A program made the position numbers and the translations under genes. From a virus: a DNA stretch of 64,000 bases. Shown in pieces: positions 1-64,000 of this stretch (positions are counted from its first letter, which is position 1; the number at the start of each line of letters is the position of its first letter). The notes under the pieces were generated by a model, which was not told the origin of the DNA, searched no databases, and saw nothing but the letters and a program-made list of their open reading frames with translations. The stretch spans positions 16,083 to 80,082 of the IMG/VR virus record IMGVR_UViG_3300032282_005588. One strand, given 5' to 3'.

Positions 1-1
1 A

Positions 2-598
2 AAATCTCATTGTTCTAAACTTACAGATAAAGATATTCAAGATATATTAGATGGAAGTAAATTAGGGATTGGTAATGATTTAATGGGAATCCAGAAAGGA
101 ATTGATGGAGTTTCTATTAGAAATATTAGAAAAAAGTTTTTAACATCTGAGGAATATGAAAAATACCATTCAATAAATCGTTTTTATGAAGGAGATTATA
201 ATTCATATTATAATGAAAGAGGAGATAAATTTTTGTCAACATGGGAAGAAAAAGTAGCAGATTTTTTATATCATAAAAATATAAAATATTATTCAAACGT
301 AAGACTTGATTATAAAAGTAAACATTATTCACCTGATATTTATATACCTGAAAATAGGGTATTTATTGAAATATTCGGAATGTCTAATATTAATTGTTAT
401 AAAGGAAATATGAATAAGAAATCTCAATATTATATTGATAATAAAATAAAATGTTTATTTTTATATGAAGAAGATTTTTTAGAAAACAGAAAACCAATAG
501 AAAAATATAAGATTAAATTAAATGAATTTTTAGAAGAAATTAAAAATATAATATTCAATAATCATATAAAAAATAATATAGTATTTAAAGATAGATAA
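2..598 (+). CDS. Homing-type endonuclease, 5'-truncated (HTH + PD-(D/E)XK-like)
   Basis: The reading frame is open from the first bases of the window, so the gene begins upstream; an internal ATG lies at 83. The N-terminal part (through about residue 45) has the short charged helices seen in the DNA-binding repeats of phage homing endonucleases. The C-terminal part contains a Vsr/PD-(D/E)XK-like core: SPDIYIP followed by FIEIFG, giving the spaced D and E of the catalytic strand pair, after a region of conserved tryptophan and tyrosine. This suggests a homing endonuclease of the Vsr-like class, free-standing or intron-encoded. The family call is by motif only. The upstream context is not visible. 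Confidence 0.6.
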   Translation, partial: KSHCSKLTDKDIQDILDGSKLGIGNDLMGIQKGIDGVSIRNIRKKFLTSEEYEKYHSINRFYEGDYNSYYNERGDKFLSTWEEKVADFLYHKNIKYYSNVRLDYKSKHYSPDIYIPENRVFIEIFGMSNINCYKGNMNKKSQYYIDNKIKCLFLYEEDFLENRKPIEKYKIKLNEFLEEIKNIIFNNHIKNNIVFKDR

Positions 599-687
599 AT
601 AAATTAAAATATAAACAACTCAACAAAAGATGGAAAATAATTGGAATTATACAACAACATTCGGTATTTATAAAATAAATTATATAT

Positions 688-903
688 ATGTTAAATAATA
701 AAAATATATTATCATTATATGAATATTTAGGTCATGCCGCTGGACCTATCTTAGGTAAAGAAGTAGCCCAATCAGCTATAAAATCAAATATACAAATTTC
801 TTCACACGAAGTAAATAATAACAAATACACAGGAAAAATATTAAAATATCCTAAACAATTTTTAGAAGATTATTTCCAAAAAAACCCAACAACAAAATTA
901 TAA
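688..903 (+). CDS. Small hypothetical protein (71 aa)
   Basis: Short protein of 71 residues ending five bases before queE. It has a central GHAAGPILGKEVA segment and a basic, aromatic C-terminus. No family recognised. The start follows an A/T-rich leader typical of this genome. Its tight spacing to queE suggests co-transcription. Confidence 0.6.
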   Translation: MLNNKNILSLYEYLGHAAGPILGKEVAQSAIKSNIQISSHEVNNNKYTGKILKYPKQFLEDYFQKNPTTKL

Positions 904-907
904 AATT

Positions 908-1765
908 ATGTCAATAAGAACAGATAAATTAAAAATTTCCCAAGATTTTTTTAGCTTACAAGGGGAAGGTAAAACAATGGGATATCCTTCATATTTTGTG
1001 CGCTTAGCTATTTGCAACTTAAGTTGTGGGATGTCAAGAAAATTTCTTAACCAATTAGTAAAAGATAATACCTTAAAAGAAGGAGAAATATTTACTGGAG
1101 ATTTACATGCTGAAGGAAAAGCTACATGGACTTGTGATAGTACATCTGAGTGGGCTTTAAAAGGTGAAGATAAAGACTTCCAATACTTGATTGATCAATG
1201 GAAAGAACAAGGCATCTATGAACATATTAAGAATGGTACTATCCATATTATTTGGACTGGTGGAGAACCTACCATTAAACAGCATCAAGAAGCTATTATG
1301 AATTTCCGCCAACATTGGTATAATTTAGAAACAAAATTACTAAGAGAAGTTGGATATACAGGAGATTTTACACCGTATGATGAAATAGAAACTAACTGTA
1401 CAGTTTATATTGATCAACCGTTATTTGACACATTAGATCAAATCAACTGCTCACCTAAACTATCTAATTCAGGTATGACAGCATCACAACGTATTAATCC
1501 AGATGCAATTAAACGTATTATGGAACATAAGAACTATCAATTCAAATTTGTTATCTCAACTGAGAATGATGTTAAAGAATTGTTCCGTGACTTTGTTGAA
1601 CCATTTAATATACCACTTGATAAAATATGTTGTATGCCGGGTTTAGATGATAGAGATAATTTTCATGAACGTACACATTTTGTATTTGAAATGGCTAAAA
1701 AATATAAATTTATAGCTTCAACTAGATTACATATAAGTGCTTATGGAGCAGTTACAGGAGTATAA
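908..1765 (+). CDS. queE: 7-carboxy-7-deazaguanine synthase-like radical SAM enzyme (QueE)
   Basis: Radical SAM enzyme that converts 6-carboxytetrahydropterin to 7-carboxy-7-deazaguanine, the step before preQ0. The N-terminus has the QueE signature SLQGEG near residue 17, then GYPSYFVRL and CNLSC; the third cluster cysteine appears to be in WTCDS. IWTGGEPT is the SAM-binding GGE motif. Unusually, about 35 residues separate the second and third cysteines, where most QueE proteins have a CxxxCxxC arrangement. folE, which supplies the pathway's first step, lies 1.5 kb downstream. queD and queC are not in this window. In phages this pathway usually serves DNA deazaguanine modification, but it could also feed queuosine. 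Confidence 0.88.
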   Translation: MSIRTDKLKISQDFFSLQGEGKTMGYPSYFVRLAICNLSCGMSRKFLNQLVKDNTLKEGEIFTGDLHAEGKATWTCDSTSEWALKGEDKDFQYLIDQWKEQGIYEHIKNGTIHIIWTGGEPTIKQHQEAIMNFRQHWYNLETKLLREVGYTGDFTPYDEIETNCTVYIDQPLFDTLDQINCSPKLSNSGMTASQRINPDAIKRIMEHKNYQFKFVISTENDVKELFRDFVEPFNIPLDKICCMPGLDDRDNFHERTHFVFEMAKKYKFIASTRLHISAYGAVTGV

Positions 1766-1786
1766 TTAATTAAAAAATATAATATA

Positions 1787-1936
1787 ATGATAACAGACTA
1801 CTTATTACAAACAATCATCAATACAGTAAAAAATACTGGTAATGATGCTGAATTAGGAGCTAAAATTAGAGCTCTAATTACACCAATTATTCAATCACAA
1901 GGGATCCAAGAAGGTAAAACATTATTAAAAGGTTAA
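1787..1936 (+). CDS. Small hypothetical protein (49 aa)
   Basis: A 49-codon frame from ATG 1787 to TAA 1934-1936 fills the gap between queE and the nucleotidyltransferase gene. The product is mostly alpha-helical in character (MITDYLLQTIINTV at the start, LGAKIRALITPII in the middle). No family recognised. The A-rich leader and exact fit between neighbours support it as a real gene. Confidence 0.55.
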   Translation: MITDYLLQTIINTVKNTGNDAELGAKIRALITPIIQSQGIQEGKTLLKG

Positions 1937-1941
1937 CTATT

Positions 1942-2424
1942 ATGGGAAAAAATTTAAATCAGCTAAATCAATATTTGGATCAATTTAACCAAATTATTCT
2001 AGAATTAAAAAAAAGAGGAATTGAAGGTTCAAATAATGTTAGATTAGGAGGCTCACTAATGTTTAAAGTTCATGGTCTAAATTTCTCAAGAATCACAGAT
2101 GATTTAGATATTATTTTAACTAATCCTACTGAAGAACAAAAATCATACCTTAATTTAATTAAAGTTTTTTCAATTTTGAAAGGTAATTATAATTATGAAA
2201 CTCCTAATTATAAATTCATAAAAAATGGATTGATATTAAATATATTAGTAACAAATAAAATTTATATTGATGGAGAAGAAGAAAACTCATATGAAACATA
2301 CTATAAATTTAGAAATAATTTATATGAAATCGTTCCCATTAATGAAATCATTAAAGCTAAAAAACAATATGATAGAATCAAAGATAGAAATGATTTTTTA
2401 ATACTTAAAAAAGAAAATTTTTAA
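1942..2424 (+). CDS. Minimal nucleotidyltransferase-fold protein
   Basis: The 160-residue protein has the nucleotidyltransferase hallmark of a glycine turn followed by an acidic pair: LGGSLMFKVHG around residue 36, then ITDDLDIIL around residue 53. This matches the GS...DxD pattern of the Pol beta superfamily, including AbiEii/MNT-type enzymes. A third acidic residue may lie in the central strand (LNILVTN follows). The gene starts five bases after the previous stop and ends two bases before the thioredoxin gene, so it belongs to the same operon. Its substrate is unknown; no antitoxin partner is visible, so a toxin role is speculative. Confidence 0.6.
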   Translation: MGKNLNQLNQYLDQFNQIILELKKRGIEGSNNVRLGGSLMFKVHGLNFSRITDDLDIILTNPTEEQKSYLNLIKVFSILKGNYNYETPNYKFIKNGLILNILVTNKIYIDGEEENSYETYYKFRNNLYEIVPINEIIKAKKQYDRIKDRNDFLILKKENF

Positions 2425-2426
2425 AA

Positions 2427-2708
2427 ATGGATAAAGTATTACTTAAAGAATCAATAAATAATAAAGATAATCTTTTATTATATTTTAAAGCTGATTGGTG
2501 TGGTTCTTGTAAAGAATCGAATCAATATATTAAAAAAATATCTGAGTCTAAAAAAGATTTTAAATTACATGAAATCGAATCTGATGAAGATAGAGATGAT
2601 ATAGGAGCATTATTTAAAGTAGAATTTCTACCAACATTAATTATCATTAATGAAACCGGATATAAAAAATATGTAGGTACTAAAAAAATTAAAGATTTGA
2701 CTAAATGA
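2427..2708 (+). CDS. Thioredoxin-like protein (CGSC)
   Basis: A 93-residue thioredoxin fold protein with the redox motif in ADWCGSCK at about residue 22 and the cis-proline region FLPTLIII near residue 70. Phage thioredoxins and glutaredoxins usually support ribonucleotide reductase or protect redox enzymes. Here the gene sits in a nucleotide-metabolism operon and overlaps the next gene by four bases (ATGA). Slightly shorter than cellular thioredoxin (about 105 aa). Confidence 0.85.
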   Translation: MDKVLLKESINNKDNLLLYFKADWCGSCKESNQYIKKISESKKDFKLHEIESDEDRDDIGALFKVEFLPTLIIINETGYKKYVGTKKIKDLTK

Positions 2709-3199
2709 ATATATTATTTAATGAATATCAAATCCAATCAGCTGTTACCAAAATAGCTGATATTATTAATAATAAAAAACATGATGAACCCCCAATTTTT
2801 ATATGTTTATTGAATGGTGCATTTATGTTTTTTTCTGATTTAATAAAACAAATAGATAAATGTGAAATAGATTTTATGAGGGTAAAATCATACCCAAATG
2901 AGATATTAATAACAGCAAATAATACTAGTTATATAAAAGGGAAAGATGTTTATGTAATAGATGATATATGTGATTCGGGTAATACATTAGACTTTATTAT
3001 TAAAAATTTAAAAAATCAAGGGGTTAAATCAATTACACCCATTACTCTTTTTAAAAGATATAATATTGAATATGAAAATCTAATATATGGTATTGAATTA
3101 AAGAATGAACATTATATAATAGGATATGGACTTGATGATTTAGATGGTCTTAATAGAAATAAAAAATATATTGTGGGGTTAGAAGATGACAATAATTAA
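2705..3199 (+). CDS. Hypoxanthine phosphoribosyltransferase-like protein
   Basis: A 164-residue type I phosphoribosyltransferase. The PRPP-binding motif is VIDDICDSGNTL near residue 82, and the C-terminal GYGLDDLDGLNRNKKYI resembles the GYGLDYxxxYRNLPYI segment of hypoxanthine-guanine phosphoribosyltransferases. An early LLNGAFMFFSDL corresponds to the family's LxGAxxFxxDL motif. The probable role is purine salvage from degraded host DNA. It overlaps the thioredoxin gene by four bases. Confidence 0.82.
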   Translation: MNILFNEYQIQSAVTKIADIINNKKHDEPPIFICLLNGAFMFFSDLIKQIDKCEIDFMRVKSYPNEILITANNTSYIKGKDVYVIDDICDSGNTLDFIIKNLKNQGVKSITPITLFKRYNIEYENLIYGIELKNEHYIIGYGLDDLDGLNRNKKYIVGLEDDNN

Positions 3200-3242
3200 A
3201 AACAATTTGGTTTTATAAAAATTATTAATTATATTATAAATT

Positions 3243-3878
3243 ATGAAATATATAGAAAAAGCAAACGAAAACACACCTCGAACCTCAGAAGAAATTGAAA
3301 ACATGATTAGTGAGGCTTCCGAACACTATGGTAGATTTTTAAAATCAATGGGTTTTGATTATACTGCTGATCCTCAAACCATTGATACACCTCGTCGTGT
3401 GGCTAAGGCCTGGCTTAAAGATCTAATTATAGGATCTATTACAGAAGAACCATCTATGACTGTTTTTCCAAATGAAGAAAATTATGATGGTATAGTTATC
3501 CAAACAGGGATTCCTGTAGTTTCAATGTGCGCCCATCATAATTTACCATTCACAGGATATGCATCAGTAGCATATGTTCCTAAAGATAAAGTAGTAGGTC
3601 TATCTAAATTGAATAGGGTAGTTGACTGGTTCTCAAGAAGACCACAAATGCAAGAATCACTAACTCAACAAATACACTCATTTTTATCTGAAAAACTAGA
3701 ATGTGAATCTATAGCTGTAAGTATAGCTTCTAAACATATGTGTTGTGGATTAAGAGGCATAAAACACCCCACAAGTGTGATGTGTACTAATAAATTTAGT
3801 GGAGTATTTATGGAATCAGGAAATCTAATCCGTGAAGAATTCCTCCAAGCTATAAACAAAAATGGTCCTAAATTTTAA
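3243..3878 (+). CDS. folE: GTP cyclohydrolase I
   Basis: Homologue of FolE, which converts GTP to 7,8-dihydroneopterin triphosphate, entry point to folate and to the deazaguanine pathway. The zinc ligands are visible in MCAHHNLPF (Cys and His) and HMCCGLRGI (Cys), and GLSKLNRVVDWFSRRPQ is the family signature helix. At 211 residues it is near the usual length (about 220). With queE nearby, the likely use is 7-deazaguanine synthesis; folate supply for thymidylate synthase is an alternative. Confidence 0.93.
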   Translation: MKYIEKANENTPRTSEEIENMISEASEHYGRFLKSMGFDYTADPQTIDTPRRVAKAWLKDLIIGSITEEPSMTVFPNEENYDGIVIQTGIPVVSMCAHHNLPFTGYASVAYVPKDKVVGLSKLNRVVDWFSRRPQMQESLTQQIHSFLSEKLECESIAVSIASKHMCCGLRGIKHPTSVMCTNKFSGVFMESGNLIREEFLQAINKNGPKF

Positions 3879-3892
3879 TTAAATTATAAAAT

Positions 3893-4426
3893 ATGTTAAA
3901 TAGTAATCAAATCATTTATGAAAATCTCCTCAAATTAGAAAATTCTAAAGGAAAACAAGCCCAAGTGGGGTATGATTTAAGTATTAAATCATTACAAAAA
4001 GTAAATTCATCTATTAAAATAGGTAAAATTTTAAAAGACAAAACAGAATTAGCAGAATATGTTCCTGTAATGTTAGGGAATTTAGATAATGTTGAAGGTT
4101 ACCTTTTACACCCAGGAGTATATGATGTTACATTTCATGAGGGATGTAAAATTCCAGGTAATAGAACTGGATTTATTAAACAACGTTCCTCATTATATAG
4201 AAATGGAAGTATAATTAATAGCCCTGTTTTTGATCCTGGATTTGAAACAGATAATATGGGAACATTTATGTATGTATATGAAACAATCTTCATCGAAAAA
4301 GATTCCCGCATCGCTCAAATATATTTCCATGAATGTGAATTAGTTAAGAAAGACCAACTATATGATGGGCAATTTCAGGGAGATTCTCAAAGGAAGGATT
4401 TTCGCAATCCATCAGTTCAACATTAA
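3893..4426 (+). CDS. dcd: dCTP deaminase-like protein (dUTPase superfamily)
   Basis: The 177-residue protein carries KQRSSLYRNG, the RSS motif plus conserved arginine of dCTP deaminases, and SPVFDPGFETDN, the DPGF strand of the dUTPase/dCTP deaminase fold. The reaction is deamination of dCTP to dUTP (or dCTP to dUMP in bifunctional enzymes), providing dUMP for thymidylate synthase encoded near 44.3 kb. The gene is the last of its operon and is followed by a strong terminator hairpin. A plain dUTPase is the main alternative. Confidence 0.78.
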   Translation: MLNSNQIIYENLLKLENSKGKQAQVGYDLSIKSLQKVNSSIKIGKILKDKTELAEYVPVMLGNLDNVEGYLLHPGVYDVTFHEGCKIPGNRTGFIKQRSSLYRNGSIINSPVFDPGFETDNMGTFMYVYETIFIEKDSRIAQIYFHECELVKKDQLYDGQFQGDSQRKDFRNPSVQH

Positions 4427-4462
4427 ACAATAAACTTTTTATTTTCTTATTATAAACAATTA

Positions 4463-4494
4463 GGACCTATTTTTATAGGTCCTTTTGTTTTTCC
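4463..4494 (+). terminator. Rho-independent terminator after dcd
   Basis: Perfect 8-bp inverted repeat GGACCTAT/ATAGGTCC with a TTTT loop, followed by CTTTTGTTTTT. It closes the nucleotide-metabolism operon. Confidence 0.88.
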
Positions 4495-4520
4495 ATAATC
4501 CAATCATATTTATTACTGAT

Positions 4521-4913
4521 ATGAAAACACCTGAATCAACTATTAAATTAAAAAATTATAGTGGTAAAAAAAATCCATTATTTGGTAATTCACCTTTTAA
4601 TTTAGGGAAGGTAAGAACCCCAAATAATACTAATAATTTAATTGCTCCATCCGATTTAGGGAAAATAACAAAATCTTCTTCTAAAATTAATCTTGAAAAA
4701 ATTCCTTCATCATTAGAAGCAAAATCAACCAATTCATCAAACGCATTATTAAGAAAAGTAGTTTCTACAACTATTAAAGGGAATGGAAGAATAGAAAAAC
4801 AAATAGTACAAGTAGCCATAGATTACATGACCCCTAATACTTATGTAACACCAAATCCTCAATGGCCAGACACTACAGGATATGTAGCTGATTCAACATA
4901 TATAGAAGTATAA
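4521..4913 (+). CDS. Hypothetical protein upstream of fibre gene
   Basis: The frame is open further upstream but would run through the terminator, so the ATG at 4521 is chosen, giving 130 residues. The protein is rich in Ser, Asn, Lys and Pro (KNYSGKKNPLFGNSPFNLGK), with a C-terminal TPNTYVTPNPQWPDTTGY segment. The low-complexity, proline-rich character and position just before the fibre gene suggest a virion or tail-associated protein. No family recognised. Confidence 0.6.
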   Translation: MKTPESTIKLKNYSGKKNPLFGNSPFNLGKVRTPNNTNNLIAPSDLGKITKSSSKINLEKIPSSLEAKSTNSSNALLRKVVSTTIKGNGRIEKQIVQVAIDYMTPNTYVTPNPQWPDTTGYVADSTYIEV

Positions 4914-4952
4914 TAAAAAATAAAAAATAAAAAACAAAAATAAAACATTAAA

Positions 4953-6860
4953 ATGGGAATAACATTAAGAAGTGTAAAAGGCACAGCCTTAACCTTTACT
5001 GAATTAGATGATAATTTTTTATATCTATCTCAGTCATATACTACTACTAGTTCATTTAATTCATTTAGTAGTTCATATAACTCAGGGAGTTTTACTGGTT
5101 CATTTACTGGTAATCTTTCAGGAACATCAAGTTGGGCTAGTAATGCTTCTACTGCTTCATACGTTTTAAACGCAGTTTCAAGTTCATTCGCAACAACAGC
5201 TTCATTTTCACAAACAGCATCCTACGTTTTAAATGCAATATCAAGTTCATTTTCTACAACTGCATCATTTTCACAAACAGCTTCATTTGTTAATAATGCT
5301 CAAACAGCATCCTACGTTTTAAATGCAGTTTCAAGCTCATTTTCTACAACTGCATCATTTTCACAAACGGCTTCATTTGTTAAAAATGCACAAACAGCTT
5401 CATATGTTTTAAATGCAATATCAAGTTCATTTGCAACAACAGCTTCATTTTCACAAACGGCTTCATTTGTTAAAAATGCACAAACAGCATCATATTTCCC
5501 TAAGGTTATAGTAGATAACTCAACCCAGAATACATTAATAGCATCTTCTCCCAATAATAATGGTCTTTATAATACATCTTTGGGTGATGGTACTCTATTT
5601 TCAAATTCATCTGGGAATAGTAATACAGCACTAGGTGGTGGTGTAATGTATAATAATATATCAGGAGATAATAATACAGCCATAGGAGCAGATGCATTAT
5701 CTAATAATACCACTGGTACTGATAATATAGCTGCTGGGATACAATCATTATATTCAAACACTTTAGGAAGTTATAATATAGCTGCTGGGATACAATCATT
5801 ATATTCAAACACTTTAGGTAATAATAATACATCTATAGGATATCAAGCAACTCAAGGAAATACAACAGGAAACTATAATGTAGCTATGGGGGATCAAGCA
5901 TTATATTCTAATCAAACAGGTAGTTCAAATGTAGCTATAGGTACTAATGCTTTAAGAGCAAATGTACAAAACTTAAATGTAGCTATAGGTACTAATGCTT
6001 TATTCCAAAAAACTACAGGAAATGGAAACACAGCTATTGGTCATTACTCTCTATACCTGTTAAATACAGGTTCAAATAACGTAGCATTAGGATACCAAGC
6101 AGGATATAATGAGACTGGAAATAATAAATTACATATATCTAATACTAATGCATATTCATTAATATATGGTGAATTTAATAACAGATATCTCCAAGTTCAA
6201 GGAACATTAGCAGTTTCTTCCTCAATGTCTGTAACAGGTAGTTTAAATGTTCAATCAGGAATTACTAGTAGTTTATTTGGAACATCAAGTTGGGCTAGTA
6301 ATGCTTCTACTGCTTCATATGTTTTAAATGCAGTTTCAAGTTCATTTGCAACTAGTGCATCATTTGCTCAAACAGCATCTTTTGTTGCATCTGCATCTTT
6401 ATCTGCAACTTCATCATATTTAAATAAATTAAATCAAAATATAATTAATACTGGTTCTATATTCTCAGGAAATGGTTCAGGAACTGAAATTAGAGTTTGG
6501 GGTGAGGAAGGAAGTATAGAGATATGTAGGGATAGTTCTAAAGGTGGAAATGCATATATTGACTTTAAAAATAACATATCAGATGATTATGATGTTAGAA
6601 TAGGCCAAGTAGGCAACACAGATGCATTCGGAGTAGCATGTGGATATCCCAATGAGTATAATTTTCAGATAACAAATACAAGTACTAATATAACTGGTAG
6701 TTTAAATGTAACTGGTAGTTTAAATATTAATAATATACTAACACTAACACGAAGAACCACCACCCCAACTCCTATAGAAGGAATGATAATAGCTTCAGGA
6801 TCAGCAGGAGCTAGTGTTCTATACTACTACAATGGAACAACTTGGAATGCATTATTTTAA
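4953..6860 (+). CDS. Fibre/adhesin protein with YadA-head-like repeats
   Basis: A 635-residue protein with a short N-terminal module (ITLRSVKGTALTFTELDDNF) common at the start of phage structural proteins. It then has at least five Ala/Ser/Thr repeats of the type TASYVLNAVSSSFSTT (residues about 65-180), and about nine repeats resembling NTAIGxxALxxNTTGxxN (about 200-390), the left-handed beta-roll motif of trimeric autotransporter heads. The Ala/Ser repeat recurs at about 450. The C-terminus ends in a TPIEGMIIASGS-type segment found at Bacteroidetes fibre tips. It is probably a trimeric receptor-binding or tail fibre protein. The repeats are near-identical at DNA level in places, favouring recombination. 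Confidence 0.82.
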   Translation: MGITLRSVKGTALTFTELDDNFLYLSQSYTTTSSFNSFSSSYNSGSFTGSFTGNLSGTSSWASNASTASYVLNAVSSSFATTASFSQTASYVLNAISSSFSTTASFSQTASFVNNAQTASYVLNAVSSSFSTTASFSQTASFVKNAQTASYVLNAISSSFATTASFSQTASFVKNAQTASYFPKVIVDNSTQNTLIASSPNNNGLYNTSLGDGTLFSNSSGNSNTALGGGVMYNNISGDNNTAIGADALSNNTTGTDNIAAGIQSLYSNTLGSYNIAAGIQSLYSNTLGNNNTSIGYQATQGNTTGNYNVAMGDQALYSNQTGSSNVAIGTNALRANVQNLNVAIGTNALFQKTTGNGNTAIGHYSLYLLNTGSNNVALGYQAGYNETGNNKLHISNTNAYSLIYGEFNNRYLQVQGTLAVSSSMSVTGSLNVQSGITSSLFGTSSWASNASTASYVLNAVSSSFATSASFAQTASFVASASLSATSSYLNKLNQNIINTGSIFSGNGSGTEIRVWGEEGSIEICRDSSKGGNAYIDFKNNISDDYDVRIGQVGNTDAFGVACGYPNEYNFQITNTSTNITGSLNVTGSLNINNILTLTRRTTTPTPIEGMIIASGSAGASVLYYYNGTTWNALF

Positions 6861-6912
6861 TCAATAATATAAAAATTTTGGCTTAGGACCAATATAGTTA
6901 CATAGTAACTAA

Positions 6913-6956
6913 AATTCCGAGTAAAGTGTCGCTACATTACTCGGAATTCCTTTTCC
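6913..6956 (+). terminator. Rho-independent terminator after fibre gene
   Basis: Perfect 12-bp inverted repeat AATTCCGAGTAA/TTACTCGGAATT with a 12-nt loop, followed by CCTTTTCC. It separates the fibre gene from the polymerase gene. Confidence 0.8.
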
Positions 6957-7000
6957 TATTATATTTGGTAATCTCAAACTTTATTAGTATATTATAATAT

Positions 7001-9745
7001 ATGTATCAATCAATATTTTATTCAAATCATGGTGAAGATAAAGGAACAGTTTATTTAAGAGATGATATAAAGGGATTTAGAGAATTCAAATATTATCCTA
7101 CTGTATATAAATTAGATCCTGATGGTGAATATGAAACACTATTTGGTGATATGTGTAGTCCTGTTCGAGGAAGATTTGATTGGAATGATCCTACTATATT
7201 AGAAAAAGACATTCAAAAAGATATTGCATGTTTAAGAGACTTATATTATAAAGATGATTCTGCTCCTTCATATCACAATATAATTTATTTAGATATTGAG
7301 ATAGAAATATTAGGTACTCTAACACCCCAATCAGTAAGAGAGGCAAAAGCAGAAGTAACTGCAATTGCCTTAATTGATGTTAATACTAAAACTAAATATT
7401 GTTATGTTTTAGATAAATCAAAAACTATAAAATCAATTAATCAGGATAATAAACAAATTGTACCTTGTGTTGATGAAAAAGAATTATTAAATAAATTTTT
7501 AGATAAATGGATTGAATTAGACCCAACCATAGTAGTTGGTTATAATAGTGATTTTTTTGATATACCTTACTTATATTTTAGAATAAAGAATATATTAGGA
7601 GAAAATACAGCTTTATTATTATCCCCTATTAAAAAAATAAATGATAATTTATATAATCCATATTCACCAATTCAAATTGGAGGAATAAATAGTTTAGATT
7701 ATATGTTGTTAGTTAAAAAATATATAGCTAAAGAAGAACCATCATATAAATTAGGAGACATAGGACAAAAATATGTTGATTTAGGAAAGATAGAATATCA
7801 AGGATCTTTAGATAGATTATTTAAAGAAGATCCAAATAAATTTATTGAATATAACTTACGAGACGTTGAAATAATAGAAAAATTAGAAGAAAAACTCCAA
7901 TTTATTAAACTAACCATATTAATATGTCATTTATGTCATGTTCCATATGAAAGTATTTATTATAATACTATATTAAATGAAGGTGCAATATTAACGTATC
8001 TAAAAAGGAAAAACATTGTATCACCTAATAAACCAACCACTACCAATAAATCAATTAAAGAATTATATGTTGGGGATGAAGTTATTCATCAAAGAGGAAC
8101 ACCAACAGTAGAAGGTACTATAGTTTATATAGATGAAGTAACAGGTAAAATACAAGTTAAAACTAAATCAGGTTCTATAAAAGATAGAAGTCCAAAAACA
8201 ATAAGAAAGAAAGAAAGCTATGCTGGGGGATATTTATTACCCCCCATTCCTGGCTTATATGAATATGTAAGTGATTCTGACTTTACTAGTCTATACCCAA
8301 GTATAATAAAATCATTAAATTTAGGTATTGAAACATTAATAGGAAGAATAGTTACAAAATCTAATTATGAACAATATAATAGTTTAGAAAAACTAAAAGA
8401 AAGAAATCAAGAAGAAATTATTCAAATAGAAAAATTAGATACTAAAACATATATTTTAAAACAAGGTAAATGTAAAATAAAAAACCTAATTAAACTAATT
8501 GAAACAAACAAATGGTCAATATCAGCAAGCGGAGCATTTTATAGAAACGATAAAAAAAGCATTACTTGTTTAGTCCTAGAAGATTGGTTTATACAAAGAG
8601 AACATTATAGAGACTTAAAAAAGAAAGCAGGTAAATCTAAAGATTGGGATAAATACTCATTATATGATTTGTATCAAATGGCCTTCAAAATATTACAGAA
8701 CGCATTATACGGTACATATGCTATAAATGGTTGGAGATATACTGATGGTCATAAAATATGTTCTTCATCTATCACTAATTCAGGTCAAAGATTAGTAAAA
8801 GAGAGTATTATCTATATAAATGAGGATTTAGAAAAAACTATTAATAGTGGTAGAAAAGAATTCGTAATAAGTTCAGATACTGATTCTGCTTATATTGAGT
8901 TAAAAGATTTATTAAATATAAAATATCCTGATGTTATCAATGAAGAAGAAAAGATAGAAAAATTAATAGAATTATCACAAGAACTCCAAGTAAAAACAAA
9001 TAAGAACTTATTTAAAATAAGTAAAGATTTATTTAATATTACTAATAAACATTATTTTGAACTCAAACAGGAAGTAATAGTTAAAAGAGCATACTGGTCA
9101 GGTAAAAGGAGATATGCAATGTGGGTAGTAAATAAAGAAGGAGTACCAATTCCCCCAGACCATAAAGATGCACTAGATATGAAAGGATTAGATATCATGA
9201 AATCAAACTTCCCACCCTATTTCAGAAAATTTGGGGAGGAATTAATTAAGAAAATATTATTTGATACTCCTAAATTAGAAGTAGATAAATATATATTAGA
9301 TTTTAAAAAATCACTAAATGATATAAGCTGGAAATATCTACTTAAACCAACAGGTCTTAAGAAGATAAAAGAGTACATATCATCACCACCCCAACCAGGA
9401 AATATATTCTCTAAATTAGCATTAAAATGCCCAATTAACACCAAAGCAGCAATATATTCATCCGATTTTATTAAGTTTAAAGGATTAGATAAACAATTTC
9501 CTCTTCCCCAAATAGGAGATAAAATATATATAGTATATCTAAAAAAGAACCCATATAATATAGATGTCATAGCTCTAAATGGATATAATGATCCACCAGA
9601 ATTATTAGAAATATCCGAAAAATATATTGATAGAGATAAAATATTTGATAGTGTTCTTAAGAATAAATTAGAAGGTATATATGAAGATTTAAATTGGGGG
9701 ATTTTAGTATTGAATAATAACATTAACAAATTTTTTAATTTCTGA
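7001..9745 (+). CDS. Family B DNA polymerase (T4 gp43-like)
   Basis: A 914-residue replicative polymerase. The proofreading exonuclease motifs are YLDIEIE (about residue 95), VGYNSDFFDIPYL (about 178) and YNLRDVEII (about 283). The polymerase motifs are DFTSLYPSII (about 427, motif A), ILQNALYGTYAING (about 563, motif B) and SSDTDSAYIEL (about 624, motif C), all with their catalytic aspartates. About 50 residues between exonuclease and palm (roughly 350-405, containing VGDEVIHQRGTPTVEG) look like an inserted small beta-barrel not typical of T4 gp43. Clamp and clamp-loader genes follow. Confidence 0.95.
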   Translation: MYQSIFYSNHGEDKGTVYLRDDIKGFREFKYYPTVYKLDPDGEYETLFGDMCSPVRGRFDWNDPTILEKDIQKDIACLRDLYYKDDSAPSYHNIIYLDIEIEILGTLTPQSVREAKAEVTAIALIDVNTKTKYCYVLDKSKTIKSINQDNKQIVPCVDEKELLNKFLDKWIELDPTIVVGYNSDFFDIPYLYFRIKNILGENTALLLSPIKKINDNLYNPYSPIQIGGINSLDYMLLVKKYIAKEEPSYKLGDIGQKYVDLGKIEYQGSLDRLFKEDPNKFIEYNLRDVEIIEKLEEKLQFIKLTILICHLCHVPYESIYYNTILNEGAILTYLKRKNIVSPNKPTTTNKSIKELYVGDEVIHQRGTPTVEGTIVYIDEVTGKIQVKTKSGSIKDRSPKTIRKKESYAGGYLLPPIPGLYEYVSDSDFTSLYPSIIKSLNLGIETLIGRIVTKSNYEQYNSLEKLKERNQEEIIQIEKLDTKTYILKQGKCKIKNLIKLIETNKWSISASGAFYRNDKKSITCLVLEDWFIQREHYRDLKKKAGKSKDWDKYSLYDLYQMAFKILQNALYGTYAINGWRYTDGHKICSSSITNSGQRLVKESIIYINEDLEKTINSGRKEFVISSDTDSAYIELKDLLNIKYPDVINEEEKIEKLIELSQELQVKTNKNLFKISKDLFNITNKHYFELKQEVIVKRAYWSGKRRYAMWVVNKEGVPIPPDHKDALDMKGLDIMKSNFPPYFRKFGEELIKKILFDTPKLEVDKYILDFKKSLNDISWKYLLKPTGLKKIKEYISSPPQPGNIFSKLALKCPINTKAAIYSSDFIKFKGLDKQFPLPQIGDKIYIVYLKKNPYNIDVIALNGYNDPPELLEISEKYIDRDKIFDSVLKNKLEGIYEDLNWGILVLNNNINKFFNF

Positions 9746-9823
9746 TAAAACTAACTTATAAATAACGAATATTAATTTAAGCTTGGATATATAAATAAAA
9801 ACCCATACATTTTAAATATAATA

Positions 9824-10564
9824 ATGAAAATACCAAAAAACATACTACAATCAATTATTTCAAAATATTATTTAGGCGGACTTATAGAGTCTGTAAAATG
9901 GTCAATAAATCAAGATAAACAATTGATTATCAATTTTATTTCACCTAGTGGGGAGATGATTGGTAATGTAACATGTAATGATTTTGATATAGAATCTACA
10001 GATATTGGGATTAGTAATACTTCCCAATTAATAAAATTACTACAAGTAACAAATGAAGAATTAGAATTAAATTTTGTTAAACAAAATAAAATTTATACTA
10101 AATTAAATATATCTGATAAGCAATTTAATGTTAGTTATACATTAGCAGATTTAATGATAATACCAAAACCAGCTACTATTGGTGATGTTGATTTTATTAT
10201 TGAATTTCCATTAATAGTAAATGATATCAATGCTTTAATAAAAGCTAAAAACGCATTACCTGATAGTGAAACAGTAGTTATATCTCATGACATTTTGAAT
10301 GGAAATAAAATTAAATTAGAATTTGGAGGAGATATTGAGTACGCTAATAAGATATTATATAATATTGATATGTCTGATGATAATTTAAATATGGATTTTG
10401 ATATTAATTCATTATATAATTCAAATATAATAAAAGAAATATTATCTAATAATAAAGACACAGATTATGCTACTATGGCTTTAAATCCTGAAGGTATAAT
10501 GAGATTATCATTTCATAAAGAAAACATAACATCAATTTATTTTCTTGTGGCTAAGGAAAAATAA
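9824..10564 (+). CDS. Sliding clamp (T4 gp45-like)
   Basis: At 246 residues this is close to T4 gp45 (228 aa), and it lies between the DNA polymerase gene and the chaperonin/clamp-loader genes. It has the weakly conserved two-domain beta-rich pattern of trimeric clamps, with TLADLMIIPKP midway and LVAKEK at the C-terminus. The assignment leans on position and size as much as on sequence. Role: processivity factor for the polymerase, and in T4 relatives a late-transcription activator. Confidence 0.72.
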   Translation: MKIPKNILQSIISKYYLGGLIESVKWSINQDKQLIINFISPSGEMIGNVTCNDFDIESTDIGISNTSQLIKLLQVTNEELELNFVKQNKIYTKLNISDKQFNVSYTLADLMIIPKPATIGDVDFIIEFPLIVNDINALIKAKNALPDSETVVISHDILNGNKIKLEFGGDIEYANKILYNIDMSDDNLNMDFDINSLYNSNIIKEILSNNKDTDYATMALNPEGIMRLSFHKENITSIYFLVAKEK

Positions 10565-10605
10565 TTATGTATATTTATAAATAAAGTTTTAATAAATAAA
10601 AGTAT

Positions 10606-12545
<1,940 letters not shown>

Positions 12546-12546
12546 T

Positions 12547-12780
12547 ATGAATATTATAGAAACATTAATAGCTACTAGAATAAAGGGTGATACTTGGAAA
12601 TTATTAGAAGATGATTCAATTCACCCAAATCTAACAGAAACACTGGAAGCATATTTCCAATTAATACAAAAACCAGTCGAATTTAAATTAACTCCCTTTA
12701 AGGGAGAATTATATGTTATATCAACAGAAAATGAAGAAATTATACCTCCTAAAAAGTATAATATATATGGAGATTTTTAA
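12547..12780 (+). CDS. Hypothetical protein (77 aa)
   Basis: Starts directly after the groEL stop, so it is translated from the same message. The product has an acidic helix-rich N-terminus and a strand-rich C-terminus (FKGELYVISTENEEIIPPKKY). No family recognised; its fixed place between groEL and the clamp loader suggests a replication or folding accessory. Confidence 0.6.
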   Translation: MNIIETLIATRIKGDTWKLLEDDSIHPNLTETLEAYFQLIQKPVEFKLTPFKGELYVISTENEEIIPPKKYNIYGDF

Positions 12781-12798
12781 ATAAAACAAAAATAAGTT

Positions 12799-13716
12799 AT
12801 GAAAAGAGAACACACAATTTGGAATGAATTATACAGACCAAATTCAGTAGAAAGTTATATATGTAATGATGATTTAAAATCACAATTAGAATCTTATATA
12901 TCTAATCAAGATATCCCACATTTGATGTTAGTAGGAAAACCAGGCTCTGGGAAAACTACATTAGGTAAACTTTTAGTAAAAAATATAGATTGTGATTGTT
13001 TATATATAAATGCTGCTGATGAGAGAAGTATAGATGTAATGAGAGATAAAGTTGGAGCGTTTGCCTCATCAAATACATTCAAATCTCTTAAAATTGTTAT
13101 ATTAGATGAAGCATCAAATTTATTACAAGCATCCCAAGTACTTCTTCTTAATATGATTGAAACATATAGTTTAAAAACTAGATTTATTTTAACAGGAAAT
13201 TATATAGAAAGATTTATTGATCCTTTAAGAAGTAGATGTACTGAATTAGATTTATCTCCACCACCTAAAAAAATTATAGCTAAACATCTAGCAAATATAT
13301 TAGATAAGGAATCTATAAAATATGAATTGGAAGATATTGTTAAAGTAATTAATAAATTTTATCCTGATTTTAGGAAAATAATTAATTATTCACAAAAATT
13401 TAGTCTAAACGGTACTCTAGAATTAGATAATAAAGCTGAGTTAAGTGAAGATTATAATAAAGATATACTAAAAGAATTATCTAAACCTAAACCAAACTTC
13501 ACAACTATCAGACAAATAATTAGTGACTCAGGATATTCAGAATTTGATGATTTATATAGATTTTTATATGATAATTCATCTACATTTATCCCAGGAAAAG
13601 AGGGACAATTATCATATATAATTAATGAACATATATATCAATCTAATTTTAGACTTGATAAGGAAATTAATATAGCTTCTTGTATAGCAAAAATCATTGA
13701 ATTAAAACTAAATTAA
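12799..13716 (+). CDS. Clamp-loader large subunit (T4 gp44-like AAA+ ATPase)
   Basis: A 305-residue AAA+ ATPase. WNELYRPNSVESYI is the usual RFC/gp44 start, VGKPGSGKTTLGKLL is Walker A (about residue 45), VILDEASNLL is Walker B (DEAS, about 97), LTGNY is sensor 1 and LRSRCTELDL carries the SRC arginine finger motif. It loads the gp45-like clamp together with the small subunit encoded just downstream. Confidence 0.94.
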   Translation: MKREHTIWNELYRPNSVESYICNDDLKSQLESYISNQDIPHLMLVGKPGSGKTTLGKLLVKNIDCDCLYINAADERSIDVMRDKVGAFASSNTFKSLKIVILDEASNLLQASQVLLLNMIETYSLKTRFILTGNYIERFIDPLRSRCTELDLSPPPKKIIAKHLANILDKESIKYELEDIVKVINKFYPDFRKIINYSQKFSLNGTLELDNKAELSEDYNKDILKELSKPKPNFTTIRQIISDSGYSEFDDLYRFLYDNSSTFIPGKEGQLSYIINEHIYQSNFRLDKEINIASCIAKIIELKLN

Positions 13717-13737
13717 TAAAAATTATAACAACATAAA

Positions 13738-13986
13738 ATGCAACAACCACAAATCGATTTAGCATCAACCACCCCTCTATTATCTCCTAATGGTAATAGA
13801 GTATTTGCCCAAGGATTTATTTTACAAAAATTATCTAAATTTATAGCAGGAACCCCAGAAGACGCTATCATACCAGTACCAGTCTTCTATGATATTGAAA
13901 CCAATAAGGTATTAATTGAAATGTTACCTAAAGAATTTAGACAAGAATTCCAAGATAAATACGATGAACAAGACCCAAGTAAATAA
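13738..13986 (+). CDS. Hypothetical protein (82 aa)
   Basis: An 82-residue protein between the two clamp-loader genes; its end overlaps the small-subunit gene. It has a hydrophobic centre (VFAQGFILQKLSKFI) followed by IIPVPVFYDIETNKVLIEMLP. No family recognised. Confidence 0.6.
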   Translation: MQQPQIDLASTTPLLSPNGNRVFAQGFILQKLSKFIAGTPEDAIIPVPVFYDIETNKVLIEMLPKEFRQEFQDKYDEQDPSK

Positions 13987-14335
13987 ATCTAAAGATATAT
14001 TTTCATGGTTAAAAGAAATAACATATATTAAATCACCATGGAAATCCTTTAATGAATATGATAAAAAAACATTTGAGGTTTATATGATTCATAGATTAAT
14101 ATCAATGTATGAACCATATTTAACTATAGCTAATACTGCTCAATTATTCCCATACTCAGATAAAGAAAAAATATATAATTTTTATTGTGAAATGTTACCT
14201 AAAAAATATATATTTGCTCCATATATTAAAGGTAAAAAAGAAAAAAAATACACAGAAGAAGTATTAAAAGAAATATCTCAATTATATCAATGTTCAATAA
14301 GAGAAGCTAAAGAATATATAGAATTAATAAAATGA
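13964..14335 (+). CDS. Clamp-loader small subunit (T4 gp62-like)
   Basis: ATG 13964 is preferred to an earlier in-frame ATG at 13916, which would overlap the previous gene more. The 123-residue product starts with DIFSWLKEITYIKSPWKSF and has MIHRLISMYEPYL, the N-terminal pattern seen in gp62-type subunits. Its location one gene after the large subunit supports the call. The sequence is otherwise poorly conserved, as is usual for gp62. Confidence 0.72.
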   Translation: MNKTQVNKSKDIFSWLKEITYIKSPWKSFNEYDKKTFEVYMIHRLISMYEPYLTIANTAQLFPYSDKEKIYNFYCEMLPKKYIFAPYIKGKKEKKYTEEVLKEISQLYQCSIREAKEYIELIK

Positions 14336-14673
14336 AAAATATAGACAAATTAAAAGAAGAATTCCCAACAATATCTGGGGGTTATAAAAATATTATAGGT
14401 GAACAATATGAATTATTTGCATCTAAACATCTCTCGTATGGTATGGATAATATTAGTATGGGAACCCAACTAAAAACCCCAGAAGAAAAAAAATTAGCAC
14501 TAACAGCTGTTTGGATAAGGATGAATGATAAAATGAATAGATTGAAAAATCTGGTTCTCTTAAATAAGGAAAACACAATCCAAGATGAATCAATTGAAGA
14601 TACTTTTAAGGATTTATCCAATTATGCCATTATAGCTCAATTAGTTATTAAAGACCAATGGGTTAAAGAATAA
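14332..14673 (+). CDS. Nucleotide-modification-associated-like protein (DUF1599-type)
   Basis: 113 residues, overlapping both neighbours by a few bases. The central YGMDNISMG, AVWIRMNDKMNRLKNLVL and the acidic ESIEDTFKDLSNYAIIAQLV followed by W resemble the DUF1599/Nmad1 domain found in phages. That domain is associated with nucleotide modification and resembles MazG-like all-alpha hydrolases. The call is from memory of the motif and is moderate. Confidence 0.5.
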   Translation: MKNIDKLKEEFPTISGGYKNIIGEQYELFASKHLSYGMDNISMGTQLKTPEEKKLALTAVWIRMNDKMNRLKNLVLLNKENTIQDESIEDTFKDLSNYAIIAQLVIKDQWVKE

Positions 14674-15620
14674 TGTCTAAAAAAATCCCCCAAATAGTAA
14701 AAAATATACAAAATACTATATTCAATGAAATTGATTATAGATATCAAAAAAATATATCATATAGTCAATTAGCTATGTTTACTAATTGTCCCCATAAATG
14801 GTCACTACAATATAGAGATGGAAATTATATATATGAACAAACAATCCATACAATATTCGGGACAGCTATGCATAACACTATCCAAAATTATTTAACTCAA
14901 GCTTATAATATAAGTGGTGCTGAAGCTAATAGGATTGATTTAAATGAATATTTTGAATCAGAACTTAGTAAAATATATAAGGAAAGTTATGCTAGTAATA
15001 ACAAAACCCATTTTACTAATCCTGCTGAATTAAGAGAATTTTATGATGATGGTGTTGAGATATTAGATTTTCTTAAAAAAAGAAAAAATGAATATTTTAA
15101 TAAAAACGGGTGGTATTTAGTAGGATGTGAAATCCCAATCCAATTAGTACCAAATTCAGAATATAAAAATACAATATATAAAGGATTTTTAGATATGGTA
15201 TTATATCATGAACCTACTAATAAATTTAAAATATATGACTTTAAAACGAGTAGATCGGGTTGGAATGATTTAACTAAAAAGGATGAATTAAAACAATTCC
15301 AATTAATATTATATAAACATTTCTTCAGTGTTTTACATAAAATACCCATTGATAATATAGATGTTGAATTTATTATTTTAAAAAGAAAATTATGGGAAAA
15401 AAGTGAATTCGTACAAAAACGAATACAAACATTTTCTCCCCCAAGTGGAAAAATTAAATCCAAAAAAGCACTACAATTATTAGATAATTTTATAACATCT
15501 TGTTTTAATATTGATGGTTCATATAAAACAGATATTTTTAACCCAACACCTGATAAAACCAACTGTTCATATTGTCCATGGAAATCTAAAAAAGATTTTT
15601 GCTCTGAAGGTATATCTTAA
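14673..15620 (+). CDS. PD-(D/E)XK exonuclease (RecB/Cas4-like)
   Basis: A 315-residue nuclease. SYSQLAMFTNCPHKW is the N-terminal cysteine segment and FGTAMHNTIQNYL the conserved His. YKGFLDMVLY and FKIYDFKTSR give the catalytic D...DxK, and QFQLILYKHFF is the QxxxY helix. The C-terminal NCSYCPWKSKKDFC provides three cysteines for a probable Fe-S cluster. Phage relatives act in recombination or end processing. It overlaps the preceding gene by one base. Confidence 0.88.
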   Translation: MSKKIPQIVKNIQNTIFNEIDYRYQKNISYSQLAMFTNCPHKWSLQYRDGNYIYEQTIHTIFGTAMHNTIQNYLTQAYNISGAEANRIDLNEYFESELSKIYKESYASNNKTHFTNPAELREFYDDGVEILDFLKKRKNEYFNKNGWYLVGCEIPIQLVPNSEYKNTIYKGFLDMVLYHEPTNKFKIYDFKTSRSGWNDLTKKDELKQFQLILYKHFFSVLHKIPIDNIDVEFIILKRKLWEKSEFVQKRIQTFSPPSGKIKSKKALQLLDNFITSCFNIDGSYKTDIFNPTPDKTNCSYCPWKSKKDFCSEGIS

Positions 15621-15665
15621 ATATATATCAATATATTTATATATGTATATATTAATATAAATAAA

Positions 15666-15848
15666 ATGGTAGCAACAAATAAAGACAGAATAACAACATC
15701 TGTTAGAATAGATCCTTTGTTATTTGAGGAATTTAAAATAACATCTATTAAATATAAATTCTCTTTTCAAAAATTATCTGATAGAGTATTACATTTATAT
15801 AACACAGATCCTGAATTTCGTAAACTTATCCACAACACAAAAATTTAA
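15666..15848 (+). CDS. Ribbon-helix-helix-like small protein
   Basis: The 60-residue product starts RITTSVRIDPLLFEEFK, matching the beta-strand plus helix of ribbon-helix-helix DNA-binding proteins. A second helix (FSFQKLSDRVLHLY) follows. It sits at the boundary between replication genes and the sugar cluster, so it could regulate one of them. Confidence 0.6.
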   Translation: MVATNKDRITTSVRIDPLLFEEFKITSIKYKFSFQKLSDRVLHLYNTDPEFRKLIHNTKI

Positions 15849-15856
15849 ATAAAAAA

Positions 15857-17296
15857 ATGTATAAAGAAGGTTATATACCAAAAGAACAACGAAAACGTAT
15901 TCTCTTAATCACAGATGATATAAGAGTTCATTCTGGGGTAGGTTCAATAGGAAGAGAAATAGTTCTCCATACATCCCATAGATATAATTGGGTTTGTATA
16001 GGAGGAGCAATCCAACATCCAGATATAGGTAAACGATTTGATTTATCTGATGAAACTAATAAAATGGTAGGGATTGATGATTCTAATATTATTTTATACC
16101 CAACAAATGGTTATGGGGATCCTGATTTGATTAGATATATGATTAAGAATGAAAAAATTGATGCTATATTTTTAATTACGGACCCAAGATATTTTACTTG
16201 GTTATTCCAAATGGAAAATGAAATTAGAAAGAAAGTACCAATAACTTATCTTAATATTTGGGACTCAGTACCAGCCCCAATGTATAATAAAGAATTTTAT
16301 GAATCATGTGATTCTTTATTAGGTATATCTAAACAAACAGTTAATATTAATAAAATAGTTTTAGGAGATAAATCCCAACAAAAAATAATAAGTTATGTTC
16401 CTCATGGTTTAAATCATAATTTTTTCTTCCCAATAGATGAAAATCATAAAGATTGGGATAAATTTAAAGAATTTAAGAAAACATTATTTGGAGAAAAAGA
16501 ATACAAATACACAGCTATATTTAATTCTCGTAATATTAGAAGAAAACAAGTATCAGATGTTATATTAGCTTGGAGAATGTTTTGTGATAAAATTGGGGAA
16601 GAACAAGCCAAAGATTGTGCTTTAATACTTCATACACAACCCCAAGATGAAAATGGTACAGATTTACAAGCATTAATAGAATACTTATGTCCCGATTATT
16701 GTAATGTACTTATATCACATAATAAATTAGCTACTGAACATATGAATTATTTATATAATTGTGCTGATATAGGAATATTATTATCATCAAATGAGGGTTG
16801 GGGATTAATGTTAACTGAATGTTTATTAACAGGAACACCATTCATAGCTAATGTTACTGGAGGGATGCAAGATCAAATGAGATTTGAAGATGAAGATGAA
16901 GAATGGATTGATTTTAATGAAGATTTTCCATCAAACCATAAAGGTACCTATACAAAGTGTGGTGATTGGGCATTTCCAGTATTTCCTAAAGTAAATACTT
17001 TAGTAGGTTCTATTCCAACTCCATATATATTTGATGATATTTGCAATACTGGTGATGTGGTAGATAGATTAATACAAACATATTATATAGGTAAAGAAAA
17101 ATTATCTAATAAAGGTTTAAAAGGAAGAAAATGGGCAACATCATCAGAAGCTGGATTTACAATGGAATATCAAGCTGATAGAATTATTGAAAATATGGAT
17201 AAATTATTTGAAACATGGACTCCTAGGGAGAAATATGAATTATTAGCAGATACAGATTATCAACCTAGGGTTTTAAAACATAAACTTACTTATTAA
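15857..17296 (+). CDS. Glycosyltransferase, GT4-like
   Basis: 479 residues with a GT-B fold pattern. The N-terminal RILLITDDIRVHSGVGSIGRE has the glycine-rich acceptor loop. SNEGWGLMLTECLLTGTPFI is the C-terminal donor-binding E-x7-E region of family 4, and YVPHGLNHNFF is the typical linker strand. It probably transfers a sugar in surface polysaccharide or virion glycan assembly. It starts nine bases after the previous gene and opens the sugar cluster. Confidence 0.82.
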   Translation: MYKEGYIPKEQRKRILLITDDIRVHSGVGSIGREIVLHTSHRYNWVCIGGAIQHPDIGKRFDLSDETNKMVGIDDSNIILYPTNGYGDPDLIRYMIKNEKIDAIFLITDPRYFTWLFQMENEIRKKVPITYLNIWDSVPAPMYNKEFYESCDSLLGISKQTVNINKIVLGDKSQQKIISYVPHGLNHNFFFPIDENHKDWDKFKEFKKTLFGEKEYKYTAIFNSRNIRRKQVSDVILAWRMFCDKIGEEQAKDCALILHTQPQDENGTDLQALIEYLCPDYCNVLISHNKLATEHMNYLYNCADIGILLSSNEGWGLMLTECLLTGTPFIANVTGGMQDQMRFEDEDEEWIDFNEDFPSNHKGTYTKCGDWAFPVFPKVNTLVGSIPTPYIFDDICNTGDVVDRLIQTYYIGKEKLSNKGLKGRKWATSSEAGFTMEYQADRIIENMDKLFETWTPREKYELLADTDYQPRVLKHKLTY

Positions 17297-17303
17297 TAAA
17301 AAT

Positions 17304-18641
17304 ATGAATACAAATAAAAATACATGCGTAATATCATGTCCTATAGATTGTTATAGTGGTTATAGTTCTCGTAGTCGTGATCTAGTTAAATCAATAATTG
17401 AATCTAAAAATGAAGAATGGGATATAAAAATTTTACCTCAACGTTGGGGAAATTGTTCTTGGGGATTTATTGAAGATAATATTGAACAATGGGGTTTTTT
17501 AAAAAATTATCTACTACCTCAAGGTCCATTAACACAACAACCTGATATTTGGATGCAAATTACTGTTCCAAACGAATTCCAACCTATAGGAAAATACAAT
17601 ATAGGTATTACAGCAGGAATTGAAACAACATTGGCTCATGGGTCTTGGATTGATGGATGTAATAGAATGAATTTAGTATTAGTATCATCTAAACATTCAA
17701 AAGATGTTTTATTAAATTCAAAATATAATAAAGTAAACCCTCAAACAAATCAATCAGAAGGTATTCTAGAATTAAAAACTCCAATAGAAGTATTGTTTGA
17801 AGGTACTGATGTTAATATATATAAACCAATTACTTCAACCAATAAAAATATTAACTTAAAAGATATTCCTGAGAGTTTTTGTTTTCTATATACTGGGGCT
17901 TGGTTACAAGGTGATATAGGTCAAGATAGAAAGAATACTGGGTTGTTAATTAAAGCTTTTTATGAAACATTTAAAAACCATCCATCACCTCCGGCTTTAA
18001 TTTTAAAAACAAATGGCGCTAATTCATCATATATGGATAGAAGAGAAATCCTTAGAAGAATTAATATTATTAAAAGTAGTGTTATAGCTAAAACTTTACC
18101 TAAAATTTATTTACTCCATGGGGATTTTACAGATGAAGAAATAAACGAATTATATAACAATAATAAGGTTAAAGCCATGATTAATTTAACTAAAGGAGAA
18201 GGATTTGGTAGACCATTACTTGAATTTAGTATGGTGGGTAAACCAATAGCTACTAGTAATTGGTCAGGACATTTGGATTTTTTAAGTTCTGAAAATACAT
18301 TTTTAATCGATGGTAAATTAGAAAATGTCCATCCATCAGCATTAATGGAAAATATTATTATACCTGAATCACAATGGTTTTCTCCTGATACTATCCAAGC
18401 AAGTACGGCAATGCAAGATATATTTTTAAATTATAAAAAATGGGAAAAATTAGCTATAAAACAAAGACAATATAATTCCGAGAACTATTGTTGGGAGAAA
18501 ATGAAAGCGTTAGTAAACGTTTATTTTAGCAAATATATACCTGAATTGCCTAAAAAAGTTCAATTGGTTCTTCCAAAATTGAAAAAAATAGAATTACCAT
18601 CTTTAAAAACTAAAGAAATCTCTTTGGAAGAGCAAAAATAA
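17304..18641 (+). CDS. Glycosyltransferase, GT4-like
   Basis: A second GT-B enzyme of 445 residues. The donor site is in TKGEGFGRPLLEFSMVGKP, and VLFEGTDVNIYKP is the interdomain strand. The N-terminal half has SGYSSRSRDLVKSI. The C-terminal tail is proline- and lysine-rich. It follows the first GT4 gene by seven bases. Confidence 0.8.
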   Translation: MNTNKNTCVISCPIDCYSGYSSRSRDLVKSIIESKNEEWDIKILPQRWGNCSWGFIEDNIEQWGFLKNYLLPQGPLTQQPDIWMQITVPNEFQPIGKYNIGITAGIETTLAHGSWIDGCNRMNLVLVSSKHSKDVLLNSKYNKVNPQTNQSEGILELKTPIEVLFEGTDVNIYKPITSTNKNINLKDIPESFCFLYTGAWLQGDIGQDRKNTGLLIKAFYETFKNHPSPPALILKTNGANSSYMDRREILRRINIIKSSVIAKTLPKIYLLHGDFTDEEINELYNNNKVKAMINLTKGEGFGRPLLEFSMVGKPIATSNWSGHLDFLSSENTFLIDGKLENVHPSALMENIIIPESQWFSPDTIQASTAMQDIFLNYKKWEKLAIKQRQYNSENYCWEKMKALVNVYFSKYIPELPKKVQLVLPKLKKIELPSLKTKEISLEEQK

Positions 18642-18658
18642 TATAATATATTAATAAT

Positions 18659-19186
18659 ATGAATGATAATTTAATTAAATGTGATAAATGTGGTGATACT
18701 TGGTGTTATGAAACCATTATCCCTTCAATAAACCCCGATGTTCCTAACATTAAATCATATCATTGTTTTTCATGTGGTTTTATAACTAATACTTTAATGG
18801 AAAAAGGTGAAGAATTTTTTGATAAACAAATGGAAGTCCTCCCAGAACTATATAAAGATATAGCTTTTATTGATGCTAATAATAAAACATGGATTCCATC
18901 AACTACAAATATATCTAATCAAGGTATGGTATTTATAGATGGTAAAGATAATGAAGATTGGGGATGGGCTGGGGTAAAAGCAATACCTGTTAAAGAAGAA
19001 GAAAAACATAAATATCCAATGCCTGGTAAGAAAGGAGAGTTCTATTCTTATAGAATGGATATGAGTACATTAAAGAATTTTGGTCAGGAAGGTTATATTG
19101 AAGCTTTATGTTATGTTGGAATTATAACTGAAGAATTTATCAAATCCTTTATTCCAAAACAAGAACCTAATTATAATATTAATTAA
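18659..19186 (+). CDS. Zinc-ribbon protein
   Basis: 175 residues beginning with a four-cysteine ribbon: CDKCGDTWC, then HCFSCGF about 25 residues later. The remainder contains EDWGWAGVKAIPV, a pattern seen in conserved phage proteins of unknown function. A role within the sugar cluster is not evident. Confidence 0.6.
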   Translation: MNDNLIKCDKCGDTWCYETIIPSINPDVPNIKSYHCFSCGFITNTLMEKGEEFFDKQMEVLPELYKDIAFIDANNKTWIPSTTNISNQGMVFIDGKDNEDWGWAGVKAIPVKEEEKHKYPMPGKKGEFYSYRMDMSTLKNFGQEGYIEALCYVGIITEEFIKSFIPKQEPNYNIN

Positions 19187-19209
19187 ATCTATATTCATTT
19201 ATATAAAAT

Positions 19210-19839
19210 ATGAGAACATTAAAAATTTCATATGGGATAACAGTTTGTAATGAATTAGAAGAAATAAAACGTTTAATTCCATTTCTTCATGAGCATATTC
19301 GTCCTGAAGATGAAATTTGTGTTTTATTAGATAAACCAAAAGCATCTCAATCATTATTAGATATACTTTATTGGTGGTCATCAAATGATTGGATTAAATT
19401 AAAAGAAAGTATATTTCAAGGGCATTTTGCTGAATGGAAAAATGAATTAGGAGATATGTGTTCTGGAAATATAATTTTTCAACTTGATGCAGATGAAATT
19501 CCTCATATCAATTTAATTGAAAACTTACCTTTTATTTTAGGAAATAATGAATCAGATATTATATTAGTACCTAGAGTAAATATTGTATATGGGATTACTG
19601 AACAACATCTTAAAGCATGGGGTTGGAAACAAAATGAGAAATTATGGCAACAATGGCCTGATTTTCAGTGGCGTATTTATAAAAACACTCCTAACATTAA
19701 ATGGAAAAATAAAGTTCATGAAGTTTTAGATGGATTCAAAACTTATTCTAATTTACCTGAAATGGAGGAATATGCTTTATATCACCCAAAAACAATAGAA
19801 AAACAAGAAAAACAAAACAGTTATTATAATACATTATGA
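19210..19839 (+). CDS. Glycosyltransferase, GT2-like (GT-A fold)
   Basis: 209 residues; ISYGITVCNELEEIKRLI is the N-terminal strand and nucleotide-binding region, and IIFQLDADEIPH carries the metal-binding DxD-like motif. Shorter than usual GT2 enzymes, with WKNKVHEVL as a possible acceptor-site segment. It overlaps the next gene by four bases. Confidence 0.68.
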   Translation: MRTLKISYGITVCNELEEIKRLIPFLHEHIRPEDEICVLLDKPKASQSLLDILYWWSSNDWIKLKESIFQGHFAEWKNELGDMCSGNIIFQLDADEIPHINLIENLPFILGNNESDIILVPRVNIVYGITEQHLKAWGWKQNEKLWQQWPDFQWRIYKNTPNIKWKNKVHEVLDGFKTYSNLPEMEEYALYHPKTIEKQEKQNSYYNTL

Positions 19840-20654
19840 AATTATTTATAAATCACCTTAATAAAGAAAATATAGAAAGTAATCTAGAAAAATGCAAACA
19901 TATTGATTTTTCACTTTTTATTGATGACGTTCCTAAATCTCAAGATGATTTATCCTCAATTAATATTTTAGTTCTTCAAGAACCAAATGAATATTTTGGT
20001 TTACATGATTATGCAATTCAAAATAAACATCTGTTTTCATTTATTTTAACTTGGGATGATAAAATGCTAAATAATTGTGAAAATGCTTTATTTTTACCAT
20101 TTGGGCATACTTGGTTTAAACCAGACCAATATGAAAAAAATCATACTAAAAAATTCCAAATTTCCCATCTATGTGGAAAATTATTAAAAACATATGGTCA
20201 GTCTATTCGTCATGAGGTTTTAGCTAGAAAAAACGAAATCAAAACACCTACTAAATTCTTTGACGTTTATGGAGATAGATATAATATTGAAGATGCTAGA
20301 AAAGGAAAAGAAGAAGTATTTGGTGATTCAATGTTTGGAGTAGCTATTGAAAATACTTCACATAATGGTTATTTTACTGAGAAAATTTTAGATTGTTTTT
20401 TACTTAAAACTATTCCTATATATTGGGGATGTACAGACATAGGTAAATTCTTTAATAAAGAAGGTATAATAACATTTGGAAATGTAGATGAATTTATTTA
20501 TATTTCAAATAATTTAACAAAAGATTTTTATAATTCGAAAAAAGATATAATAGAAGAAAATTATCAAAAAGCACTTTATTATGTTGATTATGAACAAAAT
20601 ATAATAAATAAAATAACTGAGGTGTTTGAATTAAATAATTTAATACAAAAATAA
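19836..20654 (+). CDS. Glycosyltransferase, GT10 (fucosyltransferase)-like
   Basis: The C-terminal half has the alpha-1,3-fucosyltransferase signature: FGVAIENTSHNGYFTEKILD, followed by TIPIYWGCTDIGKFFNKEG. These are the FENS...GYxTEKI...PVYxG elements that bind the GDP-sugar. 272 residues, somewhat short. The N-terminal acceptor domain is divergent. It may transfer a 6-deoxyhexose. Confidence 0.75.
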   Translation: MKLFINHLNKENIESNLEKCKHIDFSLFIDDVPKSQDDLSSINILVLQEPNEYFGLHDYAIQNKHLFSFILTWDDKMLNNCENALFLPFGHTWFKPDQYEKNHTKKFQISHLCGKLLKTYGQSIRHEVLARKNEIKTPTKFFDVYGDRYNIEDARKGKEEVFGDSMFGVAIENTSHNGYFTEKILDCFLLKTIPIYWGCTDIGKFFNKEGIITFGNVDEFIYISNNLTKDFYNSKKDIIEENYQKALYYVDYEQNIINKITEVFELNNLIQK

Positions 20655-20657
20655 ATT

Positions 20658-21974
20658 ATGAAAGAAATTTTAGACTTAGTTGATAAGTATATAAAAGAAA
20701 AACATTCCCAGAAAAAATGGGAAGCTGGAAAAGATTGGGTCCAATATGCTGGACCTTATTTTTCTTCAGATGAATATGTAGCAGCGGTCAAAACATTATT
20801 AGGAGAATGGTTAGTATTAGGAGCTGAAGCAATTAAGTTTGAAACTAAATTTCCTAAATACTTTGATAAGAAATTTGGTTTACTAACTAATAGTGGCTCA
20901 TCAGCTAATCTACTTATGATGTTAGTAATGACTTCTAAACGTGGTTACAATTTACCTAAAGGAACTAAAGTAATAACACCTATAGCTGGGTTTCCAACAA
21001 CAATTAATCCTATTATACAATTAGGATTTACTCCTATATTTGTTGATATTGAATTAGAAACACTTAATCTAGACCTAGATCAAGTAGAACAAGCATGTAT
21101 TGACAACCCAGACACTAAAATTATTACATTCGCACACGTATTAGGAAATCCTCCTGATATGAAACGTTTAATGGAGATAGTAGAAAAATATAAATTAATT
21201 CTATTAGAAGATTGTTGTGATGCTTTAGGATCAACTTATGAAGGTAAAAAATTAGGTTCATTTGGTGAAATGGCTTCATGCTCATTTTACCCAGCACATC
21301 ACATGACAATGGGTGAGGGTGGATTTGTAGCATGTAAAGATGAAAAAACAGAACGAATTATTCGTAGTTTTAGAGAATGGGGTAGAGGATGTTATTGTGT
21401 TGGTAAACAAAACTTATTAGAAAAAGGAACATGCGATTGTAGATTTAGTAACTGGTTACCATCACTCCCAGATTATGTTTTTGATCATAAGTACACTTAT
21501 GAAGAGATTGGTTATAATTTAAAACCAATTGAATTACAAGCATCTATTGGTTTAGTACAAATAGAAAAACTAAAAGATATAGGTGAAAAAAGAAGAGAAA
21601 ACTATACTAATTTATTTAAAGTATTTTCTAAATATGAAAAATATTTTCACTTACATAGAGCACAACCAGGATCAGACCCAGATTGGTTTGCATTCCCCGT
21701 AACAGTTAGAGATGATGCTCCATTCAAACGATCAGATATTTGTCAGTTCTTTGAAGCAAATAAAATCCAAACAAGACCATATTTTGCAGGAAATATTATG
21801 TTACAACCTGCTTACGCTGGATTAATGGATCCTAAAGAAGTTATAGAAAAATATCCTGTAGCTAGAAAAGTAACAACTGATACATTCTTTTTAGGAACAA
21901 GTCCAGTTATTAATAAAGAAAAAATAGATTACATTGAAACAATTTTAGATAAGTTTATAAATGAATACAAATAA
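20658..21974 (+). CDS. rfbH: NDP-4-keto-6-deoxyhexose 3-dehydrase (RfbH/E1-like)
   Basis: 438 residues, the length of RfbH/AscC. These are PMP-dependent, [2Fe-2S] dehydrases that remove the 3-hydroxyl in 3,6-dideoxyhexose synthesis. The catalytic lysine of the aminotransferase fold is replaced by histidine in SFYPAHHMTMGEGG, the family hallmark. Two CxC pairs in GRGCYCVGK and KGTCDCRF match the cluster-binding cysteines, followed by DHKYTYEEIGYNLKP. The partner NAD(P)H reductase (E3) is not in the window. Known enzymes use CDP- or dTDP-sugars. Confidence 0.88.
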   Translation: MKEILDLVDKYIKEKHSQKKWEAGKDWVQYAGPYFSSDEYVAAVKTLLGEWLVLGAEAIKFETKFPKYFDKKFGLLTNSGSSANLLMMLVMTSKRGYNLPKGTKVITPIAGFPTTINPIIQLGFTPIFVDIELETLNLDLDQVEQACIDNPDTKIITFAHVLGNPPDMKRLMEIVEKYKLILLEDCCDALGSTYEGKKLGSFGEMASCSFYPAHHMTMGEGGFVACKDEKTERIIRSFREWGRGCYCVGKQNLLEKGTCDCRFSNWLPSLPDYVFDHKYTYEEIGYNLKPIELQASIGLVQIEKLKDIGEKRRENYTNLFKVFSKYEKYFHLHRAQPGSDPDWFAFPVTVRDDAPFKRSDICQFFEANKIQTRPYFAGNIMLQPAYAGLMDPKEVIEKYPVARKVTTDTFFLGTSPVINKEKIDYIETILDKFINEYK

Positions 21975-22776
21975 TGTTAACTTTTTAATAGGTGGTAAAT
22001 TAGGTGATTTTTTACTTGCATTATATGGTGTTAGAGGTTATTGTGAATCTAATAATAAAAAAGCAACTATATATATGATTGATATAGGGTGGGATTTTGG
22101 GATAAATAATACATATGAAGCTTTAAAAAATATTATTTTAAATCAAGTATATGTAAATGATTTTAAAATATTAAATAAAGAAGATTATTATTTAGATCCT
22201 ATTCAAACCCCTTCTAAAAATAGTCCTATAATAATTTATAATAAAAATTTACTAAAAGAAGGATATATTTCAAATGATTATTTAAATTCACCTTATCTTT
22301 ATAAAAAATGTTGGCCCATAATATTCAGTCATTTATATAATTTTAATATAAAAAAACCAACAATATGGATTAAATATGACCAAATAGATAATAAATTTAA
22401 GAATAAAATAATCATACATCGAAAATACGCCCCAGAAAGATTTAATAATCAATTTCCATATGAATTAATTATAGAAAAATATAAAGACAACATTATATTT
22501 GTATCTACAACAATAAACGATTATGAAAAATTTCCATATAAAAATAATATTGAATTTCATCAAATAAAAAATATTGAAGAATGGTTCACAATAATAAATT
22601 CTTGTTCAATATTTGTAGGTAACTTAACTGCGCCTATAGTGATAGCAGATTCTATGAATAAACTACGTATAGTAGAATTACCCCATAATGAAGATGCATA
22701 TCACTGGATAGGAGCAGAACAATACTCAGACACAATTAAGTGGTTTTTAACAGATCAATATCACAATTTAAACTAA
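21961..22776 (+). CDS. Glycosyltransferase, GT9/heptosyltransferase-like
   Basis: 271 residues. LIGGKLGDFLLALYGVRGY resembles the glycine-rich GDxxxxLP start of GT9 enzymes, and the C-terminal IFVGNLTAPIVIADSMN resembles the family's GNDSGPxHLA region in degenerate form. Overlaps the previous gene by 14 bases. Very A/T-rich even for this genome. Confidence 0.55.
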   Translation: MNTNNVNFLIGGKLGDFLLALYGVRGYCESNNKKATIYMIDIGWDFGINNTYEALKNIILNQVYVNDFKILNKEDYYLDPIQTPSKNSPIIIYNKNLLKEGYISNDYLNSPYLYKKCWPIIFSHLYNFNIKKPTIWIKYDQIDNKFKNKIIIHRKYAPERFNNQFPYELIIEKYKDNIIFVSTTINDYEKFPYKNNIEFHQIKNIEEWFTIINSCSIFVGNLTAPIVIADSMNKLRIVELPHNEDAYHWIGAEQYSDTIKWFLTDQYHNLN

Positions 22777-22783
22777 TAATAAA

Positions 22784-23428
22784 ATGTTACACAATTACTC
22801 TATTAATCAAGATGGTATTATAAAACAAGATAAAATAATACATCAAATCCAACCTTACAATGTAGATTATGTTAATACAAGATACAATACATATGGTGAA
22901 AAAGGTTTACAAATGGCTTTCTACAGGTTAGGTTTTATTTTAGGACATATAAAATTTATCCCTAATTCTATACTTGATATAGGATATGGTAATGGTGATT
23001 TTTTAAAAGTAGCAAAATCTATAGTACCAAATTGTTATGGTAATGATATTACTGATTATCCTCTTCCTGATGGAGTTGATTTTATCAACGATATAATGAC
23101 ACAACATTATGATGTTATAACATTTTTTGATGTATTAGAGCATTTTGAAAACATAGAATTTATATCAAATCTTAAATGTAATTATATTGTTATAAGTTTA
23201 CCATGGTGTTATAATTTTAATGATGAATGGTTTGAAAATTGGAAACATAGAAGACCTGATGAACATTTATGGCATTTTAATGATAAATCACTAATAGCAT
23301 TTTTTGATCGTATGGGTTATAATTTAATATCTATAACTAATTTTGAAGATGCTATTCGTAAAGATAATAATGCTTTGAAATATAATTATAATAATATATT
23401 AACTGGTGTATTTAATAAAAGAAACTAA
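22784..23428 (+). CDS. Class I SAM-dependent methyltransferase
   Basis: 214 residues. SILDIGYGNGDFLKVA is the SAM-binding motif I, YDVITFFDVLEHFEN is motif II with the common DVLEH, and RRPDEHLWHF follows in the C-terminal part. It probably methylates a sugar or glycan end, given its neighbours. Confidence 0.82.
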   Translation: MLHNYSINQDGIIKQDKIIHQIQPYNVDYVNTRYNTYGEKGLQMAFYRLGFILGHIKFIPNSILDIGYGNGDFLKVAKSIVPNCYGNDITDYPLPDGVDFINDIMTQHYDVITFFDVLEHFENIEFISNLKCNYIVISLPWCYNFNDEWFENWKHRRPDEHLWHFNDKSLIAFFDRMGYNLISITNFEDAIRKDNNALKYNYNNILTGVFNKRN

Positions 23429-23439
23429 TTTTATATAAT

Positions 23440-24390
23440 ATGACAAAAGTAGTATATATAACAGGTTGTTTAGGATTTATAGGATCTTATGTAACAAAAA
23501 TGTGTCTTGAAAAAGGTTGGTATGTTAAGGGTATTGATAAAATAACATATGCCGCTAATAAAGATTTATTAAATGAGTTTAAACAATTTCCTAACTTTTC
23601 ATTTGTATATTGTGATATAAATGATTTAAAATTTTTATATGATTGTGATTATATTATTAATACAGCAGCTGAAACTCATGTTGGTAATAGTATAGCAAGT
23701 AGTACTGAGTTTGTTAAATCAAATATAGATGGTGTTCATAATATTTTAGAATTAATTAAAAATCATAGAGGTGAAAATGTTAAAAAACCTACTCTTATTC
23801 ATTTTAGTACAGATGAAGTATATGGAGATATTGAAGAAGGAGCCCATACTGAAAATGATTTATTAAAACCATCAAATCCATATTCAGCAACTAAAGCAGC
23901 AGCGGATATGTTAGTAATGGCTTGGGGTAGAACACATAAAGTACCTTATGTTATTGTTAGACCGACTAATAATTATGGAGCAGGACAATATGTAGAAAAA
24001 CTTATTCCTAAAGCATGTAAATATATTAAATTAGAAAGAAAAATACCATTACATAATAATGGAACACCAATCCGAAATTGGTTACATGCTCAAGATACAG
24101 CTGATGCAGTTATCACTATAATTGAAGCTGGGGTTGAAAATGAAATATATAATATATGCGGAGGATTTGAACAATCTAACATCACTACAGTAGAAAAAAT
24201 ACTTAAAGAATATTTTGGAGATATAGATCCTTATAATTATATTGATACGTCCTATAGTAGAAAAGGACAAGATGTTAGGTATGCTTTGGATGATTCTAAA
24301 TTAAGAATGTTAGGTTGGGAACCTAAAAAACAATTTGATCAAGAACTAAAATATATAGTAGAATATTATAAAAATAAATTTATATGGTAA
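23440..24390 (+). CDS. NDP-hexose 4,6-dehydratase (RmlB-like SDR)
   Basis: 316 residues. ITGCLGFIGSYV is the NAD-binding GxxGxxG, HFSTDEVYGDIEEG carries the Asp-Glu pair of 4,6-dehydratases, and NPYSATKAAADMLV gives the YxxxK catalytic pair. RPTNNYGAGQYVEKLIP is typical of RmlB. The reaction gives the 4-keto-6-deoxy sugar that RfbH-type dehydrases use. The nucleotide (dTDP, CDP or GDP) cannot be told by eye. Confidence 0.88.
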   Translation: MTKVVYITGCLGFIGSYVTKMCLEKGWYVKGIDKITYAANKDLLNEFKQFPNFSFVYCDINDLKFLYDCDYIINTAAETHVGNSIASSTEFVKSNIDGVHNILELIKNHRGENVKKPTLIHFSTDEVYGDIEEGAHTENDLLKPSNPYSATKAAADMLVMAWGRTHKVPYVIVRPTNNYGAGQYVEKLIPKACKYIKLERKIPLHNNGTPIRNWLHAQDTADAVITIIEAGVENEIYNICGGFEQSNITTVEKILKEYFGDIDPYNYIDTSYSRKGQDVRYALDDSKLRMLGWEPKKQFDQELKYIVEYYKNKFIW

Positions 24391-26135
24391 AGATTAGTGA
24401 TGTAATAGCAGATTTTTTAGTAAAACAAGGAATCGAGGTTGTTTTTGGGATTATAGGATCAGCCAATTCATATATTTACAATTCTATTGATAAACAAACT
24501 AATATTAAACTTATACCTACTCATCATGAGCAGGCAGCTGTGATGGCTATGGGAGCTTATTATAGAGCCACAGGTAAAATGGCGGCTGCTTTAGTTACAG
24601 CAGGAGGAGGTTCATCAAACGCTTTCACAGGGATATTATCAAATTGGGCAGATTCTATTCCTGGTATTATAATAGCAGGTCAAGAACAAACTTATTATAT
24701 TGATGAATATAAAGATATGAGAATGTATGGTATTCAGGGTTATGATTCAGTAGAAACTTATAAAAATTGCACTAAATTGTCTGTTCGTATAACTAAAGAA
24801 AATATAAAGGAAATGTTATCTTTAACATATACTGTTACAAATAGTAAAAGACCAGGTCCAGTGTATTTAGAAGTTCCATTTGATATTCAAAGCCAAATGG
24901 TTGAAAATACAGACTATCCTACATTTAATTACTATGATACTGAGCCAATTGAAGAAGCAGAATATATCGCTTATAAATTATGTAAAGCTAAACGCCCATT
25001 AATTTTAGGAGGACATGGAGTAAAATTATCACATGCTGAATCTTTATTTGAAAAATTTATTACTGAACATAATATACCTACAGTATTAAGTTGGTCAGCG
25101 GTTGATTTATTAGCAACAGATAATATAAATAATTTTGGTAGACCTGGTGTTCAAGGTCAAAGAGCAGCTAATTTCATTATACAAAATTGTGACTTATTAA
25201 TTGTATTAGGTAGTAGATTATCTCTTTTACAAACAGGTTATTCAAGAAATGATTTTGCTCCTAACGCGGAAATTATTCATGTTGATATTGATCCAACTGA
25301 AACTAAGAAATTTAATGGAAAAAATTATAACATAGATGTTAATTTATTGCTAAAAGCTCTTAATAAACTTGAATCTAATATTAAATTAGATATTCAATCT
25401 TGGAGAGATTATTGTAATAAAATGAAAACAAATTATCCATTAGTAATACCTGAACATTTAGCTGATCCAACTAACTCATATACTTTTATAGATAAACTTT
25501 CTAAAGCATTACCTGATAACTATACTATTGTAACAGATATGGGAACTGCTTTATTAAGTGGATTTTATGGATTTAATATTAAACCAAACCAAAAAATGTT
25601 TACATCATTAGGTCTAGGAGAAATGGGTTATGGATTAGCAGCGGCTGTAGGAGCAGGATTTGGAGATAAACCAGTAATATGTTTAAATTGTGATGGAGGA
25701 ATGATGATGAATTTACAAGAACTGCAAACAATCAAAACACATAATCTACCAGTTAAAATTGTCATTTTTAATAATGATGGTTATCTTATGATTAAACATA
25801 CACAGAAAATGCTATTTCAAGGTCATAAAACATGTGTTGATAAGAGTACAGGTGTTGAACTTCCAAACTATAAAAAAGTAGCAAAAGCTTTTAATTATAA
25901 TTATTATACTGAAGATCAAATGGATAATTTTTTAAATGATCCATCTCAAGCTATAATGGAAGTATTTATGGATCCTAATCAAGAATTTATACCAAAAGTA
26001 AAAGGTATGAAACAACAAGATAATACTATTAAAGCAGGATTATTAGAAGAAATGTCTCCTCTTCTTCCAATTGAAAAAATAGAAGAAGCAATGATATCAG
26101 GAATTAATGAACGAAGTAAACAAGCAATAAGATGA
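24384..26135 (+). CDS. TPP-dependent enzyme (acetolactate synthase/YerE-like)
   Basis: 583 residues of the acetohydroxyacid synthase superfamily. The N-terminal PTHHEQAAVMAMGAYYRATG holds the catalytic glutamate, and LNCDGGMMMNLQELQT with VIFNNDGY is the TPP/Mg2+-binding motif. The middle domain has HVDIDPTE. In Yersinia, YerE of this family transfers an acetyl group from pyruvate to C4 of a 3,6-dideoxy-4-ketohexose to build yersiniose A. The neighbouring RfbH- and RmlB-like genes fit that role better than valine/isoleucine synthesis. Confidence 0.8.
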   Translation: MVKISDVIADFLVKQGIEVVFGIIGSANSYIYNSIDKQTNIKLIPTHHEQAAVMAMGAYYRATGKMAAALVTAGGGSSNAFTGILSNWADSIPGIIIAGQEQTYYIDEYKDMRMYGIQGYDSVETYKNCTKLSVRITKENIKEMLSLTYTVTNSKRPGPVYLEVPFDIQSQMVENTDYPTFNYYDTEPIEEAEYIAYKLCKAKRPLILGGHGVKLSHAESLFEKFITEHNIPTVLSWSAVDLLATDNINNFGRPGVQGQRAANFIIQNCDLLIVLGSRLSLLQTGYSRNDFAPNAEIIHVDIDPTETKKFNGKNYNIDVNLLLKALNKLESNIKLDIQSWRDYCNKMKTNYPLVIPEHLADPTNSYTFIDKLSKALPDNYTIVTDMGTALLSGFYGFNIKPNQKMFTSLGLGEMGYGLAAAVGAGFGDKPVICLNCDGGMMMNLQELQTIKTHNLPVKIVIFNNDGYLMIKHTQKMLFQGHKTCVDKSTGVELPNYKKVAKAFNYNYYTEDQMDNFLNDPSQAIMEVFMDPNQEFIPKVKGMKQQDNTIKAGLLEEMSPLLPIEKIEEAMISGINERSKQAIR

Positions 26136-26995
26136 AAATAAAAGCAGCAATATTAGGTACAGGTAATATAGGTACAGATTTATTACTTAAAGCCTTAAAA
26201 ACAGACTTTATTGAAATAGTAGCTTTTGTAGGACGAAGATTAGATTCAGATGGGATGATAATAGCTATAAATAAAGGAATTAATACATCAGATCAAGGAA
26301 TAAATTATTTTATTAATAATCCAAAATGTTGTGATGTAGTTTATGATTGTACAAGTGCTTTAGATGCATGTGAACATGCTAAAATATTTAAAGAACAAGG
26401 AATAAAAGTAATTGACTTAACACCAGCTAAAGTAGGTGATATGTGTGTTCCTGATATAAACTCAGAAATTATATTAACTGATATGAATGTTAATATGATT
26501 ACTTGTGGAGGACAAGCATCAATGCCTATGTTACATCTTTTATCAAAATATTGTAAAGGATTAGAATATATTGAGATTGTATCTCAAATAGCCTCTAAAA
26601 GCGCTGGAATGGCTACTCGAATCAATGTTGATAATTATATTAATACAACAAAAAAAGCTATTACTAAATTTACAGGATGTAATAATACAAAAGTTATTCT
26701 TAATCTTAATCCAGCTGAACCTTGTGTTGATATGCAGACTACAATTTTTATTAAAACAAAACATATTGAATTTAAAAATTTAACTGAAAAATTATTGGAT
26801 AAAATTGAGGAATTAAAAACATATATTCCTTATTATGAATTAGTACTTCCACCAACAATGAATGAAAATGGTATTGTAGTATTAAGTATAAGAGTAAAAG
26901 GTACAGGAGATTATTTACCTGAATATGCTGGTAATTTGGATATTATAAATTGTGCAGCTATAAAAGTAACAGAAAAATTAAAAGAAACTCTATGA
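26132..26995 (+). CDS. Acylating acetaldehyde dehydrogenase (MhpF/DmpF-like)
   Basis: 287 residues. AILGTGNIGTDLLLKAL is the NAD-binding loop, MITCGGQASMPMLHLL holds the active-site cysteine, and NPAEPCVDMQTTIF is a family segment. It interconverts acetyl-CoA and acetaldehyde. In catabolic pathways it forms a channel complex with the aldolase encoded next, and the overlap of the two genes (ATGA) fits such a complex. In a sugar cluster the pair may run in the synthetic direction. Confidence 0.87.
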   Translation: MKIKAAILGTGNIGTDLLLKALKTDFIEIVAFVGRRLDSDGMIIAINKGINTSDQGINYFINNPKCCDVVYDCTSALDACEHAKIFKEQGIKVIDLTPAKVGDMCVPDINSEIILTDMNVNMITCGGQASMPMLHLLSKYCKGLEYIEIVSQIASKSAGMATRINVDNYINTTKKAITKFTGCNNTKVILNLNPAEPCVDMQTTIFIKTKHIEFKNLTEKLLDKIEELKTYIPYYELVLPPTMNENGIVVLSIRVKGTGDYLPEYAGNLDIINCAAIKVTEKLKETL

Positions 26996-27990
26996 AAAAA
27001 ATTATTATAACTGATTCAAGTCTTAGAGATGGAAATCATAGTGTTAAACATACTATAAGTTTAGATAGTATTGAAAAATATTGTCAATTTGCTGATAAAG
27101 CAGGAATACCAATTGTTGAAGTAGGACATGGAAATGGTTTAGCAGCTTCATCTTTATTGATAGGAAAATCTCCTAATACTGATAAAGAAATGCTTACAGT
27201 TGCTAGAAAAAATTTAAAAAATAGTAAATTAGGAGTACATACTATTCCTGGGTTATCTACAATAGATGATGCAAAAGCTGCTATTGATTATGGAGTTGAT
27301 GTTTTTAGGGTTGCAACTCATTGTACTGAAGCTACATTATCAAAATCTCATATAGAATATCTTGCTAAAACTGGTAAAACAGTTTATGGAGTACTAATGA
27401 TGAGTGCTTTAATAAGCGCTGATGAATTAGTTGAACAAGCTAAAATAATGGAAAGTTATGGGGCTGAAGCTATTATTATTATGGATTCAACTGGGACATA
27501 TTTACCAAATGATGTAGAAGAAAGAATTAAAAAATTAAAAGCTTATACTGATATTAAAGTAGGGTTTCATGCTCACAATAATTTAGGATGTGCTATTGCA
27601 AATTCATTAACAGCAGTCGAGTGTGGAGCTGATTTAATTGATGCTTGTATTCGGGGATTTGGAGCGGGAGCTGGGAATGCTTCATTAGAATTATTACTTC
27701 CAGTATTAGAAAAGAGTGGATTTGAAACAGGAATTGATTTTAAAGAAACAATTAAAGAAGCAGATCACGTAATGGATTATTTAGTCCCTGAAGCCCCAAT
27801 TATTACCCCAATTAATGTTTTAACAGGCTTAACCAAACTATTCTCAGGATTTGAGAAACCAATTATTAAAGCATCTAAAATATATGGTATTGAATATTCT
27901 TCTTTGATATTTGAATTAGGCAATAGAAAATTAGTAGCAGGGCAAGAGGATTTAATATTAGAAATAGCTCAAAATCTAAAAAACAAATGA
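26992..27990 (+). CDS. 4-hydroxy-2-oxovalerate aldolase (MhpE/DmpG-like)
   Basis: ATG 26992 is chosen over an upstream in-frame ATG because it overlaps the previous stop as ATGA. The 332 residues show ITDSSLRDGNHSVKH (metal-binding RDG), VEVGHGNGL, KVGFHAHNNLGCAIAN (HxH metal ligands) and GFGAGAGNASLELLL. The family condenses pyruvate and acetaldehyde to 4-hydroxy-2-oxopentanoate or cleaves it. The product could be the donor for the adjacent TPP enzyme. Confidence 0.88.
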   Translation: MKKIIITDSSLRDGNHSVKHTISLDSIEKYCQFADKAGIPIVEVGHGNGLAASSLLIGKSPNTDKEMLTVARKNLKNSKLGVHTIPGLSTIDDAKAAIDYGVDVFRVATHCTEATLSKSHIEYLAKTGKTVYGVLMMSALISADELVEQAKIMESYGAEAIIIMDSTGTYLPNDVEERIKKLKAYTDIKVGFHAHNNLGCAIANSLTAVECGADLIDACIRGFGAGAGNASLELLLPVLEKSGFETGIDFKETIKEADHVMDYLVPEAPIITPINVLTGLTKLFSGFEKPIIKASKIYGIEYSSLIFELGNRKLVAGQEDLILEIAQNLKNK

Positions 27991-28766
27991 AAATATTAAT
28001 TACAGGAGGTGAAGGTTATGTAGCAAAAAGTTTATATAATGCTTTTAAAGATAAATATAATGTTACTTCTATAAGTCGAAAAGATTTTGATTTAACTGGT
28101 TTTGAAGCGATGAATAAGTTTTTTCAAGGAAAATATTTTGATACAGTCATTCATTGTGCTGTTGTGGGAGGTAGCAGACTAAAAATAGATTCATATAAAG
28201 ATATGGATATTAATTTATCTATGTATTATAATCTTCTTCAACATAAATCTCATTTTAATAGATTAATACATTTTGGTTCAGGAGCAGAAATACATAACTC
28301 AGAATCACCATATGGTTTAAGTAAAAGAATAATAGCTAAATCAATATCAGAAATAGATAATTTTTATAATATAAGAATATATGGGCTGTTTGATGAAAAT
28401 GAATGGGATACTAGGTTCATTAAAGCATGTATTAAAAAATATATCAATAAAGAACCAATGCTAATTCAAGATAAGAAAATGTCTTTTTTTTATATGAAAG
28501 ATTTAATAACATTAGTAGAATATCATATTTTAACTTCTTCTGATTCATTATTAAAAGAAAGTAATTGTGCATATATTAATTTAACTTCTTTATTAGATAT
28601 AGCTAATATTATAAATGAATTAGATGATTATAAAGTTCCTATTTATATGGATATACAAACAGGTAAAAATTATGAATCAAATTTTAATGTTCCTTATGGA
28701 TTAAAATATATTGGATTAAAACAAGGAATTATAGAAACATATAATAAATTAAAAAATGAACATTAA
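27987..28766 (+). CDS. NAD(P)-dependent sugar epimerase/reductase (SDR)
   Basis: 259 residues. ILITGGEGYVAKSLYNAF is the dinucleotide-binding start, HFGSGAE the serine-containing strand, and SPYGLSKRIIAK the YxxxK pair. Shorter than 4,6-dehydratases and closer to 4-keto reductases such as those finishing deoxysugars. It may reduce the branched-sugar intermediate, by analogy with YerF. Confidence 0.7.
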   Translation: MKILITGGEGYVAKSLYNAFKDKYNVTSISRKDFDLTGFEAMNKFFQGKYFDTVIHCAVVGGSRLKIDSYKDMDINLSMYYNLLQHKSHFNRLIHFGSGAEIHNSESPYGLSKRIIAKSISEIDNFYNIRIYGLFDENEWDTRFIKACIKKYINKEPMLIQDKKMSFFYMKDLITLVEYHILTSSDSLLKESNCAYINLTSLLDIANIINELDDYKVPIYMDIQTGKNYESNFNVPYGLKYIGLKQGIIETYNKLKNEH

Positions 28767-29667
28767 AATAATATATCATATAATGCCTTGGGAAATAGAC
28801 TATGCTCTATTAACCTTTACTCAATTAAAAAAATCTAAATATTATTTATCAAAAGATGATAATATCTCAATTGAGACTGTTTTGAATTTATCTTCATATA
28901 TTATTGATTGGGAAAAAAGTAAACTACCAAAAGAATTTTTTATTGAAAAATATAATCAAATTTCTAATTTATTAATAGATTATAACCATATAAAAAGAAT
29001 ATATGATGGTGATAAACTTTATGGACACCTGAATCTTCAAAGAGAATGCATTTCAACTGAAATTGACTATTATATGACTATATGTCCTGATATGTATTTT
29101 AGTGAGTATTCATTATCATATATGATTGAGGGTGCTAAAACTATTAAAAATAAGCATTTTGTAATTACTCCTCAAATTTCCAAACTTTGGGATAACACAT
29201 GGGATATATTAGTTAATCCTTTATATAATGATAAATCATATGAAAATTGGTTTGAAACAGATATATTTGATATAATATATAATGATTCTTTAGATTCATC
29301 TATAATTTTGACTCCCATTAATCAAAGTAAATATGCTGGGTGGTTTGATTTATATAGTAAAGAATTTTACGAAAACTTAGTTCCTGTTTGGGATGAATGG
29401 GAAGGATATGGATCTTGGGATTGGTATACTTTGTTAGTAACAGAAAAATATAAACAATTCGGAGGAGATTTTCAACAATATCTTTTAGAAGGAAAAACTA
29501 TATTTGAATATTCTATTGGTCCTCTTAAAGAAGGATTTGGTTTTTATTATAAAAACTTTTTACATTTAAATGATATACCTGACCAAAAAGAAAATTTTAA
29601 AAAGAAAATTGTTGAATATGCCAATATCAGATTAAATCAATTACTAAATAAATCAATTACTAAATGA
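28756..29667 (+). CDS. Putative glycosyltransferase (GT-A-like)
   Basis: 303 residues, overlapping the preceding gene by 11 bases. No clear DxD, but IDYYMTICPDMYFSE and a tryptophan-rich WDEWEGYGSWDWYTLL near the C-terminus resemble acceptor sites of phage and viral glycosyltransferases. Assigned mainly by context. Confidence 0.45.
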   Translation: MNIKIIYHIMPWEIDYALLTFTQLKKSKYYLSKDDNISIETVLNLSSYIIDWEKSKLPKEFFIEKYNQISNLLIDYNHIKRIYDGDKLYGHLNLQRECISTEIDYYMTICPDMYFSEYSLSYMIEGAKTIKNKHFVITPQISKLWDNTWDILVNPLYNDKSYENWFETDIFDIIYNDSLDSSIILTPINQSKYAGWFDLYSKEFYENLVPVWDEWEGYGSWDWYTLLVTEKYKQFGGDFQQYLLEGKTIFEYSIGPLKEGFGFYYKNFLHLNDIPDQKENFKKKIVEYANIRLNQLLNKSITK

Positions 29668-30500
29668 ATCAAATAATAATAGCAGCTCCTTGTTATAATG
29701 AATCTGTTGGAGGAATAGTAGTTCAACATAAATTATGTCATATTCTAAATGAATTAGGATATAATTCCTCATTAACTACTACCTTAAAATTAAGTGGTCA
29801 AACTGAGTTTTTTGTATTAAATGAAAATCAAAATACAAAAATAGCAACAAATTTTGATCCTAAAGAAGATATTATTATATATCCTGAGATAGAACCTGGG
29901 AATCCATTCGGAGGTAAAAATGTCGTAAGATGGATATTAAATGATTATCATTTACCTGAAAAGGATAATACAATTAGTACTTGGGATGAAAAAGATTATT
30001 GGTTATATTATGATGATATGTTTTATGATGGATTAAAAGAAAAAAATATTTTATGTGTGCGAGAAACCAAATTAAATATTTTTAAAAATTATAATTTAGA
30101 AAGGAAATTCAAAGCATGTTTCACATATAGAAAAAATCATCACCTAAGATCTATATTACCAATAATACATCCTGATAATTCAATTGAAATACCTCATATA
30201 ATATCTGATGAAGAATTAGTTAGTATCTTTAATTCATGTGAGAAATTTTATAGTTATGATACTGAAACATATCTAAATGAACTTGCAGCATTATGTGGAT
30301 GTGAAAGTATTATTGTACCCCATAAAGATGCTAAGTTCAATCCTGTTCCAAGATGGGGGATAGCTTATGGGATTGAAAATATTCAATTTGCTTTAGATAC
30401 CCGTGAAAAATTAATAGAAACACTAACTCAACAAGAAACTGATAATTATTCTAATACTAGAATGGCTTTTGAAAAAATATTTAAATATTTTAACTTATGA
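29664..30500 (+). CDS. Putative glycosyltransferase (GT-B-like)
   Basis: 278 residues with IIAAPCYNESVGGIVVQHKL at the start, resembling the glycine-rich acceptor loop of GT-B enzymes. A C-terminal LNELAALCGCESIIVPH region resembles the donor site. PRWGIAYGIENI follows. Overlaps both neighbours by four bases. Confidence 0.55.
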   Translation: MNQIIIAAPCYNESVGGIVVQHKLCHILNELGYNSSLTTTLKLSGQTEFFVLNENQNTKIATNFDPKEDIIIYPEIEPGNPFGGKNVVRWILNDYHLPEKDNTISTWDEKDYWLYYDDMFYDGLKEKNILCVRETKLNIFKNYNLERKFKACFTYRKNHHLRSILPIIHPDNSIEIPHIISDEELVSIFNSCEKFYSYDTETYLNELAALCGCESIIVPHKDAKFNPVPRWGIAYGIENIQFALDTREKLIETLTQQETDNYSNTRMAFEKIFKYFNL

Positions 30501-31225
30501 AAATTATATACAGAATTTCAGATATAGGATACTCTAAAGTAAAACCAGATTATATTAATAATGAAAATTGTTTAAAAAACTTTGTTCATATATTTGGTAA
30601 TCAAAATCTTCAAGTTATAGCAGATAATTGTAGTAAAGAAACACTACAAATGATTACTAAATATGTCCACCCACATAGTATAACAAATGTATCAGTAGGA
30701 CATGGAGCAGGAACATTTAACTTAGCCTTAGATATGGCTTTAAAAGGATTAGATGATGAAATAATTTATTTTGTAGAAAATGATTATATTCATATGCAAG
30801 GATCCCCAGAAATTTTAGAAGAAGGATTTGAATTAGGAGCATCATATATGACTTTATATCTTCATCCTGATAAATTTATTCCTCCATTTAGTGGTGGAAA
30901 TCCAGAAGTAGATCAAGATGGAGGATATATGACTAAAATCTTTAGAGGTGAAACTCAATTATTTGGAATGTTCAACAGCACAACTATGACATTTGCTGCT
31001 AAAGTAAAAACATTAAAAGAAGATGAAGCAATATTAAGAAAATATACAAATGGAACTCATCCAAATGACTTTCCTATGTTTTTAGAATTAAGAGATAAAG
31101 GTAGCGCTTTATTATGTCCTTTGAATACATTTAGTACTCATGCTGAAACAGCTTGGTTAGCACCATTATATAAAGTAAAACAAGAAAATTTAATTGAAGA
31201 ATGGAAAACACACCTATTTCAGTAA
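30497..31225 (+). CDS. Putative glycosyltransferase (GT-A-like)
   Basis: 242 residues. HGAGTFNLALDMALKG followed by IIYFVENDYIHMQGS resembles the nucleotide-binding and metal (VEND for DxD) regions of GT-A enzymes. FGMFNSTTMTFAAKV and THAETAWLAP lie in the likely acceptor half. Its final codons overlap the next gene by 25 bases. Confidence 0.55.
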   Translation: MKIIYRISDIGYSKVKPDYINNENCLKNFVHIFGNQNLQVIADNCSKETLQMITKYVHPHSITNVSVGHGAGTFNLALDMALKGLDDEIIYFVENDYIHMQGSPEILEEGFELGASYMTLYLHPDKFIPPFSGGNPEVDQDGGYMTKIFRGETQLFGMFNSTTMTFAAKVKTLKEDEAILRKYTNGTHPNDFPMFLELRDKGSALLCPLNTFSTHAETAWLAPLYKVKQENLIEEWKTHLFQ

Positions 31226-31962
31226 TTATACCTACATTTCGCAGTCCAGAATCTCTTGATTTATGCTTACGTTCTGCTATTGAAGGACAACAAAACAAAA
31301 ATCAAATTGTTGTTGTTGTAGATGGTCATTATGATCTTAATAAAGAAGTGCTTGAAAAACATGTAAAATCAATTGATATACTTAATTTAGAACAAAATGT
31401 AGGATTATGTCGAGCTACTAATTTAGGTGTATATAACGCAAAGTATGACCGAATTTTAATAGTAAATGACGATAATATATTTCCATTAAATTGGGATATA
31501 AAACTATTAAAAGATTATACTCCCAACTCAGTTATATCACCAAATCAAATTGAACCTACACCAAGTATATTTAAACAATTCCATATTAAAGATTGTGGAC
31601 GTGATCCTAAAACATTTAGTTTAGAGAATTATTGGAAATACGAAGAACCACTACGTGGACTTTTCCCTGATGAAACAGGTTCAACACTCCCAATATTCAT
31701 GTCTAAAATAGATTATTTAAAAGTAGGTGGATGGGATGAAAATTATGAACAAGGAATGGTTGCCGATTGTGATTTTTTCCTTAAATGTAGATTAAATGGA
31801 ATGAAAATGTTAAGAACATATAATTCCCACTTTTATCATTTTGCATCTGTTTCAGTTAATGGAGAAAAAAGAATGTTAGCTGAACAAACAGGACATGAAT
31901 ATTTCAAATATAAATGGAGTGGATATATGAGAAGAGATCAAAACAATAATATAATTTATTAA
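31201..31962 (+). CDS. Glycosyltransferase family 2
   Basis: 253 residues. PISVIIPTFRSPESLDLCLR is the classic GT2 start, VVVVDGH the first acidic strand, and ILIVNDDNIFP the DxD-like metal site. GGWDENYEQGMVADCDF is the family ED/DxD acceptor-side motif. It closes the glycosyltransferase run. Confidence 0.83.
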   Translation: MENTPISVIIPTFRSPESLDLCLRSAIEGQQNKNQIVVVVDGHYDLNKEVLEKHVKSIDILNLEQNVGLCRATNLGVYNAKYDRILIVNDDNIFPLNWDIKLLKDYTPNSVISPNQIEPTPSIFKQFHIKDCGRDPKTFSLENYWKYEEPLRGLFPDETGSTLPIFMSKIDYLKVGGWDENYEQGMVADCDFFLKCRLNGMKMLRTYNSHFYHFASVSVNGEKRMLAEQTGHEYFKYKWSGYMRRDQNNNIIY

Positions 31963-31991
31963 TTCAAAATATTTATAATTAAAAAATAATT

Positions 31992-32306
31992 ATGGGACAA
32001 ACTAAAAAATCTCTCCCTCATAATATTGATCTATTTTTCATTTCAGAAAATGAATTAGATCAATTATTACATAATGATGAATTTAAAGAAATTCTTATAA
32101 AAGAATCATATAAGGCTATATTAAAATCTATTAGGAGAAAAACTTTAAAAGCAACTATTGTTACTATAAACAATTTAGGAGTTTCTATAAATGTTGATAA
32201 AAAAGATTTTAAACCAATATTAGAAAAAGCTATCAAATATTTTGAAATAGATGAAAATTATAATGAATGTTCTAAAATAATTAAACTAATTAAAAAGTTA
32301 TCATGA
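31992..32306 (+). CDS. Hypothetical protein, paralogue of the 33.6 kb gene
   Basis: 104 residues. The C-terminal half (FKPILEKAIKYFEIDENYNE followed by CSKIIKLIKKL) aligns by eye with the 103-aa product at 33632 (FSEVLEKNLKFYEKEELYEM, then CSVIQKTIELL). Both lie in one overlapping operon, so they are probably ancient duplicates. Function unknown. Confidence 0.62.
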   Translation: MGQTKKSLPHNIDLFFISENELDQLLHNDEFKEILIKESYKAILKSIRRKTLKATIVTINNLGVSINVDKKDFKPILEKAIKYFEIDENYNECSKIIKLIKKLS

Positions 32307-32467
32307 AAAAATATATATTTTGTTACAAGTCTAACCCCAATGAAATAATTGGAATAGCACCAGCGGCTAAATTAGAAGCAGCTATAGATTATTTTGCATC
32401 TATAAAACAACTTCATCCAGGAGATTTTTTAAAAATATTTGACGTTAAAGAATATGAGCGAAAATAA
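32303..32467 (+). CDS. Small hypothetical protein (54 aa)
   Basis: Start overlaps the previous stop as ATGA, and the end overlaps the next start by 14 bases. 54 residues including CYKSNPNEIIGIAPAAKLEA and GDFLKIFDVKEY. This beta-alpha-beta pattern is common in small phage proteins; no family assigned. Confidence 0.6.
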   Translation: MKKYIFCYKSNPNEIIGIAPAAKLEAAIDYFASIKQLHPGDFLKIFDVKEYERK

Positions 32468-32858
32468 TAAAATTAAAGATATCTTTGAAAAAGTATTAGG
32501 AACTAATATTGAAATAGAAGATATAAAAACTAATGGTCTTAGTGATAAAGAAACATTCACCAGTTTTATAAATATGTTTGATGATGTAAATCAAATAGAT
32601 AATGATGTATATGAAATGTTTAGTATGGATTTATCATCAATAACGAGTCCATATAATATATTAATTGAGAGTTTACTTTTAGTAATATATCCTCCAGGAA
32701 TAGTTGAACTTATATTGTGGTATATATATGACAGAAGAACACCAGAAGGAGAAATAAATCTCTTAGAGGATGAAACAGGAAAAAAATATAAACTTAAAAA
32801 TTCTAATGATTTATGGAATTTCCTCCAAAAACTTAAAATAAGTAATGAGACAAGCTAA
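32454..32858 (+). CDS. Hypothetical protein (134 aa)
   Basis: ATG 32454 chosen; an earlier ATG adds five residues inside the previous gene. The protein has an acidic N-terminal half and a hydrophobic segment IESLLLVIYPPGIVELILWY around residues 75-95 that could be a membrane helix or a buried core. Part of an overlapping operon running to 33.9 kb. Confidence 0.6.
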   Translation: MSENNKIKDIFEKVLGTNIEIEDIKTNGLSDKETFTSFINMFDDVNQIDNDVYEMFSMDLSSITSPYNILIESLLLVIYPPGIVELILWYIYDRRTPEGEINLLEDETGKKYKLKNSNDLWNFLQKLKISNETS

Positions 32859-33498
32859 ACCAATATCTAAAGAAATGTGTTTAGATGCTATGAATAAAAC
32901 TAGATCAATTAAGGCAGCAGCTAGATATTTAAATTGTTCATATCAGCATTTAAAACCTTATATGAAAATGTATATAGATGAAAATTCTGGAAAGAGTTTA
33001 TTTGAAATACATAAAAATCAAGCAGGTAAGGGTATATATAAATATCTAAGATATAGTCCTAAAAAACAATTAGCACTGAGTGATTTAATGGAGGGTAAAA
33101 TAGATTCATCACATTATGATCCTCAAAAAATTAAATTTAGATTATTTGAAGAAGGATTTCTTAAGGAAGAATGTGGTGTTTGTGGTTTTCATGATAGAAG
33201 ATTATTAGATTATAAAGTACCTGTTTTATTACATTTTAAAGATGAAAATAGACAAAATTATAAATTAACTAATTTAGAAATATTATGTTATAATTGTTAT
33301 TTTTTAATATGTGGTGATATTTTTAATAAAAAGGATATAATATCTATAGAGGGTAAAAATGATGTTAATAGTGTAACAATTGCATCAGATTTTCAAATGG
33401 ATGATTACCATATTCAAAGATTAAAGGATATCGGTATGTGGGGAGAAGATAATGATGAGGATGATAGTCCATATTCGTTAGTTAGTAGAAAAAAATGA
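32845..33498 (+). CDS. HNH-like zinc protein with N-terminal HTH
   Basis: 217 residues. The N-terminus (TRSIKAAARYLNCSYQHLKP) is a helix-turn-helix. The middle has ECGVCGF, VLLHFKDENRQNYKLTNLEI and LCYNCYF, a treble-clef HNH arrangement with two CxxC pairs. The last histidine of the nuclease motif is tyrosine (NCYF), so activity is doubtful. The acidic C-terminus (GEDNDEDD) is unusual for a nuclease. It may be a DNA-binding regulator. Confidence 0.6.
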   Translation: MRQAKPISKEMCLDAMNKTRSIKAAARYLNCSYQHLKPYMKMYIDENSGKSLFEIHKNQAGKGIYKYLRYSPKKQLALSDLMEGKIDSSHYDPQKIKFRLFEEGFLKEECGVCGFHDRRLLDYKVPVLLHFKDENRQNYKLTNLEILCYNCYFLICGDIFNKKDIISIEGKNDVNSVTIASDFQMDDYHIQRLKDIGMWGEDNDEDDSPYSLVSRKK

Positions 33499-33650
33499 AA
33501 CATAAGAAACACGATAAAATATTAAGAGATTTTGATTCACAAAAATCCAAAAATCTTGAAAAATTAGCCACTAAAATGTTAGATAGAGATGAAAAAAATC
33601 AAAAATTAAAAAGGAAATTCACTAATACGAAATGGCTAGATATATTTTAA
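33495..33650 (+). CDS. Small basic hypothetical protein (51 aa)
   Basis: ATGA overlap with the previous stop and 19-base overlap with the next gene. The product is very lysine-rich (MKHKKHDKILRDFDSQKSKN) and probably binds nucleic acid or protein. No family recognised. Confidence 0.55.
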   Translation: MKHKKHDKILRDFDSQKSKNLEKLATKMLDRDEKNQKLKRKFTNTKWLDIF

Positions 33651-33943
33651 AAGAAGATCAATTTATTTTTGAAACAATAAATGATTTTGAAAGAGCAATT
33701 GAGGAAGGTGATTTTGAAATATCTAAAATTATAGTTGAAACTATACTAAGTAATTTAAATACTAAAAAGAAAAACATTTATGTAATGAATTTTTACATAG
33801 AAGAAACAGAAGAATCAATTGACTTTACAGTGCTAAGAAGTAACTTTTCAGAAGTTTTAGAAAAAAATTTAAAATTTTATGAAAAAGAAGAATTATATGA
33901 AATGTGTTCCGTCATTCAAAAAACAATAGAATTATTGAAATAA
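33632..33943 (+). CDS. Hypothetical protein, paralogue of the 32.0 kb gene
   Basis: 103 residues, last gene of its operon and followed by a terminator. The C-terminal half resembles the 104-aa product at 31992, as described there. Function unknown. Confidence 0.62.
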   Translation: MARYILKEDQFIFETINDFERAIEEGDFEISKIIVETILSNLNTKKKNIYVMNFYIEETEESIDFTVLRSNFSEVLEKNLKFYEKEELYEMCSVIQKTIELLK

Positions 33944-33971
33944 AACACAAATATAACAAAAAAACTATCAC

Positions 33972-34000
33972 AAGGATCTTGGCTACCCAGGATCCTTTAC
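33972..34000 (+). terminator. Hairpin terminator
   Basis: AAGGATC and GATCCTT pair, with an inner TGG/CCA pairing around CTAC, followed by TTACTTATATTT. It closes the 32-34 kb operon. Confidence 0.7.
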
Positions 34001-34016
34001 TTATATTTATAATGTA

Positions 34017-34148
34017 ATGGAAAATGAGAAAATTAAAATTAATGGTTTAAATATTCGTCATGTTGCCGCTATTGTACGACGAAACATGATCACTAAAACA
34101 AAACCATCAGATAAAGTCTATAACAGAAAAAAATCAAAATATGACTGA
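34017..34148 (+). CDS. Small conserved-type phage protein (43 aa)
   Basis: A 43-residue basic protein: HVAAIVRRNMITKTKPSDKV followed by YNRKKSKYD. This type of KVYxRK ending is familiar from small phage proteins of unknown function. It overlaps the next gene by eight bases. Confidence 0.6.
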   Translation: MENEKIKINGLNIRHVAAIVRRNMITKTKPSDKVYNRKKSKYD

Positions 34149-34443
34149 GAAGAAAGGATTTACGGGGCAACTTCGTTATGAATTTGATACATCTAAAAAT
34201 TTAGAAATATTGCTCCCTAGTAATAAATGGCATAGAGTAATACCAAATGAATTTCGTTCATTTAATGGAAAAAGACGAATAACAACATATTTAAAAAACG
34301 ATCCAATATACTCCGATTATAATGGTCCTATTTATTTATTTAAAACAAACCAAATAATTAAAAATCCTACCAAACAAGGTCTTCAGTACATTAATGATGA
34401 ATTACCTATATCAAAACCTCGATTATTTGAAAAGTTAAATTAA
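34141..34443 (+). CDS. Hypothetical protein (100 aa)
   Basis: 100 residues; YEFDTSKNLEILLPSNKWHR and FNGKRRITTYLKN are the most distinctive parts. Starts with an overlap to the 43-aa gene. No family recognised. Confidence 0.6.
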   Translation: MTEKKGFTGQLRYEFDTSKNLEILLPSNKWHRVIPNEFRSFNGKRRITTYLKNDPIYSDYNGPIYLFKTNQIIKNPTKQGLQYINDELPISKPRLFEKLN

Positions 34444-34521
34444 TTATAAAAACTTTTTTAAAAATGTGCGGTGGAAAATGTAATTTCAAATATTTATATA
34501 TAAATAAAACTATTTATTAAT

Positions 34522-34875
34522 ATGGAACAAAATAAAAAATTAAAGAACTTCATAAAAACTACAATAAGAGAGTTTTTGAATGAAGGTGATATAAATTGGA
34601 GTAAAGAAAAATCATGGAAGATAAAAGACCAATTTCCAATTGAAGTATTTGTTGAAAAGAGTTGGACTGGTAAATATTATGTTGTGAAAGTTCCAACTAT
34701 GAGTATGAGTTATGAAACATATATGGATTTAGATAATTTTGGTAAAGTAGATATTTCAACCTATGATTATGAAAATGGTGAAGCGAAATTCACTTCATAT
34801 ACATTAGATGATATAAAAGAATGGGGTGAAAAAAATAAAGATAGAATTACTATTAATTATTCAAAGGTTAGATAG
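34522..34875 (+). CDS. Hypothetical protein with N-terminal helical tag
   Basis: 117 residues. The first 22 residues (KLKNFIKTTIREFLNEG) form an amphipathic helix like those at the starts of the proteins at 47137, 47736 and 48442. It resembles the capsid-targeting leader of T4 internal proteins in position and character. The rest contains WTGKYYVVKVPTMS. Could be a head-packaged protein (inference). Confidence 0.55.
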   Translation: MEQNKKLKNFIKTTIREFLNEGDINWSKEKSWKIKDQFPIEVFVEKSWTGKYYVVKVPTMSMSYETYMDLDNFGKVDISTYDYENGEAKFTSYTLDDIKEWGEKNKDRITINYSKVR

Positions 34876-34960
34876 ATTTTTAAAAAGTTTTCATCTCTAA
34901 ACTTAATTTGAAACACGAATGTAGTATTGTGTATAATATTTATTATAAAACAAACAATGT

Positions 34961-35314
34961 ATGTTAATAATAAAAACCAAATTAGATAATTCATCAATTC
35001 ATGGAATTGGGTTGTTTTCATTAGAAAAAATAGAAAAAGAACAAGTCATTGCTGAATTGAGTGAATTTGATATTAAAATTAAAAAAGATGATGTTCCACA
35101 AAAACATATTGAAATGTTTGAGTTTTATTTTGGTGTTGAAAAAGATTGTTATCAAACATATTTTGACAACATGCGTTTTATGAATCATTCAGATTATCCA
35201 AATTGTATTGACGCAAAAAATGGTTTATGTATTGCTATTAAAGATATCGAAATAGGTAAAGAACTTACTTGCGATTATTCTTTTTTTTGTGATTTATGGG
35301 AAAATATTGATTAA
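34961..35314 (+). CDS. SET-domain protein
   Basis: 117 residues forming a compact SET domain: GIGLFSLEKIEKEQVIAE at the start, MRFMNHSDYPNC (the NHSxxPNC SAM-binding pseudoknot half) and IGKELTCDYSFF (GEELxxDY half). SET proteins methylate lysines using SAM. It has its own promoter-like leader. It lies immediately upstream of the cassette array and has a cassette-like size, but no attC-like palindrome flanks it directly. Confidence 0.82.
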   Translation: MLIIKTKLDNSSIHGIGLFSLEKIEKEQVIAELSEFDIKIKKDDVPQKHIEMFEFYFGVEKDCYQTYFDNMRFMNHSDYPNCIDAKNGLCIAIKDIEIGKELTCDYSFFCDLWENID

Positions 35315-35383
35315 ATATTAATTTTTTTTTCATTTTTATTAGGAATATCGAAATAAGTTTATTACCTTTGAAAAAAAATAGAT

Positions 35384-35557
35384 ATGAAAGAAATAAATTT
35401 GAAACTTGAAACAAAGAAAGTGGAGTGCGAAACCATTTCAATAAAAACTGCGATAGTGGTTGAAGAAGGAACACCAGAAATAGTTATACCGAAAAAGATT
35501 AGAAAAGAGGTTGAGAAACTTTTGATTGATGAACTTAAAATCTCAAAACAAAAATAA
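35384..35557 (+). CDS. Small hypothetical protein (57 aa), host-type promoter
   Basis: 57 residues, too short for the usual 60-aa cutoff. Sequence is strand-rich and charged: KLETKKVECETISIKTAIVV, then EIVIPKKIRKEVEKLL. The leader contains TACCTTTG, a match to the Bacteroidetes -7 element TAnnTTTG, about 13 bases before the start codon. It ends six bases before the first attC-like site and is probably the distal, last gene of the cassette array. Confidence 0.55.
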   Translation: MKEINLKLETKKVECETISIKTAIVVEEGTPEIVIPKKIRKEVEKLLIDELKISKQK

Positions 35558-35562
35558 CATTT

Positions 35563-35616
35563 CATATAACGGTTGCAAATAAAACATCGTTTTAATGTGT
35601 TTTATTTGTTGTTATG
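35563..35616 (+). repeat. attC-like site 1
   Basis: Outer box ATAAC (35566-35570) with GTTAT (35611-35615). Left spacer GGTTG, inner stem CAAATAAAACA/TGTTTTATTTG (11 bp perfect, 35576-35586 and 35598-35608), right spacer TT. The loop TCGTTTTAATG recurs in the cassette inserted in the tRNA gene at 52 kb. Confidence 0.82.
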
Positions 35617-35656
35617 TTTTAGTTTTAAAAATTTTATACAAATAAAAAATAAATAT

Positions 35657-36025
35657 ATGGAAACAAAAAAAGCAGAAATAGAAATAAAAAACTTACTTGA
35701 TAGTGGTTTAAGTTTTGAATATGATTTTGATTACAATAATGTAAATAAAGTTAATTTAGCAATTAACAGAGAAGGATATTCTATAAAAGATATTATTTCA
35801 AAACTTAAACAAGGTGAGAAAATTACTTTTATGATAAATGATGGTGAAACTTGGAATGAAAAACAAGGCAATGAAAGTAAGTTTTTATACAATGAAAAAT
35901 ATGATGGTTCTATTTATTGGGAACACAAAACTTATGGTGATTGGGTAAGGGTTGATAGCAATATGGGTTCGTTACAAGAATGGTCAAAAGAATTAAATGA
36001 TAAGTTTTGTATAAAACAATCATAA
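35657..36025 (+). CDS. Cassette 1 hypothetical protein (122 aa)
   Basis: ATG 35657 is preferred; the frame extends upstream into the attC-like palindrome. The product is acidic and strand-rich (FEYDFDYNNVNKVNLAIN, ITFMINDGETWNEKQ, YDGSIYWEHKTYGDWVRV). No family recognised. It lies between attC-like sites 1 and 2, and its cassette ends in AAACATAAC. Confidence 0.65.
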   Translation: METKKAEIEIKNLLDSGLSFEYDFDYNNVNKVNLAINREGYSIKDIISKLKQGEKITFMINDGETWNEKQGNESKFLYNEKYDGSIYWEHKTYGDWVRVDSNMGSLQEWSKELNDKFCIKQS

Positions 36026-36042
36026 AATTTTTAAAATTAAAC

Positions 36043-36357
36043 ATAACGGTTGCGGATATATGAATGTAAAAAATTAATAATTAGAAAGATGATAACAATA
36101 CAAAATTTAACGGAATTAGGTTTTAGTGAGATACTTGATATATTCACTGGAAAACAAGTTTGGGTTTTAGGTGAAGAAGATACGGAGATATGTGGAAACC
36201 CCTGTAGATTACCAATATTATATTACAACATAGAAACTCAAACTTGTAAAGTAGTTAGGGGTGAATTTTGTGTTGTTCAACGAGAATGTAAATCGGAGGA
36301 AGAAATTAGAAAGTTTGTAGAATCTATTAATTTTTTATTTCATATATCCGTTGTTAT
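36043..36357 (+). repeat. attC-like site 2 (long-loop)
   Basis: ATAAC (36043-36047), spacer GGTTG, arm CGGATATATGAA (36053-36064), complementary arm TTCATATATCCG (36339-36350), spacer TT, GTTAT (36353-36357). The architecture is identical to the other sites, but the loop is 274 nt and contains most of the cassette ORF. Confidence 0.75.
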
Positions 36358-36418
36358 AAATAGTAAATTAAAATGGTATCAAAAATTGATTGGTGCATTT
36401 AAGAACAGAAGATTTTAA
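36089..36418 (+). CDS. Cassette 2 hypothetical protein (109 aa)
   Basis: ATG 36089 gives 109 residues. TGKQVWVLGEEDTEICGNPC, ILYYNIETQTCKVVRGEFCV and SEEEIRKFVESINF are distinctive; four cysteines could bind metal. About 83 codons lie in the loop of attC-like site 2, and the C-terminal HISVVIN is encoded by the site's right arm. The natural protein might be shorter, with the tail added by the arm. Confidence 0.6.
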   Translation: MITIQNLTELGFSEILDIFTGKQVWVLGEEDTEICGNPCRLPILYYNIETQTCKVVRGEFCVVQRECKSEEEIRKFVESINFLFHISVVINSKLKWYQKLIGAFKNRRF

Positions 36419-36428
36419 TTTATTGTTT

Positions 36429-36555
36429 ATAACGGTTACAGATATATGTAGTTTTTTTCTTAAATTGAAACACAAAACTTAAATAATATGAACAAAGATA
36501 ATAAGAACACGGAAGTTGATAACACAGATAAAAAATTACATATATCTGATGTTAT
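36429..36555 (+). repeat. attC-like site 3
   Basis: ATAAC (36429-36433), spacer GGTTA, arm CAGATATATGTA (36439-36450), complementary arm TACATATATCTG (36537-36548), spacer AT, GTTAT (36551-36555). The 86-nt loop contains the leader and first codons of the next gene. Confidence 0.78.
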
Positions 36556-36709
36556 GAAACGTATTGACGAACTGATAGATGAATATAAACAAGCGAAAAT
36601 TAATATAGACACGTGTACAGATGACTTTGAATGGAATAATTTAGATAGAAGGATAAGTCATTTAAAACGCTTGTTTATAGAAATTGGTGTATGGAAATAT
36701 GTTTCATAA
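36488..36709 (+). CDS. Cassette 3 hypothetical protein (73 aa)
   Basis: 73 residues, helical (VMKRIDELIDEYKQAKINID; LDRRISHLKRLFIEIGVW). The segment HISDVMK is encoded by the right arm and GTTAT box of attC-like site 3, and the stop codon lies inside the ATAAC box of site 4, so the gene fills its cassette completely. The leader ACACAAAACTTAAATAAT lies in the attC loop. Confidence 0.62.
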   Translation: MNKDNKNTEVDNTDKKLHISDVMKRIDELIDEYKQAKINIDTCTDDFEWNNLDRRISHLKRLFIEIGVWKYVS

Positions 36710-36793
36710 CGATTGGGTATATATGAAGTACCTAACGATAAACTTAAATAATTAGTAGAAACTTTATGAGGTATTTCATATATACCTTGTTAT
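36706..36793 (+). repeat. attC-like site 4
   Basis: ATAAC (36706-36710), spacer GATTG, arm GGTATATATGAA (36716-36727), complementary arm TTCATATATACC (36775-36786), spacer TT, GTTAT (36789-36793). An extra inner pairing TACCT/AGGTA tightens the loop. The most compact complete site of the array besides sites 1 and 5. Confidence 0.85.
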
Positions 36794-36805
36794 AAAACGT
36801 TTATT

Positions 36806-37048
36806 ATGAGATTTAAAAAATTGATTTATAAAAATTTCTTTGGAGAATACAACATTTTGATAACCATAACAGATGATGGTAAAACACCACACAGAGACAC
36901 ATTAATTCCAGATAGGGAAATATATAATTCACATATTTGGATTCACGATAATATTGTAAAAAAGAATCACACAAGAAAAGAAATTTTTATTCTTGATTCT
37001 ATTGTGAGTGATGACGAACTTAAAAGTGTTCTTGGAAATGTTTTATAA
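36806..37048 (+). CDS. Cassette 4 hypothetical protein (80 aa)
   Basis: 80 residues: FFGEYNILITITDDGKTPHR, then IHDNIVKKNHTRKEIFIL and a final SDDELKSVLGNVL. No family recognised. The stop codon TAA is inside the ATAAC box of attC-like site 5. Confidence 0.62.
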   Translation: MRFKKLIYKNFFGEYNILITITDDGKTPHRDTLIPDREIYNSHIWIHDNIVKKNHTRKEIFILDSIVSDDELKSVLGNVL

Positions 37049-37127
37049 CGTTTTGCACATAAGCGAAGGCACAAATTGCGTTGGCATTGTGCGGTTGGAT
37101 TTGGGCTTTTGCTTATGTGCTGTTAGC
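37045..37127 (+). repeat. attC-like site 5
   Basis: ATAAC (37045-37049), spacer GTTTT, arm GCACATAAGC (37055-37064), inner hairpin GCACAA/TTGTGC, complementary arm GCTTATGTGC (37111-37120), then TGTTAGCA (box GTTAGC). It is visibly richer in G and C than the phage background and looks like a classic bacterial attC with a branched loop. Confidence 0.85.
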
Positions 37128-37163
37128 AGTAGTACGGATTATTAACAAATAAATATAAATAGA

Positions 37164-37385
37164 ATGAGAATTTATCAATTAAGAACAGCAAAAGAGTTTT
37201 ACAACTCAATTAAAGGAAACTTCACAACAGAAGAATTAATGCAAATGTATGCAGAAGATGTAGCAAAAAGATTTGCTGCTGAATGTGTAAATGAGGCACT
37301 CGGTAATAAGATGGAAGTGTCAAACTCTTTGCATCACGCAATAGAAGGAAAGTACAAATCTATCATTTGGGAGAACGAAGGTTAG
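37164..37385 (+). CDS. Cassette 5 hypothetical protein (73 aa)
   Basis: 73 residues, helical: LRTAKEFYNSIKGNFTTEEL, MYAEDVAKRFAAECVNEALG and HHAIEGKYKSIIWENEG. Codon use is less A/T-biased than neighbouring phage genes. No family recognised. Cassette ends in CTGCTAAC, the exact complement of its starting GTTAGCAG. Confidence 0.65.
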   Translation: MRIYQLRTAKEFYNSIKGNFTTEELMQMYAEDVAKRFAAECVNEALGNKMEVSNSLHHAIEGKYKSIIWENEG

Positions 37386-37392
37386 TATTACT

Positions 37393-37522
37393 GCTAACGG
37401 TCGGGTATTGTTGTCTGTTGGCGACTTAAACCACAAATGTTAAATTGAAAAACAAAATTAGATATGAGTACAAAAGTTAAATCGAAGCACAAAACCGCCA
37501 ATAGCAACAATACCTTGTTATC
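37393..37522 (+). repeat. attC-like site 6
   Basis: GCTAAC (37393-37398), spacer GGTCG, arm GGTATTGTTG (37404-37413) plus TTGGCG, complementary CGCCAA plus CAACAATACC (37505-37514), spacer TT, GTTATC (37517-37522). The loop holds a promoter-like leader and the start codon of the last cassette gene. Confidence 0.82.
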
Positions 37523-37796
37523 GGCTGCCTTTCTTATTAGCAAGGGCTTCAAGTTGGTAGAAGAAAGTCAAAGTCCGTTTGAAAATTTCAAAATGGATTA
37601 TTTTGTAAAAGAAGGGGTACTGCTTTTTTTCAATACGCCTGTAACCGAATGGAACGAAAATGATTTCCTTGTTGGATGTGCTGAAATGAGATGTGGGAAG
37701 TATTACGTTGTTGCTTTTAGGTGGATAAAAGAGCAAAAAGATATTATTGAAATTTACAAATCGGTAAAAGGTAAGGATTTGGATGGTGTCGGTTAA
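37464..37796 (+). CDS. Cassette 6 hypothetical protein (110 aa)
   Basis: 110 residues. The N-terminal KTANSNNTLLSAAF is encoded by the right arm of attC-like site 6; the folded part probably begins near FLISKGFKLVEE. It has GKYYVVAFRWIKEQKDIIEI near the C-terminus. Less A/T-rich than the phage genes. Cassette closest to the recombinase gene, which in an integron would be the most recently acquired. Confidence 0.62.
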   Translation: MSTKVKSKHKTANSNNTLLSAAFLISKGFKLVEESQSPFENFKMDYFVKEGVLLFFNTPVTEWNENDFLVGCAEMRCGKYYVVAFRWIKEQKDIIEIYKSVKGKDLDGVG

Positions 37797-37861
37797 GGTT
37801 GCCGCTAACTATTATATATACGCAACTACGTTTAATCACCAATAAAATCAACGGTTTTAAT
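37797..37861 (+). other. attI-like junction between array and recombinase
   Basis: The last cassette ends in TTGCCGCTAAC (37799-37809), complementary with one mismatch to its own start box region GTTATCGGC. The following 52 bases (TATTATATATACGCAACTAC onward) are unlike any cassette and lead to the recombinase start codon. This is where an integron's attI site would be. No palindrome follows, consistent with a simple (attI-type) partner. Confidence 0.5.
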
Positions 37862-38659
37862 ATGAAAATTCTTAAAATATTTGAGGAAAAGTTAAGATAT
37901 AAAAACTACTCAGATAAGAGTATTAGGTTATATATTTCATATTTGAGGCTCTTTTTAGAAAAAGAAAAGATAAAAGACCCATATCAAGTTAGAACCCAAC
38001 AAATAGTCTCATTTCTTGAAAACTACCCATTCACCAGTATAAGTCAACAAAATCAATATATTGGTACTCTTAAATTATTTGCTAAATATATATTAAGTAA
38101 AAAAGACATCCATTTAAGTAAAATGGAGAGACCCAAATCGGAAAAGAAACTACCCAGAGTTATTGATGGGGAATTTATCAAAGAAAAATTATCTAAAATT
38201 GAAAATATAAAGCACAAAGCAATACTTACCTTAACTTACTCTGTTGGATTAAGAGTGTCTGAAGTAGTTAATTTAAAGATTGAAGATATTGATTCCAAAA
38301 GAATGTTGATTCATATCAAAAACGCAAAGGGTAGGAAAGATAGATTGGTTCCGTTATCACCAAATGTTCTCAATCTATTAAGAGAATATTTTAAAGAATT
38401 CAAACCGACTCAATATCTATTTAATGGTCAAAACTCAAATCAATACTCAATAGGTAGTTGTCAACAAATTTATAAAAAATATATTGATAAAAACAGTTCA
38501 ATACATACTTTAAGGCATTCATCTTTTACAGGTTTACTAGAAAACGGAACTGATTTAAGAATAATACAAAAAATAGCGGGACATTCCTCATCCAAAACAA
38601 CAGAAATTTATACTCATGTCTCCAACCAAATGCTTTCAAAAATTAATTTGGTTATTTAG
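37862..38659 (+). CDS. Tyrosine recombinase (candidate cassette integrase)
   Basis: ATG 37862 gives 265 residues; the frame extends upstream but that stretch belongs to the array junction. N-terminal SAM-like core-binding domain (NYSDKSIRLYISYLRLFLEK), then a catalytic domain with the full set. SVGLRVSEVVNL carries the first Arg, NAKGRKDR the Lys, HTLRHS the His and second Arg, AGHSSSKTTEIYTHV the His and the tyrosine nucleophile. The typical IntI insertion between the Lys and HxxR motifs is not apparent. So this is a XerC/D-like or phage-type recombinase that may nonetheless act on the attC-like sites, given its position. Confidence 0.88.
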   Translation: MKILKIFEEKLRYKNYSDKSIRLYISYLRLFLEKEKIKDPYQVRTQQIVSFLENYPFTSISQQNQYIGTLKLFAKYILSKKDIHLSKMERPKSEKKLPRVIDGEFIKEKLSKIENIKHKAILTLTYSVGLRVSEVVNLKIEDIDSKRMLIHIKNAKGRKDRLVPLSPNVLNLLREYFKEFKPTQYLFNGQNSNQYSIGSCQQIYKKYIDKNSSIHTLRHSSFTGLLENGTDLRIIQKIAGHSSSKTTEIYTHVSNQMLSKINLVI

Positions 38660-38667
38660 GATGTTTC

Positions 38668-38689
38668 ACATACATTAACATCATAATAA
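38668..38689 (+). promoter_or_regulatory. Phage promoter motif
   Basis: ACATACATTAACATCATAAT, the best-conserved form of a motif repeated about a dozen times in 38-59 kb. It lies 19 bases before the DUF932 gene start. Confidence 0.6.
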
Positions 38690-38707
38690 ATAAAAATAAA
38701 AATAAAA

Positions 38708-39502
38708 ATGATAAATCTACAGGCTCAATTCAAAACAAAAGAAGAAATTCGTTCTTTAGCTCCAAGTATCTTTACTGAAAATGGTGCTTCAAATGTATCA
38801 GAAAATTATACACATATTCCAACATATAAAATTATTGATGATATGGAATTGTTAGGTTGGAAACCAATTGATGCAAAAGAAGTTAAAGCAAGAAAATCAA
38901 TAGGATATCAAAAACACCTAATTGTATTCCGTAATGAAGATATTTTTATTAATGGAGAAGATGGAGACAATGTGTTTCCCCAAATATTACTTACAAATTC
39001 TCATGATGGGAAGAATGCATTTACATTTACAGCAGGTCTTTTTAGAATGATATGTGAAAATGGATTAGTACTTTCAACTAAGGAATTTGAAAATATAAAA
39101 ATTCGTCATTATGGTTATAATTTTGAAGAATTGCAAAACACAATTGAAATGATGGTTAACAAACTACCCCTAACAATTGATTCTATGAATAAATTTAAAC
39201 AAATTCAATTAGGTCAAGACCAAATGATGAAGTTTGCTGAGGAAGCTGTTAAGATTAGATTTAATAATGATATTGATAATATTAAAATTGATTTAGGTGA
39301 TTTACTTACTCCAACACGTATAGAAGATAGAGGGAATGATCTGTGGAGTGTATTTAATGTAGTTCAAGAAAAATTAACACATGGTGGGTTTAATTATAAT
39401 ATTGGTTCTAAAAATCGAAAAGCAAGAAAAATAAAAAATTTCAAACAAGATTTAGATATGAATATTAAATTACATGATTTGGCTTTAGAATATGCTAATT
39501 AA
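38708..39502 (+). CDS. DUF932-type phage protein
   Basis: 264 residues. The GNDLWSVFNVVQEKLTHGG motif near the C-terminus and the FTAGLFRMICENGLVLS segment are typical of DUF932 (phage/plasmid-like, TIGR03299 type). A paralogue is at 53644 (QGNDLYTVYNRIQENLTQ). Such proteins occur widely in phages, with unknown but probably DNA-metabolism-related roles. Confidence 0.78.
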   Translation: MINLQAQFKTKEEIRSLAPSIFTENGASNVSENYTHIPTYKIIDDMELLGWKPIDAKEVKARKSIGYQKHLIVFRNEDIFINGEDGDNVFPQILLTNSHDGKNAFTFTAGLFRMICENGLVLSTKEFENIKIRHYGYNFEELQNTIEMMVNKLPLTIDSMNKFKQIQLGQDQMMKFAEEAVKIRFNNDIDNIKIDLGDLLTPTRIEDRGNDLWSVFNVVQEKLTHGGFNYNIGSKNRKARKIKNFKQDLDMNIKLHDLALEYAN

Positions 39503-39513
39503 TTTATAATACA

Positions 39514-39909
39514 ATGAATAGAATACAAATAAATGGTGATTGGTATATTAAAGAAGACCAATTAGTTGAAATAAAAAATGTTCCACAAAATCTTATAGAT
39601 GAAGATGATATAATACATGCTAAATCATGTTTATATGAAAGTGATAATTATGCTTGGGAAGCAACATCCATTCGTAAAGATAATTCTGATGCCTATTATG
39701 ATGGGGTTGATATTAAATTCACAGATAAACGAATTAAACCATTTAAAGAAGAATATTGGGATAACAATATATGGGTGATGGATATTTATAATAATTTCCC
39801 TACAGGTGAATCATCATTATCAGCTTTAGAATCTATGGATATTAATGGGGTACAGATATTTAGGGAGTTTATAGGTTATCTAATTAAAATTGGTTGGATT
39901 AAAAATTAA
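39514..39909 (+). CDS. Hypothetical protein (131 aa)
   Basis: 131 residues, acidic, with WYIKEDQLVEIKNVPQNLID and aromatic-rich EEYWDNNIWVMDIYNNFP. No family recognised. It follows the DUF932 gene by 11 bases and is likely co-transcribed with the run of small genes to 41.3 kb. Confidence 0.6.
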   Translation: MNRIQINGDWYIKEDQLVEIKNVPQNLIDEDDIIHAKSCLYESDNYAWEATSIRKDNSDAYYDGVDIKFTDKRIKPFKEEYWDNNIWVMDIYNNFPTGESSLSALESMDINGVQIFREFIGYLIKIGWIKN

Positions 39910-39913
39910 TAAT

Positions 39914-40204
39914 ATGATAAAATGGAAATATAAACCCTCAGGTATGTGTCCAGTACAAGCTGAGGGTTGGTTTATGGATTATTATTTTTATTTTAGGGCT
40001 AGATGGGATGAAGCATCAATTGAATTCTCTAAAACAGAACCTGGGTGGGAAAACGATCTTATACATGCTCGATATATTCTATGGACTACTTATAATAAAC
40101 CATATAAAGCTGGATACTTGAATAAGTGGTTTTGTATATTTTTAATATATATAGGGTGTATTAAGTTTTTATTACATAAAAATAAACATAAATCATTATC
40201 ATGA
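39914..40204 (+). CDS. Hypothetical protein with C-terminal membrane segment (96 aa)
   Basis: ATG 39914 chosen (A-rich leader). PSGMCPVQAEGWFMDYYFYF and RARWDEASIEF are conserved-looking. A hydrophobic segment (WFCIFLIYIGCIKFLL) near the C-terminus may span the membrane, followed by lysines. The next gene starts within the last codons. Confidence 0.6.
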   Translation: MIKWKYKPSGMCPVQAEGWFMDYYFYFRARWDEASIEFSKTEPGWENDLIHARYILWTTYNKPYKAGYLNKWFCIFLIYIGCIKFLLHKNKHKSLS

Positions 40205-40455
40205 CATTTAAAGAAATTATAATATATTGTTTCATCCTACCCGTGGTAACACTTTTCCTTGGGCTTTGGATTGGTTTAAATGGTAATAAAGGTGTTCCAT
40301 CAAAACATTATCCAATTGAGGTACGATGTTATTGGAGTACTAATGGTTATCAATCATATCCAGAAATGGAATGTGACTCGATAAAAGGAGATACATTATG
40401 GAAAGATGGTGTTAGTATTGTTCCTAAAAATATAATTCAAATAAGTTTTAAATAA
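40201..40455 (+). CDS. Small membrane-anchored protein (84 aa)
   Basis: N-terminal membrane segment (IIIYCFILPVVTLFLGLWIG), then a short soluble domain with CYWSTNGYQSYPEMECDSIK. Probably an inner-membrane or periplasm-facing accessory of the early region. The stop overlaps the next start by one base. Confidence 0.6.
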   Translation: MTFKEIIIYCFILPVVTLFLGLWIGLNGNKGVPSKHYPIEVRCYWSTNGYQSYPEMECDSIKGDTLWKDGVSIVPKNIIQISFK

Positions 40456-40685
40456 TGAAAGGCATTTTACATAAAGGTGAATATAATGAATGGTTAGTAA
40501 CATGTCAGGATATATTTCAATTACATCCTGATGATGCTAATGAATTATTTGAATTAGAACAAATATTCGATAACTTAGAAGCAAGAATAAGAATACAACC
40601 TATAGTAGAATTTGATGTTGTAGAATATAAAAAATTAACGGGAATTATTAAATACGCTAAATTAATAAAAAATGAAATTCACTGA
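40455..40685 (+). CDS. Hypothetical protein (76 aa)
   Basis: 76 residues. GEYNEWLVTCQDIFQLHPDD is followed by acidic helices (ELEQIFDNLEARIR). Overlaps both neighbours. No family recognised. Confidence 0.6.
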   Translation: MKGILHKGEYNEWLVTCQDIFQLHPDDANELFELEQIFDNLEARIRIQPIVEFDVVEYKKLTGIIKYAKLIKNEIH

Positions 40686-41265
40686 CACCTTCAAAATATC
40701 ATCAAATAATTTATATTATAAAAATACTTGGTTATATAAAACATATTCTTTTTTGAGATATAATTTCCCTCATTTTTGTAAAAATATTTGGAAATTCAGA
40801 AAAGCACTTTATAATCATTATTGGTTTGATCATTATGGGGTTCTCACATTTATGGAAATAGGTCTTACTGATATGGCTACTAATATTGAAAAATATGGTA
40901 TTGAAGTTGATTCTTCACGATTAAAAAAGGTTGAAAAAATGCGAAGAGTAATTCAATTAATTAAGAATTATAATGACGATTTATATATTGAAATGGCAGA
41001 AAAGGAATTAGGAGAATTAACAACATATAAATTGGAATTTAAACCATCAGAAAATAATCCTGATTTTTTTGAGTTAGTGGATAAAGATACACCAGAAGAA
41101 AAAGAACATAATAAAAAAATATATAATAGAGCAAGAGAAATTGAGGAACAAGAATGGAATGAATTATGGGAAATACTTAAAGGACAAAATTATAATATAT
41201 TCAATAAAGACGAAGACTTTGATGAGCAAAATGATGGATCAGGGATAAGAATATGGTGGGATTAA
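40672..41265 (+). CDS. Hypothetical protein (197 aa)
   Basis: 197 residues with a basic, aromatic N-terminal third (YSFLRYNFPHFCKNIWKFRK), a central helix (RLKKVEKMRRVIQLIKNYN) and a very acidic C-terminus (DEDFDEQNDGSGIRIWWD). The pattern is common among conserved phage proteins of unknown function. Confidence 0.6.
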   Translation: MKFTDTFKISSNNLYYKNTWLYKTYSFLRYNFPHFCKNIWKFRKALYNHYWFDHYGVLTFMEIGLTDMATNIEKYGIEVDSSRLKKVEKMRRVIQLIKNYNDDLYIEMAEKELGELTTYKLEFKPSENNPDFFELVDKDTPEEKEHNKKIYNRAREIEEQEWNELWEILKGQNYNIFNKDEDFDEQNDGSGIRIWWD

Positions 41266-41294
41266 AGATAGGTTTGGTATTTCTAGATAATTTA

Positions 41295-41315
41295 CTTATA
41301 TTAATATTATAATAA
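41295..41315 (+). promoter_or_regulatory. Phage promoter motif (variant)
   Basis: CTTATATTAATATTATAATA, a variant of the TACATTAACATCATAATAA motif, 12 bases before a start codon. Confidence 0.45.
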
Positions 41316-41326
41316 TATTAACAATC

Positions 41327-41563
41327 ATGGTAAAAATAATAATGGAATTTGATAGCTCAGATGAAGCCCAAGAAGCAATTGATGGTAGTAAATGGAAACA
41401 AGCATTTTGGGAATTAAATAATGAGCTTAGAAACACTACCAAATATGATGTTAGTATTATCAATAATAACTTACAAGCAACAGATATTGAACAAGAAATA
41501 TGTTCTAAAGTTAGAGATATGATGTTTGAAATCCTTAATAGATGGAATTTAAAAATAGATTAA
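41327..41563 (+). CDS. Hypothetical protein (78 aa)
   Basis: 78 residues; MEFDSSDEAQEAIDGSKWKQ and AFWELNNELRNTTKYDVSI resemble small conserved phage proteins of the EAxxAxxGxxWKxALWELDQWLR type. Function unknown. Has its own promoter-like leader. Confidence 0.62.
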   Translation: MVKIIMEFDSSDEAQEAIDGSKWKQAFWELNNELRNTTKYDVSIINNNLQATDIEQEICSKVRDMMFEILNRWNLKID

Positions 41564-41570
41564 ATTAATT

Positions 41571-41807
41571 GTGAAAACACGAATTCATGTTAATCAACAC
41601 CATATACGTTCTAATAAAACAAAAGGCACTACACTCCCAGTAATTACTATTAAACAAGGTAAAAATAATACTTATTGTAATGAAGTAGAAATATTAGGAC
41701 CTAGTAAAATTATTTATGGTGGTAGTGGTTGTGATGCAAAACCACTTTTAAGTTGTGGAGCTAGAGTTGTAATCGAAACGGAAAGTGCAATCAAAATTAT
41801 AAAATAG
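41571..41807 (+). CDS. Hypothetical protein (78 aa, GTG start)
   Basis: Starts with GTG at 41571 directly after the previous gene. Strand-rich basic protein: HVNQHHIRSNKTKGTTLPVI, then SKIIYGGSGCDAKPLLSCGA. The phrase IHVNQHxIxxN is familiar from other phage small proteins. Function unknown. Confidence 0.62.
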   Translation: MKTRIHVNQHHIRSNKTKGTTLPVITIKQGKNNTYCNEVEILGPSKIIYGGSGCDAKPLLSCGARVVIETESAIKIIK

Positions 41808-41835
41808 TTTTTATACTTGGATTTGATAAAAAATT

Positions 41836-41858
41836 AACATATATTAATATTATAATAA
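41836..41858 (+). promoter_or_regulatory. Phage promoter motif (variant)
   Basis: AACATATATTAATATTATAA, variant of the repeated motif, upstream of the two-gene membrane pair. Confidence 0.45.
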
Positions 41859-41871
41859 ATTAATAATAAAA

Positions 41872-42081
41872 ATGAAAAATAAATTAAAGAATGGACGATT
41901 AGTATTTATGATGTGGAGTATATTCCATATTATCACCCTTTTATATTTTGGTTGGAATTTAGTTCCTCAACCATTTGTTACCATTGATGCTATATTATTT
42001 GGGGGATTTATTGGATTTTATTTTGTACAACCTTTAAGTGAAATTTATGAACAGTGGGTTAATAATAAACTAAATAAATAA
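41872..42081 (+). CDS. Small membrane protein (69 aa)
   Basis: Two predicted membrane segments by eye (MMWSIFHIITLLYFGWNLV; AILFGGFIGFYFVQPL) and a charged C-terminus. It ends one base into the next membrane-protein gene, and the two may form a complex. Function unknown. Confidence 0.62.
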   Translation: MKNKLKNGRLVFMMWSIFHIITLLYFGWNLVPQPFVTIDAILFGGFIGFYFVQPLSEIYEQWVNNKLNK

Positions 42082-42296
42082 TGATTAATAATATATTATT
42101 ACAAATTTTTGTTAAATCCTTTTTTATTACTATAACTCTCACTAGTGTAGTGTATGGGTTTATTGCTTATTTAAATAAAACTATAATTTACAATAAATGG
42201 CCACAACATGCTCAACATAGTATGTTAGTTACTGGGGTTATGATATTATTGATGATTATTTTTATTGGGTTTGTTGACTTTAAATATAATAAATAA
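42081..42296 (+). CDS. Small membrane protein (71 aa)
   Basis: Two membrane segments by eye (ILLQIFVKSFFITITLTSVV; MLVTGVMILLMIIFIGFV). Translationally coupled to the previous gene. Function unknown. Confidence 0.62.
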   Translation: MINNILLQIFVKSFFITITLTSVVYGFIAYLNKTIIYNKWPQHAQHSMLVTGVMILLMIIFIGFVDFKYNK

Positions 42297-42301
42297 ATAT
42301 A

Positions 42302-42571
42302 ATGGATATAAATGTAGATTTAGATGATATTTTATGGGGAATGAGTGATTGGGAAAAACAAGAAATGTGTGATAATTTATGTGATGATGGTTATACCCCA
42401 TCAACTCAATCAATCGATGATATTAAATCATTTTTCTTTGAGGTTGAAGGGAGAATTACTCATAATGAAAGAGAATTATTAGATATATTAATTAGAATTT
42501 GGTATAATAAACATTTTATAAATAATAAAGACATTGAGCAACTCAAAATATATGCTAAAAAAGGATTATAA
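42302..42571 (+). CDS. Hypothetical protein (89 aa)
   Basis: 89 residues, acidic; LDDILWGMSDWEKQEMCDNL and CDDGYTPSTQ are recognisable as a pattern found in phage proteins of unknown function (SxWEKxxLxDxLxDDGYxP). No activity inferred. Confidence 0.62.
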   Translation: MDINVDLDDILWGMSDWEKQEMCDNLCDDGYTPSTQSIDDIKSFFFEVEGRITHNERELLDILIRIWYNKHFINNKDIEQLKIYAKKGL

Positions 42572-42725
42572 TAATCCAATTAAAATGACTTTTAATCAGT
42601 GGTTAAATCATTATCAAAACCTAAATGACCATCAATATACTAAATTTAAACCATATGGAAGTTCAATTGATTATTTTTTTCATCATAAAAAAGATGGTTA
42701 TAACACATATGGTGTAATAATTTAA
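42552..42725 (+). CDS. Small hypothetical protein (57 aa, start uncertain)
   Basis: Start at 42552 (57 aa) overlaps the previous gene by 20 bases. An ATG at 42585 with the usual A-rich leader would give 46 aa beginning MTFNQWLNHYQNLNDHQY. Aromatic-rich, unknown function. Confidence 0.5.
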   Translation: MLKKDYNNPIKMTFNQWLNHYQNLNDHQYTKFKPYGSSIDYFFHHKKDGYNTYGVII

Positions 42726-42736
42726 ATAATCAATCA

Positions 42737-42991
42737 ATGAAAGAAATAATAATCAAATATTGTAAGGGAGAACCATTACAAATAACTGAAGCAGTATCCA
42801 TAATTGAAGAATACATGCATTATGTTAAAAAATATAATCGTGAATTAATAATTCAATTGTTGAATCCAATGAACCCAATGGGAAGATCAATGTTAGATAT
42901 AGCACTACAGACCTCCATGATTTATCTTCAATGGAAATATTCAATAAATAAATTATATAGTAAAGACGGGCAATTACTAATGGTATTTTAA
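42737..42991 (+). CDS. Hypothetical protein (84 aa)
   Basis: 84 residues, helical: GEPLQITEAVSIIEEYMHYV and NRELIIQLLNPMNPMGRSML. No family recognised; next gene begins two bases later. Confidence 0.6.
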   Translation: MKEIIIKYCKGEPLQITEAVSIIEEYMHYVKKYNRELIIQLLNPMNPMGRSMLDIALQTSMIYLQWKYSINKLYSKDGQLLMVF

Positions 42992-42992
42992 C

Positions 42993-43184
42993 GTGGAAGA
43001 TTTAAAAAATTTGAGAAATTTTTGTGATAAACAAATTAAAAAACATCCCCAATTAAAAGTGGATATTATAACTTGTTATAATCTTTGTTTAGATAATATT
43101 GAAGAAGGAGAATCTGTTGTTAATGAAATTGAATTATGTTTAACTAATATAAACTATATATTGAACATGTATTATTTAAAATAA
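42993..43184 (+). CDS. Hypothetical protein (63 aa, GTG start)
   Basis: 63 residues beginning at GTG 42993. LRNFCDKQIKKHPQLKVDI and a helical C-terminus. Last gene before a terminator hairpin. Confidence 0.52.
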   Translation: MEDLKNLRNFCDKQIKKHPQLKVDIITCYNLCLDNIEEGESVVNEIELCLTNINYILNMYYLK

Positions 43185-43221
43185 CATTAAATATAAACCG
43201 TTAATTATCAATATTATATAA

Positions 43222-43260
43222 AAAGCTACAATCAATTATTTGATTTTGTAGCTTTCTTTA
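43222..43260 (+). terminator. Rho-independent terminator
   Basis: Perfect 10-bp inverted repeat AAAGCTACAA/TTGTAGCTTT around a 14-nt loop, followed by CTTTAT. Confidence 0.82.
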
Positions 43261-43281
43261 TGTATATTGACATTATAATAA
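43260..43281 (+). promoter_or_regulatory. Phage promoter motif (variant)
   Basis: ATGTATATTGACATTATAAT, variant with G in place of A, 10 bases before the gene at 43291. Immediately follows the terminator. Confidence 0.5.
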
Positions 43282-43290
43282 AAATAAAAA

Positions 43291-43566
43291 ATGACTAAAA
43301 AAGAATATCATAAACAAATCAATAAAAGATTTTATGAATATATTAATCAACATTTTCCAAATTATGAGCTTGATTTCAATGAAGGTTATGGTTATGTATA
43401 TTTAATGTGTGAAAATAAAAATGATTTAATTGAATATCACCAATCAAGACATGATTTATGTATACATAATTATTCTACAGATAAAGCAAAACAGGACATG
43501 CTACAAATGGAAAGATATATCAATGAGAATATTATTCCATATGTTAACATGGTTACTGAAGTTTAG
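43291..43566 (+). CDS. Hypothetical protein (91 aa)
   Basis: 91 residues; FYEYINQHFPNYELDFNEGY, then VYLMCENKNDLIEYH. Own promoter, and followed by a palindrome-promoter block. No family recognised. Confidence 0.6.
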   Translation: MTKKEYHKQINKRFYEYINQHFPNYELDFNEGYGYVYLMCENKNDLIEYHQSRHDLCIHNYSTDKAKQDMLQMERYINENIIPYVNMVTEV

Positions 43567-43568
43567 AT

Positions 43569-43650
43569 TGTTAATTACTAACGCTCTATAAAAACTGTAG
43601 ATGAATATTTGGATTTACAAAATTTATTACATACATTAACATCATAATAA
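43569..43650 (+). promoter_or_regulatory. Palindrome-plus-promoter block, copy 1
   Basis: Palindrome GTTAATTACTAACGC near the start, then about 50 bases, then TACATACATTAACATCATAA just before the gene at 43662. The same two-part block recurs at 50.5, 52.6, 56.8, 58.4 and 58.7 kb. The palindrome lacks a following T-run, so it looks more like an operator than a terminator. Confidence 0.6.
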
Positions 43651-43661
43651 AAATTAAAAAA

Positions 43662-43844
43662 ATGAAAAAATCAGAAAAATTAATCTACAGTTTAGAAATA
43701 CTTAAAGAGGTATTACAAAACCAACTAAAAGAAGGTAGAGAATATGGTCAAAAAACAAATGCGGATTGTGAATCCGGTTGGTATATTGGTACTATCAAAA
43801 CAGCAATTGAAGAAATAGATCGTATTACTAAAATCACTAAATAA
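43662..43844 (+). CDS. Small hypothetical protein (60 aa)
   Basis: 60 residues, helical and charged: LEILKEVLQNQLKEGREYG, then ESGWYIGTIKTAIEEID. First gene of the run leading to thyA. Unknown function. Confidence 0.58.
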   Translation: MKKSEKLIYSLEILKEVLQNQLKEGREYGQKTNADCESGWYIGTIKTAIEEIDRITKITK

Positions 43845-43847
43845 TCT

Positions 43848-44057
43848 ATGAAAACATCAAATTTAAAATCAGGATTTTCCCTTTATGGAAACAAAGGTAA
43901 TGTTTGGGAAAATAATGCTCACATTTATCAATCCGGTAAAGGAAATTTATGTGGTACTCCAGCATTAGCATCTAATTGGGCTAAGGAAATGAAGATGGAA
44001 GAAGCAAATTGTGAGAAATGTAATAAATTATATAATACTCTAGAATATAAAGTATAA
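43848..44057 (+). CDS. Hypothetical cysteine-pair protein (69 aa)
   Basis: 69 residues. GKGNLCGTPALASNWAKEMK and EANCEKCNKLYNTL carry three cysteines that may bind zinc. A similar CGTPAL...NWA...CxxC pattern occurs in other phages. Unknown function. Confidence 0.6.
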   Translation: MKTSNLKSGFSLYGNKGNVWENNAHIYQSGKGNLCGTPALASNWAKEMKMEEANCEKCNKLYNTLEYKV

Positions 44058-44068
44058 TAAACAATAAA

Positions 44069-44311
44069 ATGCTTGTAGAGTGTATAGATATATCAAACAG
44101 ACCTGAAGACATACCAACATCAATGTGGTTAAAGAAAAAGGTTTACACTGTGGTGAGTAGAACATTTCATCCAATTCATAATTATTACTCACTTCAACTA
44201 GAAGAAGTACATCCACCCCCACCTTATATTGGATATAAGGAATCAAGATTTAAACCTATAGAAGATATTAGTATAATAGAATTAATAGAAGAAAAAATAG
44301 AAACAATATGA
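44069..44311 (+). CDS. Hypothetical protein (80 aa)
   Basis: 80 residues; LKKKVYTVVSRTFHPIHNYY suggests a small beta-barrel (SH3-like) and VHPPPPYIGY a proline turn. Overlaps the thyA start by four bases. Confidence 0.58.
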   Translation: MLVECIDISNRPEDIPTSMWLKKKVYTVVSRTFHPIHNYYSLQLEEVHPPPPYIGYKESRFKPIEDISIIELIEEKIETI

Positions 44312-44614
44312 AGAATAAACTAGATAAACAATATACAGACCTGCTCCAAGATATCTTAGATAATGGAGTAAAAAAACAAACCAGAAATGGTGAAGTGTTA
44401 TCAATATTCGGTAGACAAATTCGTCACAACATGAAAGATGGTTTCCCACTTCTTACAACTAAGAAGATGGCTTGGAAATCAATTGTAACTGAGTTACTCT
44501 GGTTTCTCCGTGGTTCAACTCGAGGTGATGAGTTAGTAAGGCAAGGGTGTAATATTTGGGTAGGGGATATGTATGCTAATTATTTAAAAGAGTATGAAAA
44601 ACATAAAGAAAATT
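44308..44614 (+). CDS. thyA: Thymidylate synthase, 5' exon
   Basis: Encodes the first 102 residues of ThyA: LSIFGRQIRHNMKDGFPLLT (RxR-type phosphate-binding region), TELLWFLRGST (the ELLWFLxGxT signature) and CNIWVGDMYANYL. It stops at TAA 44614-44616 if read through. The gene resumes in the frame at 45632 with the segment preceding LGPVYGKQWR. If the splice joins T44614 to T45632, the joined frame stays open and gives a 394-residue enzyme, with Phe-Met at the junction. Confidence 0.85.
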
Positions 44615-45631
44615 AAAAATAAATGGGTTTTTTAAGTAAAAGTACAATATTTATAAATGTAGAGTTGCGGCTACATGTAAGATATTTAATTAACTAAATG
44701 CTAATGGTGAGTAGAGTACCGCAATCTCGAAAGCCTTAGTATTTTTTATTTTATGAATTACCTAAAAATTTACGAACAATTAATTGATAAAGCTAAGAGA
44801 GAAGATAGAGATTACATAAGTAATAAAATCTACGAAAGACACCACATACTTCCTAAATGTATGGGAGGGGATGGGAAAGTTAATCAATGGAGAACTCACC
44901 CCAATATAGTAATTTTAACTCCTCGAGAACATTATTTAGCTCACACTCTATTATGTGAGATATATCCTGAAAATTCTAAATTAAAGTTTGCATTATGGGC
45001 TATGTCTAATCAATTAGGAGAAAACAGAAAATATAAAATATGTTCTAGACAGTATGAAAGAGTGAGAGAAAACTATGTAAAACTAGTAAGAGGAGTACCT
45101 AAGACTGATGAGCATAAAATAAAGTTAAGTGAGGCATTAAAAGGAAGGGAAAGAGAGGAATTTACTGAATTACACAAAATTAATATCAGTAAAAATATTA
45201 AAGGAATTAAAAAATCAAAAGAACATAGAAAAAATCTCTCTAAATCCAAAAGCATTCCTGTATTTCAATATACTTTAGACGGTGTGTTTTTAAAACAATG
45301 GGAATCTGCCAAAAAAGCAGGAAATATATTAAATATAGACCCTGGAGATATTACAGGTTGTAGAAGAGGAGTAAAAAAGAGTGCTGGGGGATTTCTTTGG
45401 AAAGAAAATAAGATAGAAGTTAAACCCTACAAACATAATAACTCATCTAATATATTGCAGTATACTCTCGAAGGAGAGTTTATACAAGAATTTCAAAGTA
45501 TATCTAAAGCTTCCAAAATCTTAAAACTCAATCCCTCAGGAATATCTAATTGTGCTAATGGAAGATCTAAATATTCTGGTGGGTTTATTTGGAGATATAA
45601 AAAATAGTTATTATTTTTAATAAATTAAAAG
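44615..45631 (+). other. Putative group I intron interrupting thyA
   Basis: Boundaries proposed from reading frame and pairing. The exon end AGAAAATT can pair with GGTTTTTT (44635-44642) to form an 8-bp P1-like helix with a U-G pair at the splice site, and the insert ends in G (45631). A further helix GAGTTGCGG/CCGCAAtCTC lies at about 44664-44731. A full P3-P8 core was not recognised, and little sequence follows the endonuclease ORF, so the intron class is uncertain. T4 td is a known precedent of an intron in thyA. Confidence 0.5.
44753..45607 (+). CDS. HNH homing endonuclease (HNH-NUMOD3-NUMOD1 x2)
   Basis: 284 residues. ERHHILPKCMGGDG and ILTPREHYLAHTLL form the HNH nuclease core. Two NUMOD3-like helical segments follow (DEHKIKLSEALKGRE; SKEHRKNLSKSK). 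Two NUMOD1 DNA-binding repeats end the protein, PVFQYTLDGVFLKQWESAKK and LQYTLEGEFIQEFQSISKA, each closing with a GGFxW motif. Such proteins mobilise introns by cutting intron-less alleles. It ends 24 bases before the 3' exon. Confidence 0.9.
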   Translation: MNYLKIYEQLIDKAKREDRDYISNKIYERHHILPKCMGGDGKVNQWRTHPNIVILTPREHYLAHTLLCEIYPENSKLKFALWAMSNQLGENRKYKICSRQYERVRENYVKLVRGVPKTDEHKIKLSEALKGREREEFTELHKINISKNIKGIKKSKEHRKNLSKSKSIPVFQYTLDGVFLKQWESAKKAGNILNIDPGDITGCRRGVKKSAGGFLWKENKIEVKPYKHNNSSNILQYTLEGEFIQEFQSISKASKILKLNPSGISNCANGRSKYSGGFIWRYKK

Positions 45632-46509
45632 TTATGAAATTTAAAAAAGAAGATTTACACCCAGATGGGAGACCATTCACCAAAGAAGAATTTATCAACA
45701 AAATAAAAACCGATGGTGAGTTTGCCAAGAGGTGGGGTGAATTAGGACCTGTGTATGGTAAGCAATGGAGACAATGGAGTACTCATAAAACTGTAGTAGT
45801 AGGGCATAATGGAAATCATAATGAATTTGGGACAATTGTTATAGACCAAATCCAAAACCTAATCAACGACCTTAAAACAAACCCAGACTCAAGACGACTA
45901 ATGGTTTCAGCTTGGAATGTAGGCGAATTAGACCAATGCGTGCTTCCACCTTGTCATTATGGATTTCAAGTTTATACAAGAGAGTTGAGTTTAAGTGAAA
46001 GAACTTTTTGGATTATGTCCAACAGACCTGAACAATTAGGGAGTCAAAATTATTTAGACGGAGATAGGCAAGGTATGAAATCAACTGATTATTATGGAGT
46101 ACCAACCAGAGCAATCTCTTTAATGTATAATACCCGAAGTCAAGATGTTCCATTAGGTACACCATTTAATATATCATCATATGCTCTATTGTTAGAAATT
46201 ATTGCGAAGATGGTTAATATGGTTCCTGAAGAGTTGATTACTAATATGGGTGATTGTCATATCTATCTAAACCAAATTGATGGGATTAAGGAACAATTAA
46301 CAAGAGAACCATATCCACTACCTAAATTGAATATTAATACAGAATGGTGGCCAACAGAAGGTGGTTCATGTGGTGAAGGTCCTTTAGATGTTCAAGCAGT
46401 ACTAGATGGTTTTTCTAGTGATTCTTTTGCAAGTTGTTTAATTGAAGAAGATATTCAGTTATATAATTATAAAAGTCATCCGGCAATCAAAATGCCTTTA
46501 TCAAATTAA
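45632..46509 (+). CDS. thyA: Thymidylate synthase, 3' exon
   Basis: Continues ThyA: LGPVYGKQWRQW, DPDSRRLMVSAWNVGELDQ, the active-site region LPPCHYGFQVY (catalytic Cys), GTPFNISSYALLL and MGDCHIYLNQIDGIKEQL. It ends SHPAIKMPLSN, corresponding to the usual HPxIKAPVAI C-terminus. An internal insertion (SERTFWIMSNRPEQLGSQNY) lengthens the middle. The last 11 codons are repeated three times downstream after later genes. Makes dTMP from dUMP supplied by the dCTP deaminase. Confidence 0.9.
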
Positions 46510-46521
46510 TAAATAAAAATT

Positions 46522-47085
46522 ATGAAATCAAATTTAACAGAAAAATTATCGTCTATTTGCGGGAGTGCAGATAAGACTTATGGTTGTAATGATATTGAAT
46601 CAATAACACAACTAACAGAAGAGCAACGTATTCAAGTAGAAGCAGAATTAATTAACCATTTTGGGTTTGATAAAATTATATGGATGCAACTTCCCTCAGG
46701 TCTTACAGAAGACAAAAAAACAACAATAGTTGCAGAAACTAGAAAAATATCAGATTCAGACGATCCAACTCACAAACATAAAGTAGGATATATTTACACT
46801 TTAAACTTTATTCCAAAAATGTATGAATCGGGAGAAATGTATAAACCAGTAAAAGATGGTTGTGTGTTTGCTCCTATCATCTTCGATCCAGTAACTTTTA
46901 CGCCTACACAAAGTATTACATTAACTTGGTCACCTGAATTTCCTCAAGACATTAATGCACCAGAAAGAACTCTTGAAGACGAAAAGCAAATGATTCGTGA
47001 TATGTTAGAAAAGGTATTGGACAATCCTGAAGAGTATAGACCGGTTGGATATACAGGATGTTTACTAAGGTATGTGGCAGTCTAA
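46522..47085 (+). CDS. Hypothetical protein between thyA tails (187 aa)
   Basis: 187 residues with several cysteines (SICGSADKTYGCND; GYTGCLLRYVAV). WMQLPSGLTEDKKTTIVAET and GCVFAPIIFDPVTF are recognisable strands. No family found. Its stop codon is immediately followed by a copy of the thyA 3' end, as if the gene had been inserted behind thyA together with a new tail. Confidence 0.62.
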   Translation: MKSNLTEKLSSICGSADKTYGCNDIESITQLTEEQRIQVEAELINHFGFDKIIWMQLPSGLTEDKKTTIVAETRKISDSDDPTHKHKVGYIYTLNFIPKMYESGEMYKPVKDGCVFAPIIFDPVTFTPTQSITLTWSPEFPQDINAPERTLEDEKQMIRDMLEKVLDNPEEYRPVGYTGCLLRYVAV

Positions 47086-47121
47086 TCACACCCAACAATT
47101 AAAGCGCCTTTAAGTAACTGA
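47086..47121 (+). repeat. thyA 3'-end remnant, copy 1
   Basis: In frame this reads SHPTIKAPLSN then TGA, matching the ThyA C-terminus SHPAIKMPLSN. It begins directly after the stop of the 46522 gene and is followed by CATATTTATTAACATG, the leader of the next gene. Confidence 0.88.
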
Positions 47122-47136
47122 TGCATATTTATTAAC

Positions 47137-47685
47137 ATGATAAAATTAATTGATTTGTTACGTGAAGTGAAAGCTGCAATCACTGATGATATGGTTATTG
47201 TACTAGACAAAGGGCCTACTTTGATATTATATAATAATAAAGAAGATGGCGTTTTAGGTTCGATAAATGTTTATAATAATGAGGTAACAGGTGTAGCTGC
47301 TGAAAAAGGTTTTGGGCCTATCATGTATGAATTAGGTATGGCTATGGTGTATCCAAAGCCATTACAATCAGATCGACGAGGTAATACTACAGAAGCAGCT
47401 GCAAATATTTGGAATAGGTTTATAGACGGTATCAACCCAAAAATAAAAGTGGAGAAAGTTAAACCAAGTGATAAGGATTATATGTCAGTATGGCCTGAGA
47501 CTGGAGAGGCTATTGACCCTTACTATTTAGATGGTTTTATTAACTATAAGTTTTACAATCCTGATAAATCAGTCCTCGATAAGTTAATTAAGAAAGGAGA
47601 TATTATACCAAAAGACAAACAAAAGGATATAATTAAGAGAGCTAATGATTTTTATCAAAGAAAAGTTAATCATCCCTACAACTAA
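47137..47685 (+). CDS. Possible GNAT-like protein with N-terminal tag
   Basis: 182 residues. The first 11 (MIKLIDLLREV) nearly match the start of the 47736 product, also at DNA level, and resemble T4 internal-protein capsid-targeting leaders in character. The middle segment GVAAEKGFGPIMYELGMAMV looks like the acetyl-CoA-binding turn of GNAT-type acetyltransferases seen in phage proteins. SDRRGNTTEAAANIWNRFID follows. It ends directly at a second thyA tail copy. Confidence 0.55.
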   Translation: MIKLIDLLREVKAAITDDMVIVLDKGPTLILYNNKEDGVLGSINVYNNEVTGVAAEKGFGPIMYELGMAMVYPKPLQSDRRGNTTEAAANIWNRFIDGINPKIKVEKVKPSDKDYMSVWPETGEAIDPYYLDGFINYKFYNPDKSVLDKLIKKGDIIPKDKQKDIIKRANDFYQRKVNHPYN

Positions 47686-47721
47686 TCACACCCAGCAATT
47701 AAAGCACCTTTATCAAATTAA
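47686..47721 (+). repeat. thyA 3'-end remnant, copy 2
   Basis: Reads SHPAIKAPLSN then TAA in frame. Directly abuts the stop codon of the 47137 gene and is followed by CATATTTATTAACATGATAA, which is also the start of the next gene. Confidence 0.88.
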
Positions 47722-47735
47722 CCATATTTATTAAC

Positions 47736-48167
47736 ATGATAAGATTAATTGATTTATTGAGTGAATCTCAGAATATACCTGAAGTATTATATCATTTTAC
47801 ATTACCTAAATATTTTGTAAATATGATAAAAACAAATACCATTAAGGCAGATCCTAAATTTAAACAAATATCATTCACTTCAGATCCTAATTTATGGGCT
47901 TTTAGAGAATTTAATGATGAGGATCAAGAAGTAGGAGTAAGATTAACTTTTAATAGTAAAGATTTACCTCCATTAACTCCATTTAAATATTCAGGAGCGC
48001 CAGGTGAAGAATATGGATATGAAGAAGAATATACTACAAATGTTGGAGATTTAAGACCATCAAATATTATGAATTTGATTAAAGATGTAACAGTAAATAA
48101 TTATTGGAAAGAATATCTCCAAAATAATCTTCCCAAAGACATATTTAATAAAATTAAATTTATATAA
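47736..48167 (+). CDS. Putative ART-fold-like protein with N-terminal tag
   Basis: 143 residues beginning MIRLIDLLSESQ, the shared tag. The body starts VLYHFTLPKYFVNMIKTNTI with ISFTSDPNLWAF later. The HFT...I...SFTxD arrangement recalls ADP-ribosyltransferase-like folds (DarT and relatives), but the catalytic residues cannot be assigned by eye. T4 packages an ADP-ribosyltransferase (Alt) with a similar leader, which motivates the idea. Treat as weak. Confidence 0.45.
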   Translation: MIRLIDLLSESQNIPEVLYHFTLPKYFVNMIKTNTIKADPKFKQISFTSDPNLWAFREFNDEDQEVGVRLTFNSKDLPPLTPFKYSGAPGEEYGYEEEYTTNVGDLRPSNIMNLIKDVTVNNYWKEYLQNNLPKDIFNKIKFI

Positions 48168-48186
48168 AATAACAAAAAAATAAATT

Positions 48187-48396
48187 ATGGAAAATTTCGA
48201 AAAATTAAATTTAAAAGTTAGAATTCAAATTCTTGATGCTAATGACCAAATTCTTTTACAATCTACAATTAATCAAAATGATGTAAATGATTTAAGAGTT
48301 TATCAAGGTGTTAGTCTTGTAGATGAAACTTACCTGATGTTGTTAGAAACATTAAAACAAAAAATAGATAGTGAATCAATCACACCCAACAATTAA
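48187..48396 (+). CDS. Hypothetical protein (69 aa) ending in a thyA tail
   Basis: 69 residues, KLNLKVRIQILDANDQILLQ at the start. The last six codons run into the third thyA tail copy in a different frame, so the original C-terminus was probably lost or altered on insertion. Unknown function. Confidence 0.58.
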   Translation: MENFEKLNLKVRIQILDANDQILLQSTINQNDVNDLRVYQGVSLVDETYLMLLETLKQKIDSESITPNN

Positions 48397-48415
48397 AGCA
48401 CCTTTATCAAATTAA
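48380..48415 (+). repeat. thyA 3'-end remnant, copy 3
   Basis: Reads SHPTIKAPLSN then TAA, in a frame different from the overlapping 48187 gene. Followed by CCATATTTATTA as after copy 2. It may be the oldest, original tail position. Confidence 0.85.
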
Positions 48416-48441
48416 CCATATTTATTATAAAAAAATAAACT

Positions 48442-48945
48442 ATGAAAAAAACAGAATTACAACAAATTATTAGAGAAGAGATTAGTAAAATAATAGGAGA
48501 GATAGGCGAAGCAACATCAAATCCATATTCATATAAATTAACATATGAAGATGGAAACAATGAAGACGAAGGTTATTATACATATGAATTCGAGACCAAT
48601 TCAGGAACAAAATATGAGGTGAGTGTAAAACTTAGTACAACGTATAGAGAAAAAAGTGGTGGCAAGAATACTAAGGAGATTGTAGTTGCATTTAAAACCA
48701 AGAATGGTGAATATGAGGATGTAACTCAGGAAAATGATAGTTATAGGATAATGGCTACTGTTATACAAATTGTTAAGGATTATTTAAAAGAAACACCTGA
48801 TGTTGATATAATAGAGTTTTCACCTGCAAAATCTAAAGATAATGATTCTCGTAGAGAAAATATGTATAAAGCTTATATATCAAAACAGTTACCTGGTTCT
48901 AAAGTTAGTGTAAATGGTTCTTGGTATTTTGTTGAATTAAAATAA
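48442..48945 (+). CDS. Hypothetical protein with N-terminal helical tag (167 aa)
   Basis: Begins KKTELQQIIREEISKIIGEI, a leader of the same helical type as at 34522, then a strand-rich domain (YEFETNSGTKYEVSVKLSTT; NTKEIVVAFKTKNGEYEDV). No family recognised. Possible head-packaged protein (inference). Confidence 0.58.
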   Translation: MKKTELQQIIREEISKIIGEIGEATSNPYSYKLTYEDGNNEDEGYYTYEFETNSGTKYEVSVKLSTTYREKSGGKNTKEIVVAFKTKNGEYEDVTQENDSYRIMATVIQIVKDYLKETPDVDIIEFSPAKSKDNDSRRENMYKAYISKQLPGSKVSVNGSWYFVELK

Positions 48946-49455
48946 TGTAATGGTATGGTAATGGTATATGTGGAAACTCAAGTATAGGATGGAAACATAG
49001 TGGGGGTGGTGATATAACGGGTGAATATTTGAGGTATGGTGGGGGTTAGGGGAGTTCGCGGATCCCACACATTTTCGGCGCTATCCCGCATCTTCTCGTC
49101 GATAAAGTATATACTTTCATAAACCATTTATAACCACCTATCAAATAATATAATTAAATATCAAAAAAATAATATAAATAAACGTGTTTAAACGCATACT
49201 AATGCAAAACCGATAAAAACATTAACTATGGAAAAACAGTTGTTTAAATCGCATAATTTAATACAACAAAGAAAGTCGCCCAAAAGGCGACTTTTACTTT
49301 TTCTCACATACGTATCAACGAATTACCTCAACCAGTAAGGGATCTTCAGCGTAAGACAACGGCAGGAAATGTATGTTCTCCGGCAGCCAACCACAAAATT
49401 GATATTAATTCACCACTAGTCTGTTTCTTTTTCAAACACGCATTAAATTGCAATG
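48946..49455. other. Gene-free region with GC-rich orphan stretch
   Basis: 510 bases without a supported gene. 48946-49130 contains G-runs (GTGGGGGTGG, GGTGGGGGTTAGGGG) and then GTTCGCGGATCCC and CGGCGCTATCCCGC, clearly richer in G and C than the phage background. A palindrome terminator lies at 49272. A 36-codon frame from 49229 passes through the terminator and is not called. It lies where + and - transcription converge. Confidence 0.5.
49272..49304. terminator. Bidirectional-type terminator
   Basis: Perfect AAAGTCGCC/GGCGACTTT stem with a CAAAA loop, followed by TACTTTTT on + and by CTTTG on -. It separates the + strand thyA region from the minus-strand tRNA island. Confidence 0.78.
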
Positions 49456-49623
49456 TCATTTTCTTGTTTTATAAAATACAGTATCGTTTTCATGATACTC
49501 AACTGTTGTGTGTAATACACCAACAATATTTTTATCTAAATCTCTTACTTGGTAAGAATATACCCCGTCAGGGGTTTTTGTGTCACAACACAATACTAAA
49601 AATAACTTAATTATAATTTCCAT
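49456..49623 (-). CDS. Small possible lipoprotein (55 aa)
   Basis: ATG at 49623 is chosen because the longer frame would run into the tRNA-like gene. The product starts MEIIIKLFLVLCCDTKTPDG, a short hydrophobic stretch followed by CC that resembles a lipobox, then YSYQVRDLDKNIVGVLHTTV. Directly follows tRNA-like gene 1 on the same strand. Confidence 0.52.
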   Translation of the reverse strand: MEIIIKLFLVLCCDTKTPDGVYSYQVRDLDKNIVGVLHTTVEYHENDTVFYKTRK

Positions 49624-49627
49624 TTTG

Positions 49628-49701
49628 TAGTCAGGACAGGATTCGAACCTGTATCTCAATACAATAAAGCAAAGTCGTTACCAATTACTAGCCACCTGAC
49701 T
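49628..49701 (-). tRNA. tRNA-like gene 1 (anticodon not assignable)
   Basis: Minus strand. 7-bp acceptor AGTCAGG/CCTGACT and perfect T arm ACAGG-TTCGAAT-CCTGT, 74 nt total with discriminator A and no encoded CCA. The D arm keeps TTGGTAA but pairs poorly, and no good 5-bp anticodon stem is visible, so identity cannot be given. Acceptor and T-arm pairing match tRNA-like gene 2 almost exactly. Confidence 0.55.
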
Positions 49702-49711
49702 ATGGTTTAAA

Positions 49712-49861
49712 TCATAGTAGATTCCAAACCTTTCGAATATATTTCCTTGCGTTCGCATACTGCGATTCACTCAACCCATAAAACAACCTCCATGTCTCAA
49801 GCATATCCATGGCGTCTTTCTTTGATGGTGCTGTTTCGATCATTTCTTTTATTTTTTTCAT
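49712..49861 (-). CDS. Small hypothetical protein (49 aa)
   Basis: Minus-strand 49-codon gene between the two tRNA-like genes, with leader AAAATAAAAGTT typical of the genome. Helical product: IKEMIETAPSKKDAMDMLET, then YANARKYIRKVWNLL. The exact fit between the RNA genes supports it. Confidence 0.52.
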   Translation of the reverse strand: MKKIKEMIETAPSKKDAMDMLETWRLFYGLSESQYANARKYIRKVWNLL

Positions 49862-49876
49862 AACTTTTATTTTTTG

Positions 49877-49975
49877 TAGTCAGGACAGGATTCGAACCCG
49901 TATGATAAGTAACTTTAAGACCATATTGTAAACCTATCTTATTGTGGTCAGCGTCTACCATTCCGCCACCTGACT
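49877..49975 (-). tRNA. tRNA-like gene 2 (Leu-type long variable arm, odd anticodon loop)
   Basis: Minus strand, 99 nt. Acceptor AGTCAGG/CCTGACT, good D arm (GCG...CGC with GGTAGA) as in tRNA-Leu, a small variable-arm hairpin, and T arm ACGGG-TTCGAAT-CCTGT. The anticodon stem GACCA/TGGTC encloses 21 nt in place of 7, so the anticodon cannot be assigned; 14 extra bases would have to be removed. Non-functional or unusual. Confidence 0.55.
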
Positions 49976-49980
49976 ATATT

Positions 49981-50367
49981 TTAATTCATAACATAGGCTT
50001 TATCAGCCCATGTTTTTGCATTTACTGCTTTGTATTGGTCTTGACTATATAATTCAGTATTAAAATAAGTAGAATTAATATCACCAACAGTTATATTTCT
50101 TAATATTTCTTCATCTATGCATATAATTTTTTTACCTTTTATAGCAAAAACAGTAAACCACATATTCATACCTTCAGGTTTAAATTCAATTGATTGAAGG
50201 GCACCTTTTTGATAAACATTAAAAACCTCCATCACATTTTTAGCCATTGTGTTTTCAGAAATAACCAGAAAACCTGCTTTACATTTAACTATAGATCTAT
50301 AGCTACCATGTTGGTTACCAATCCACTCAGTTGTTCTTAATTTATTGATGTTAATTATTTTATTCAT
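49981..50367 (-). CDS. Hypothetical protein (128 aa)
   Basis: Minus strand, 128 residues, head of the tRNA island. NKLRTTEWIGNQHGSYRSIV and KGKKIICIDEEILRNITVGD are distinctive. No family recognised. The leader is A/T-rich. Confidence 0.6.
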   Translation of the reverse strand: MNKIININKLRTTEWIGNQHGSYRSIVKCKAGFLVISENTMAKNVMEVFNVYQKGALQSIEFKPEGMNMWFTVFAIKGKKIICIDEEILRNITVGDINSTYFNTELYSQDQYKAVNAKTWADKAYVMN

Positions 50368-50450
50368 GATATTTATTTTTAATTCCTTATTACAACGTTA
50401 ATGTATGAAATTAGATCCGCATTGCCACATATTTCTCACAGTTTTCTATA

Positions 50451-50578
50451 GCGCGTTAATTACTAACGCACTAAAATTTCATTGAAAGTTAGCGCGTTAA
50501 TTACTAACGCTCTACATATTTTGTTACAATCTTGGTTGGATTCCCAGAATACGTTGCATACATTAACATCATAATAAG
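50451..50578 (+). promoter_or_regulatory. Palindrome-plus-promoter block, copy 2
   Basis: Two copies of GCGTTAATTACTAACGC (50451-50472 and 50491-50513), then GCATACATTAACATCATAAT ending at 50576, eight bases before the start codon. It also marks the divergence point from the minus-strand island. Confidence 0.62.
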
Positions 50579-50586
50579 AAAATAAA

Positions 50587-50907
50587 ATGAAAAAATTTAA
50601 TTACACCCAACTAGTAACAATTATTAATCAAGAAAAAGTAGTTAATTGGTTAAACTTAAGAGGTAAATCAGAACTTGCTAATAAAGTTGATGATATTAGT
50701 TATATGATTGGACATAAAGGTGAACGTTTTCCTGAATATGTTTTAATACAAACTATTAGGGAAATAGTTGGAGATAAATTAACAAATGAGATTGAATGTG
50801 ATATTATACAAATGATGGGTGAACCTAAGGATTTGTATTTCATTGGGATTTTACCTCATGATGTAAAAATTGAGAAAAAAGAAAGTAAATTAAATTTGGT
50901 TAAATAA
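50587..50907 (+). CDS. Hypothetical protein (106 aa)
   Basis: 106 residues: NQEKVVNWLNLRGKSELANK and PEYVLIQTIREIVGDKLTNE; helical. First gene after a palindrome-promoter block. Unknown function. Confidence 0.6.
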   Translation: MKKFNYTQLVTIINQEKVVNWLNLRGKSELANKVDDISYMIGHKGERFPEYVLIQTIREIVGDKLTNEIECDIIQMMGEPKDLYFIGILPHDVKIEKKESKLNLVK

Positions 50908-50915
50908 AAAACAGA

Positions 50916-50937
50916 ACGTATATTAACATTATAATAA
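50916..50937 (+). promoter_or_regulatory. Phage promoter motif
   Basis: ACGTATATTAACATTATAAT, upstream of the SAP/AT-hook gene at 50955, without the palindrome. Confidence 0.55.
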
Positions 50938-50954
50938 AAATAAATAAAAAGGTT

Positions 50955-51296
50955 ATGAAAAATCAAGAAAGAAACGAGTTAATCACTCAAGCAACAAAAT
51001 TAGGAATAGCTAAAGCTTCCAATTTAAAAACAACAGCTCTTAGAGAAATGATTGCTGAAAAATTAGGTGTAAATTCTAAAGAACCAAAACCGGAAACACG
51101 TGGACGTAAAGTTGATCCGAATTCAGCTCGTCAAGCCCGTTTAACAGCAGGTCCAAAACAACGTGGTAGAAAACCAAATGCTGAATCAGCTCGTCAAGCC
51201 CGTTTAAGTCGTTGGGATGAAATGAAATCAAATGGAATTGAAGTTAAAAGAGGTCGTCCTGTAGGAACTAAAAAACAAGAAGAGGTTACCAAGTAA
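50955..51296 (+). CDS. AT-hook DNA-binding protein (113 aa)
   Basis: N-terminal helix-turn-helix/SAP-like segment (ATKLGIAKASNLKTTALREM), then AT-hook-type motifs TRGRKVD, QRGRKPN and KRGRPVG with the repeat SARQARL between them. It would bind the minor groove of A/T-rich DNA; related genes are at 51349, 52731 and 57646. Possibly nucleoid- or replication-associated. Confidence 0.72.
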   Translation: MKNQERNELITQATKLGIAKASNLKTTALREMIAEKLGVNSKEPKPETRGRKVDPNSARQARLTAGPKQRGRKPNAESARQARLSRWDEMKSNGIEVKRGRPVGTKKQEEVTK

Positions 51297-51330
51297 CCTT
51301 TTCTTTAAATTTGGCTTATTAAAATAATTT

Positions 51331-51348
51331 CCGTATATTAACACCGTA
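51331..51348 (+). promoter_or_regulatory. Phage promoter motif (variant)
   Basis: CCGTATATTAACACCGTA directly before the ATG at 51349, so transcripts could be nearly leaderless. Confidence 0.45.
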
Positions 51349-52008
51349 ATGAAAATAATAGAAAAACCATTATCAGATAAACATAGTTGGTTGCTTAGAA
51401 AAGCATATGATGATATTCCATCTGAATTTGTTCCTGTAATTAAAGGTACACGTGTATTACCTATTAATTATATTGATTCTCCTAATGTTTTTTTCGAATT
51501 ACGAAATCGTTGGGAGCCAGGACAAAATGATTTATTTCCTGATGGTGGTTATGAGGTAGTAGATGTTAATGGGGGTGTACATAATTGTTTTTTAGATCAG
51601 GTGATAACTCACCCCCAAACGTTAGGTATGCGTAATTTTAAATTCGGTGAAACAAATGAATTAAAACCGGTTAAAATTAAGGTAATCAGAGATGGTAAAC
51701 GTGGTCGTAAACCATTAGATCCTGAAGTTAAAGCGCTTAGAGACGCTGAAATAGCTAAGCGCAAAGGTGGATCAAGAGGCCGTAAACCATTAGATCCTGA
51801 AATTAAAGCACAACGTGATATTGAATCAGCTAAACGTAAAGGTGGTAAGCGCGGTCGCAAACCATTAGATCCCGAAGTTAAAGCATTAAGGGATGCAGAA
51901 ACACTTAAACGTAAAGGTGGAAAACGAGGCCGTAAACCTAAAAAATCAACACCTAAATCACAATATATACCAACAGGTGGTAAACGTGGTAGACCTAAAA
52001 AGAAATAA
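51349..52008 (+). CDS. Multi-AT-hook protein (219 aa)
   Basis: N-terminal globular part of about 115 residues (VIKGTRVLPINYIDSPNVFF; QNDLFPDGGYEVVDVNGGVH), then five AT hooks. The hooks are KRGRKPLDPE, SRGRKPLDPE, KRGRKPLDPE, KRGRKPKKS and KRGRPKKK; the first three head near-identical units containing ALRDAE or IQRD-like segments and AKRKGG. Tandem DNA repeats encode the units. Likely binds A/T-rich phage or host DNA. Confidence 0.75.
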   Translation: MKIIEKPLSDKHSWLLRKAYDDIPSEFVPVIKGTRVLPINYIDSPNVFFELRNRWEPGQNDLFPDGGYEVVDVNGGVHNCFLDQVITHPQTLGMRNFKFGETNELKPVKIKVIRDGKRGRKPLDPEVKALRDAEIAKRKGGSRGRKPLDPEIKAQRDIESAKRKGGKRGRKPLDPEVKALRDAETLKRKGGKRGRKPKKSTPKSQYIPTGGKRGRPKKK

Positions 52009-52036
52009 AATTGTGGGGTAGAGCAGTGGTAGCTCG

Positions 52037-52297
52037 GTTGAGTGTAAAAAATCGTTTTAATGTTTTTTACACTTTGTTATAAGTATGTAAAACAAAAATT
52101 ATACAATATGAAAGAAAAAATTGAAAATAGGTTAAAAGAGTTATATGATGAATACAAACATGTAACTGATAAAGATAGAGTTTGGATTAAACAAACAGGT
52201 GGTTTAACAAGAAGAGAACGAATTGAAAAATGTAAAATTCTAATAGAAGAGTTAGAAACATTATTAAATTCATAATTTTTGTTTTATTACTTATAAC
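52037..52297 (+). mobile_element. Single integron-like cassette inserted in tRNA-Met
   Basis: Same design as the 35-38 kb array: GGTTG (with tRNA G52036), arm AGTGTAAAAAA (52041-52051), loop, arm TTTTTTACACT (52063-52073; pairs fully apart from the extreme base), TT, GTTATAAGTA (52076-52085), an ORF, and terminal TACTTATAAC (52288-52297), exactly complementary to GTTATAAGTA. The loop TCGTTTTAATG equals that of array site 1. The junctions are CTCG/GTTG on the left and AACG/TTAG on the right. Confidence 0.88.
52108..52275 (+). CDS. Cassette-borne hypothetical protein (55 aa)
   Basis: ATG 52108 is chosen; the longer frame starts inside the attC-like palindrome. Helical, charged protein of 55 residues: IENRLKELYDEYKHVTDKDR, then GGLTRRERIEKCKILIEELE. 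No family recognised. It is the only gene of the cassette. Confidence 0.62.
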   Translation: MKEKIENRLKELYDEYKHVTDKDRVWIKQTGGLTRRERIEKCKILIEELETLLNS

Positions 52298-52361
52298 GTT
52301 AGGCTCATAACCTAAAGGTCAGTGCGTTCGAATTTACTCCCCGCAACTAAATTAAATAAAT

Positions 52362-52571
52362 ATGTCTAAATTAAATTGTACCGCAAAACAAGCATTTTGG
52401 AATGCTCGTAAAAAAGATGGTGATGTTCAAACCATCTCAGAAGTAACAGGATACTCTGTATCTCATGTTTCAAACATTATTAGTGGAAGACGTAGAAACA
52501 ATGATATTATTGCTGATGCAATGTATAAAGTTTCACGTCGCCGAATTAAGAATTCAGAGCGAGTTCGATAG
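52362..52571 (+). CDS. Helix-turn-helix protein (69 aa)
   Basis: VQTISEVTGYSVSHVSNIIS is a clear HTH (recognition helix SHVSNIISGRR), followed by a basic tail. Probably a regulator. It starts 15 bases after the tRNA end and is followed by palindromes it might bind. Confidence 0.7.
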   Translation: MSKLNCTAKQAFWNARKKDGDVQTISEVTGYSVSHVSNIISGRRRNNDIIADAMYKVSRRRIKNSERVR

Positions 52572-52573
52572 TC

Positions 52574-52716
52574 CATTAGTAATTAACACGCTATAGAGCG
52601 TTGGTGATTAGTACCCTAACATAAACCTTTAGGGCGTTAATTACTAACGCTCTATATTTTTTCCGACTATTTATGTGGCCCATCGAATATTGTTTCATAC
52701 ATTAACATCATAATAA
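52574..52716 (+). promoter_or_regulatory. Palindrome-plus-promoter block, copy 3
   Basis: An inverted version (TTAGTAATTAACACGCTATA at 52576) and a standard GGCGTTAATTACTAACGCTC (52633-52652), then TCATACATTAACATCATAAT ending near 52714, upstream of the RecA-like gene. Confidence 0.6.
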
Positions 52717-52730
52717 GAAATAATAATAAA

Positions 52731-53591
52731 ATGAAAATAATTAAATCAACCGAACCTAAAAAACGTGGTCGTAAATCTAAAGTAAGCGTTATTAAACCGT
52801 TTAATGCAGAACCTAAAAAACGTGGTCGTAAATCTAAAGTAAGCGTTATTAAACCGTTTAATGCAGCAGATATTAAATTGTTTCGTGGTAGTGATCTTAA
52901 ATTTAATGATTCATTATTTAAATCAATTCGTACTAATAGAGAGTTAGATGTTATATTGTCAACTGAAGGTGGTTTAATGCCTGGAACAAATATGATTATG
53001 GTTGGTGGTCCTGGATCTGGTAAATCAACTGTTGTGTTAGATATGTTAGCTGATTTTACACGTAAAGGTTTTAAATGTTTATTTGTTAGTGGAGAGATGG
53101 ATGAAATAGCTCATTACAAATATTGTAAACGATTACCTAAATTTTCTATTGTACAAACATTGTTTTTAAAGAACTATGCTTCGAATGTTATGGAAACGCT
53201 TGAACATGTTTTTAGTCAAGGTTATGATGTTATAGCAATTGATAGTATAGCTGAAGTAATTGAAATGCTTAGAGATAATTGTAAGTTAACTGAATCAGCA
53301 TCAGAAAGTTGGTTTTTAGGTTTACAAGATAGAATGAAAAAAGGTGAAAATAAAAATAAATATTACACTTCATTCATCAATATTCAACAAGTAACTAAGC
53401 AAGGTGATTTTGTAGGTAGCAATAGATTGAAACATATGACTGATGCTATGGCTCATATTGAGCGTTCTAAAGATGGTTTACAACGCAGTATACATTTCAG
53501 TAAGAATAGAGATTGTGATAAAGATTTTAAAATGTATTTTACAATATCTAAAGATTCAGTGTATTACAGTTATGAAACAGTATCAGAATAA
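52731..53591 (+). CDS. RecA/RadA-like ATPase with N-terminal AT hooks
   Basis: 286 residues. Two AT-hook units (EPKKRGRKSKV) form residues 8-45. The ATPase core has MVGGPGSGKSTVVLDML (Walker A, about residue 88), CLFVSGEMDE (the catalytic-Glu-containing strand of RecA/DnaB folds), DVIAIDSIAEV (Walker B) and TSFINIQQVTKQG. It resembles DnaB/RadA-type recombination or helicase-loading ATPases. The AT hooks may anchor it to A/T-rich DNA. Confidence 0.78.
   Translation: MKIIKSTEPKKRGRKSKVSVIKPFNAEPKKRGRKSKVSVIKPFNAADIKLFRGSDLKFNDSLFKSIRTNRELDVILSTEGGLMPGTNMIMVGGPGSGKSTVVLDMLADFTRKGFKCLFVSGEMDEIAHYKYCKRLPKFSIVQTLFLKNYASNVMETLEHVFSQGYDVIAIDSIAEVIEMLRDNCKLTESASESWFLGLQDRMKKGENKNKYYTSFINIQQVTKQGDFVGSNRLKHMTDAMAHIERSKDGLQRSIHFSKNRDCDKDFKMYFTISKDSVYYSYETVSE
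52752..52865 (+). repeat. Perfect 57-bp tandem duplication
   Basis: Two identical 57-bp units (52752-52808 and 52809-52865), each starting GAACCTAAAAAACGTGGTCG and ending CCGTTTAATGCA. They encode two identical 19-residue AT-hook units. Absence of any silent change implies very recent duplication. Confidence 0.93.
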
Positions 53592-53613
53592 ATTTGGAAA
53601 ATTAAATTAATTA

Positions 53614-53635
53614 ACGTACATTAACATTATAAAAT
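53614..53635 (+). promoter_or_regulatory. Phage promoter motif
   Basis: ACGTACATTAACATTATAAA, 10 bases before the DUF932 gene at 53644. Confidence 0.55.
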
Positions 53636-53643
53636 AAAAAGTT

Positions 53644-54429
53644 ATGAGAAAAAATATAAATATAATTCCATTAAATAATGATATTAATAAACTACAAGCG
53701 TTTATCCCATCATTGAATCGTGAATGGAGAGATTCACAACGCATTAAATCAAAACCGGTTATGATTGAAACGATTGATGCTGTTAAGTATTTTCAAAATG
53801 AAGGATGGAATATAGCTGGTGCATATGAACAACGCTCTAAGAATCGTAAAATTGATTCACATTTTATTAGAATGGAACACCCAGATTTTAATATTAAAAA
53901 TAATAAAGGTAAAATAGATGCTGTTGCAACTATGAATCTAAGAAATAGTTGTAATGGAAATAAACCATTGGATGTTGATTTAGGTGTATTCCGACAAGTA
54001 TGTTCTAATAGATTATGGGCTAATACATCATATTCAAATCAAACAATTAGCCATTCAAATAGTGGTTATAGTGAATTATATAATATTTTAGGTAAATTAA
54101 ATATTTATACCCAATCTATATTAGATGAATTTAAAGATTTAAAACAACGAAAATTAACACCTCGTGAAATGATGCAATTATCTATTAAAGCAGCTGAATT
54201 AAGATTTGATGATAAACGTGAAGTAAAACATTATGCTAATCAATTACTTAATGTAGTAAGAGATGAAGATCAAGGAAATGATTTATATACAGTATATAAT
54301 AGGATTCAGGAAAATTTAACACAATCAGATCGTATGATTGATATGAATGGTAATATAATTGGTGGTGTAGATAATATGTTTGATGATGTGAGATTAAATA
54401 AAGAATTATTTGAATTAGTAACTATTTAA
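53644..54429 (+). CDS. DUF932-type phage protein, second copy
   Basis: 261 residues. FRQVCSNRLWANTSYSNQTI and QGNDLYTVYNRIQENLTQSD match the DUF932 core, and RKLTPREMMQLSIKAAELRF precedes it. A paralogue at 38708 shares GND(L)W/Y...V/I-QE-LT. It neighbours the RecA-like ATPase, suggesting DNA metabolism. Confidence 0.75.
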   Translation: MRKNINIIPLNNDINKLQAFIPSLNREWRDSQRIKSKPVMIETIDAVKYFQNEGWNIAGAYEQRSKNRKIDSHFIRMEHPDFNIKNNKGKIDAVATMNLRNSCNGNKPLDVDLGVFRQVCSNRLWANTSYSNQTISHSNSGYSELYNILGKLNIYTQSILDEFKDLKQRKLTPREMMQLSIKAAELRFDDKREVKHYANQLLNVVRDEDQGNDLYTVYNRIQENLTQSDRMIDMNGNIIGGVDNMFDDVRLNKELFELVTI

Positions 54430-54441
54430 TATATTATAATT

Positions 54442-54543
54442 ATGAACAATCAAGAATTAAAAGAAGAAATTATATATGGAACTGGTATTTTGATTTTATT
54501 ATTTGGATTATTATGGTGTGTATTATGGTTGGGTTGTAACTAA
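54442..54543 (+). CDS. Single-span membrane peptide (33 aa)
   Basis: 33 residues with one hydrophobic segment (GILILLFGLLWCVLWLG) after a short charged start (NNQELKEEIIYG). Leader ATTATAATT. Small membrane peptides of this type are common in phage early regions. Confidence 0.45.
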   Translation: MNNQELKEEIIYGTGILILLFGLLWCVLWLGCN

Positions 54544-54883
54544 CCCTTCCATATATACGTACGTATATATATCGAAATACCTACGATATAATTATATAAT
54601 ATCCCCACGGTAATTGATGTCGCTATACGGCGGGGTATGGTATAAAAGGGGGTTAGATTAACCTGCAGATCGAATACGATCTTACACCATCGATTTATAT
54701 ATACATATATACCCATAACAAATACATGAATATCTAAAATTCGAACCCAACCATGTATCATCGATGAATATATACATATATACCCCCACAACGCATTGCG
54801 GTTTCCAAAAATGCCAATTTTTTAAAAACATATGATTCTACAAATCTCTCTTTTAAATAAACTTCAAATTTTAAATAAATAAT
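54544..54883. other. Gene-free region with direct repeats
   Basis: 340 bases without a supported gene. Two 26-bp direct repeats, 24/26 identical (54689-54714 and 54760-54785), each starting ATCGAT and ending TATATACCC. An earlier palindrome ACGTACGT plus TATATATATCG lies at 54558. A CGGCGGGGTATGG stretch stands out. It could be an origin, a transcription regulatory area or a packaging signal; no firm assignment. Confidence 0.5.
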
Positions 54884-55549
54884 ATGAAAAATATATATAT
54901 ATTACCAATAAATAAACCAAGTAGGTTACATTTAGGAAATTCAGGTTTAGTCTTATGTGATTTGAATTTTAATCCAACTACTATAAATCCTCAACACATC
55001 TACATCACTAATTCAGAAGAAATTAAAGAAGGAATTAATCAATGGTATTTAGATAAATTTATAAATAAACCAAGAAATTCAAGTGGTTCTCAATATGGAG
55101 AAAAGCAAGATGTAATCATCCTAACAACAGACCAAGACTTAATCAAAGATGGAGTTCAGAGTATTGATGATGAGTTTTTAGAATGGTTTGTGAAAAATCC
55201 AAGTTGTGAAGAAGTTGATATTTATAAAGATAAAAGACTTGAAATAGAACAAGATTTTGAGTTTTATGAAATAATCATTCCAAAAGAAGAACCTAAACAA
55301 GAAACTCTTGAAGAAGCTGTTATGTCGTATCTTAACAGAACCTATTCACTTTCTTACGAAAGAACTACTGTGAAAAAATTTCATGAAAAAACATTTTCAG
55401 CAGGTGCTAAATGGCAAGAAAAACAATTAATACTTTCAGATGAAGAAATAACAAAAATTGCGTATGATTATGTACTATATAATGATATTAAAAGACAATG
55501 GGTTATAGAAGGAATGAAACTTTATCGTGAACAATTTAAAAAGAAATAA
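54884..55549 (+). CDS. Hypothetical protein with AGAKWQ C-terminal motif (221 aa)
   Basis: 221 residues. The N-terminal half (LHLGNSGLVLCDLNF; YITNSEEIKEGINQWYLDKF) is the type seen in short Bacteroidetes phage proteins with a DQDLIKDGVQSIDDEFLEWF segment. The C-terminal part FSAGAKWQEKQ...EQFKKK is shared with the next-but-one and following genes. Unknown function. Confidence 0.68.
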   Translation: MKNIYILPINKPSRLHLGNSGLVLCDLNFNPTTINPQHIYITNSEEIKEGINQWYLDKFINKPRNSSGSQYGEKQDVIILTTDQDLIKDGVQSIDDEFLEWFVKNPSCEEVDIYKDKRLEIEQDFEFYEIIIPKEEPKQETLEEAVMSYLNRTYSLSYERTTVKKFHEKTFSAGAKWQEKQLILSDEEITKIAYDYVLYNDIKRQWVIEGMKLYREQFKKK

Positions 55550-55550
55550 T

Positions 55551-55769
55551 ATGGACTGGATAAAATTAGAAACCGAAACCCCTAAGATTGGGCAAACTGT
55601 TTTTTCTTGGGGCAAACAAGGAATGAGAATTTGTATTTACACAAATGAAATTGGGTTTTTTGGTAAGCCTAAAAAAGATGCAAAATTTTGTAACCTAATG
55701 AGTAAATGGAGAATTATTGATGAGGATGTTACCCATTGGATGCCATTACCTAAACCCCCAACAGAATGA
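55551..55769 (+). CDS. DUF551-like protein (72 aa)
   Basis: ATG 55551 chosen, directly after the previous stop. WIKLETETPKIGQTVFSWG at the start and VTHWMPLPKPPTE at the end are the DUF551 hallmarks. Common in phages and prophages, function unknown. Overlaps the next start by four bases. Confidence 0.75.
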   Translation: MDWIKLETETPKIGQTVFSWGKQGMRICIYTNEIGFFGKPKKDAKFCNLMSKWRIIDEDVTHWMPLPKPPTE

Positions 55770-56140
55770 AAAATACAATTACAAAAACAGTTGATTCAAT
55801 AAGGATTGACATTGATAACATGATTGAAGACTTAAGGCAAGAACGAGATGCTTGGCGTGATAGATTCAATGAAGTTGATAAATTAAGGTTGAAAGAACTT
55901 TACACTATATCCAAAAAACTAAGTCGGCTCTCGAATACACTACAAAAGGAGAAAATCAAAAAAGGATTTGTGACTAAAAACGATTGTAAAGATGGTTTTA
56001 TTGCAGGTGCTAAATGGCAACAAGAAAGAATGTATAGTAAAGAAGATTTAAAAGAAATTTGTGATAAATATCATAACCAAATGTGTTTATATGGTAATGC
56101 AAAAGCGCAAGAATGGTTTGAACAATTTAAAAAGAAATAA
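55766..56140 (+). CDS. Hypothetical protein, AGAKWQ family (124 aa)
   Basis: 124 residues; coiled-coil-like N-terminal half (IEDLRQERDAWRDRFNEVDK), then DGFIAGAKWQQERMYSKEDL and a final EWFEQFKKK, shared with genes at 54884 and 56142. Probably one duplicated family. Confidence 0.65.
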   Translation: MKNTITKTVDSIRIDIDNMIEDLRQERDAWRDRFNEVDKLRLKELYTISKKLSRLSNTLQKEKIKKGFVTKNDCKDGFIAGAKWQQERMYSKEDLKEICDKYHNQMCLYGNAKAQEWFEQFKKK

Positions 56141-56141
56141 G

Positions 56142-56471
56142 ATGAAACAAGAGCAGAACAATATTACAATCAAATATATGGAAAATAGAAAAACATCAAT
56201 GCAAGAATTATTTGATAATTTAGAAACACTTGAAGAAGCTATTGAAAAATATGCAGAAATTTATAGATGCCCTGCAACAAATACAGATGAATATTGTAAA
56301 CACGACATTATATCAGCAATAAACTTTGGTGCTAAATGGAGACAACAGAATAGTTATAGTGAGGAAGATATTGAAAATATTTGGAATGAGTTTGTAAAAG
56401 AATTACCTCCAATAAACAATGGAGCATCTTCTGATTTTTTAGTTTATTTAAAACAATTTAAAAACAAATAA
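56142..56471 (+). CDS. Hypothetical protein, AGAKWQ family (109 aa)
   Basis: ATG 56142 chosen over an upstream frame that overlaps the previous gene. LEEAIEKYAEIYRCPATNTD, then INFGAKWRQQNSYSEEDI and YLKQFKNK at the end. Third member of the local family. Confidence 0.65.
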   Translation: MKQEQNNITIKYMENRKTSMQELFDNLETLEEAIEKYAEIYRCPATNTDEYCKHDIISAINFGAKWRQQNSYSEEDIENIWNEFVKELPPINNGASSDFLVYLKQFKNK

Positions 56472-56476
56472 GACTT

Positions 56477-56695
56477 ATGGAACAGATAAAACAAACAGCA
56501 GTAGAATGGCTTTTGAATGAATTAATATCATGTAATGAATTAATTTTAAAGGGGGAAAATTATAAACTTATGAAACAAGCTAAATCAATAGAAAAAGAAC
56601 AAATATTAAATGCTTGGTGTGATGGTTTAGATAAAGTAAATCCTTTACAAAAAATAGCAGCAGAAAAATATTATAATAAAACATATAATAAATAA
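56477..56695 (+). CDS. Hypothetical protein (72 aa)
   Basis: 72 residues; TAVEWLLNELISCNELILKG, then KSIEKEQILNAWCDGLDK. This AVEWL...EKEQI pattern is frequent in Bacteroidetes phage small proteins. Unknown function. Confidence 0.62.
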   Translation: MEQIKQTAVEWLLNELISCNELILKGENYKLMKQAKSIEKEQILNAWCDGLDKVNPLQKIAAEKYYNKTYNK

Positions 56696-56723
56696 AATTC
56701 TTATTCTTATTATTCAAGATATG

Positions 56724-56851
56724 TAGGGTGTTAATTACTAATGTCCTACATTTTTGTTGAAAGTTAGTACGTTAATTATTAACGCTCTATAAAAGCTGTG
56801 AAGAATTGTTTGGAAATGTGGAATATGTTTCATACATTAACATCATAATAA
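56724..56851 (+). promoter_or_regulatory. Palindrome-plus-promoter block, copy 4
   Basis: Degenerate palindrome GGTGTTAATTACTAATGTCC (56727-56746), second GTACGTTAATTATTAACGCT (56767-56786), then TTCATACATTAACATCATAA ending near 56848. Nearly identical over 80 bases to the block at 58368. Confidence 0.62.
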
Positions 56852-56860
56852 GAAAATAAA

Positions 56861-57034
56861 ATGAATATTCAAAAAGTACAAAAAGCAGTAGATTTGCAAA
56901 ATAAAGCAAATCACCAAATCGATGTTTATGGTCAGTGTTCTGAAGATGTGATGGATGAGCTTATTGAGATTACTGATTCATTTACAGCAGAAGAAGATAG
57001 TAAGTTTATTGAGTTAATGTATCAAACCCGATAA
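56861..57034 (+). CDS. Small hypothetical protein (57 aa)
   Basis: 57 codons from ATG 56861 immediately after a promoter block. Helical and acidic: KAVDLQNKANHQIDVYGQCS, EDVMDELIEITDSFTAEEDS. Unknown function. Confidence 0.6.
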   Translation: MNIQKVQKAVDLQNKANHQIDVYGQCSEDVMDELIEITDSFTAEEDSKFIELMYQTR

Positions 57035-57046
57035 TTTATTAAAAAA

Positions 57047-57244
57047 ATGAACATAACATATAAAGAAACCTTTACAACTACAAGATGTTTAGTTGAAACC
57101 GAAGTTGGAGAATTTATAGTAACACATAGTACTGATTATATGGATCCGTTTATGAATGATTGGATTGTTGAAGATGAAGATGGTGAGCAAGTTAATGATC
57201 AGTTTGCTTATGATATTATTCAATTTGTTAAAAATTCAAAATAA
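57047..57244 (+). CDS. Hypothetical protein (65 aa)
   Basis: 65 residues, strand-rich: TFTTTRCLVETEVGEFIVTH, DWIVEDEDGEQVND. Small beta-barrel-like, unknown function. Confidence 0.58.
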   Translation: MNITYKETFTTTRCLVETEVGEFIVTHSTDYMDPFMNDWIVEDEDGEQVNDQFAYDIIQFVKNSK

Positions 57245-57250
57245 TTAGTT

Positions 57251-57580
57251 ATGAGTAAAAATAATATGTTAAAATCAACACTAAATAAAGGATTTTCTTT
57301 AACCTTTGAAAATGGAATTACCATTTCAGTTCAATTTGGTAGTAGTAATTACTGTGAAAGAAAAAATTTACATTCACATTATGGTTCTGAGATGTTAAAT
57401 GATATTATTGAATCTTCAGATGCTGAAATAGCTATTTGGGATGAAGATGACAATTGGTTTAATTTTGGGTCAGATACGGTAAAAGGTTATTGTACAACAA
57501 ATGAAGTAGCTAAGTGGATTTATATAGTATCTACTAGTAATAATATTGATGAAATTCACTATAGTAATTTACCCGAATAA
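57251..57580 (+). CDS. Hypothetical protein (109 aa)
   Basis: 109 residues: TLNKGFSLTFENGITISVQF, NYCERKNLHSHYGSEMLN, ESSDAEIAIWDEDDNWFN. The SxxFxNGxTxSVQFGxxNYC pattern recurs in phage proteins of unknown function. Confidence 0.62.
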   Translation: MSKNNMLKSTLNKGFSLTFENGITISVQFGSSNYCERKNLHSHYGSEMLNDIIESSDAEIAIWDEDDNWFNFGSDTVKGYCTTNEVAKWIYIVSTSNNIDEIHYSNLPE

Positions 57581-57645
57581 TTTATTAATATCAAATAATA
57601 TGCCTTTATTACAAATAATTGAAATTAAAATATATAGAGAAAGTT

Positions 57646-57939
57646 ATGAATGATAATAAATCAAAAAGAGGAAGACCTCCTGCTGTTAAAAATTTAGATG
57701 TTAATTTAAATATTTTTAATCGAGTTTATAGTAATAATGATGGTAGTGTTGAAACTTGGAAATACGATTTATTAATAACTAAAAATGGTCCTATTGAAGT
57801 TGATATTACTTACCCCAAGGGATTTAAATCTATGGATGAAATTCAAGATGAACTTCCAAAAACAAAGAGAAAGTACTTCTATGAAGATGGGGCTAAATGG
57901 ATTAATTATACTAGAGCTAAAGGATTAGGAATAATATGA
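57646..57939 (+). CDS. AT-hook-containing hypothetical protein (97 aa)
   Basis: ATG 57646 chosen. NDNKSKRGRPPAVKN is a single N-terminal AT hook; the rest (VYSNNDGSVETWKYDLLITK; GPIEVDITYPKGFKS) is strand-rich. Overlaps the next gene by four bases. One of four AT-hook genes in this part of the genome. Confidence 0.62.
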   Translation: MNDNKSKRGRPPAVKNLDVNLNIFNRVYSNNDGSVETWKYDLLITKNGPIEVDITYPKGFKSMDEIQDELPKTKRKYFYEDGAKWINYTRAKGLGII

Positions 57940-58352
57940 TATTAAATTATAAAACACAATTAAATTCCTTAAACAGGACCCAATTAAGAAAAATAACTAA
58001 ATTATCATTGGATTGGTGTTTTATTAATATTAAACCTACTGTTTATAAAACATCACCCGAATTTAGAATTTCTAAAAAGGAAAGTGATTGTTATGGGGAA
58101 TATTTAAGGTTTGAAGAAAATAAAAAACATTTTATAACATTATATCCTAATGAATGTAAAATATTAGCTAGATTTATTTCTACTATTATTCATGAATATA
58201 TACATAGTACTCAAAAATTACTTGAAAGAGACTATGATTCCTATAATTTTAAATATGGTTCATGGGAAAATCCATTTGAAGTTGAATCCAGAAATTTGGA
58301 AAAAGAATATCGTAAACAATTATTAGAATACATTTTAAATATAATACATTAA
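57936..58352 (+). CDS. Putative zinc metalloprotease-like protein (HExxH)
   Basis: 138 residues. FISTIIHEYIHSTQ carries the HExxH zinc motif (about residue 87) and NPFEVESRNLE may supply the third ligand, as in SprT-like and related small zincins. The substrate is unknown. Confidence 0.65.
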   Translation: MILNYKTQLNSLNRTQLRKITKLSLDWCFINIKPTVYKTSPEFRISKKESDCYGEYLRFEENKKHFITLYPNECKILARFISTIIHEYIHSTQKLLERDYDSYNFKYGSWENPFEVESRNLEKEYRKQLLEYILNIIH

Positions 58353-58367
58353 TACATATTAACTTTT

Positions 58368-58453
58368 AGCGCATTAATAATTAACGCTCTATAAAAGCTG
58401 TAGAGAATTGCTTGGAAATGTGGAATATGTTTCATACATTAACATCATAATAA
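58368..58453 (+). promoter_or_regulatory. Palindrome-plus-promoter block, copy 5
   Basis: AGCGCATTAATAATTAACGC (58368-58387), then TTCATACATTAACATCATAA ending near 58450, 10 bases before a start codon. The intervening segment matches the block at 56.8 kb almost base for base. Confidence 0.62.
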
Positions 58454-58462
58454 GAAAATAAA

Positions 58463-58681
58463 ATGACTAAGTTAATTAAAAAATCAGAAACACCTCGCAT
58501 AAAGTATTTTGTAGGTGATCAAGTTGAATGGAGTAAAATATTCCACGATGGTAGATCATATGAATCTATTACCTTTTCCGGTGAAGTTATTAAAGTATGT
58601 CCTGTAAATTTACATGTTAAGGATAGTAAAGGAAACATCTATTCTGTAAACAGAGAAACAGAAGCCCGTAAAATTAAATAA
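58463..58681 (+). CDS. Hypothetical protein (72 aa)
   Basis: 72 residues; YFVGDQVEWSKIFHDGRSYE and GEVIKVCPVNLHVKDSKG resemble a KOW/SH3-like small barrel. Has its own palindrome-promoter block. Unknown function. Confidence 0.6.
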   Translation: MTKLIKKSETPRIKYFVGDQVEWSKIFHDGRSYESITFSGEVIKVCPVNLHVKDSKGNIYSVNRETEARKIK

Positions 58682-58690
58682 AACCTTTAG

Positions 58691-58773
58691 AGTGTTAATT
58701 ACTAACGCTCTATAAGAGTTATGAAGAATTGTTTGGCTTTACATGATTCATTACATACATTAACATCATAATA
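58691..58773 (+). promoter_or_regulatory. Palindrome-plus-promoter block, copy 6
   Basis: AGTGTTAATTACTAACGCTC (58691-58710), then TACATACATTAACATCATAA ending near 58772, upstream of the 58786 gene. Confidence 0.6.
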
Positions 58774-58785
58774 AGAAATAATAAT

Positions 58786-59631
58786 ATGAATACAATTGAA
58801 TTAACTCCATCGGAATTTGAACTTATCAAATTAAAACGTGAACAAGAAGATTTACTTGAAAAGCAATTAAAAATTAAAAAAGAAATTGCTCTTGAAAAAG
58901 AAATAATTGAAAAAGAAGCCATTATTAGTAAATACCAAGAAAAAGACAGTCAACAAATAAAAGCAACTAACTTTTTTGCAGAAAAGTTAGGTAAAAATTA
59001 TGAAATAATTCTTCGTAAATATGACCAACAAATGGTTATAGAGGGTGATTATATTAATAAATTAAATCCAAGTGAAGAGAATTATAAAAGACATATTATT
59101 TGGATAAAAACATTTGAACGAATATCAGCTAAAATTAAATATGATAATTATCATATAGATGTAGTAGAATTTATTACATATGGTAAATATGGAAAATTGA
59201 AGGAAAATAAAGGGTATAGAATGTATGTTTCAGGACCAGGAATTTCTTCTAATAGAAGAAGTTATATTAATATTAAAAAAATAAGTGATTTAATTGAGAA
59301 TGCTATTAATAAAATAAATAATGAAAAGCAATTAGAAGAAAAAAAGAAAGGAGCTTTACAGATTACAGTAGATAAAATGAAAACATTATATCCTAATGCA
59401 AATATTATTACGGGTTATGATTATGAAAGAAATAATTATATGAAAAGGGCTTTTGGGGATCGTTATGATACTGTTGCTATTTGTTTTGAAAATGGTTCAT
59501 CTATAAAATATAGAGTATACTCAGATGCCTCTTTAGGAAGATTAAGTATTAATTTTCCTAGTAATATAAACGATAGTTGGTCTTTAATGGAATTACTATC
59601 TCAAATAAACTTTACTTTAATAACTAATTAA
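58786..59631 (+). CDS. Coiled-coil hypothetical protein (281 aa)
   Basis: 281 residues. Residues about 10-50 form a strongly charged coiled coil (REQEDLLEKQLKIKKEIALE). The remainder is globular with YRMYVSGPGISSNRRSYINI and AFGDRYDTVAICFENGSS. No family recognised. Own promoter block. Confidence 0.62.
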   Translation: MNTIELTPSEFELIKLKREQEDLLEKQLKIKKEIALEKEIIEKEAIISKYQEKDSQQIKATNFFAEKLGKNYEIILRKYDQQMVIEGDYINKLNPSEENYKRHIIWIKTFERISAKIKYDNYHIDVVEFITYGKYGKLKENKGYRMYVSGPGISSNRRSYINIKKISDLIENAINKINNEKQLEEKKKGALQITVDKMKTLYPNANIITGYDYERNNYMKRAFGDRYDTVAICFENGSSIKYRVYSDASLGRLSINFPSNINDSWSLMELLSQINFTLITN

Positions 59632-59643
59632 AATAATTATAAA

Positions 59644-60318
59644 ATGAAAACTTGGTTAATTTCAGACACCCATATGCAACATGATACATTAAACTTACCA
59701 AATAATGTAGATTGTGTTGTACATGCTGGTGATAGTACAAATTATAAAGATTTATTACGCAATCAGCAAGAATTTGAACTGTTTTTAATATGGTATGCAA
59801 ACTTACCAATTAAACATAAAATACTTATTGCAGGTAATCATGACTGTTGGGCTATAAAAAAGTACAATATTGACAAAGTTAAAGATCATGGTATAATATA
59901 CTTAGAACATGAATATTTTGAACTTGAAGGAAGATTAATATTTGGTAGTCCTTATACACCTACTTTTCATGATTGGCATTTTATGAAAGATAGAAATAAA
60001 TTATCAAAATATTGGGAAGCATTAATTGAAGGAATAGATTTGCTTATTACACATGGTCCACCAAAAGGAATATTAGATTTAAGTCATGATAAAAAACATA
60101 AATTAGAATTTTGTGGTGATAGTGCTTTAAGAAAAGCTGTTTTTAAAAATCAACCTAAAGTTCACCAGTTTGGTCATATTCATAACAGTAAAGATTGTTA
60201 TAATTCAGGTCAATTAAAACTTTCAATATTACCAACTTTATTTGTTAATGCTTCATGTGTAAGTGATGGTGAATTCGATAAAGGTTGCTCAAGTCATGGT
60301 CAAATAATAGAAATTTAA
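59644..60318 (+). CDS. Calcineurin-like metallophosphoesterase 1
   Basis: 224 residues with the full metal-binding set: LISDTHMQHD, VVHAGDSTN, IAGNHDCWA, ITHGPPKGILD and FGHIHNSK. Two-metal phosphoesterase; substrate unknown (nucleotide or DNA). A paralogue follows 14 bases later. Confidence 0.87.
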   Translation: MKTWLISDTHMQHDTLNLPNNVDCVVHAGDSTNYKDLLRNQQEFELFLIWYANLPIKHKILIAGNHDCWAIKKYNIDKVKDHGIIYLEHEYFELEGRLIFGSPYTPTFHDWHFMKDRNKLSKYWEALIEGIDLLITHGPPKGILDLSHDKKHKLEFCGDSALRKAVFKNQPKVHQFGHIHNSKDCYNSGQLKLSILPTLFVNASCVSDGEFDKGCSSHGQIIEI

Positions 60319-60332
60319 AACAAATTAATAAA

Positions 60333-61046
60333 ATGATAATAACATTTATATCAGATACACATAATAAACATAAATATCTTACTAAAGATTTACCTGGAGG
60401 AGACTTACTTATACACGCTGGGGATATATCTTCAATGGGGTATAAATACGAAATACAAGAATTTTGTGATTGGTTTGATGAAATTAATAACTACGATACA
60501 AAAGTGTTTATCGCGGGAAATCACGATTGGGGTTTTCAAACAAAACCAGATCAATGTAAAGGTTTATTAACTGGGTATAAAACTATTGATTATTTGGAAG
60601 ATGAAGAATTGGTGTTATATTTTGACGGACTGAATGGGGATAGATCAGAAGATAATATTAGAATATATGGCACACCTTGGCAACCTGAATTTTATAACTG
60701 GGCGTTTAATTTACCAAAAAATGGTGAAGAATTACAATCTAAATGGAATGCTATTCCTGAAGATACAGATATACTTATAACACATGGTCCCGCTTGGGGT
60801 ATTTTAGATGATGTTATAGATAGACGAGGTCTACATTTAGGATGTGAGTTACTAGCTAAACGTGTGCAGAAAATAAAACCCAAGATTCATGTTTGTGGAC
60901 ATATTCATACTGGTAGAGGTATCTATGAAAAAGATGGAACTTTGTATATTAATGCTTCTGCATTAAATGAACAATATCAATACACTTATAATCCTATTAC
61001 TATCGATTATAATTTTAATAATAATAAATACGAAATAATACTTTAA
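60333..61046 (+). CDS. Calcineurin-like metallophosphoesterase 2
   Basis: ATG 60333 is chosen because the longer frame overlaps the first phosphoesterase gene. 237 residues: FISDTHNKH, LIHAGDISSM, IAGNHDWGF, ITHGPAWGILDD and CGHIHTGRG. Tandem duplicate of the preceding gene, retaining all metal ligands. Confidence 0.88.
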   Translation: MIITFISDTHNKHKYLTKDLPGGDLLIHAGDISSMGYKYEIQEFCDWFDEINNYDTKVFIAGNHDWGFQTKPDQCKGLLTGYKTIDYLEDEELVLYFDGLNGDRSEDNIRIYGTPWQPEFYNWAFNLPKNGEELQSKWNAIPEDTDILITHGPAWGILDDVIDRRGLHLGCELLAKRVQKIKPKIHVCGHIHTGRGIYEKDGTLYINASALNEQYQYTYNPITIDYNFNNNKYEIIL

Positions 61047-61058
61047 TAAATAATTAAT

Positions 61059-61649
61059 ATGTTTAAATTAAATCAAATCCATTTTTATAACTCAGTTAAA
61101 TTAAGTTATGAAAAAATAAAAACAAAACAACTCCTAACTTATGTAGGATCTACTATTATGTCAGCTATATTAATTGGAATAATAGCTGGATTTATATCAA
61201 GTAAATTATCTACAACACAAATTACTGAACAGGAAAGGGTTTATATTATAAATGAATATAATAAGTTTTCCAATGAAGCATTAATTGATTATATGCAAGA
61301 ATTAAAAATAAAATTCCCATATATTGTATTAGCCCAATCTATGGTTGAAACTGGGAATTTTACATCTAAAATATTTAAAACTAATCATAACTTATTTGGG
61401 ATGAAAGTTGCAACTATCAGACCTACTACAAATTTAGGAGAACAATCAGGTCATGCTTATTATAGTAATTGGAAAAATTCAGTTATTGATTATGCTTTAT
61501 GGCAATGTAGAGTATTGAATGTTATTCAAACAGAAAATCAGTATTATGAATATTTATATGAACACTATGCTGAAGATAAGTCATATGTAGCTTTGGTTAA
61601 AAAGATTATTGAGGATAATAAATTAAAAGATAAATTCGATGAAAATTAA
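61059..61649 (+). CDS. Membrane-anchored glucosaminidase-like lysis protein
   Basis: 196 residues. Residues about 27-50 form a membrane segment (STIMSAILIGIIAGFISS), typical of signal-anchor endolysins. The domain KFPYIVLAQSMVETGNFTSK, FKTNHNLFGMK and WQCRVLNV matches GH73/FlgJ-like glucosaminidases, with the catalytic Glu in ETGNF. It probably degrades peptidoglycan at lysis or entry. Confidence 0.8.
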   Translation: MFKLNQIHFYNSVKLSYEKIKTKQLLTYVGSTIMSAILIGIIAGFISSKLSTTQITEQERVYIINEYNKFSNEALIDYMQELKIKFPYIVLAQSMVETGNFTSKIFKTNHNLFGMKVATIRPTTNLGEQSGHAYYSNWKNSVIDYALWQCRVLNVIQTENQYYEYLYEHYAEDKSYVALVKKIIEDNKLKDKFDEN

Positions 61650-61872
61650 AAAAACATTTATAAATTATAAACATTATGCTGATTACTTGTTAAAACAAGA
61701 GGGTGTAGATGATAAAATATTAGATGATCTTTTAAATAAAGGTCTCTTAAAAAGAATTAATACTCTAAGCAAAGATGGATATACAGTAATTGGATTTAGT
61801 CCCATGACTAAAGATGAATTTAAAAAAAGTAAATTTTATATAATTAATAAATTAATACCATGGTTAAAATAA
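61639..61872 (+). CDS. Hypothetical protein (77 aa)
   Basis: 77 residues, overlapping the preceding gene by 11 bases. Basic and helical: NYKHYADYLLKQEGVDDKIL, FSPMTKDEFKKSKFYIINK. Unknown function, in the lysis cluster. Confidence 0.6.
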   Translation: MKIKKTFINYKHYADYLLKQEGVDDKILDDLLNKGLLKRINTLSKDGYTVIGFSPMTKDEFKKSKFYIINKLIPWLK

Positions 61873-62186
61873 TTAAATTAAACGATAATAATCGTATTTG
61901 TATTACTAAAAAAATGTTTGAATCTTATATAAATATTGATTATATGGATCCAATTAATATTACATCAATTAGATTAGGAACGTTATCTGATGGAAAATGG
62001 GAATATCCTAATATAGGTTCTTTTAATAAATTAATACAGTTAAGTAAACAAAATGGTGGAATAAAATATTTTATAAAACGAGGTCAATTTGAAGATGTAG
62101 TTGATTTCGATATTAATTTAAGATGGAATTGTTTTAAACGTCGTTTTAATATTCAAGTTCATAAATTAACTAAAAATATATTTTAA
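61860..62186 (+). CDS. Hypothetical protein (108 aa)
   Basis: 108 residues: IIKLNDNNRICITKKMFESY, SIRLGTLSDGKWEYPN, RWNCFKRRFNIQVHKL. Overlaps the previous gene by 13 bases and the next by one. Unknown function. Confidence 0.6.
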   Translation: MVKIIKLNDNNRICITKKMFESYINIDYMDPINITSIRLGTLSDGKWEYPNIGSFNKLIQLSKQNGGIKYFIKRGQFEDVVDFDINLRWNCFKRRFNIQVHKLTKNIF

Positions 62187-62629
62187 TGAAAAAATTAATA
62201 TTAATACCTTTATTATTTATTTGTCTTTATTTAAAAGCACAAGTAACATTTGATTCTATTTATCACGAACTTAAAAGACAAGAAATCAAATACCCAGAAT
62301 TATTTACAGCATTAGCTATAACTGAAAGTGGATTAGGTACTTATGATGAAGATATTTTTCTTATTAGTATTAATAATTTTTGGTTATTAGAATATGAAAA
62401 AAAATGTAATTGTATTAATAAGGAAGGATTTTGTTCTTATAAAGACTTAACAACTGCTATAAAAGATTTAAAAAAAAGATTTGCTCCAACATTAAAAAAA
62501 GTACATTCTGAAGAACAAATGATTAAATATTTATGTATGTATTATGTGGGTGTAAGTCCTCAATCATTTAAAGGTGAATTATGGGTACGTAAATTAATAA
62601 CAATATATAACGATTCATTTTTTGAATAA
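62186..62629 (+). CDS. Secreted lysozyme/glucosaminidase-like protein
   Basis: 147 residues with an N-terminal signal peptide (KLILIPLLFICLYLKAQ). YPELFTALAITESGLGTYDE resembles the ALxxTExG start of lysozyme-like glucosaminidases, and a glutamate (ITESG) is in the catalytic place. Related in layout to the 61059 product, without membrane anchor. Possible lysis or entry enzyme. Confidence 0.6.
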   Translation: MKKLILIPLLFICLYLKAQVTFDSIYHELKRQEIKYPELFTALAITESGLGTYDEDIFLISINNFWLLEYEKKCNCINKEGFCSYKDLTTAIKDLKKRFAPTLKKVHSEEQMIKYLCMYYVGVSPQSFKGELWVRKLITIYNDSFFE

Positions 62630-62814
62630 TGAAAATACTTATTTCAATTTTATTATTATCACCACCAAAAGGATTAATAATAACTACTATACAAAGTAAT
62701 TTATCTGACTCTTGTAGGACAACTATTAGATTATTAGATAATAATAAAGATACTATTGTTTATTTTCCTAAAAATAAATGTCCTGAGATCAGGACTATAA
62801 TAACATTAAAATGA
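62629..62814 (+). CDS. Small secreted-type protein (61 aa)
   Basis: 61 residues starting KILISILLLSPPKGLIITTI, a possible short signal peptide, then CRTTIRLLDNNKDTIVYFP. Overlaps both neighbours by a few bases. Possibly a lysis accessory (spanin-like), not demonstrable. Confidence 0.5.
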   Translation: MKILISILLLSPPKGLIITTIQSNLSDSCRTTIRLLDNNKDTIVYFPKNKCPEIRTIITLK

Positions 62815-64000
62815 AAAAATTTATATTATTACTATCATTTTTTATAACTTTAAAAATCCAGGCTTCGCACGTAATGGGGGCTGACTTTGAGTACCAATGT
62901 TTAGGTAAAGACTCTTTTTACATAACAGTAAAAGTTTACAAAGACTGTAAAGGAGTAAACTTATCACCCATTGCTTTAATTATTACTCCGCTTTCAGCTG
63001 GATGTAGTTGGAGTACTTCAGCATCAATGACTCAAGTATCATGTGAAGATATTACACCTGTTTGTAAAAAATCTTGTTCTAAATGTGACAGACAGAATTG
63101 TAATGCAAATGGATATCCTAATGGAAGTAATTCTGGTTGTGCTTTTCAATATGGAATGGAAAAATTAACATTTAAATATTTGTTAGTTTTCCCTTCTAGT
63201 ATCAATAGTAAATGTTGTAAATTTAGAGTTAGTTATGAGCAATGTTGTAGAAATGGAAATATTACTACCTGTTGTGCAGGAGATAATTTCTTTTCATATG
63301 CAGAGTTTGACCGTTGTGTTAAACCTTGTAATTCTTCTCCAGTATTAGCTAATGATCCTGTTGCCATTCTTTGTGCAGGAAATTGTATTTGTTTAAACAA
63401 TGGAGCACGTGACACAGCAAACTTTGACTCAATTTCTTACAATCTTAGTTCAGCATTAGCTGCTTTTGGAACTCCAACATCATATAATAACCCATATACA
63501 GCTGTTCCAGGAAAACCAGGAGCTGCATCAGGAGGGCCTTTACAATACAAAGGTTTCCCTAAATACAAACCTAATCCAGCCCAACAATGTAGTGGTTTTG
63601 TGTTAGACTCAGTTACTGGAGATTTATGTTTTACACCACAAATACAACAAGTAGGTGTATTGGCTATAGATATTATAGAGTGGCGACGAGACTCTGTAAC
63701 AGGTAAGATGGTAAAAATTGGGCTCACACGGCGTGATATGCAAATTATCATCATGGCCAATTGCACCAACAAACCACCTGTAATTAAAGGTCCATTTTCA
63801 CAAATAGTTTGTGCAAACGATTTGGTTTGTTTTACTGATATGCAGATTACTGATCCTGATATGCTCAATGGTGCTCAAAAAGATTCAGTTAGGGTAAAAT
63901 GGAACTTTGGTATACCTAAAGCAACTTTTACTAAAAAATGGAATGGAAAGAATGAAGAATGGACACTTTGTTGGCAAACTACAAACAAAGACGCTCCTAA
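62811..64000 (+). CDS. Large secreted host-like protein, 3'-truncated
   Basis: The frame is open from ATG 62811 to the window end (about 396 codons so far). Signal peptide KKFILLLSFFITLKIQA, then ASHVMGADFEYQCLGKDSFY with ITVKVYKDCKG. This is the N-terminal domain typical of Bacteroidetes secreted adhesion/gliding proteins (SHxxGxxxxYxCxG...YRDC). It is cysteine-rich and has noticeably less A/T-biased codons than its neighbours. Probably acquired from a host; may decorate the virion or the infected cell. Confidence 0.72.
   Translation, partial: MKKFILLLSFFITLKIQASHVMGADFEYQCLGKDSFYITVKVYKDCKGVNLSPIALIITPLSAGCSWSTSASMTQVSCEDITPVCKKSCSKCDRQNCNANGYPNGSNSGCAFQYGMEKLTFKYLLVFPSSINSKCCKFRVSYEQCCRNGNITTCCAGDNFFSYAEFDRCVKPCNSSPVLANDPVAILCAGNCICLNNGARDTANFDSISYNLSSALAAFGTPTSYNNPYTAVPGKPGAASGGPLQYKGFPKYKPNPAQQCSGFVLDSVTGDLCFTPQIQQVGVLAIDIIEWRRDSVTGKMVKIGLTRRDMQIIIMANCTNKPPVIKGPFSQIVCANDLVCFTDMQITDPDMLNGAQKDSVRVKWNFGIPKATFTKKWNGKNEEWTLCWQTTNKDAP

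Follow-up and report, generated by a model that had tools for sequence, protein, structure and literature searches.

The window, i.e., the whole 64,000-nucleotide stretch analysed here (positions 16083-80082 of the 80,082-base IMG/VR phage record IMGVR_UViG_3300032282_005588), contains between 35.5 and 37.8 kb six hairpins which share one geometry, each with a small gene after it, and then the gene for a tyrosine recombinase (Table 1). These probably constitute, with a likelihood that we would put at about 0.8 based upon comparisons of sequence, an integron-like gene-capture platform of uncultured Bacteroidota phages, one having inverted cassettes and an Xer/IntI-like recombinase.

Cassettes, each made up of a hairpin site with a small gene after it, would in this case be inserted as well as excised by the recombinase, at an attI-like site (TAAC|TATTATATATA) fixed beside the recombinase's own start. 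It would be the coding strand that folds into the hairpin, to be cut there at TAA^C, and the cassette presumably would pass through a circle, its two ends pairing. The hairpin may double as a translation-start module, that is, one supplying an A-rich leader, an ATG, and sometimes 15-30 residues, and the genes therefore would need no start site from the platform.

Layout of the array and geometry of the hairpins

The six-cassette array terminates at the attI-like site, directly 5' of the Xer/IntI-like recombinase gene, and the array genes are co-directional with adjacent phage genes. Just 5' of the array is a gene for a SET-domain protein (34961-35314; Pfam SET, E 2.8e-13), which is unusual for a phage, and a GroEL-type chaperonin is phage-encoded as well (10929-12545; phrog_5725, 489 bits). 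A Pfam search with the cassette 1 protein gave nothing above cut-off.

Table 1. Features of the cassette array and its recombinase (positions are those of the window; L plus a number designates a compared locus).
Feature	Position	Strand	Remarks
attC-like hairpin 1 (TAAC ... GTTA)	35567..35614	+	single-stranded DNA fold z -3.1; moves with downstream gene (L107)
Cassette 1 gene, 122 aa	35657..36025	+	cassette unit 35567-36043; 99.4% identical unit in L107, flanks unrelated
Cassette 1 body, inverted-repeat ends (GTTATGTTTTAG.../...AAACATAAC)	35611..36047	+	repeats I6/I7; general rule over 217 cassettes
attC-like hairpin 2	36044..36356	+	gene start and most of gene in loop; left boundary same in L108-L111, L113, L114
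Cassette 2 gene, 109 aa	36089..36418	+	start within hairpin loop; cassette unit 36044-36429
attC-like hairpin 3	36430..36554	+	A-rich leader, ATG, and an N-terminal leader (final residues LHISDV) in loop
Cassette 3 gene, 73 aa	36488..36709	+	start in loop, right arm read through; cassette unit 36430-36706
attC-like hairpin 4	36707..36792	+	single-stranded DNA fold z -4.6
Cassette 4 gene, 80 aa	36806..37048	+	cassette unit 36707-37045; 96.5% identical unit in L104, flanks unrelated
attC-like hairpin 5	37046..37125	+	single-stranded DNA fold z -4.5
Cassette 5 gene, 73 aa	37164..37385	+	body ends GTTAGCAGTAGTAC / GTATTACTGCTAAC
attC-like hairpin 6	37395..37520	+	loop holds leader and ATG; NNTLL encoded by right arm
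Cassette 6 gene, 110 aa	37464..37796	+	start in loop; relative in L105
attI-like site TAAC|TATTATATATA, array/platform joint	37806..37820	+	kept 5' of recombinase in relatives; sequence 5' of TAAC variable
Tyrosine recombinase, 265 aa	37862..38659	+	Pfam Phage_integrase 8e-33

All six hairpins run from TAAC through 5 nt into a stem and then, from the stem's other arm, through 1-2 nt to GTTA. The same scan found no hairpin of this TAAC/5-nt/1-2-nt/GTTA geometry on the minus strand. At a threshold of 11 pairs, 5 sites are found in the real sequence versus 0-1 in shuffles, and the window's five shorter hairpins, as folded as single-stranded DNA, display z values of -2.2 to -4.6 relative to shuffles. 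Once G.T is admitted as a pair, the folded structure is an almost perfect hairpin, its 5' arm having a small bulge. When 80 related viral loci, metagenomic and in part related to one another, were scanned openly with 81 spacer combinations, about 249 hits resulted, 214 of these with the window's geometry; since a hairpin is detected only if it has TAAC, GTTA, and a long stem, such counts are lower bounds.

Cassettes here, as in integrons, are bounded by imperfect palindromic sites. Of the integron core box (GTTRRRY / RYYYAAC), GTTA/TAAC is kept while the remainder mostly is not: in roughly two thirds of 217 cassettes, T rather than a purine follows GTTA.

Which gene a hairpin belongs to

Cassettes 1 and 4 recur in other phages at 96.5-99% DNA identity and in unrelated contexts. 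The cassette 1 match with L107 (99.4%) spans from the TAAC of that cassette's own upstream hairpin to TAACGGTTG past the gene, with both flanks unrelated, and the contig concerned carries a recombinase (L034) having 66% identity to that of the window. Cassette 2 similarly recurs, at 90-96% in L108-L111, L113, and L114, with an unchanged left boundary. The shared unit, that is, runs from TAAC(G) in the upstream hairpin as far as the next TAAC, and because of this the hairpin is seen to lie 5' of its own gene, the reverse of the textbook arrangement.

Of 383 similarity blocks among the loci as a whole, 227 begin no more than 12 nt from a left-arm TAAC, versus 10 near a right-arm GTTA. Where the same gene body is seen in a changed context (31 comparisons), it has the same upstream hairpin in 28 and a different one in 3, though blocks and comparisons alike are not independent, involving about 11 separate cassettes. 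In these changed contexts the neighbours on either side are at background and the next hairpin downstream differs. The preliminary description had posited a breakpoint at TAACG, a palindrome upstream of each gene, and genes directed toward the recombinase, i.e., inverted relative to textbook integrons. Recurring units, block starts, and reordered arrays (below) bear out this breakpoint, the sharing of hairpins with downstream genes bears out the palindrome's position, and the direction of the genes stands as well.

Were this instead a textbook integron, then the hairpin would belong to the upstream gene, recombination would take place on the GTTA side, and gene orientation would be normal. A few cases in which the body is kept but the upstream hairpin has changed, as if cut at GTTA, are in line with that idea. 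We consider it nonetheless to be highly improbable, as the hairpin follows the downstream gene in those 28 comparisons with the next downstream hairpin differing, as blocks start at TAAC rather than at GTTA, and as the attI-like site too joins at TAAC. The textbook assignment of hairpins to upstream genes thus is rejected. Textbook cassettes possess an attC site 3' of the gene, with the joint at that 3' end; here hairpin and joint both are 5', and orientation within cassettes is opposite to that of textbook cassettes.

Cassette 5 illustrates variation in hairpins. Its body along with its ends is kept in L083-L085, L089-L091, and L093, while the surrounding hairpins vary, and in L083 a hairpin that is similar to hairpin 5 stands after rather than before the gene body.

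Movement and the attI-like site

Three close relatives, L019, L020, and L022, are 97-99.6% identical downstream of the array. The cassettes they carry are the same, but the order is not, and the joints fall exactly at TAAC or TAACG. A 960-nt cassette adjoins attI in two of these relatives and is internal in the third. Cassettes, as in integrons, thus appear to be gained, lost, and reordered at exact joints. As comparison among loci shows, the hairpin travels with the downstream gene, unit boundaries are at TAAC(G), and reordering occurs among close relatives. In another array, one cassette is present twice, its copies (L060:4555-4943 and L060:7557-7945) being 100% identical.

Just 5' of the recombinase in relatives is found TAAC and then TATTATATATA or a close variant, with all sequence 5' of that TAAC variable. 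The strict form is present in 54 of 69 testable viral loci, most of the others having looser forms, and the site is single copy in the window's record. It would correspond to the fixed attI which, in integrons, stands beside the recombinase at the start of the array. Among the 80 related viral loci (about 1 Mb), 231 hairpins are upstream of the recombinase and on its strand, 2 are downstream, and 0 are reversed. With attI adjoining the recombinase, and hairpins so distributed, it follows that recombinase, attI, and joints have the classical layout, and that it is the gene within the cassette which is reversed.

Cassette ends and the strand predicted to fold

The two ends of a cassette are inverted repeats, with at least 8 of 10 positions paired in 138 of 217 cassettes versus 5.7 when re-dealt, and the end of the upstream neighbour has no complementarity to the cassette end. 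Passage through a circle with paired ends may be suggested from this complementarity within a cassette, together with its absence toward the upstream neighbour's end. Classical cassettes have a shorter version of such complementary ends. At position 7 after GTTA, the 5'-end G faces a 3'-end T in 157 of 217 cassettes, representing either a conserved wobble or instead a separate sequence motif within otherwise paired ends. Upon re-dealing, the cassette ends do not discriminate between strands.

The stems are more informative. At stem positions 9-16, G.T occurs at the rate given by composition (276 observed vs 288 expected), while on the coding strand A.C is nine-fold depleted (11 observed vs 95 expected). 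With G.T kept and A.C depleted, G.T is behaving as a pair, and so it is the coding strand that would fold, whether as DNA or as RNA. Raw stem counts, at 220 G.T versus 7 A.C, overstate the case as left arms are G-rich, and it is the depletion of A.C that carries the signal after re-dealing of arms. Stem mismatches, that is, point to folding of the coding strand, the mirror of the textbook bottom-strand preference. The cut position of IntI provides the model for these hairpins and, by analogy, cutting is predicted at TAA^C on the coding strand.

An RNA hairpin, too, could leave such a strand signal. From that perspective the hairpins might be mainly RNA leader structures, affecting translation or stability, with the array shuffled by homologous recombination between repeated hairpins. 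Loops do contain start codons and leaders, G.T is tolerated on the coding strand, just as it would be in RNA, and recombination could occur between near-identical hairpins where an array repeats them. Homologous exchange, however, would not set joints at one 4-nt box across unrelated hairpins, nor would it explain a conserved attI-like site adjoining a recombinase, the association of hairpins with that recombinase, or the pairing of cassette ends that are hundreds of bases apart. As the main account we therefore view RNA leaders as improbable, though hairpins may have RNA roles in addition to serving a capture platform.

Start codons and N-termini within hairpins

Three of the window's six hairpins hold a start codon (cassettes 2, 3, and 6). 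For cassettes 3 and 6, loops containing an A-rich leader and the start codon had been described previously, and these are indeed present, with ATGs at 36488 and 37464, respectively; the start in cassette 2 (ATG at 36089) is a third, absent from that earlier list. The right arm of hairpin 3 had been thought to encode HISDVMK. HISDV does lie in the arm, which encodes LHISDV, but MK comes after it, in the gene body (continuing as MKRIDEL). The claim of a coding right arm for cassette 6 holds, NNTLL being encoded there.

More generally, an open reading frame starts inside the hairpin and is read through the right arm at 92 of 274 distinct sites, mostly in one of two frames. The leaders ..NLNISDV, ..KKLHISDV, and ..NNANTLL recur on different bodies, and that of cassette 3 is also fused in frame to other bodies in other loci. 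Within leaders, A is over-represented at positions -14 to -10 and at position -3; cassettes, as read from these leaders, bring their own A-rich translation-initiation region. The leaders were also considered as capsid-targeting peptides, an idea that was rejected since the motif, a pattern which had been derived from the leaders themselves, is not enriched in other phage proteins (2/525).

Clustering of 281 cassettes gives 93 types of hairpin and 251 of body, with the commonest hairpin cluster, of 48 nt, occurring 60 times on 55 bodies. As hairpin types are common to many bodies, movement of whole cassettes alone is insufficient, and a second type of exchange therefore is needed, one bounded by TAAC and GTTA. 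Tentatively, and with considerable doubt, the recombinase might also swap hairpin tips, i.e., if it carried both strand exchanges to completion between two folded sites at their TAAC/GTTA core. Since tips carry start codons and N-termini, such exchange would create new in-frame protein fusions.

Transcription

Each cassette had been suggested to bring its own promoter, and this was not borne out: sigma-70-like sites in the array numbered 14 versus 15.8 expected. The Bacteroidota -7 motif, TAnnTTTG, is found in 2 of 92 cassettes with in-loop starts (shuffles, about 3) and in 19 of 167 other leaders (shuffles, about 8), the latter a mild enrichment. Promoter scans for a platform promoter, Pc, are at chance, and genes point toward the platform. 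As the array is co-directional with neighbouring phage genes, read-through from upstream is possible, and transcription thus may be by read-through from phage promoters. The sequence TACCTTTG at 35363-35370, shortly before the first gene on the array side (35384), matches the Bacteroidota -7 motif and might serve to transcribe the array; inspection by eye showed no -33 partner to it.

The recombinase

The catalytic residues R131, K156, H215, R218, H241, and Y250 are invariant over 20 relatives, as is expected of a tyrosine recombinase. Against the integron-integrase model TIGR02249 the protein scores 147.8 bits versus a cut-off of 265, in a match that splits at profile position 181, the model including an IntI-specific insertion. 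Scores with curated Xer equivalog models also are below cut-offs (XerA_Arch 177.4/220, XerD 146.8/329.6, XerC 146.5/335.15). The best family and structure matches are to XerA, and the protein may be described as XerA/IntI4-like by sequence and by fold, the latter from a structure model of moderate quality (mean pLDDT 86, pTM 0.62). By context the recombinase would work like an integron integrase, though it is not filed here as IntI. Its score below the integron-integrase cut-off counts against the platform reading, as do the 3 of 31 same-body comparisons in which the hairpin differs.

That score is also in keeping with a different scenario, wherein an attC cluster is moved by the integron integrase of a host and the adjacent phage recombinase serves for phage integration only, clusters lacking an integron integrase being known from virulent phages (PMC9892861). 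Such dependence on a host is very unlikely, since hairpins are 5' of the recombinase in most of the 80 relatives, since the conserved site adjoins the phage recombinase, and since five host-type genomes hold no protein above the integron-integrase cut-off.

Comparison with known systems

With integrons, whether class 1 or sedentary chromosomal (IntI, attI, attC), the platform proposed here shares a tyrosine recombinase that has a fixed site next to its 5' end, arrays whose genes are small and for the most part unknown, TAAC/GTTA outer boxes on hairpin sites, exact single-site joints, and complementary cassette ends. It differs in that its recombinase is below the IntI cut-off, its hairpin is 5' of a gene whose orientation is reversed, its sites mostly do not match GTTRRRY and have an asymmetric spacer (5/1-2 nt), start codons and N-termini are within hairpins, and Pc was not found in promoter scans. 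Strand selectivity is described in PMC8946536.

In the reverse integron of Treponema denticola it is the integrase gene that is turned round (PMC4909258). There too the recombinase gene and cassette genes run the same way, whereas here it is the gene inside each cassette that is reversed, with recombinase, attI-like site, and joints in their usual layout. Phage-borne integrons and attC clusters (PMC9892861) likewise represent attC-type cassette arrays in phage genomes, but have IntI-type sites, several of which are recombined by IntI1 at G|TTRRRY, and the known integron orientation, versus the own, non-IntI recombinase and inverted cassettes of the present arrays. ORF-11 of attI1, in class 1 integrons, supports cassette translation via translational coupling from a single attI (PMC8876359). 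A recombination site thereby provides translation initiation for cassettes, as is seen here, except that here the start codon is in each cassette's own hairpin, often with an N-terminus fused in frame. Xer, to which the recombinase has its best matches, acts on the dif site in chromosome resolution, whereas the present protein, below the XerA cut-off, adjoins a cassette array.

Distribution and cassette content

Relatives that have the attI-like motif are nearly all metagenomic phage contigs of up to several hundred kilobases. The motif is present, as is the recombinase, in four genome assemblies (L115, L116, L117, and L120). These are labelled Aequorivita, Sunxiuqinia indica, Methylophaga (a MAG), and Bacteroidales, and L120 has several hairpins. 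Arrays in bacterial chromosomes were also considered, but most genome relatives have neither motif nor array, those four alone carrying the motif. The 462-kb uncultured phage record LR756500.1 (L204), which is unannotated, has several such hairpins at 9417-11911. In a collection of phage isolates no recombinase exceeded 60% identity to that of the window. Of 100 cassette proteins few have Pfam matches, four being to DNA methyltransferase families. A literature search found no description matching this arrangement, though with a scope that excluded preprints and included few subscription papers such absence is weak evidence.

Implications

The integron plan, of IntI, a Pc promoter, and one orientation, would be shown by this platform to exist also in inverted form, on a different recombinase branch and among uncultured phages. 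The arrays bear as well on the birth of cassettes, as a limited set of hairpins is joined to many bodies at one box, with the reading frame often crossing the site. This would represent a natural system for joining different N-termini to gene bodies and, should tip exchange prove true, a recombination system which mixes translation-start modules with those bodies. For the phages themselves, it would be a route by which small genes of unknown function are gathered.

Follow-up and report, generated by a model that had tools for sequence, protein, structure and literature searches.

Displaced copies of the thyA 3' end in a phage gene array may mark a platform for insertion and recombination made by homing endonucleases

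Why should the end of an essential gene be found again, several times, behind unrelated small genes? The question is raised by thyA in the viral DNA analysed here, a stretch of 64,000 nucleotides referred to below as the window. The gene ends in KSHPAIKMPLSN followed by a stop codon, and its last 11 codons, the live thyA tail, read SHPAIKMPLSN. An initial annotation had reported three extra tails downstream, and these were recovered as SHPTIKAPLSN, SHPAIKAPLSN and SHPTIKAPLSN on the strand of thyA (Table 1), where they are terminated by separate stop codons, namely TGA, TAA and TAA, respectively. As had also been reported, copies 1 and 2 abut the stop codons of the genes in front of them, cargo 1 and cargo 2; tail 3 overlaps the last codons of cargo 4 (..ESITPNN and stop) in another frame. 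The described near-identity of copies 2 and 3 amounts to 49 of 50 matching nt, including 14 nt past the tail, the match running through the tail into the following CATATTTATTA. Residues SN are encoded as AGTAAC in copy 1 and as TCAAAT in copies 2 and 3, and copy 1 is thus not a simple repeat of the same DNA. The cargo ORFs separated by the three copies number four, rather than the three implied by the annotation.

A 24-nt core of the tail occurs three times in the window when up to three mismatches are allowed, against no occurrence in 100 shuffles, which excludes a chance origin. With a DNA profile built from live tails, copies 1, 2 and 3 score 49, 59 and 58 bits, compared to a maximum of 8.7 bits on the reversed sequence. 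No further copies were found on the 80-kb contig. The odd one among the four is the live tail, which carries IKMP, while the displaced copies carry the canonical IKAP; the canonical thyA 3' end is TCACACCCAACAATTAAAGCACCTTTATCAAATTAA.

Table 1. Features of the split thyA gene and of the tail array in the window.
Feature	Position	Strand	Remarks
thyA 5' part, 102 aa	44308..44616	+	Pfam Thymidylat_synt profile positions 1-82, E 5.7e-26
HNH-type homing endonuclease ORF splitting thyA, outside the tail array	44753..45607	+	phrog_655, E 2.7e-40
thyA 3' part, 291 aa	45634..46509	+	Thymidylat_synt profile positions 81-265, E 3e-57
Live thyA tail, SHPAIKMPLSN and stop	46474..46509	+	first half recoded
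Cargo 1, 187 aa, family F5, MKSNL..	46522..47085	+	
Displaced thyA tail 1, SHPTIKAPLSN, stop TGA	47086..47121	+	
ATATTTAT element, putative promoter, between tail 1 and next start codon	47125..47132	+	
Cargo 2, 182 aa, N-terminal peptide MIKLIDLL.E	47137..47685	+	
Displaced thyA tail 2, SHPAIKAPLSN, stop TAA	47686..47721	+	identical to another phage's live tail
ATATTTAT element after tail 2	47724..47731	+	
Cargo 3, 143 aa, N-terminal peptide MIRLIDLL.E	47736..48167	+	30% identical to L060 cargo protein
Cargo 4, 69 aa, family F2	48187..48396	+	last codons overlap tail 3
Displaced thyA tail 3, SHPTIKAPLSN, stop TAA	48380..48415	+	
ATATTTAT element after tail 3	48418..48425	+	
Gene after last tail, 167 aa, N-terminal peptide MKKTELQQIIREE as behind other phages' tails	48442..48945	+	

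The thyA gene of the window is itself interrupted by the HNH-type ORF, which carries I-HmuI NUMOD-like and NUMOD1 domains. Since Rfam returned no intron match at E<=1 between 44250 and 46600 and an ATG is present at the 3' part itself, the interrupted thyA may be a split gene rather than one containing an intron. At gathering thresholds, Rfam found only tRNAs in the whole window. Two tandem tRNA-like genes sharing a repeated 32-nt 3' part lie at 49627-49975 on the minus strand; Rfam calls both and ARAGORN one (Asn). In addition, TAGCGCGTTAATTACTAACGC(A/T)CTA is present in the intergenic gap at 50449-50514 as two copies of 25 nt that are near-identical, both of them close to palindromic. For the tail array, an intron with alternative 3' exons was considered and rejected, as there is no Rfam match and no space between tail and cargo, which is filled by the cargo ORFs.

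Comparison with related phages was based on 80 thyA relatives, and 62 de-duplicated thyA loci were scanned with the live-tail profile. The scan revealed 19 displaced tails, all of them downstream of thyA on the plus strand, with none upstream and none on the other strand. When the profile was combined with a DNA pattern scan, 49 distinct displaced tails could be listed (a low-scoring orphan call at +398 in L013 was left out of the count), and all those that can be placed lie downstream of thyA on its strand. In 37 of the 49, the start of homology to thyA falls within -12 to +3 relative to the S codon; the left edges are spread over more than 20 nt, and truncated and decayed copies are common. 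In full-length displaced tails, 54 of the codon changes relative to the consensus are synonymous and 32 are non-synonymous (63% synonymous), compared to 161 and 8 for live tails (95% synonymous) and a random expectation of 24%. It thus appears that the displaced tails were once under protein-level selection, which was later relaxed.

Homing endonucleases are frequent at this place. In many relatives, thyA is followed at a distance of 50-110 nt by a gene for an endonuclease of the GIY-YIG or, at times, the HNH type, and such ORFs directly behind thyA were found in L047, L062, L207, L208 and L221; Pfam and PHROGs indicated no endonuclease ORF behind the live tail of the window. The GIY-YIG gene directly behind thyA, with NUMOD3, I-TevI zinc-finger and I-TevI DNA-binding domains (Pfam), lies after the thyA stop codon and ahead of the next gene, with no surrounding intron or intein. 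Live tails next to endonucleases are recoded in frame and in a protein-conserving manner, IKAP being replaced by IKMP, IKLP or IYFP and the end ..PLSN being kept. Among the loci gathered with thyA as query, a non-Ala tail is present in 10 of 11 with an endonuclease directly behind thyA vs. 10 of 40 without (Fisher p 1.2e-4), while in the overall set, which is biased by how it was gathered, recoded tails occur in 37 of 40 and 12 of 108 loci, respectively. Three endonuclease loci retain Ala at the IKAP position. Furthermore, close relatives of the endonuclease (>=49% identity) are nearly all located 49-84 bp behind a thyA tail, in which IKA is almost never found. This link between endonuclease and recoded tail is only partly independent of thyA phylogeny: the tree, which has weak support, shows 15 and 10 changes, and well-supported branches provide only three independent pairs.

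A displaced tail follows the endonuclease directly in L047, L062, L207 and L208, and in L047 the endonuclease frame continues into it (..KYENYQSHPKISAPLSN and stop). No displaced tail was detected in more than half of the endonuclease-bearing loci. In L228, a displaced tail at +1461 of the tail start is itself recoded (SHPPIKLPLSN), which suggests nested successive insertions. The leader between the thyA tail and the GIY-YIG start codon contains a 15-bp hairpin over the ribosome-binding site (e.g., in L226 and L207). This hairpin includes the ATATTTAT element and shows compensatory changes at three pairs, its covariation score being reached in none of 500 shuffles.

Several loci carry what seem to be the remains of endonucleases. 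L221 and L072 have thyA ends that are 91% identical and share the recoded tail type, with an endonuclease in the former and none in the latter. In L094, a canonical tail is followed by the last codons (NYRYKD and stop) of an endonuclease that is still present in L213, and in L054 and L096 a recoded tail with the first hairpin arm of the leader is fused to TTTATCAAATTAA. In L121 the order is gene 1, tail, F2 and tail, both genes belonging to cargo families also seen in the window; behind these lie the final quarter of an endonuclease and its displaced tail. The IKMP tail of the window looks like the scar of such a lost endonuclease, as its first 21 nt are recoded (AGTCATCCGGCAATCAAAATG) and its last 15 nt are the same as in displaced tails 2 and 3, a composition that would fit loss by recombination between tails. 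The same architecture is present in one case at another essential gene. At L272:2080-6509, a distant GIY-YIG endonuclease lies between phage gyrB-like and gyrA-like genes, and the last 12 gyrB residues (LFENVDFSVLNK) recur right after it as LFENVDFSILNS and stop, with many synonymous differences.

The genes that precede displaced tails are in part the same among phages. Family F2, to which cargo 4 of the window belongs, stands directly before a tail in several other phages (seven loci in all), family F3 in six loci, and F5 (gene 1 of the window) in three loci plus one with a truncated tail. Behind the cargo 1 gene, L008 and L121 have a tail and L079 a truncated one; the copy in L044, which lies outside the array, has none, so that the tail is not part of gene 1. 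L064 and L194 share a block of 95% identity whose start lies 5 nt ahead of a tail, and the cassettes in front of this block differ. The cultured Flavobacterium phages immuto_2-6A and immuto_3-5A, which share the host strain LMO8, are 98% identical on both sides of their post-thyA cargo and differ in the cargo itself, namely a 65-aa gene, a partial tail and two genes vs. an 82-aa gene and a partial tail. The 65-aa and 82-aa genes end in ..PLSN/..GLSN, and the cargo is bounded by partial tails. According to the initial annotation, an array with the same order in distant phages would have to be old and static; the order is in fact variable, as cassettes common to several phages appear in different arrangements and the immuto phages differ exactly there. 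More generally, 161 pairs of loci whose thyA ends are similar were compared, and in about 120 of them collinearity breaks down no more than about 60 nt from where the tail starts.

Concerning the cargo itself, Pfam and PHROGs gave no confident function for the genes of the window, cargo 1 has no match among cultured phages, and the AlphaFold models of cargo 1 and cargo 3 are too low in confidence for use (mean pLDDT of 36 and 40, respectively). Cargo 3 shares with a gene of L060 (7847-8362) the motif YH[FS]T..(20-25 aa)..[FL]T.D, which we take to be reminiscent of ADP-ribosyltransferase-like folds. Otherwise unrelated small proteins, often encoded right behind ATATTTAT, have in common an N-terminal peptide of the form M[IT][KR]L[IK]DLL.E or MKK.EL.QIIREE (starts at 47137, 47736 and 48442 in the window; also L003, L016, L060, L097, L100, L103 and L116), possibly a packaging or targeting signal.

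What, then, may have produced these arrays? The tandem arrangement on a single strand is what segmental duplication of the thyA end within one genome would give, but displaced tails differ on average at 2.3 of 36 positions from the live IKAP tail that is nearest to them among other phages, and at 10.5 of 36 from the live tail of their own genome. For window tails 1, 2 and 3 the corresponding values are 3, 0 and 0 vs. 14, 9 and 10. Duplication within the genome is contradicted by these distances and extremely improbable; as the displaced tails are nearer to the live tails of other phages than to their own, it is the live tail that is the newcomer. It is also very unlikely that the tails are functional DNA or RNA elements, such as terminators or regulatory cassettes like the PeSLs of T4, that merely resemble thyA. 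The ATATTTAT element and a start codon do lie immediately behind 14 of the 49 displaced tails, as would suit such elements; however, the variation tracks codon structure, with alternative serine and stop codons, which rules out a pure DNA element, and truncation and decay are widespread. Such elements would be expected to show conservation in displaced tails at sites left free in live ones, and the reverse is observed. Given that the units resemble gene cassettes and that a tyrosine recombinase (PF00589 match) is encoded on the window's contig at 37799-38659, about 7.8 kb upstream of the array, the tails could be regarded as att sites in an integron-like system. Against this, no PF00589 match was found in 22 of the 24 records searched, including both complete immuto genomes, which differ at the thyA end, and the displaced tails have left edges scattered over more than 20 nt. 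Integrase and att sites are contradicted by cassette exchange in integrase-free complete genomes, and we give this idea very little credence.

A good part of the observations would be accounted for by passive recombination only, with the thyA 3' end as convenient (micro)homology for coinfecting phages and the endonucleases as mere cargo. Genes other than endonucleases precede most displaced tails, the immuto pair has partial tails, microhomology-like junctions and cargo genes with tail-like ends, and the loss of alignment at the tail occurs whichever gene comes next. However, this leaves unexplained the recoding of tails adjacent to endonucleases, often at an otherwise conserved Ala, as well as the scars in L054, L072, L094 and L121 and the endonuclease-bearing gyrB locus, and we thus believe that recombination of this kind is unlikely to be the whole explanation.

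In our opinion it is probable, judging from the sequences compared, that free-standing homing endonucleases have turned the thyA 3' end of these phages into a platform for insertion and recombination. Initially, the gene of an I-TevI-like GIY-YIG (or HNH) endonuclease would enter thyA at about codon -11, bringing recoded last codons with it. The recoding, in which the GCN codon of IKAP is usually lost, presumably makes the new tail uncuttable, while thyA would be kept intact and the old tail pushed behind the endonuclease. There, the displaced tail would act as a right-hand homology arm, allowing entry into any thyA, whatever lies downstream. Subsequently, recombination between live and displaced tails could remove endonucleases and add, swap or stack other small genes. 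The result would be arrays like that of the window, in which a recoded tail is followed by gene-tail units lacking an endonuclease.

Established by comparison, at the level of sequence, are the origin of the tails, the association of endonuclease, recoded tail and displaced tail in relatives, and the exchange of cassettes with edges at tails. From these we infer that canonical tails are cleaved and recoded ones immune, that tails serve as homology arms and that the window formerly contained an endonuclease. That displaced thyA tails are by-products of replacement insertions is well supported, and homing endonucleases likely drive the first step. Regarding the endonuclease-free units of the window, both co-transfer with an endonuclease and plain tail-tail recombination fit. 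Since many arrays, including both immuto ones, have no endonuclease, recombination between tails alone may drive much of the shuffling. The initial annotation had proposed repeated insertions behind thyA, each with its own replacement tail. Across the relatives this agrees well with former coding tails found only downstream and with recoded tails beside endonucleases; for the window itself it may apply only in part, as the insertions there lack an endonuclease, and recombination from tail to tail, instead of a fresh insertion for each, may have spread tails 2 and 3.

On a wider scale, there is perhaps an even chance that a general phage strategy is involved, whereby the 3' ends of essential genes (thyA, gyrB-like) receive homing endonucleases together with a recoded tail, displaced tails become portable homology arms, and small genes are traded in an integron-like way without an integrase. 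Such a mechanism would offer a testable answer as to how phages acquire and lose small accessory genes at set positions when no integrase is involved. The end of an essential gene would be rewritten by a selfish endonuclease, leaving homology for later cassettes, and the thyA end has apparently become a place where related phages swap gene cassettes. A recoded tail together with a displaced one would be a fossil mark that can be searched for behind any gene, and the cultured sister phages of one Flavobacterium strain are a system in which exchange could be watched.

By analogy, the nearest precedent appears to be the mORFs of fungal mitochondria, known from atp6 of Allomyces and from atp6, atp9, cox2 and nad3 of Glomus (PMC3630166). 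In these, an essential gene has received at its 3' end an endonuclease gene with a divergent replacement C-terminus, and the native C-terminus, displaced downstream, remains the closest to that of relatives (PMC3630166). The phage thyA locus likewise combines an endonuclease, a replacement tail and a displaced native tail closest to relatives, and would carry the fungal mechanism into phages. It differs in having several displaced tails per array, in the frequent loss of the endonuclease, and in non-endonuclease cassettes that are shared and reordered between phages. No earlier report of C-terminal replacement by phage endonucleases was found in the open-access papers searched. The free-standing GIY-YIG and HNH enzymes of T4-like phages (Seg, Mob) are similar in that the endonuclease gene lies beside its presumed target, with GIY-YIG and I-TevI domains, and in that intronless homing involves a hairpin over the ribosome-binding site and co-conversion of flanks; in contrast to thyA, the review of these enzymes makes no mention of a target C-terminus that is duplicated or displaced, and the cut site lies away from the insertion (PMC2988022).

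The resemblance to I-TevI of the group I intron in T4 td, the thymidylate synthase gene, extends to related catalytic, zinc-finger and DNA-binding domains, the same host gene, and a leader hairpin over the ribosome-binding site comparable to the late-expression control of I-TevI. The endonuclease next to thyA, however, is located outside an intron and just after the gene, whose tail it would replace. In T4-type phages, small genes are shuffled through short repeated sequences, the PeSL mobile regulatory cassettes; shuffling via short repeats is common to both cases, but the thyA repeat is the end of a coding gene and not a promoter stem-loop. Finally, like integron cassettes, the thyA array is open and consists of small genes, each with a short common sequence, beside an anchor, while in contrast to integrons it has no integrase requirement and no attC-like structure, and its edges are variable.
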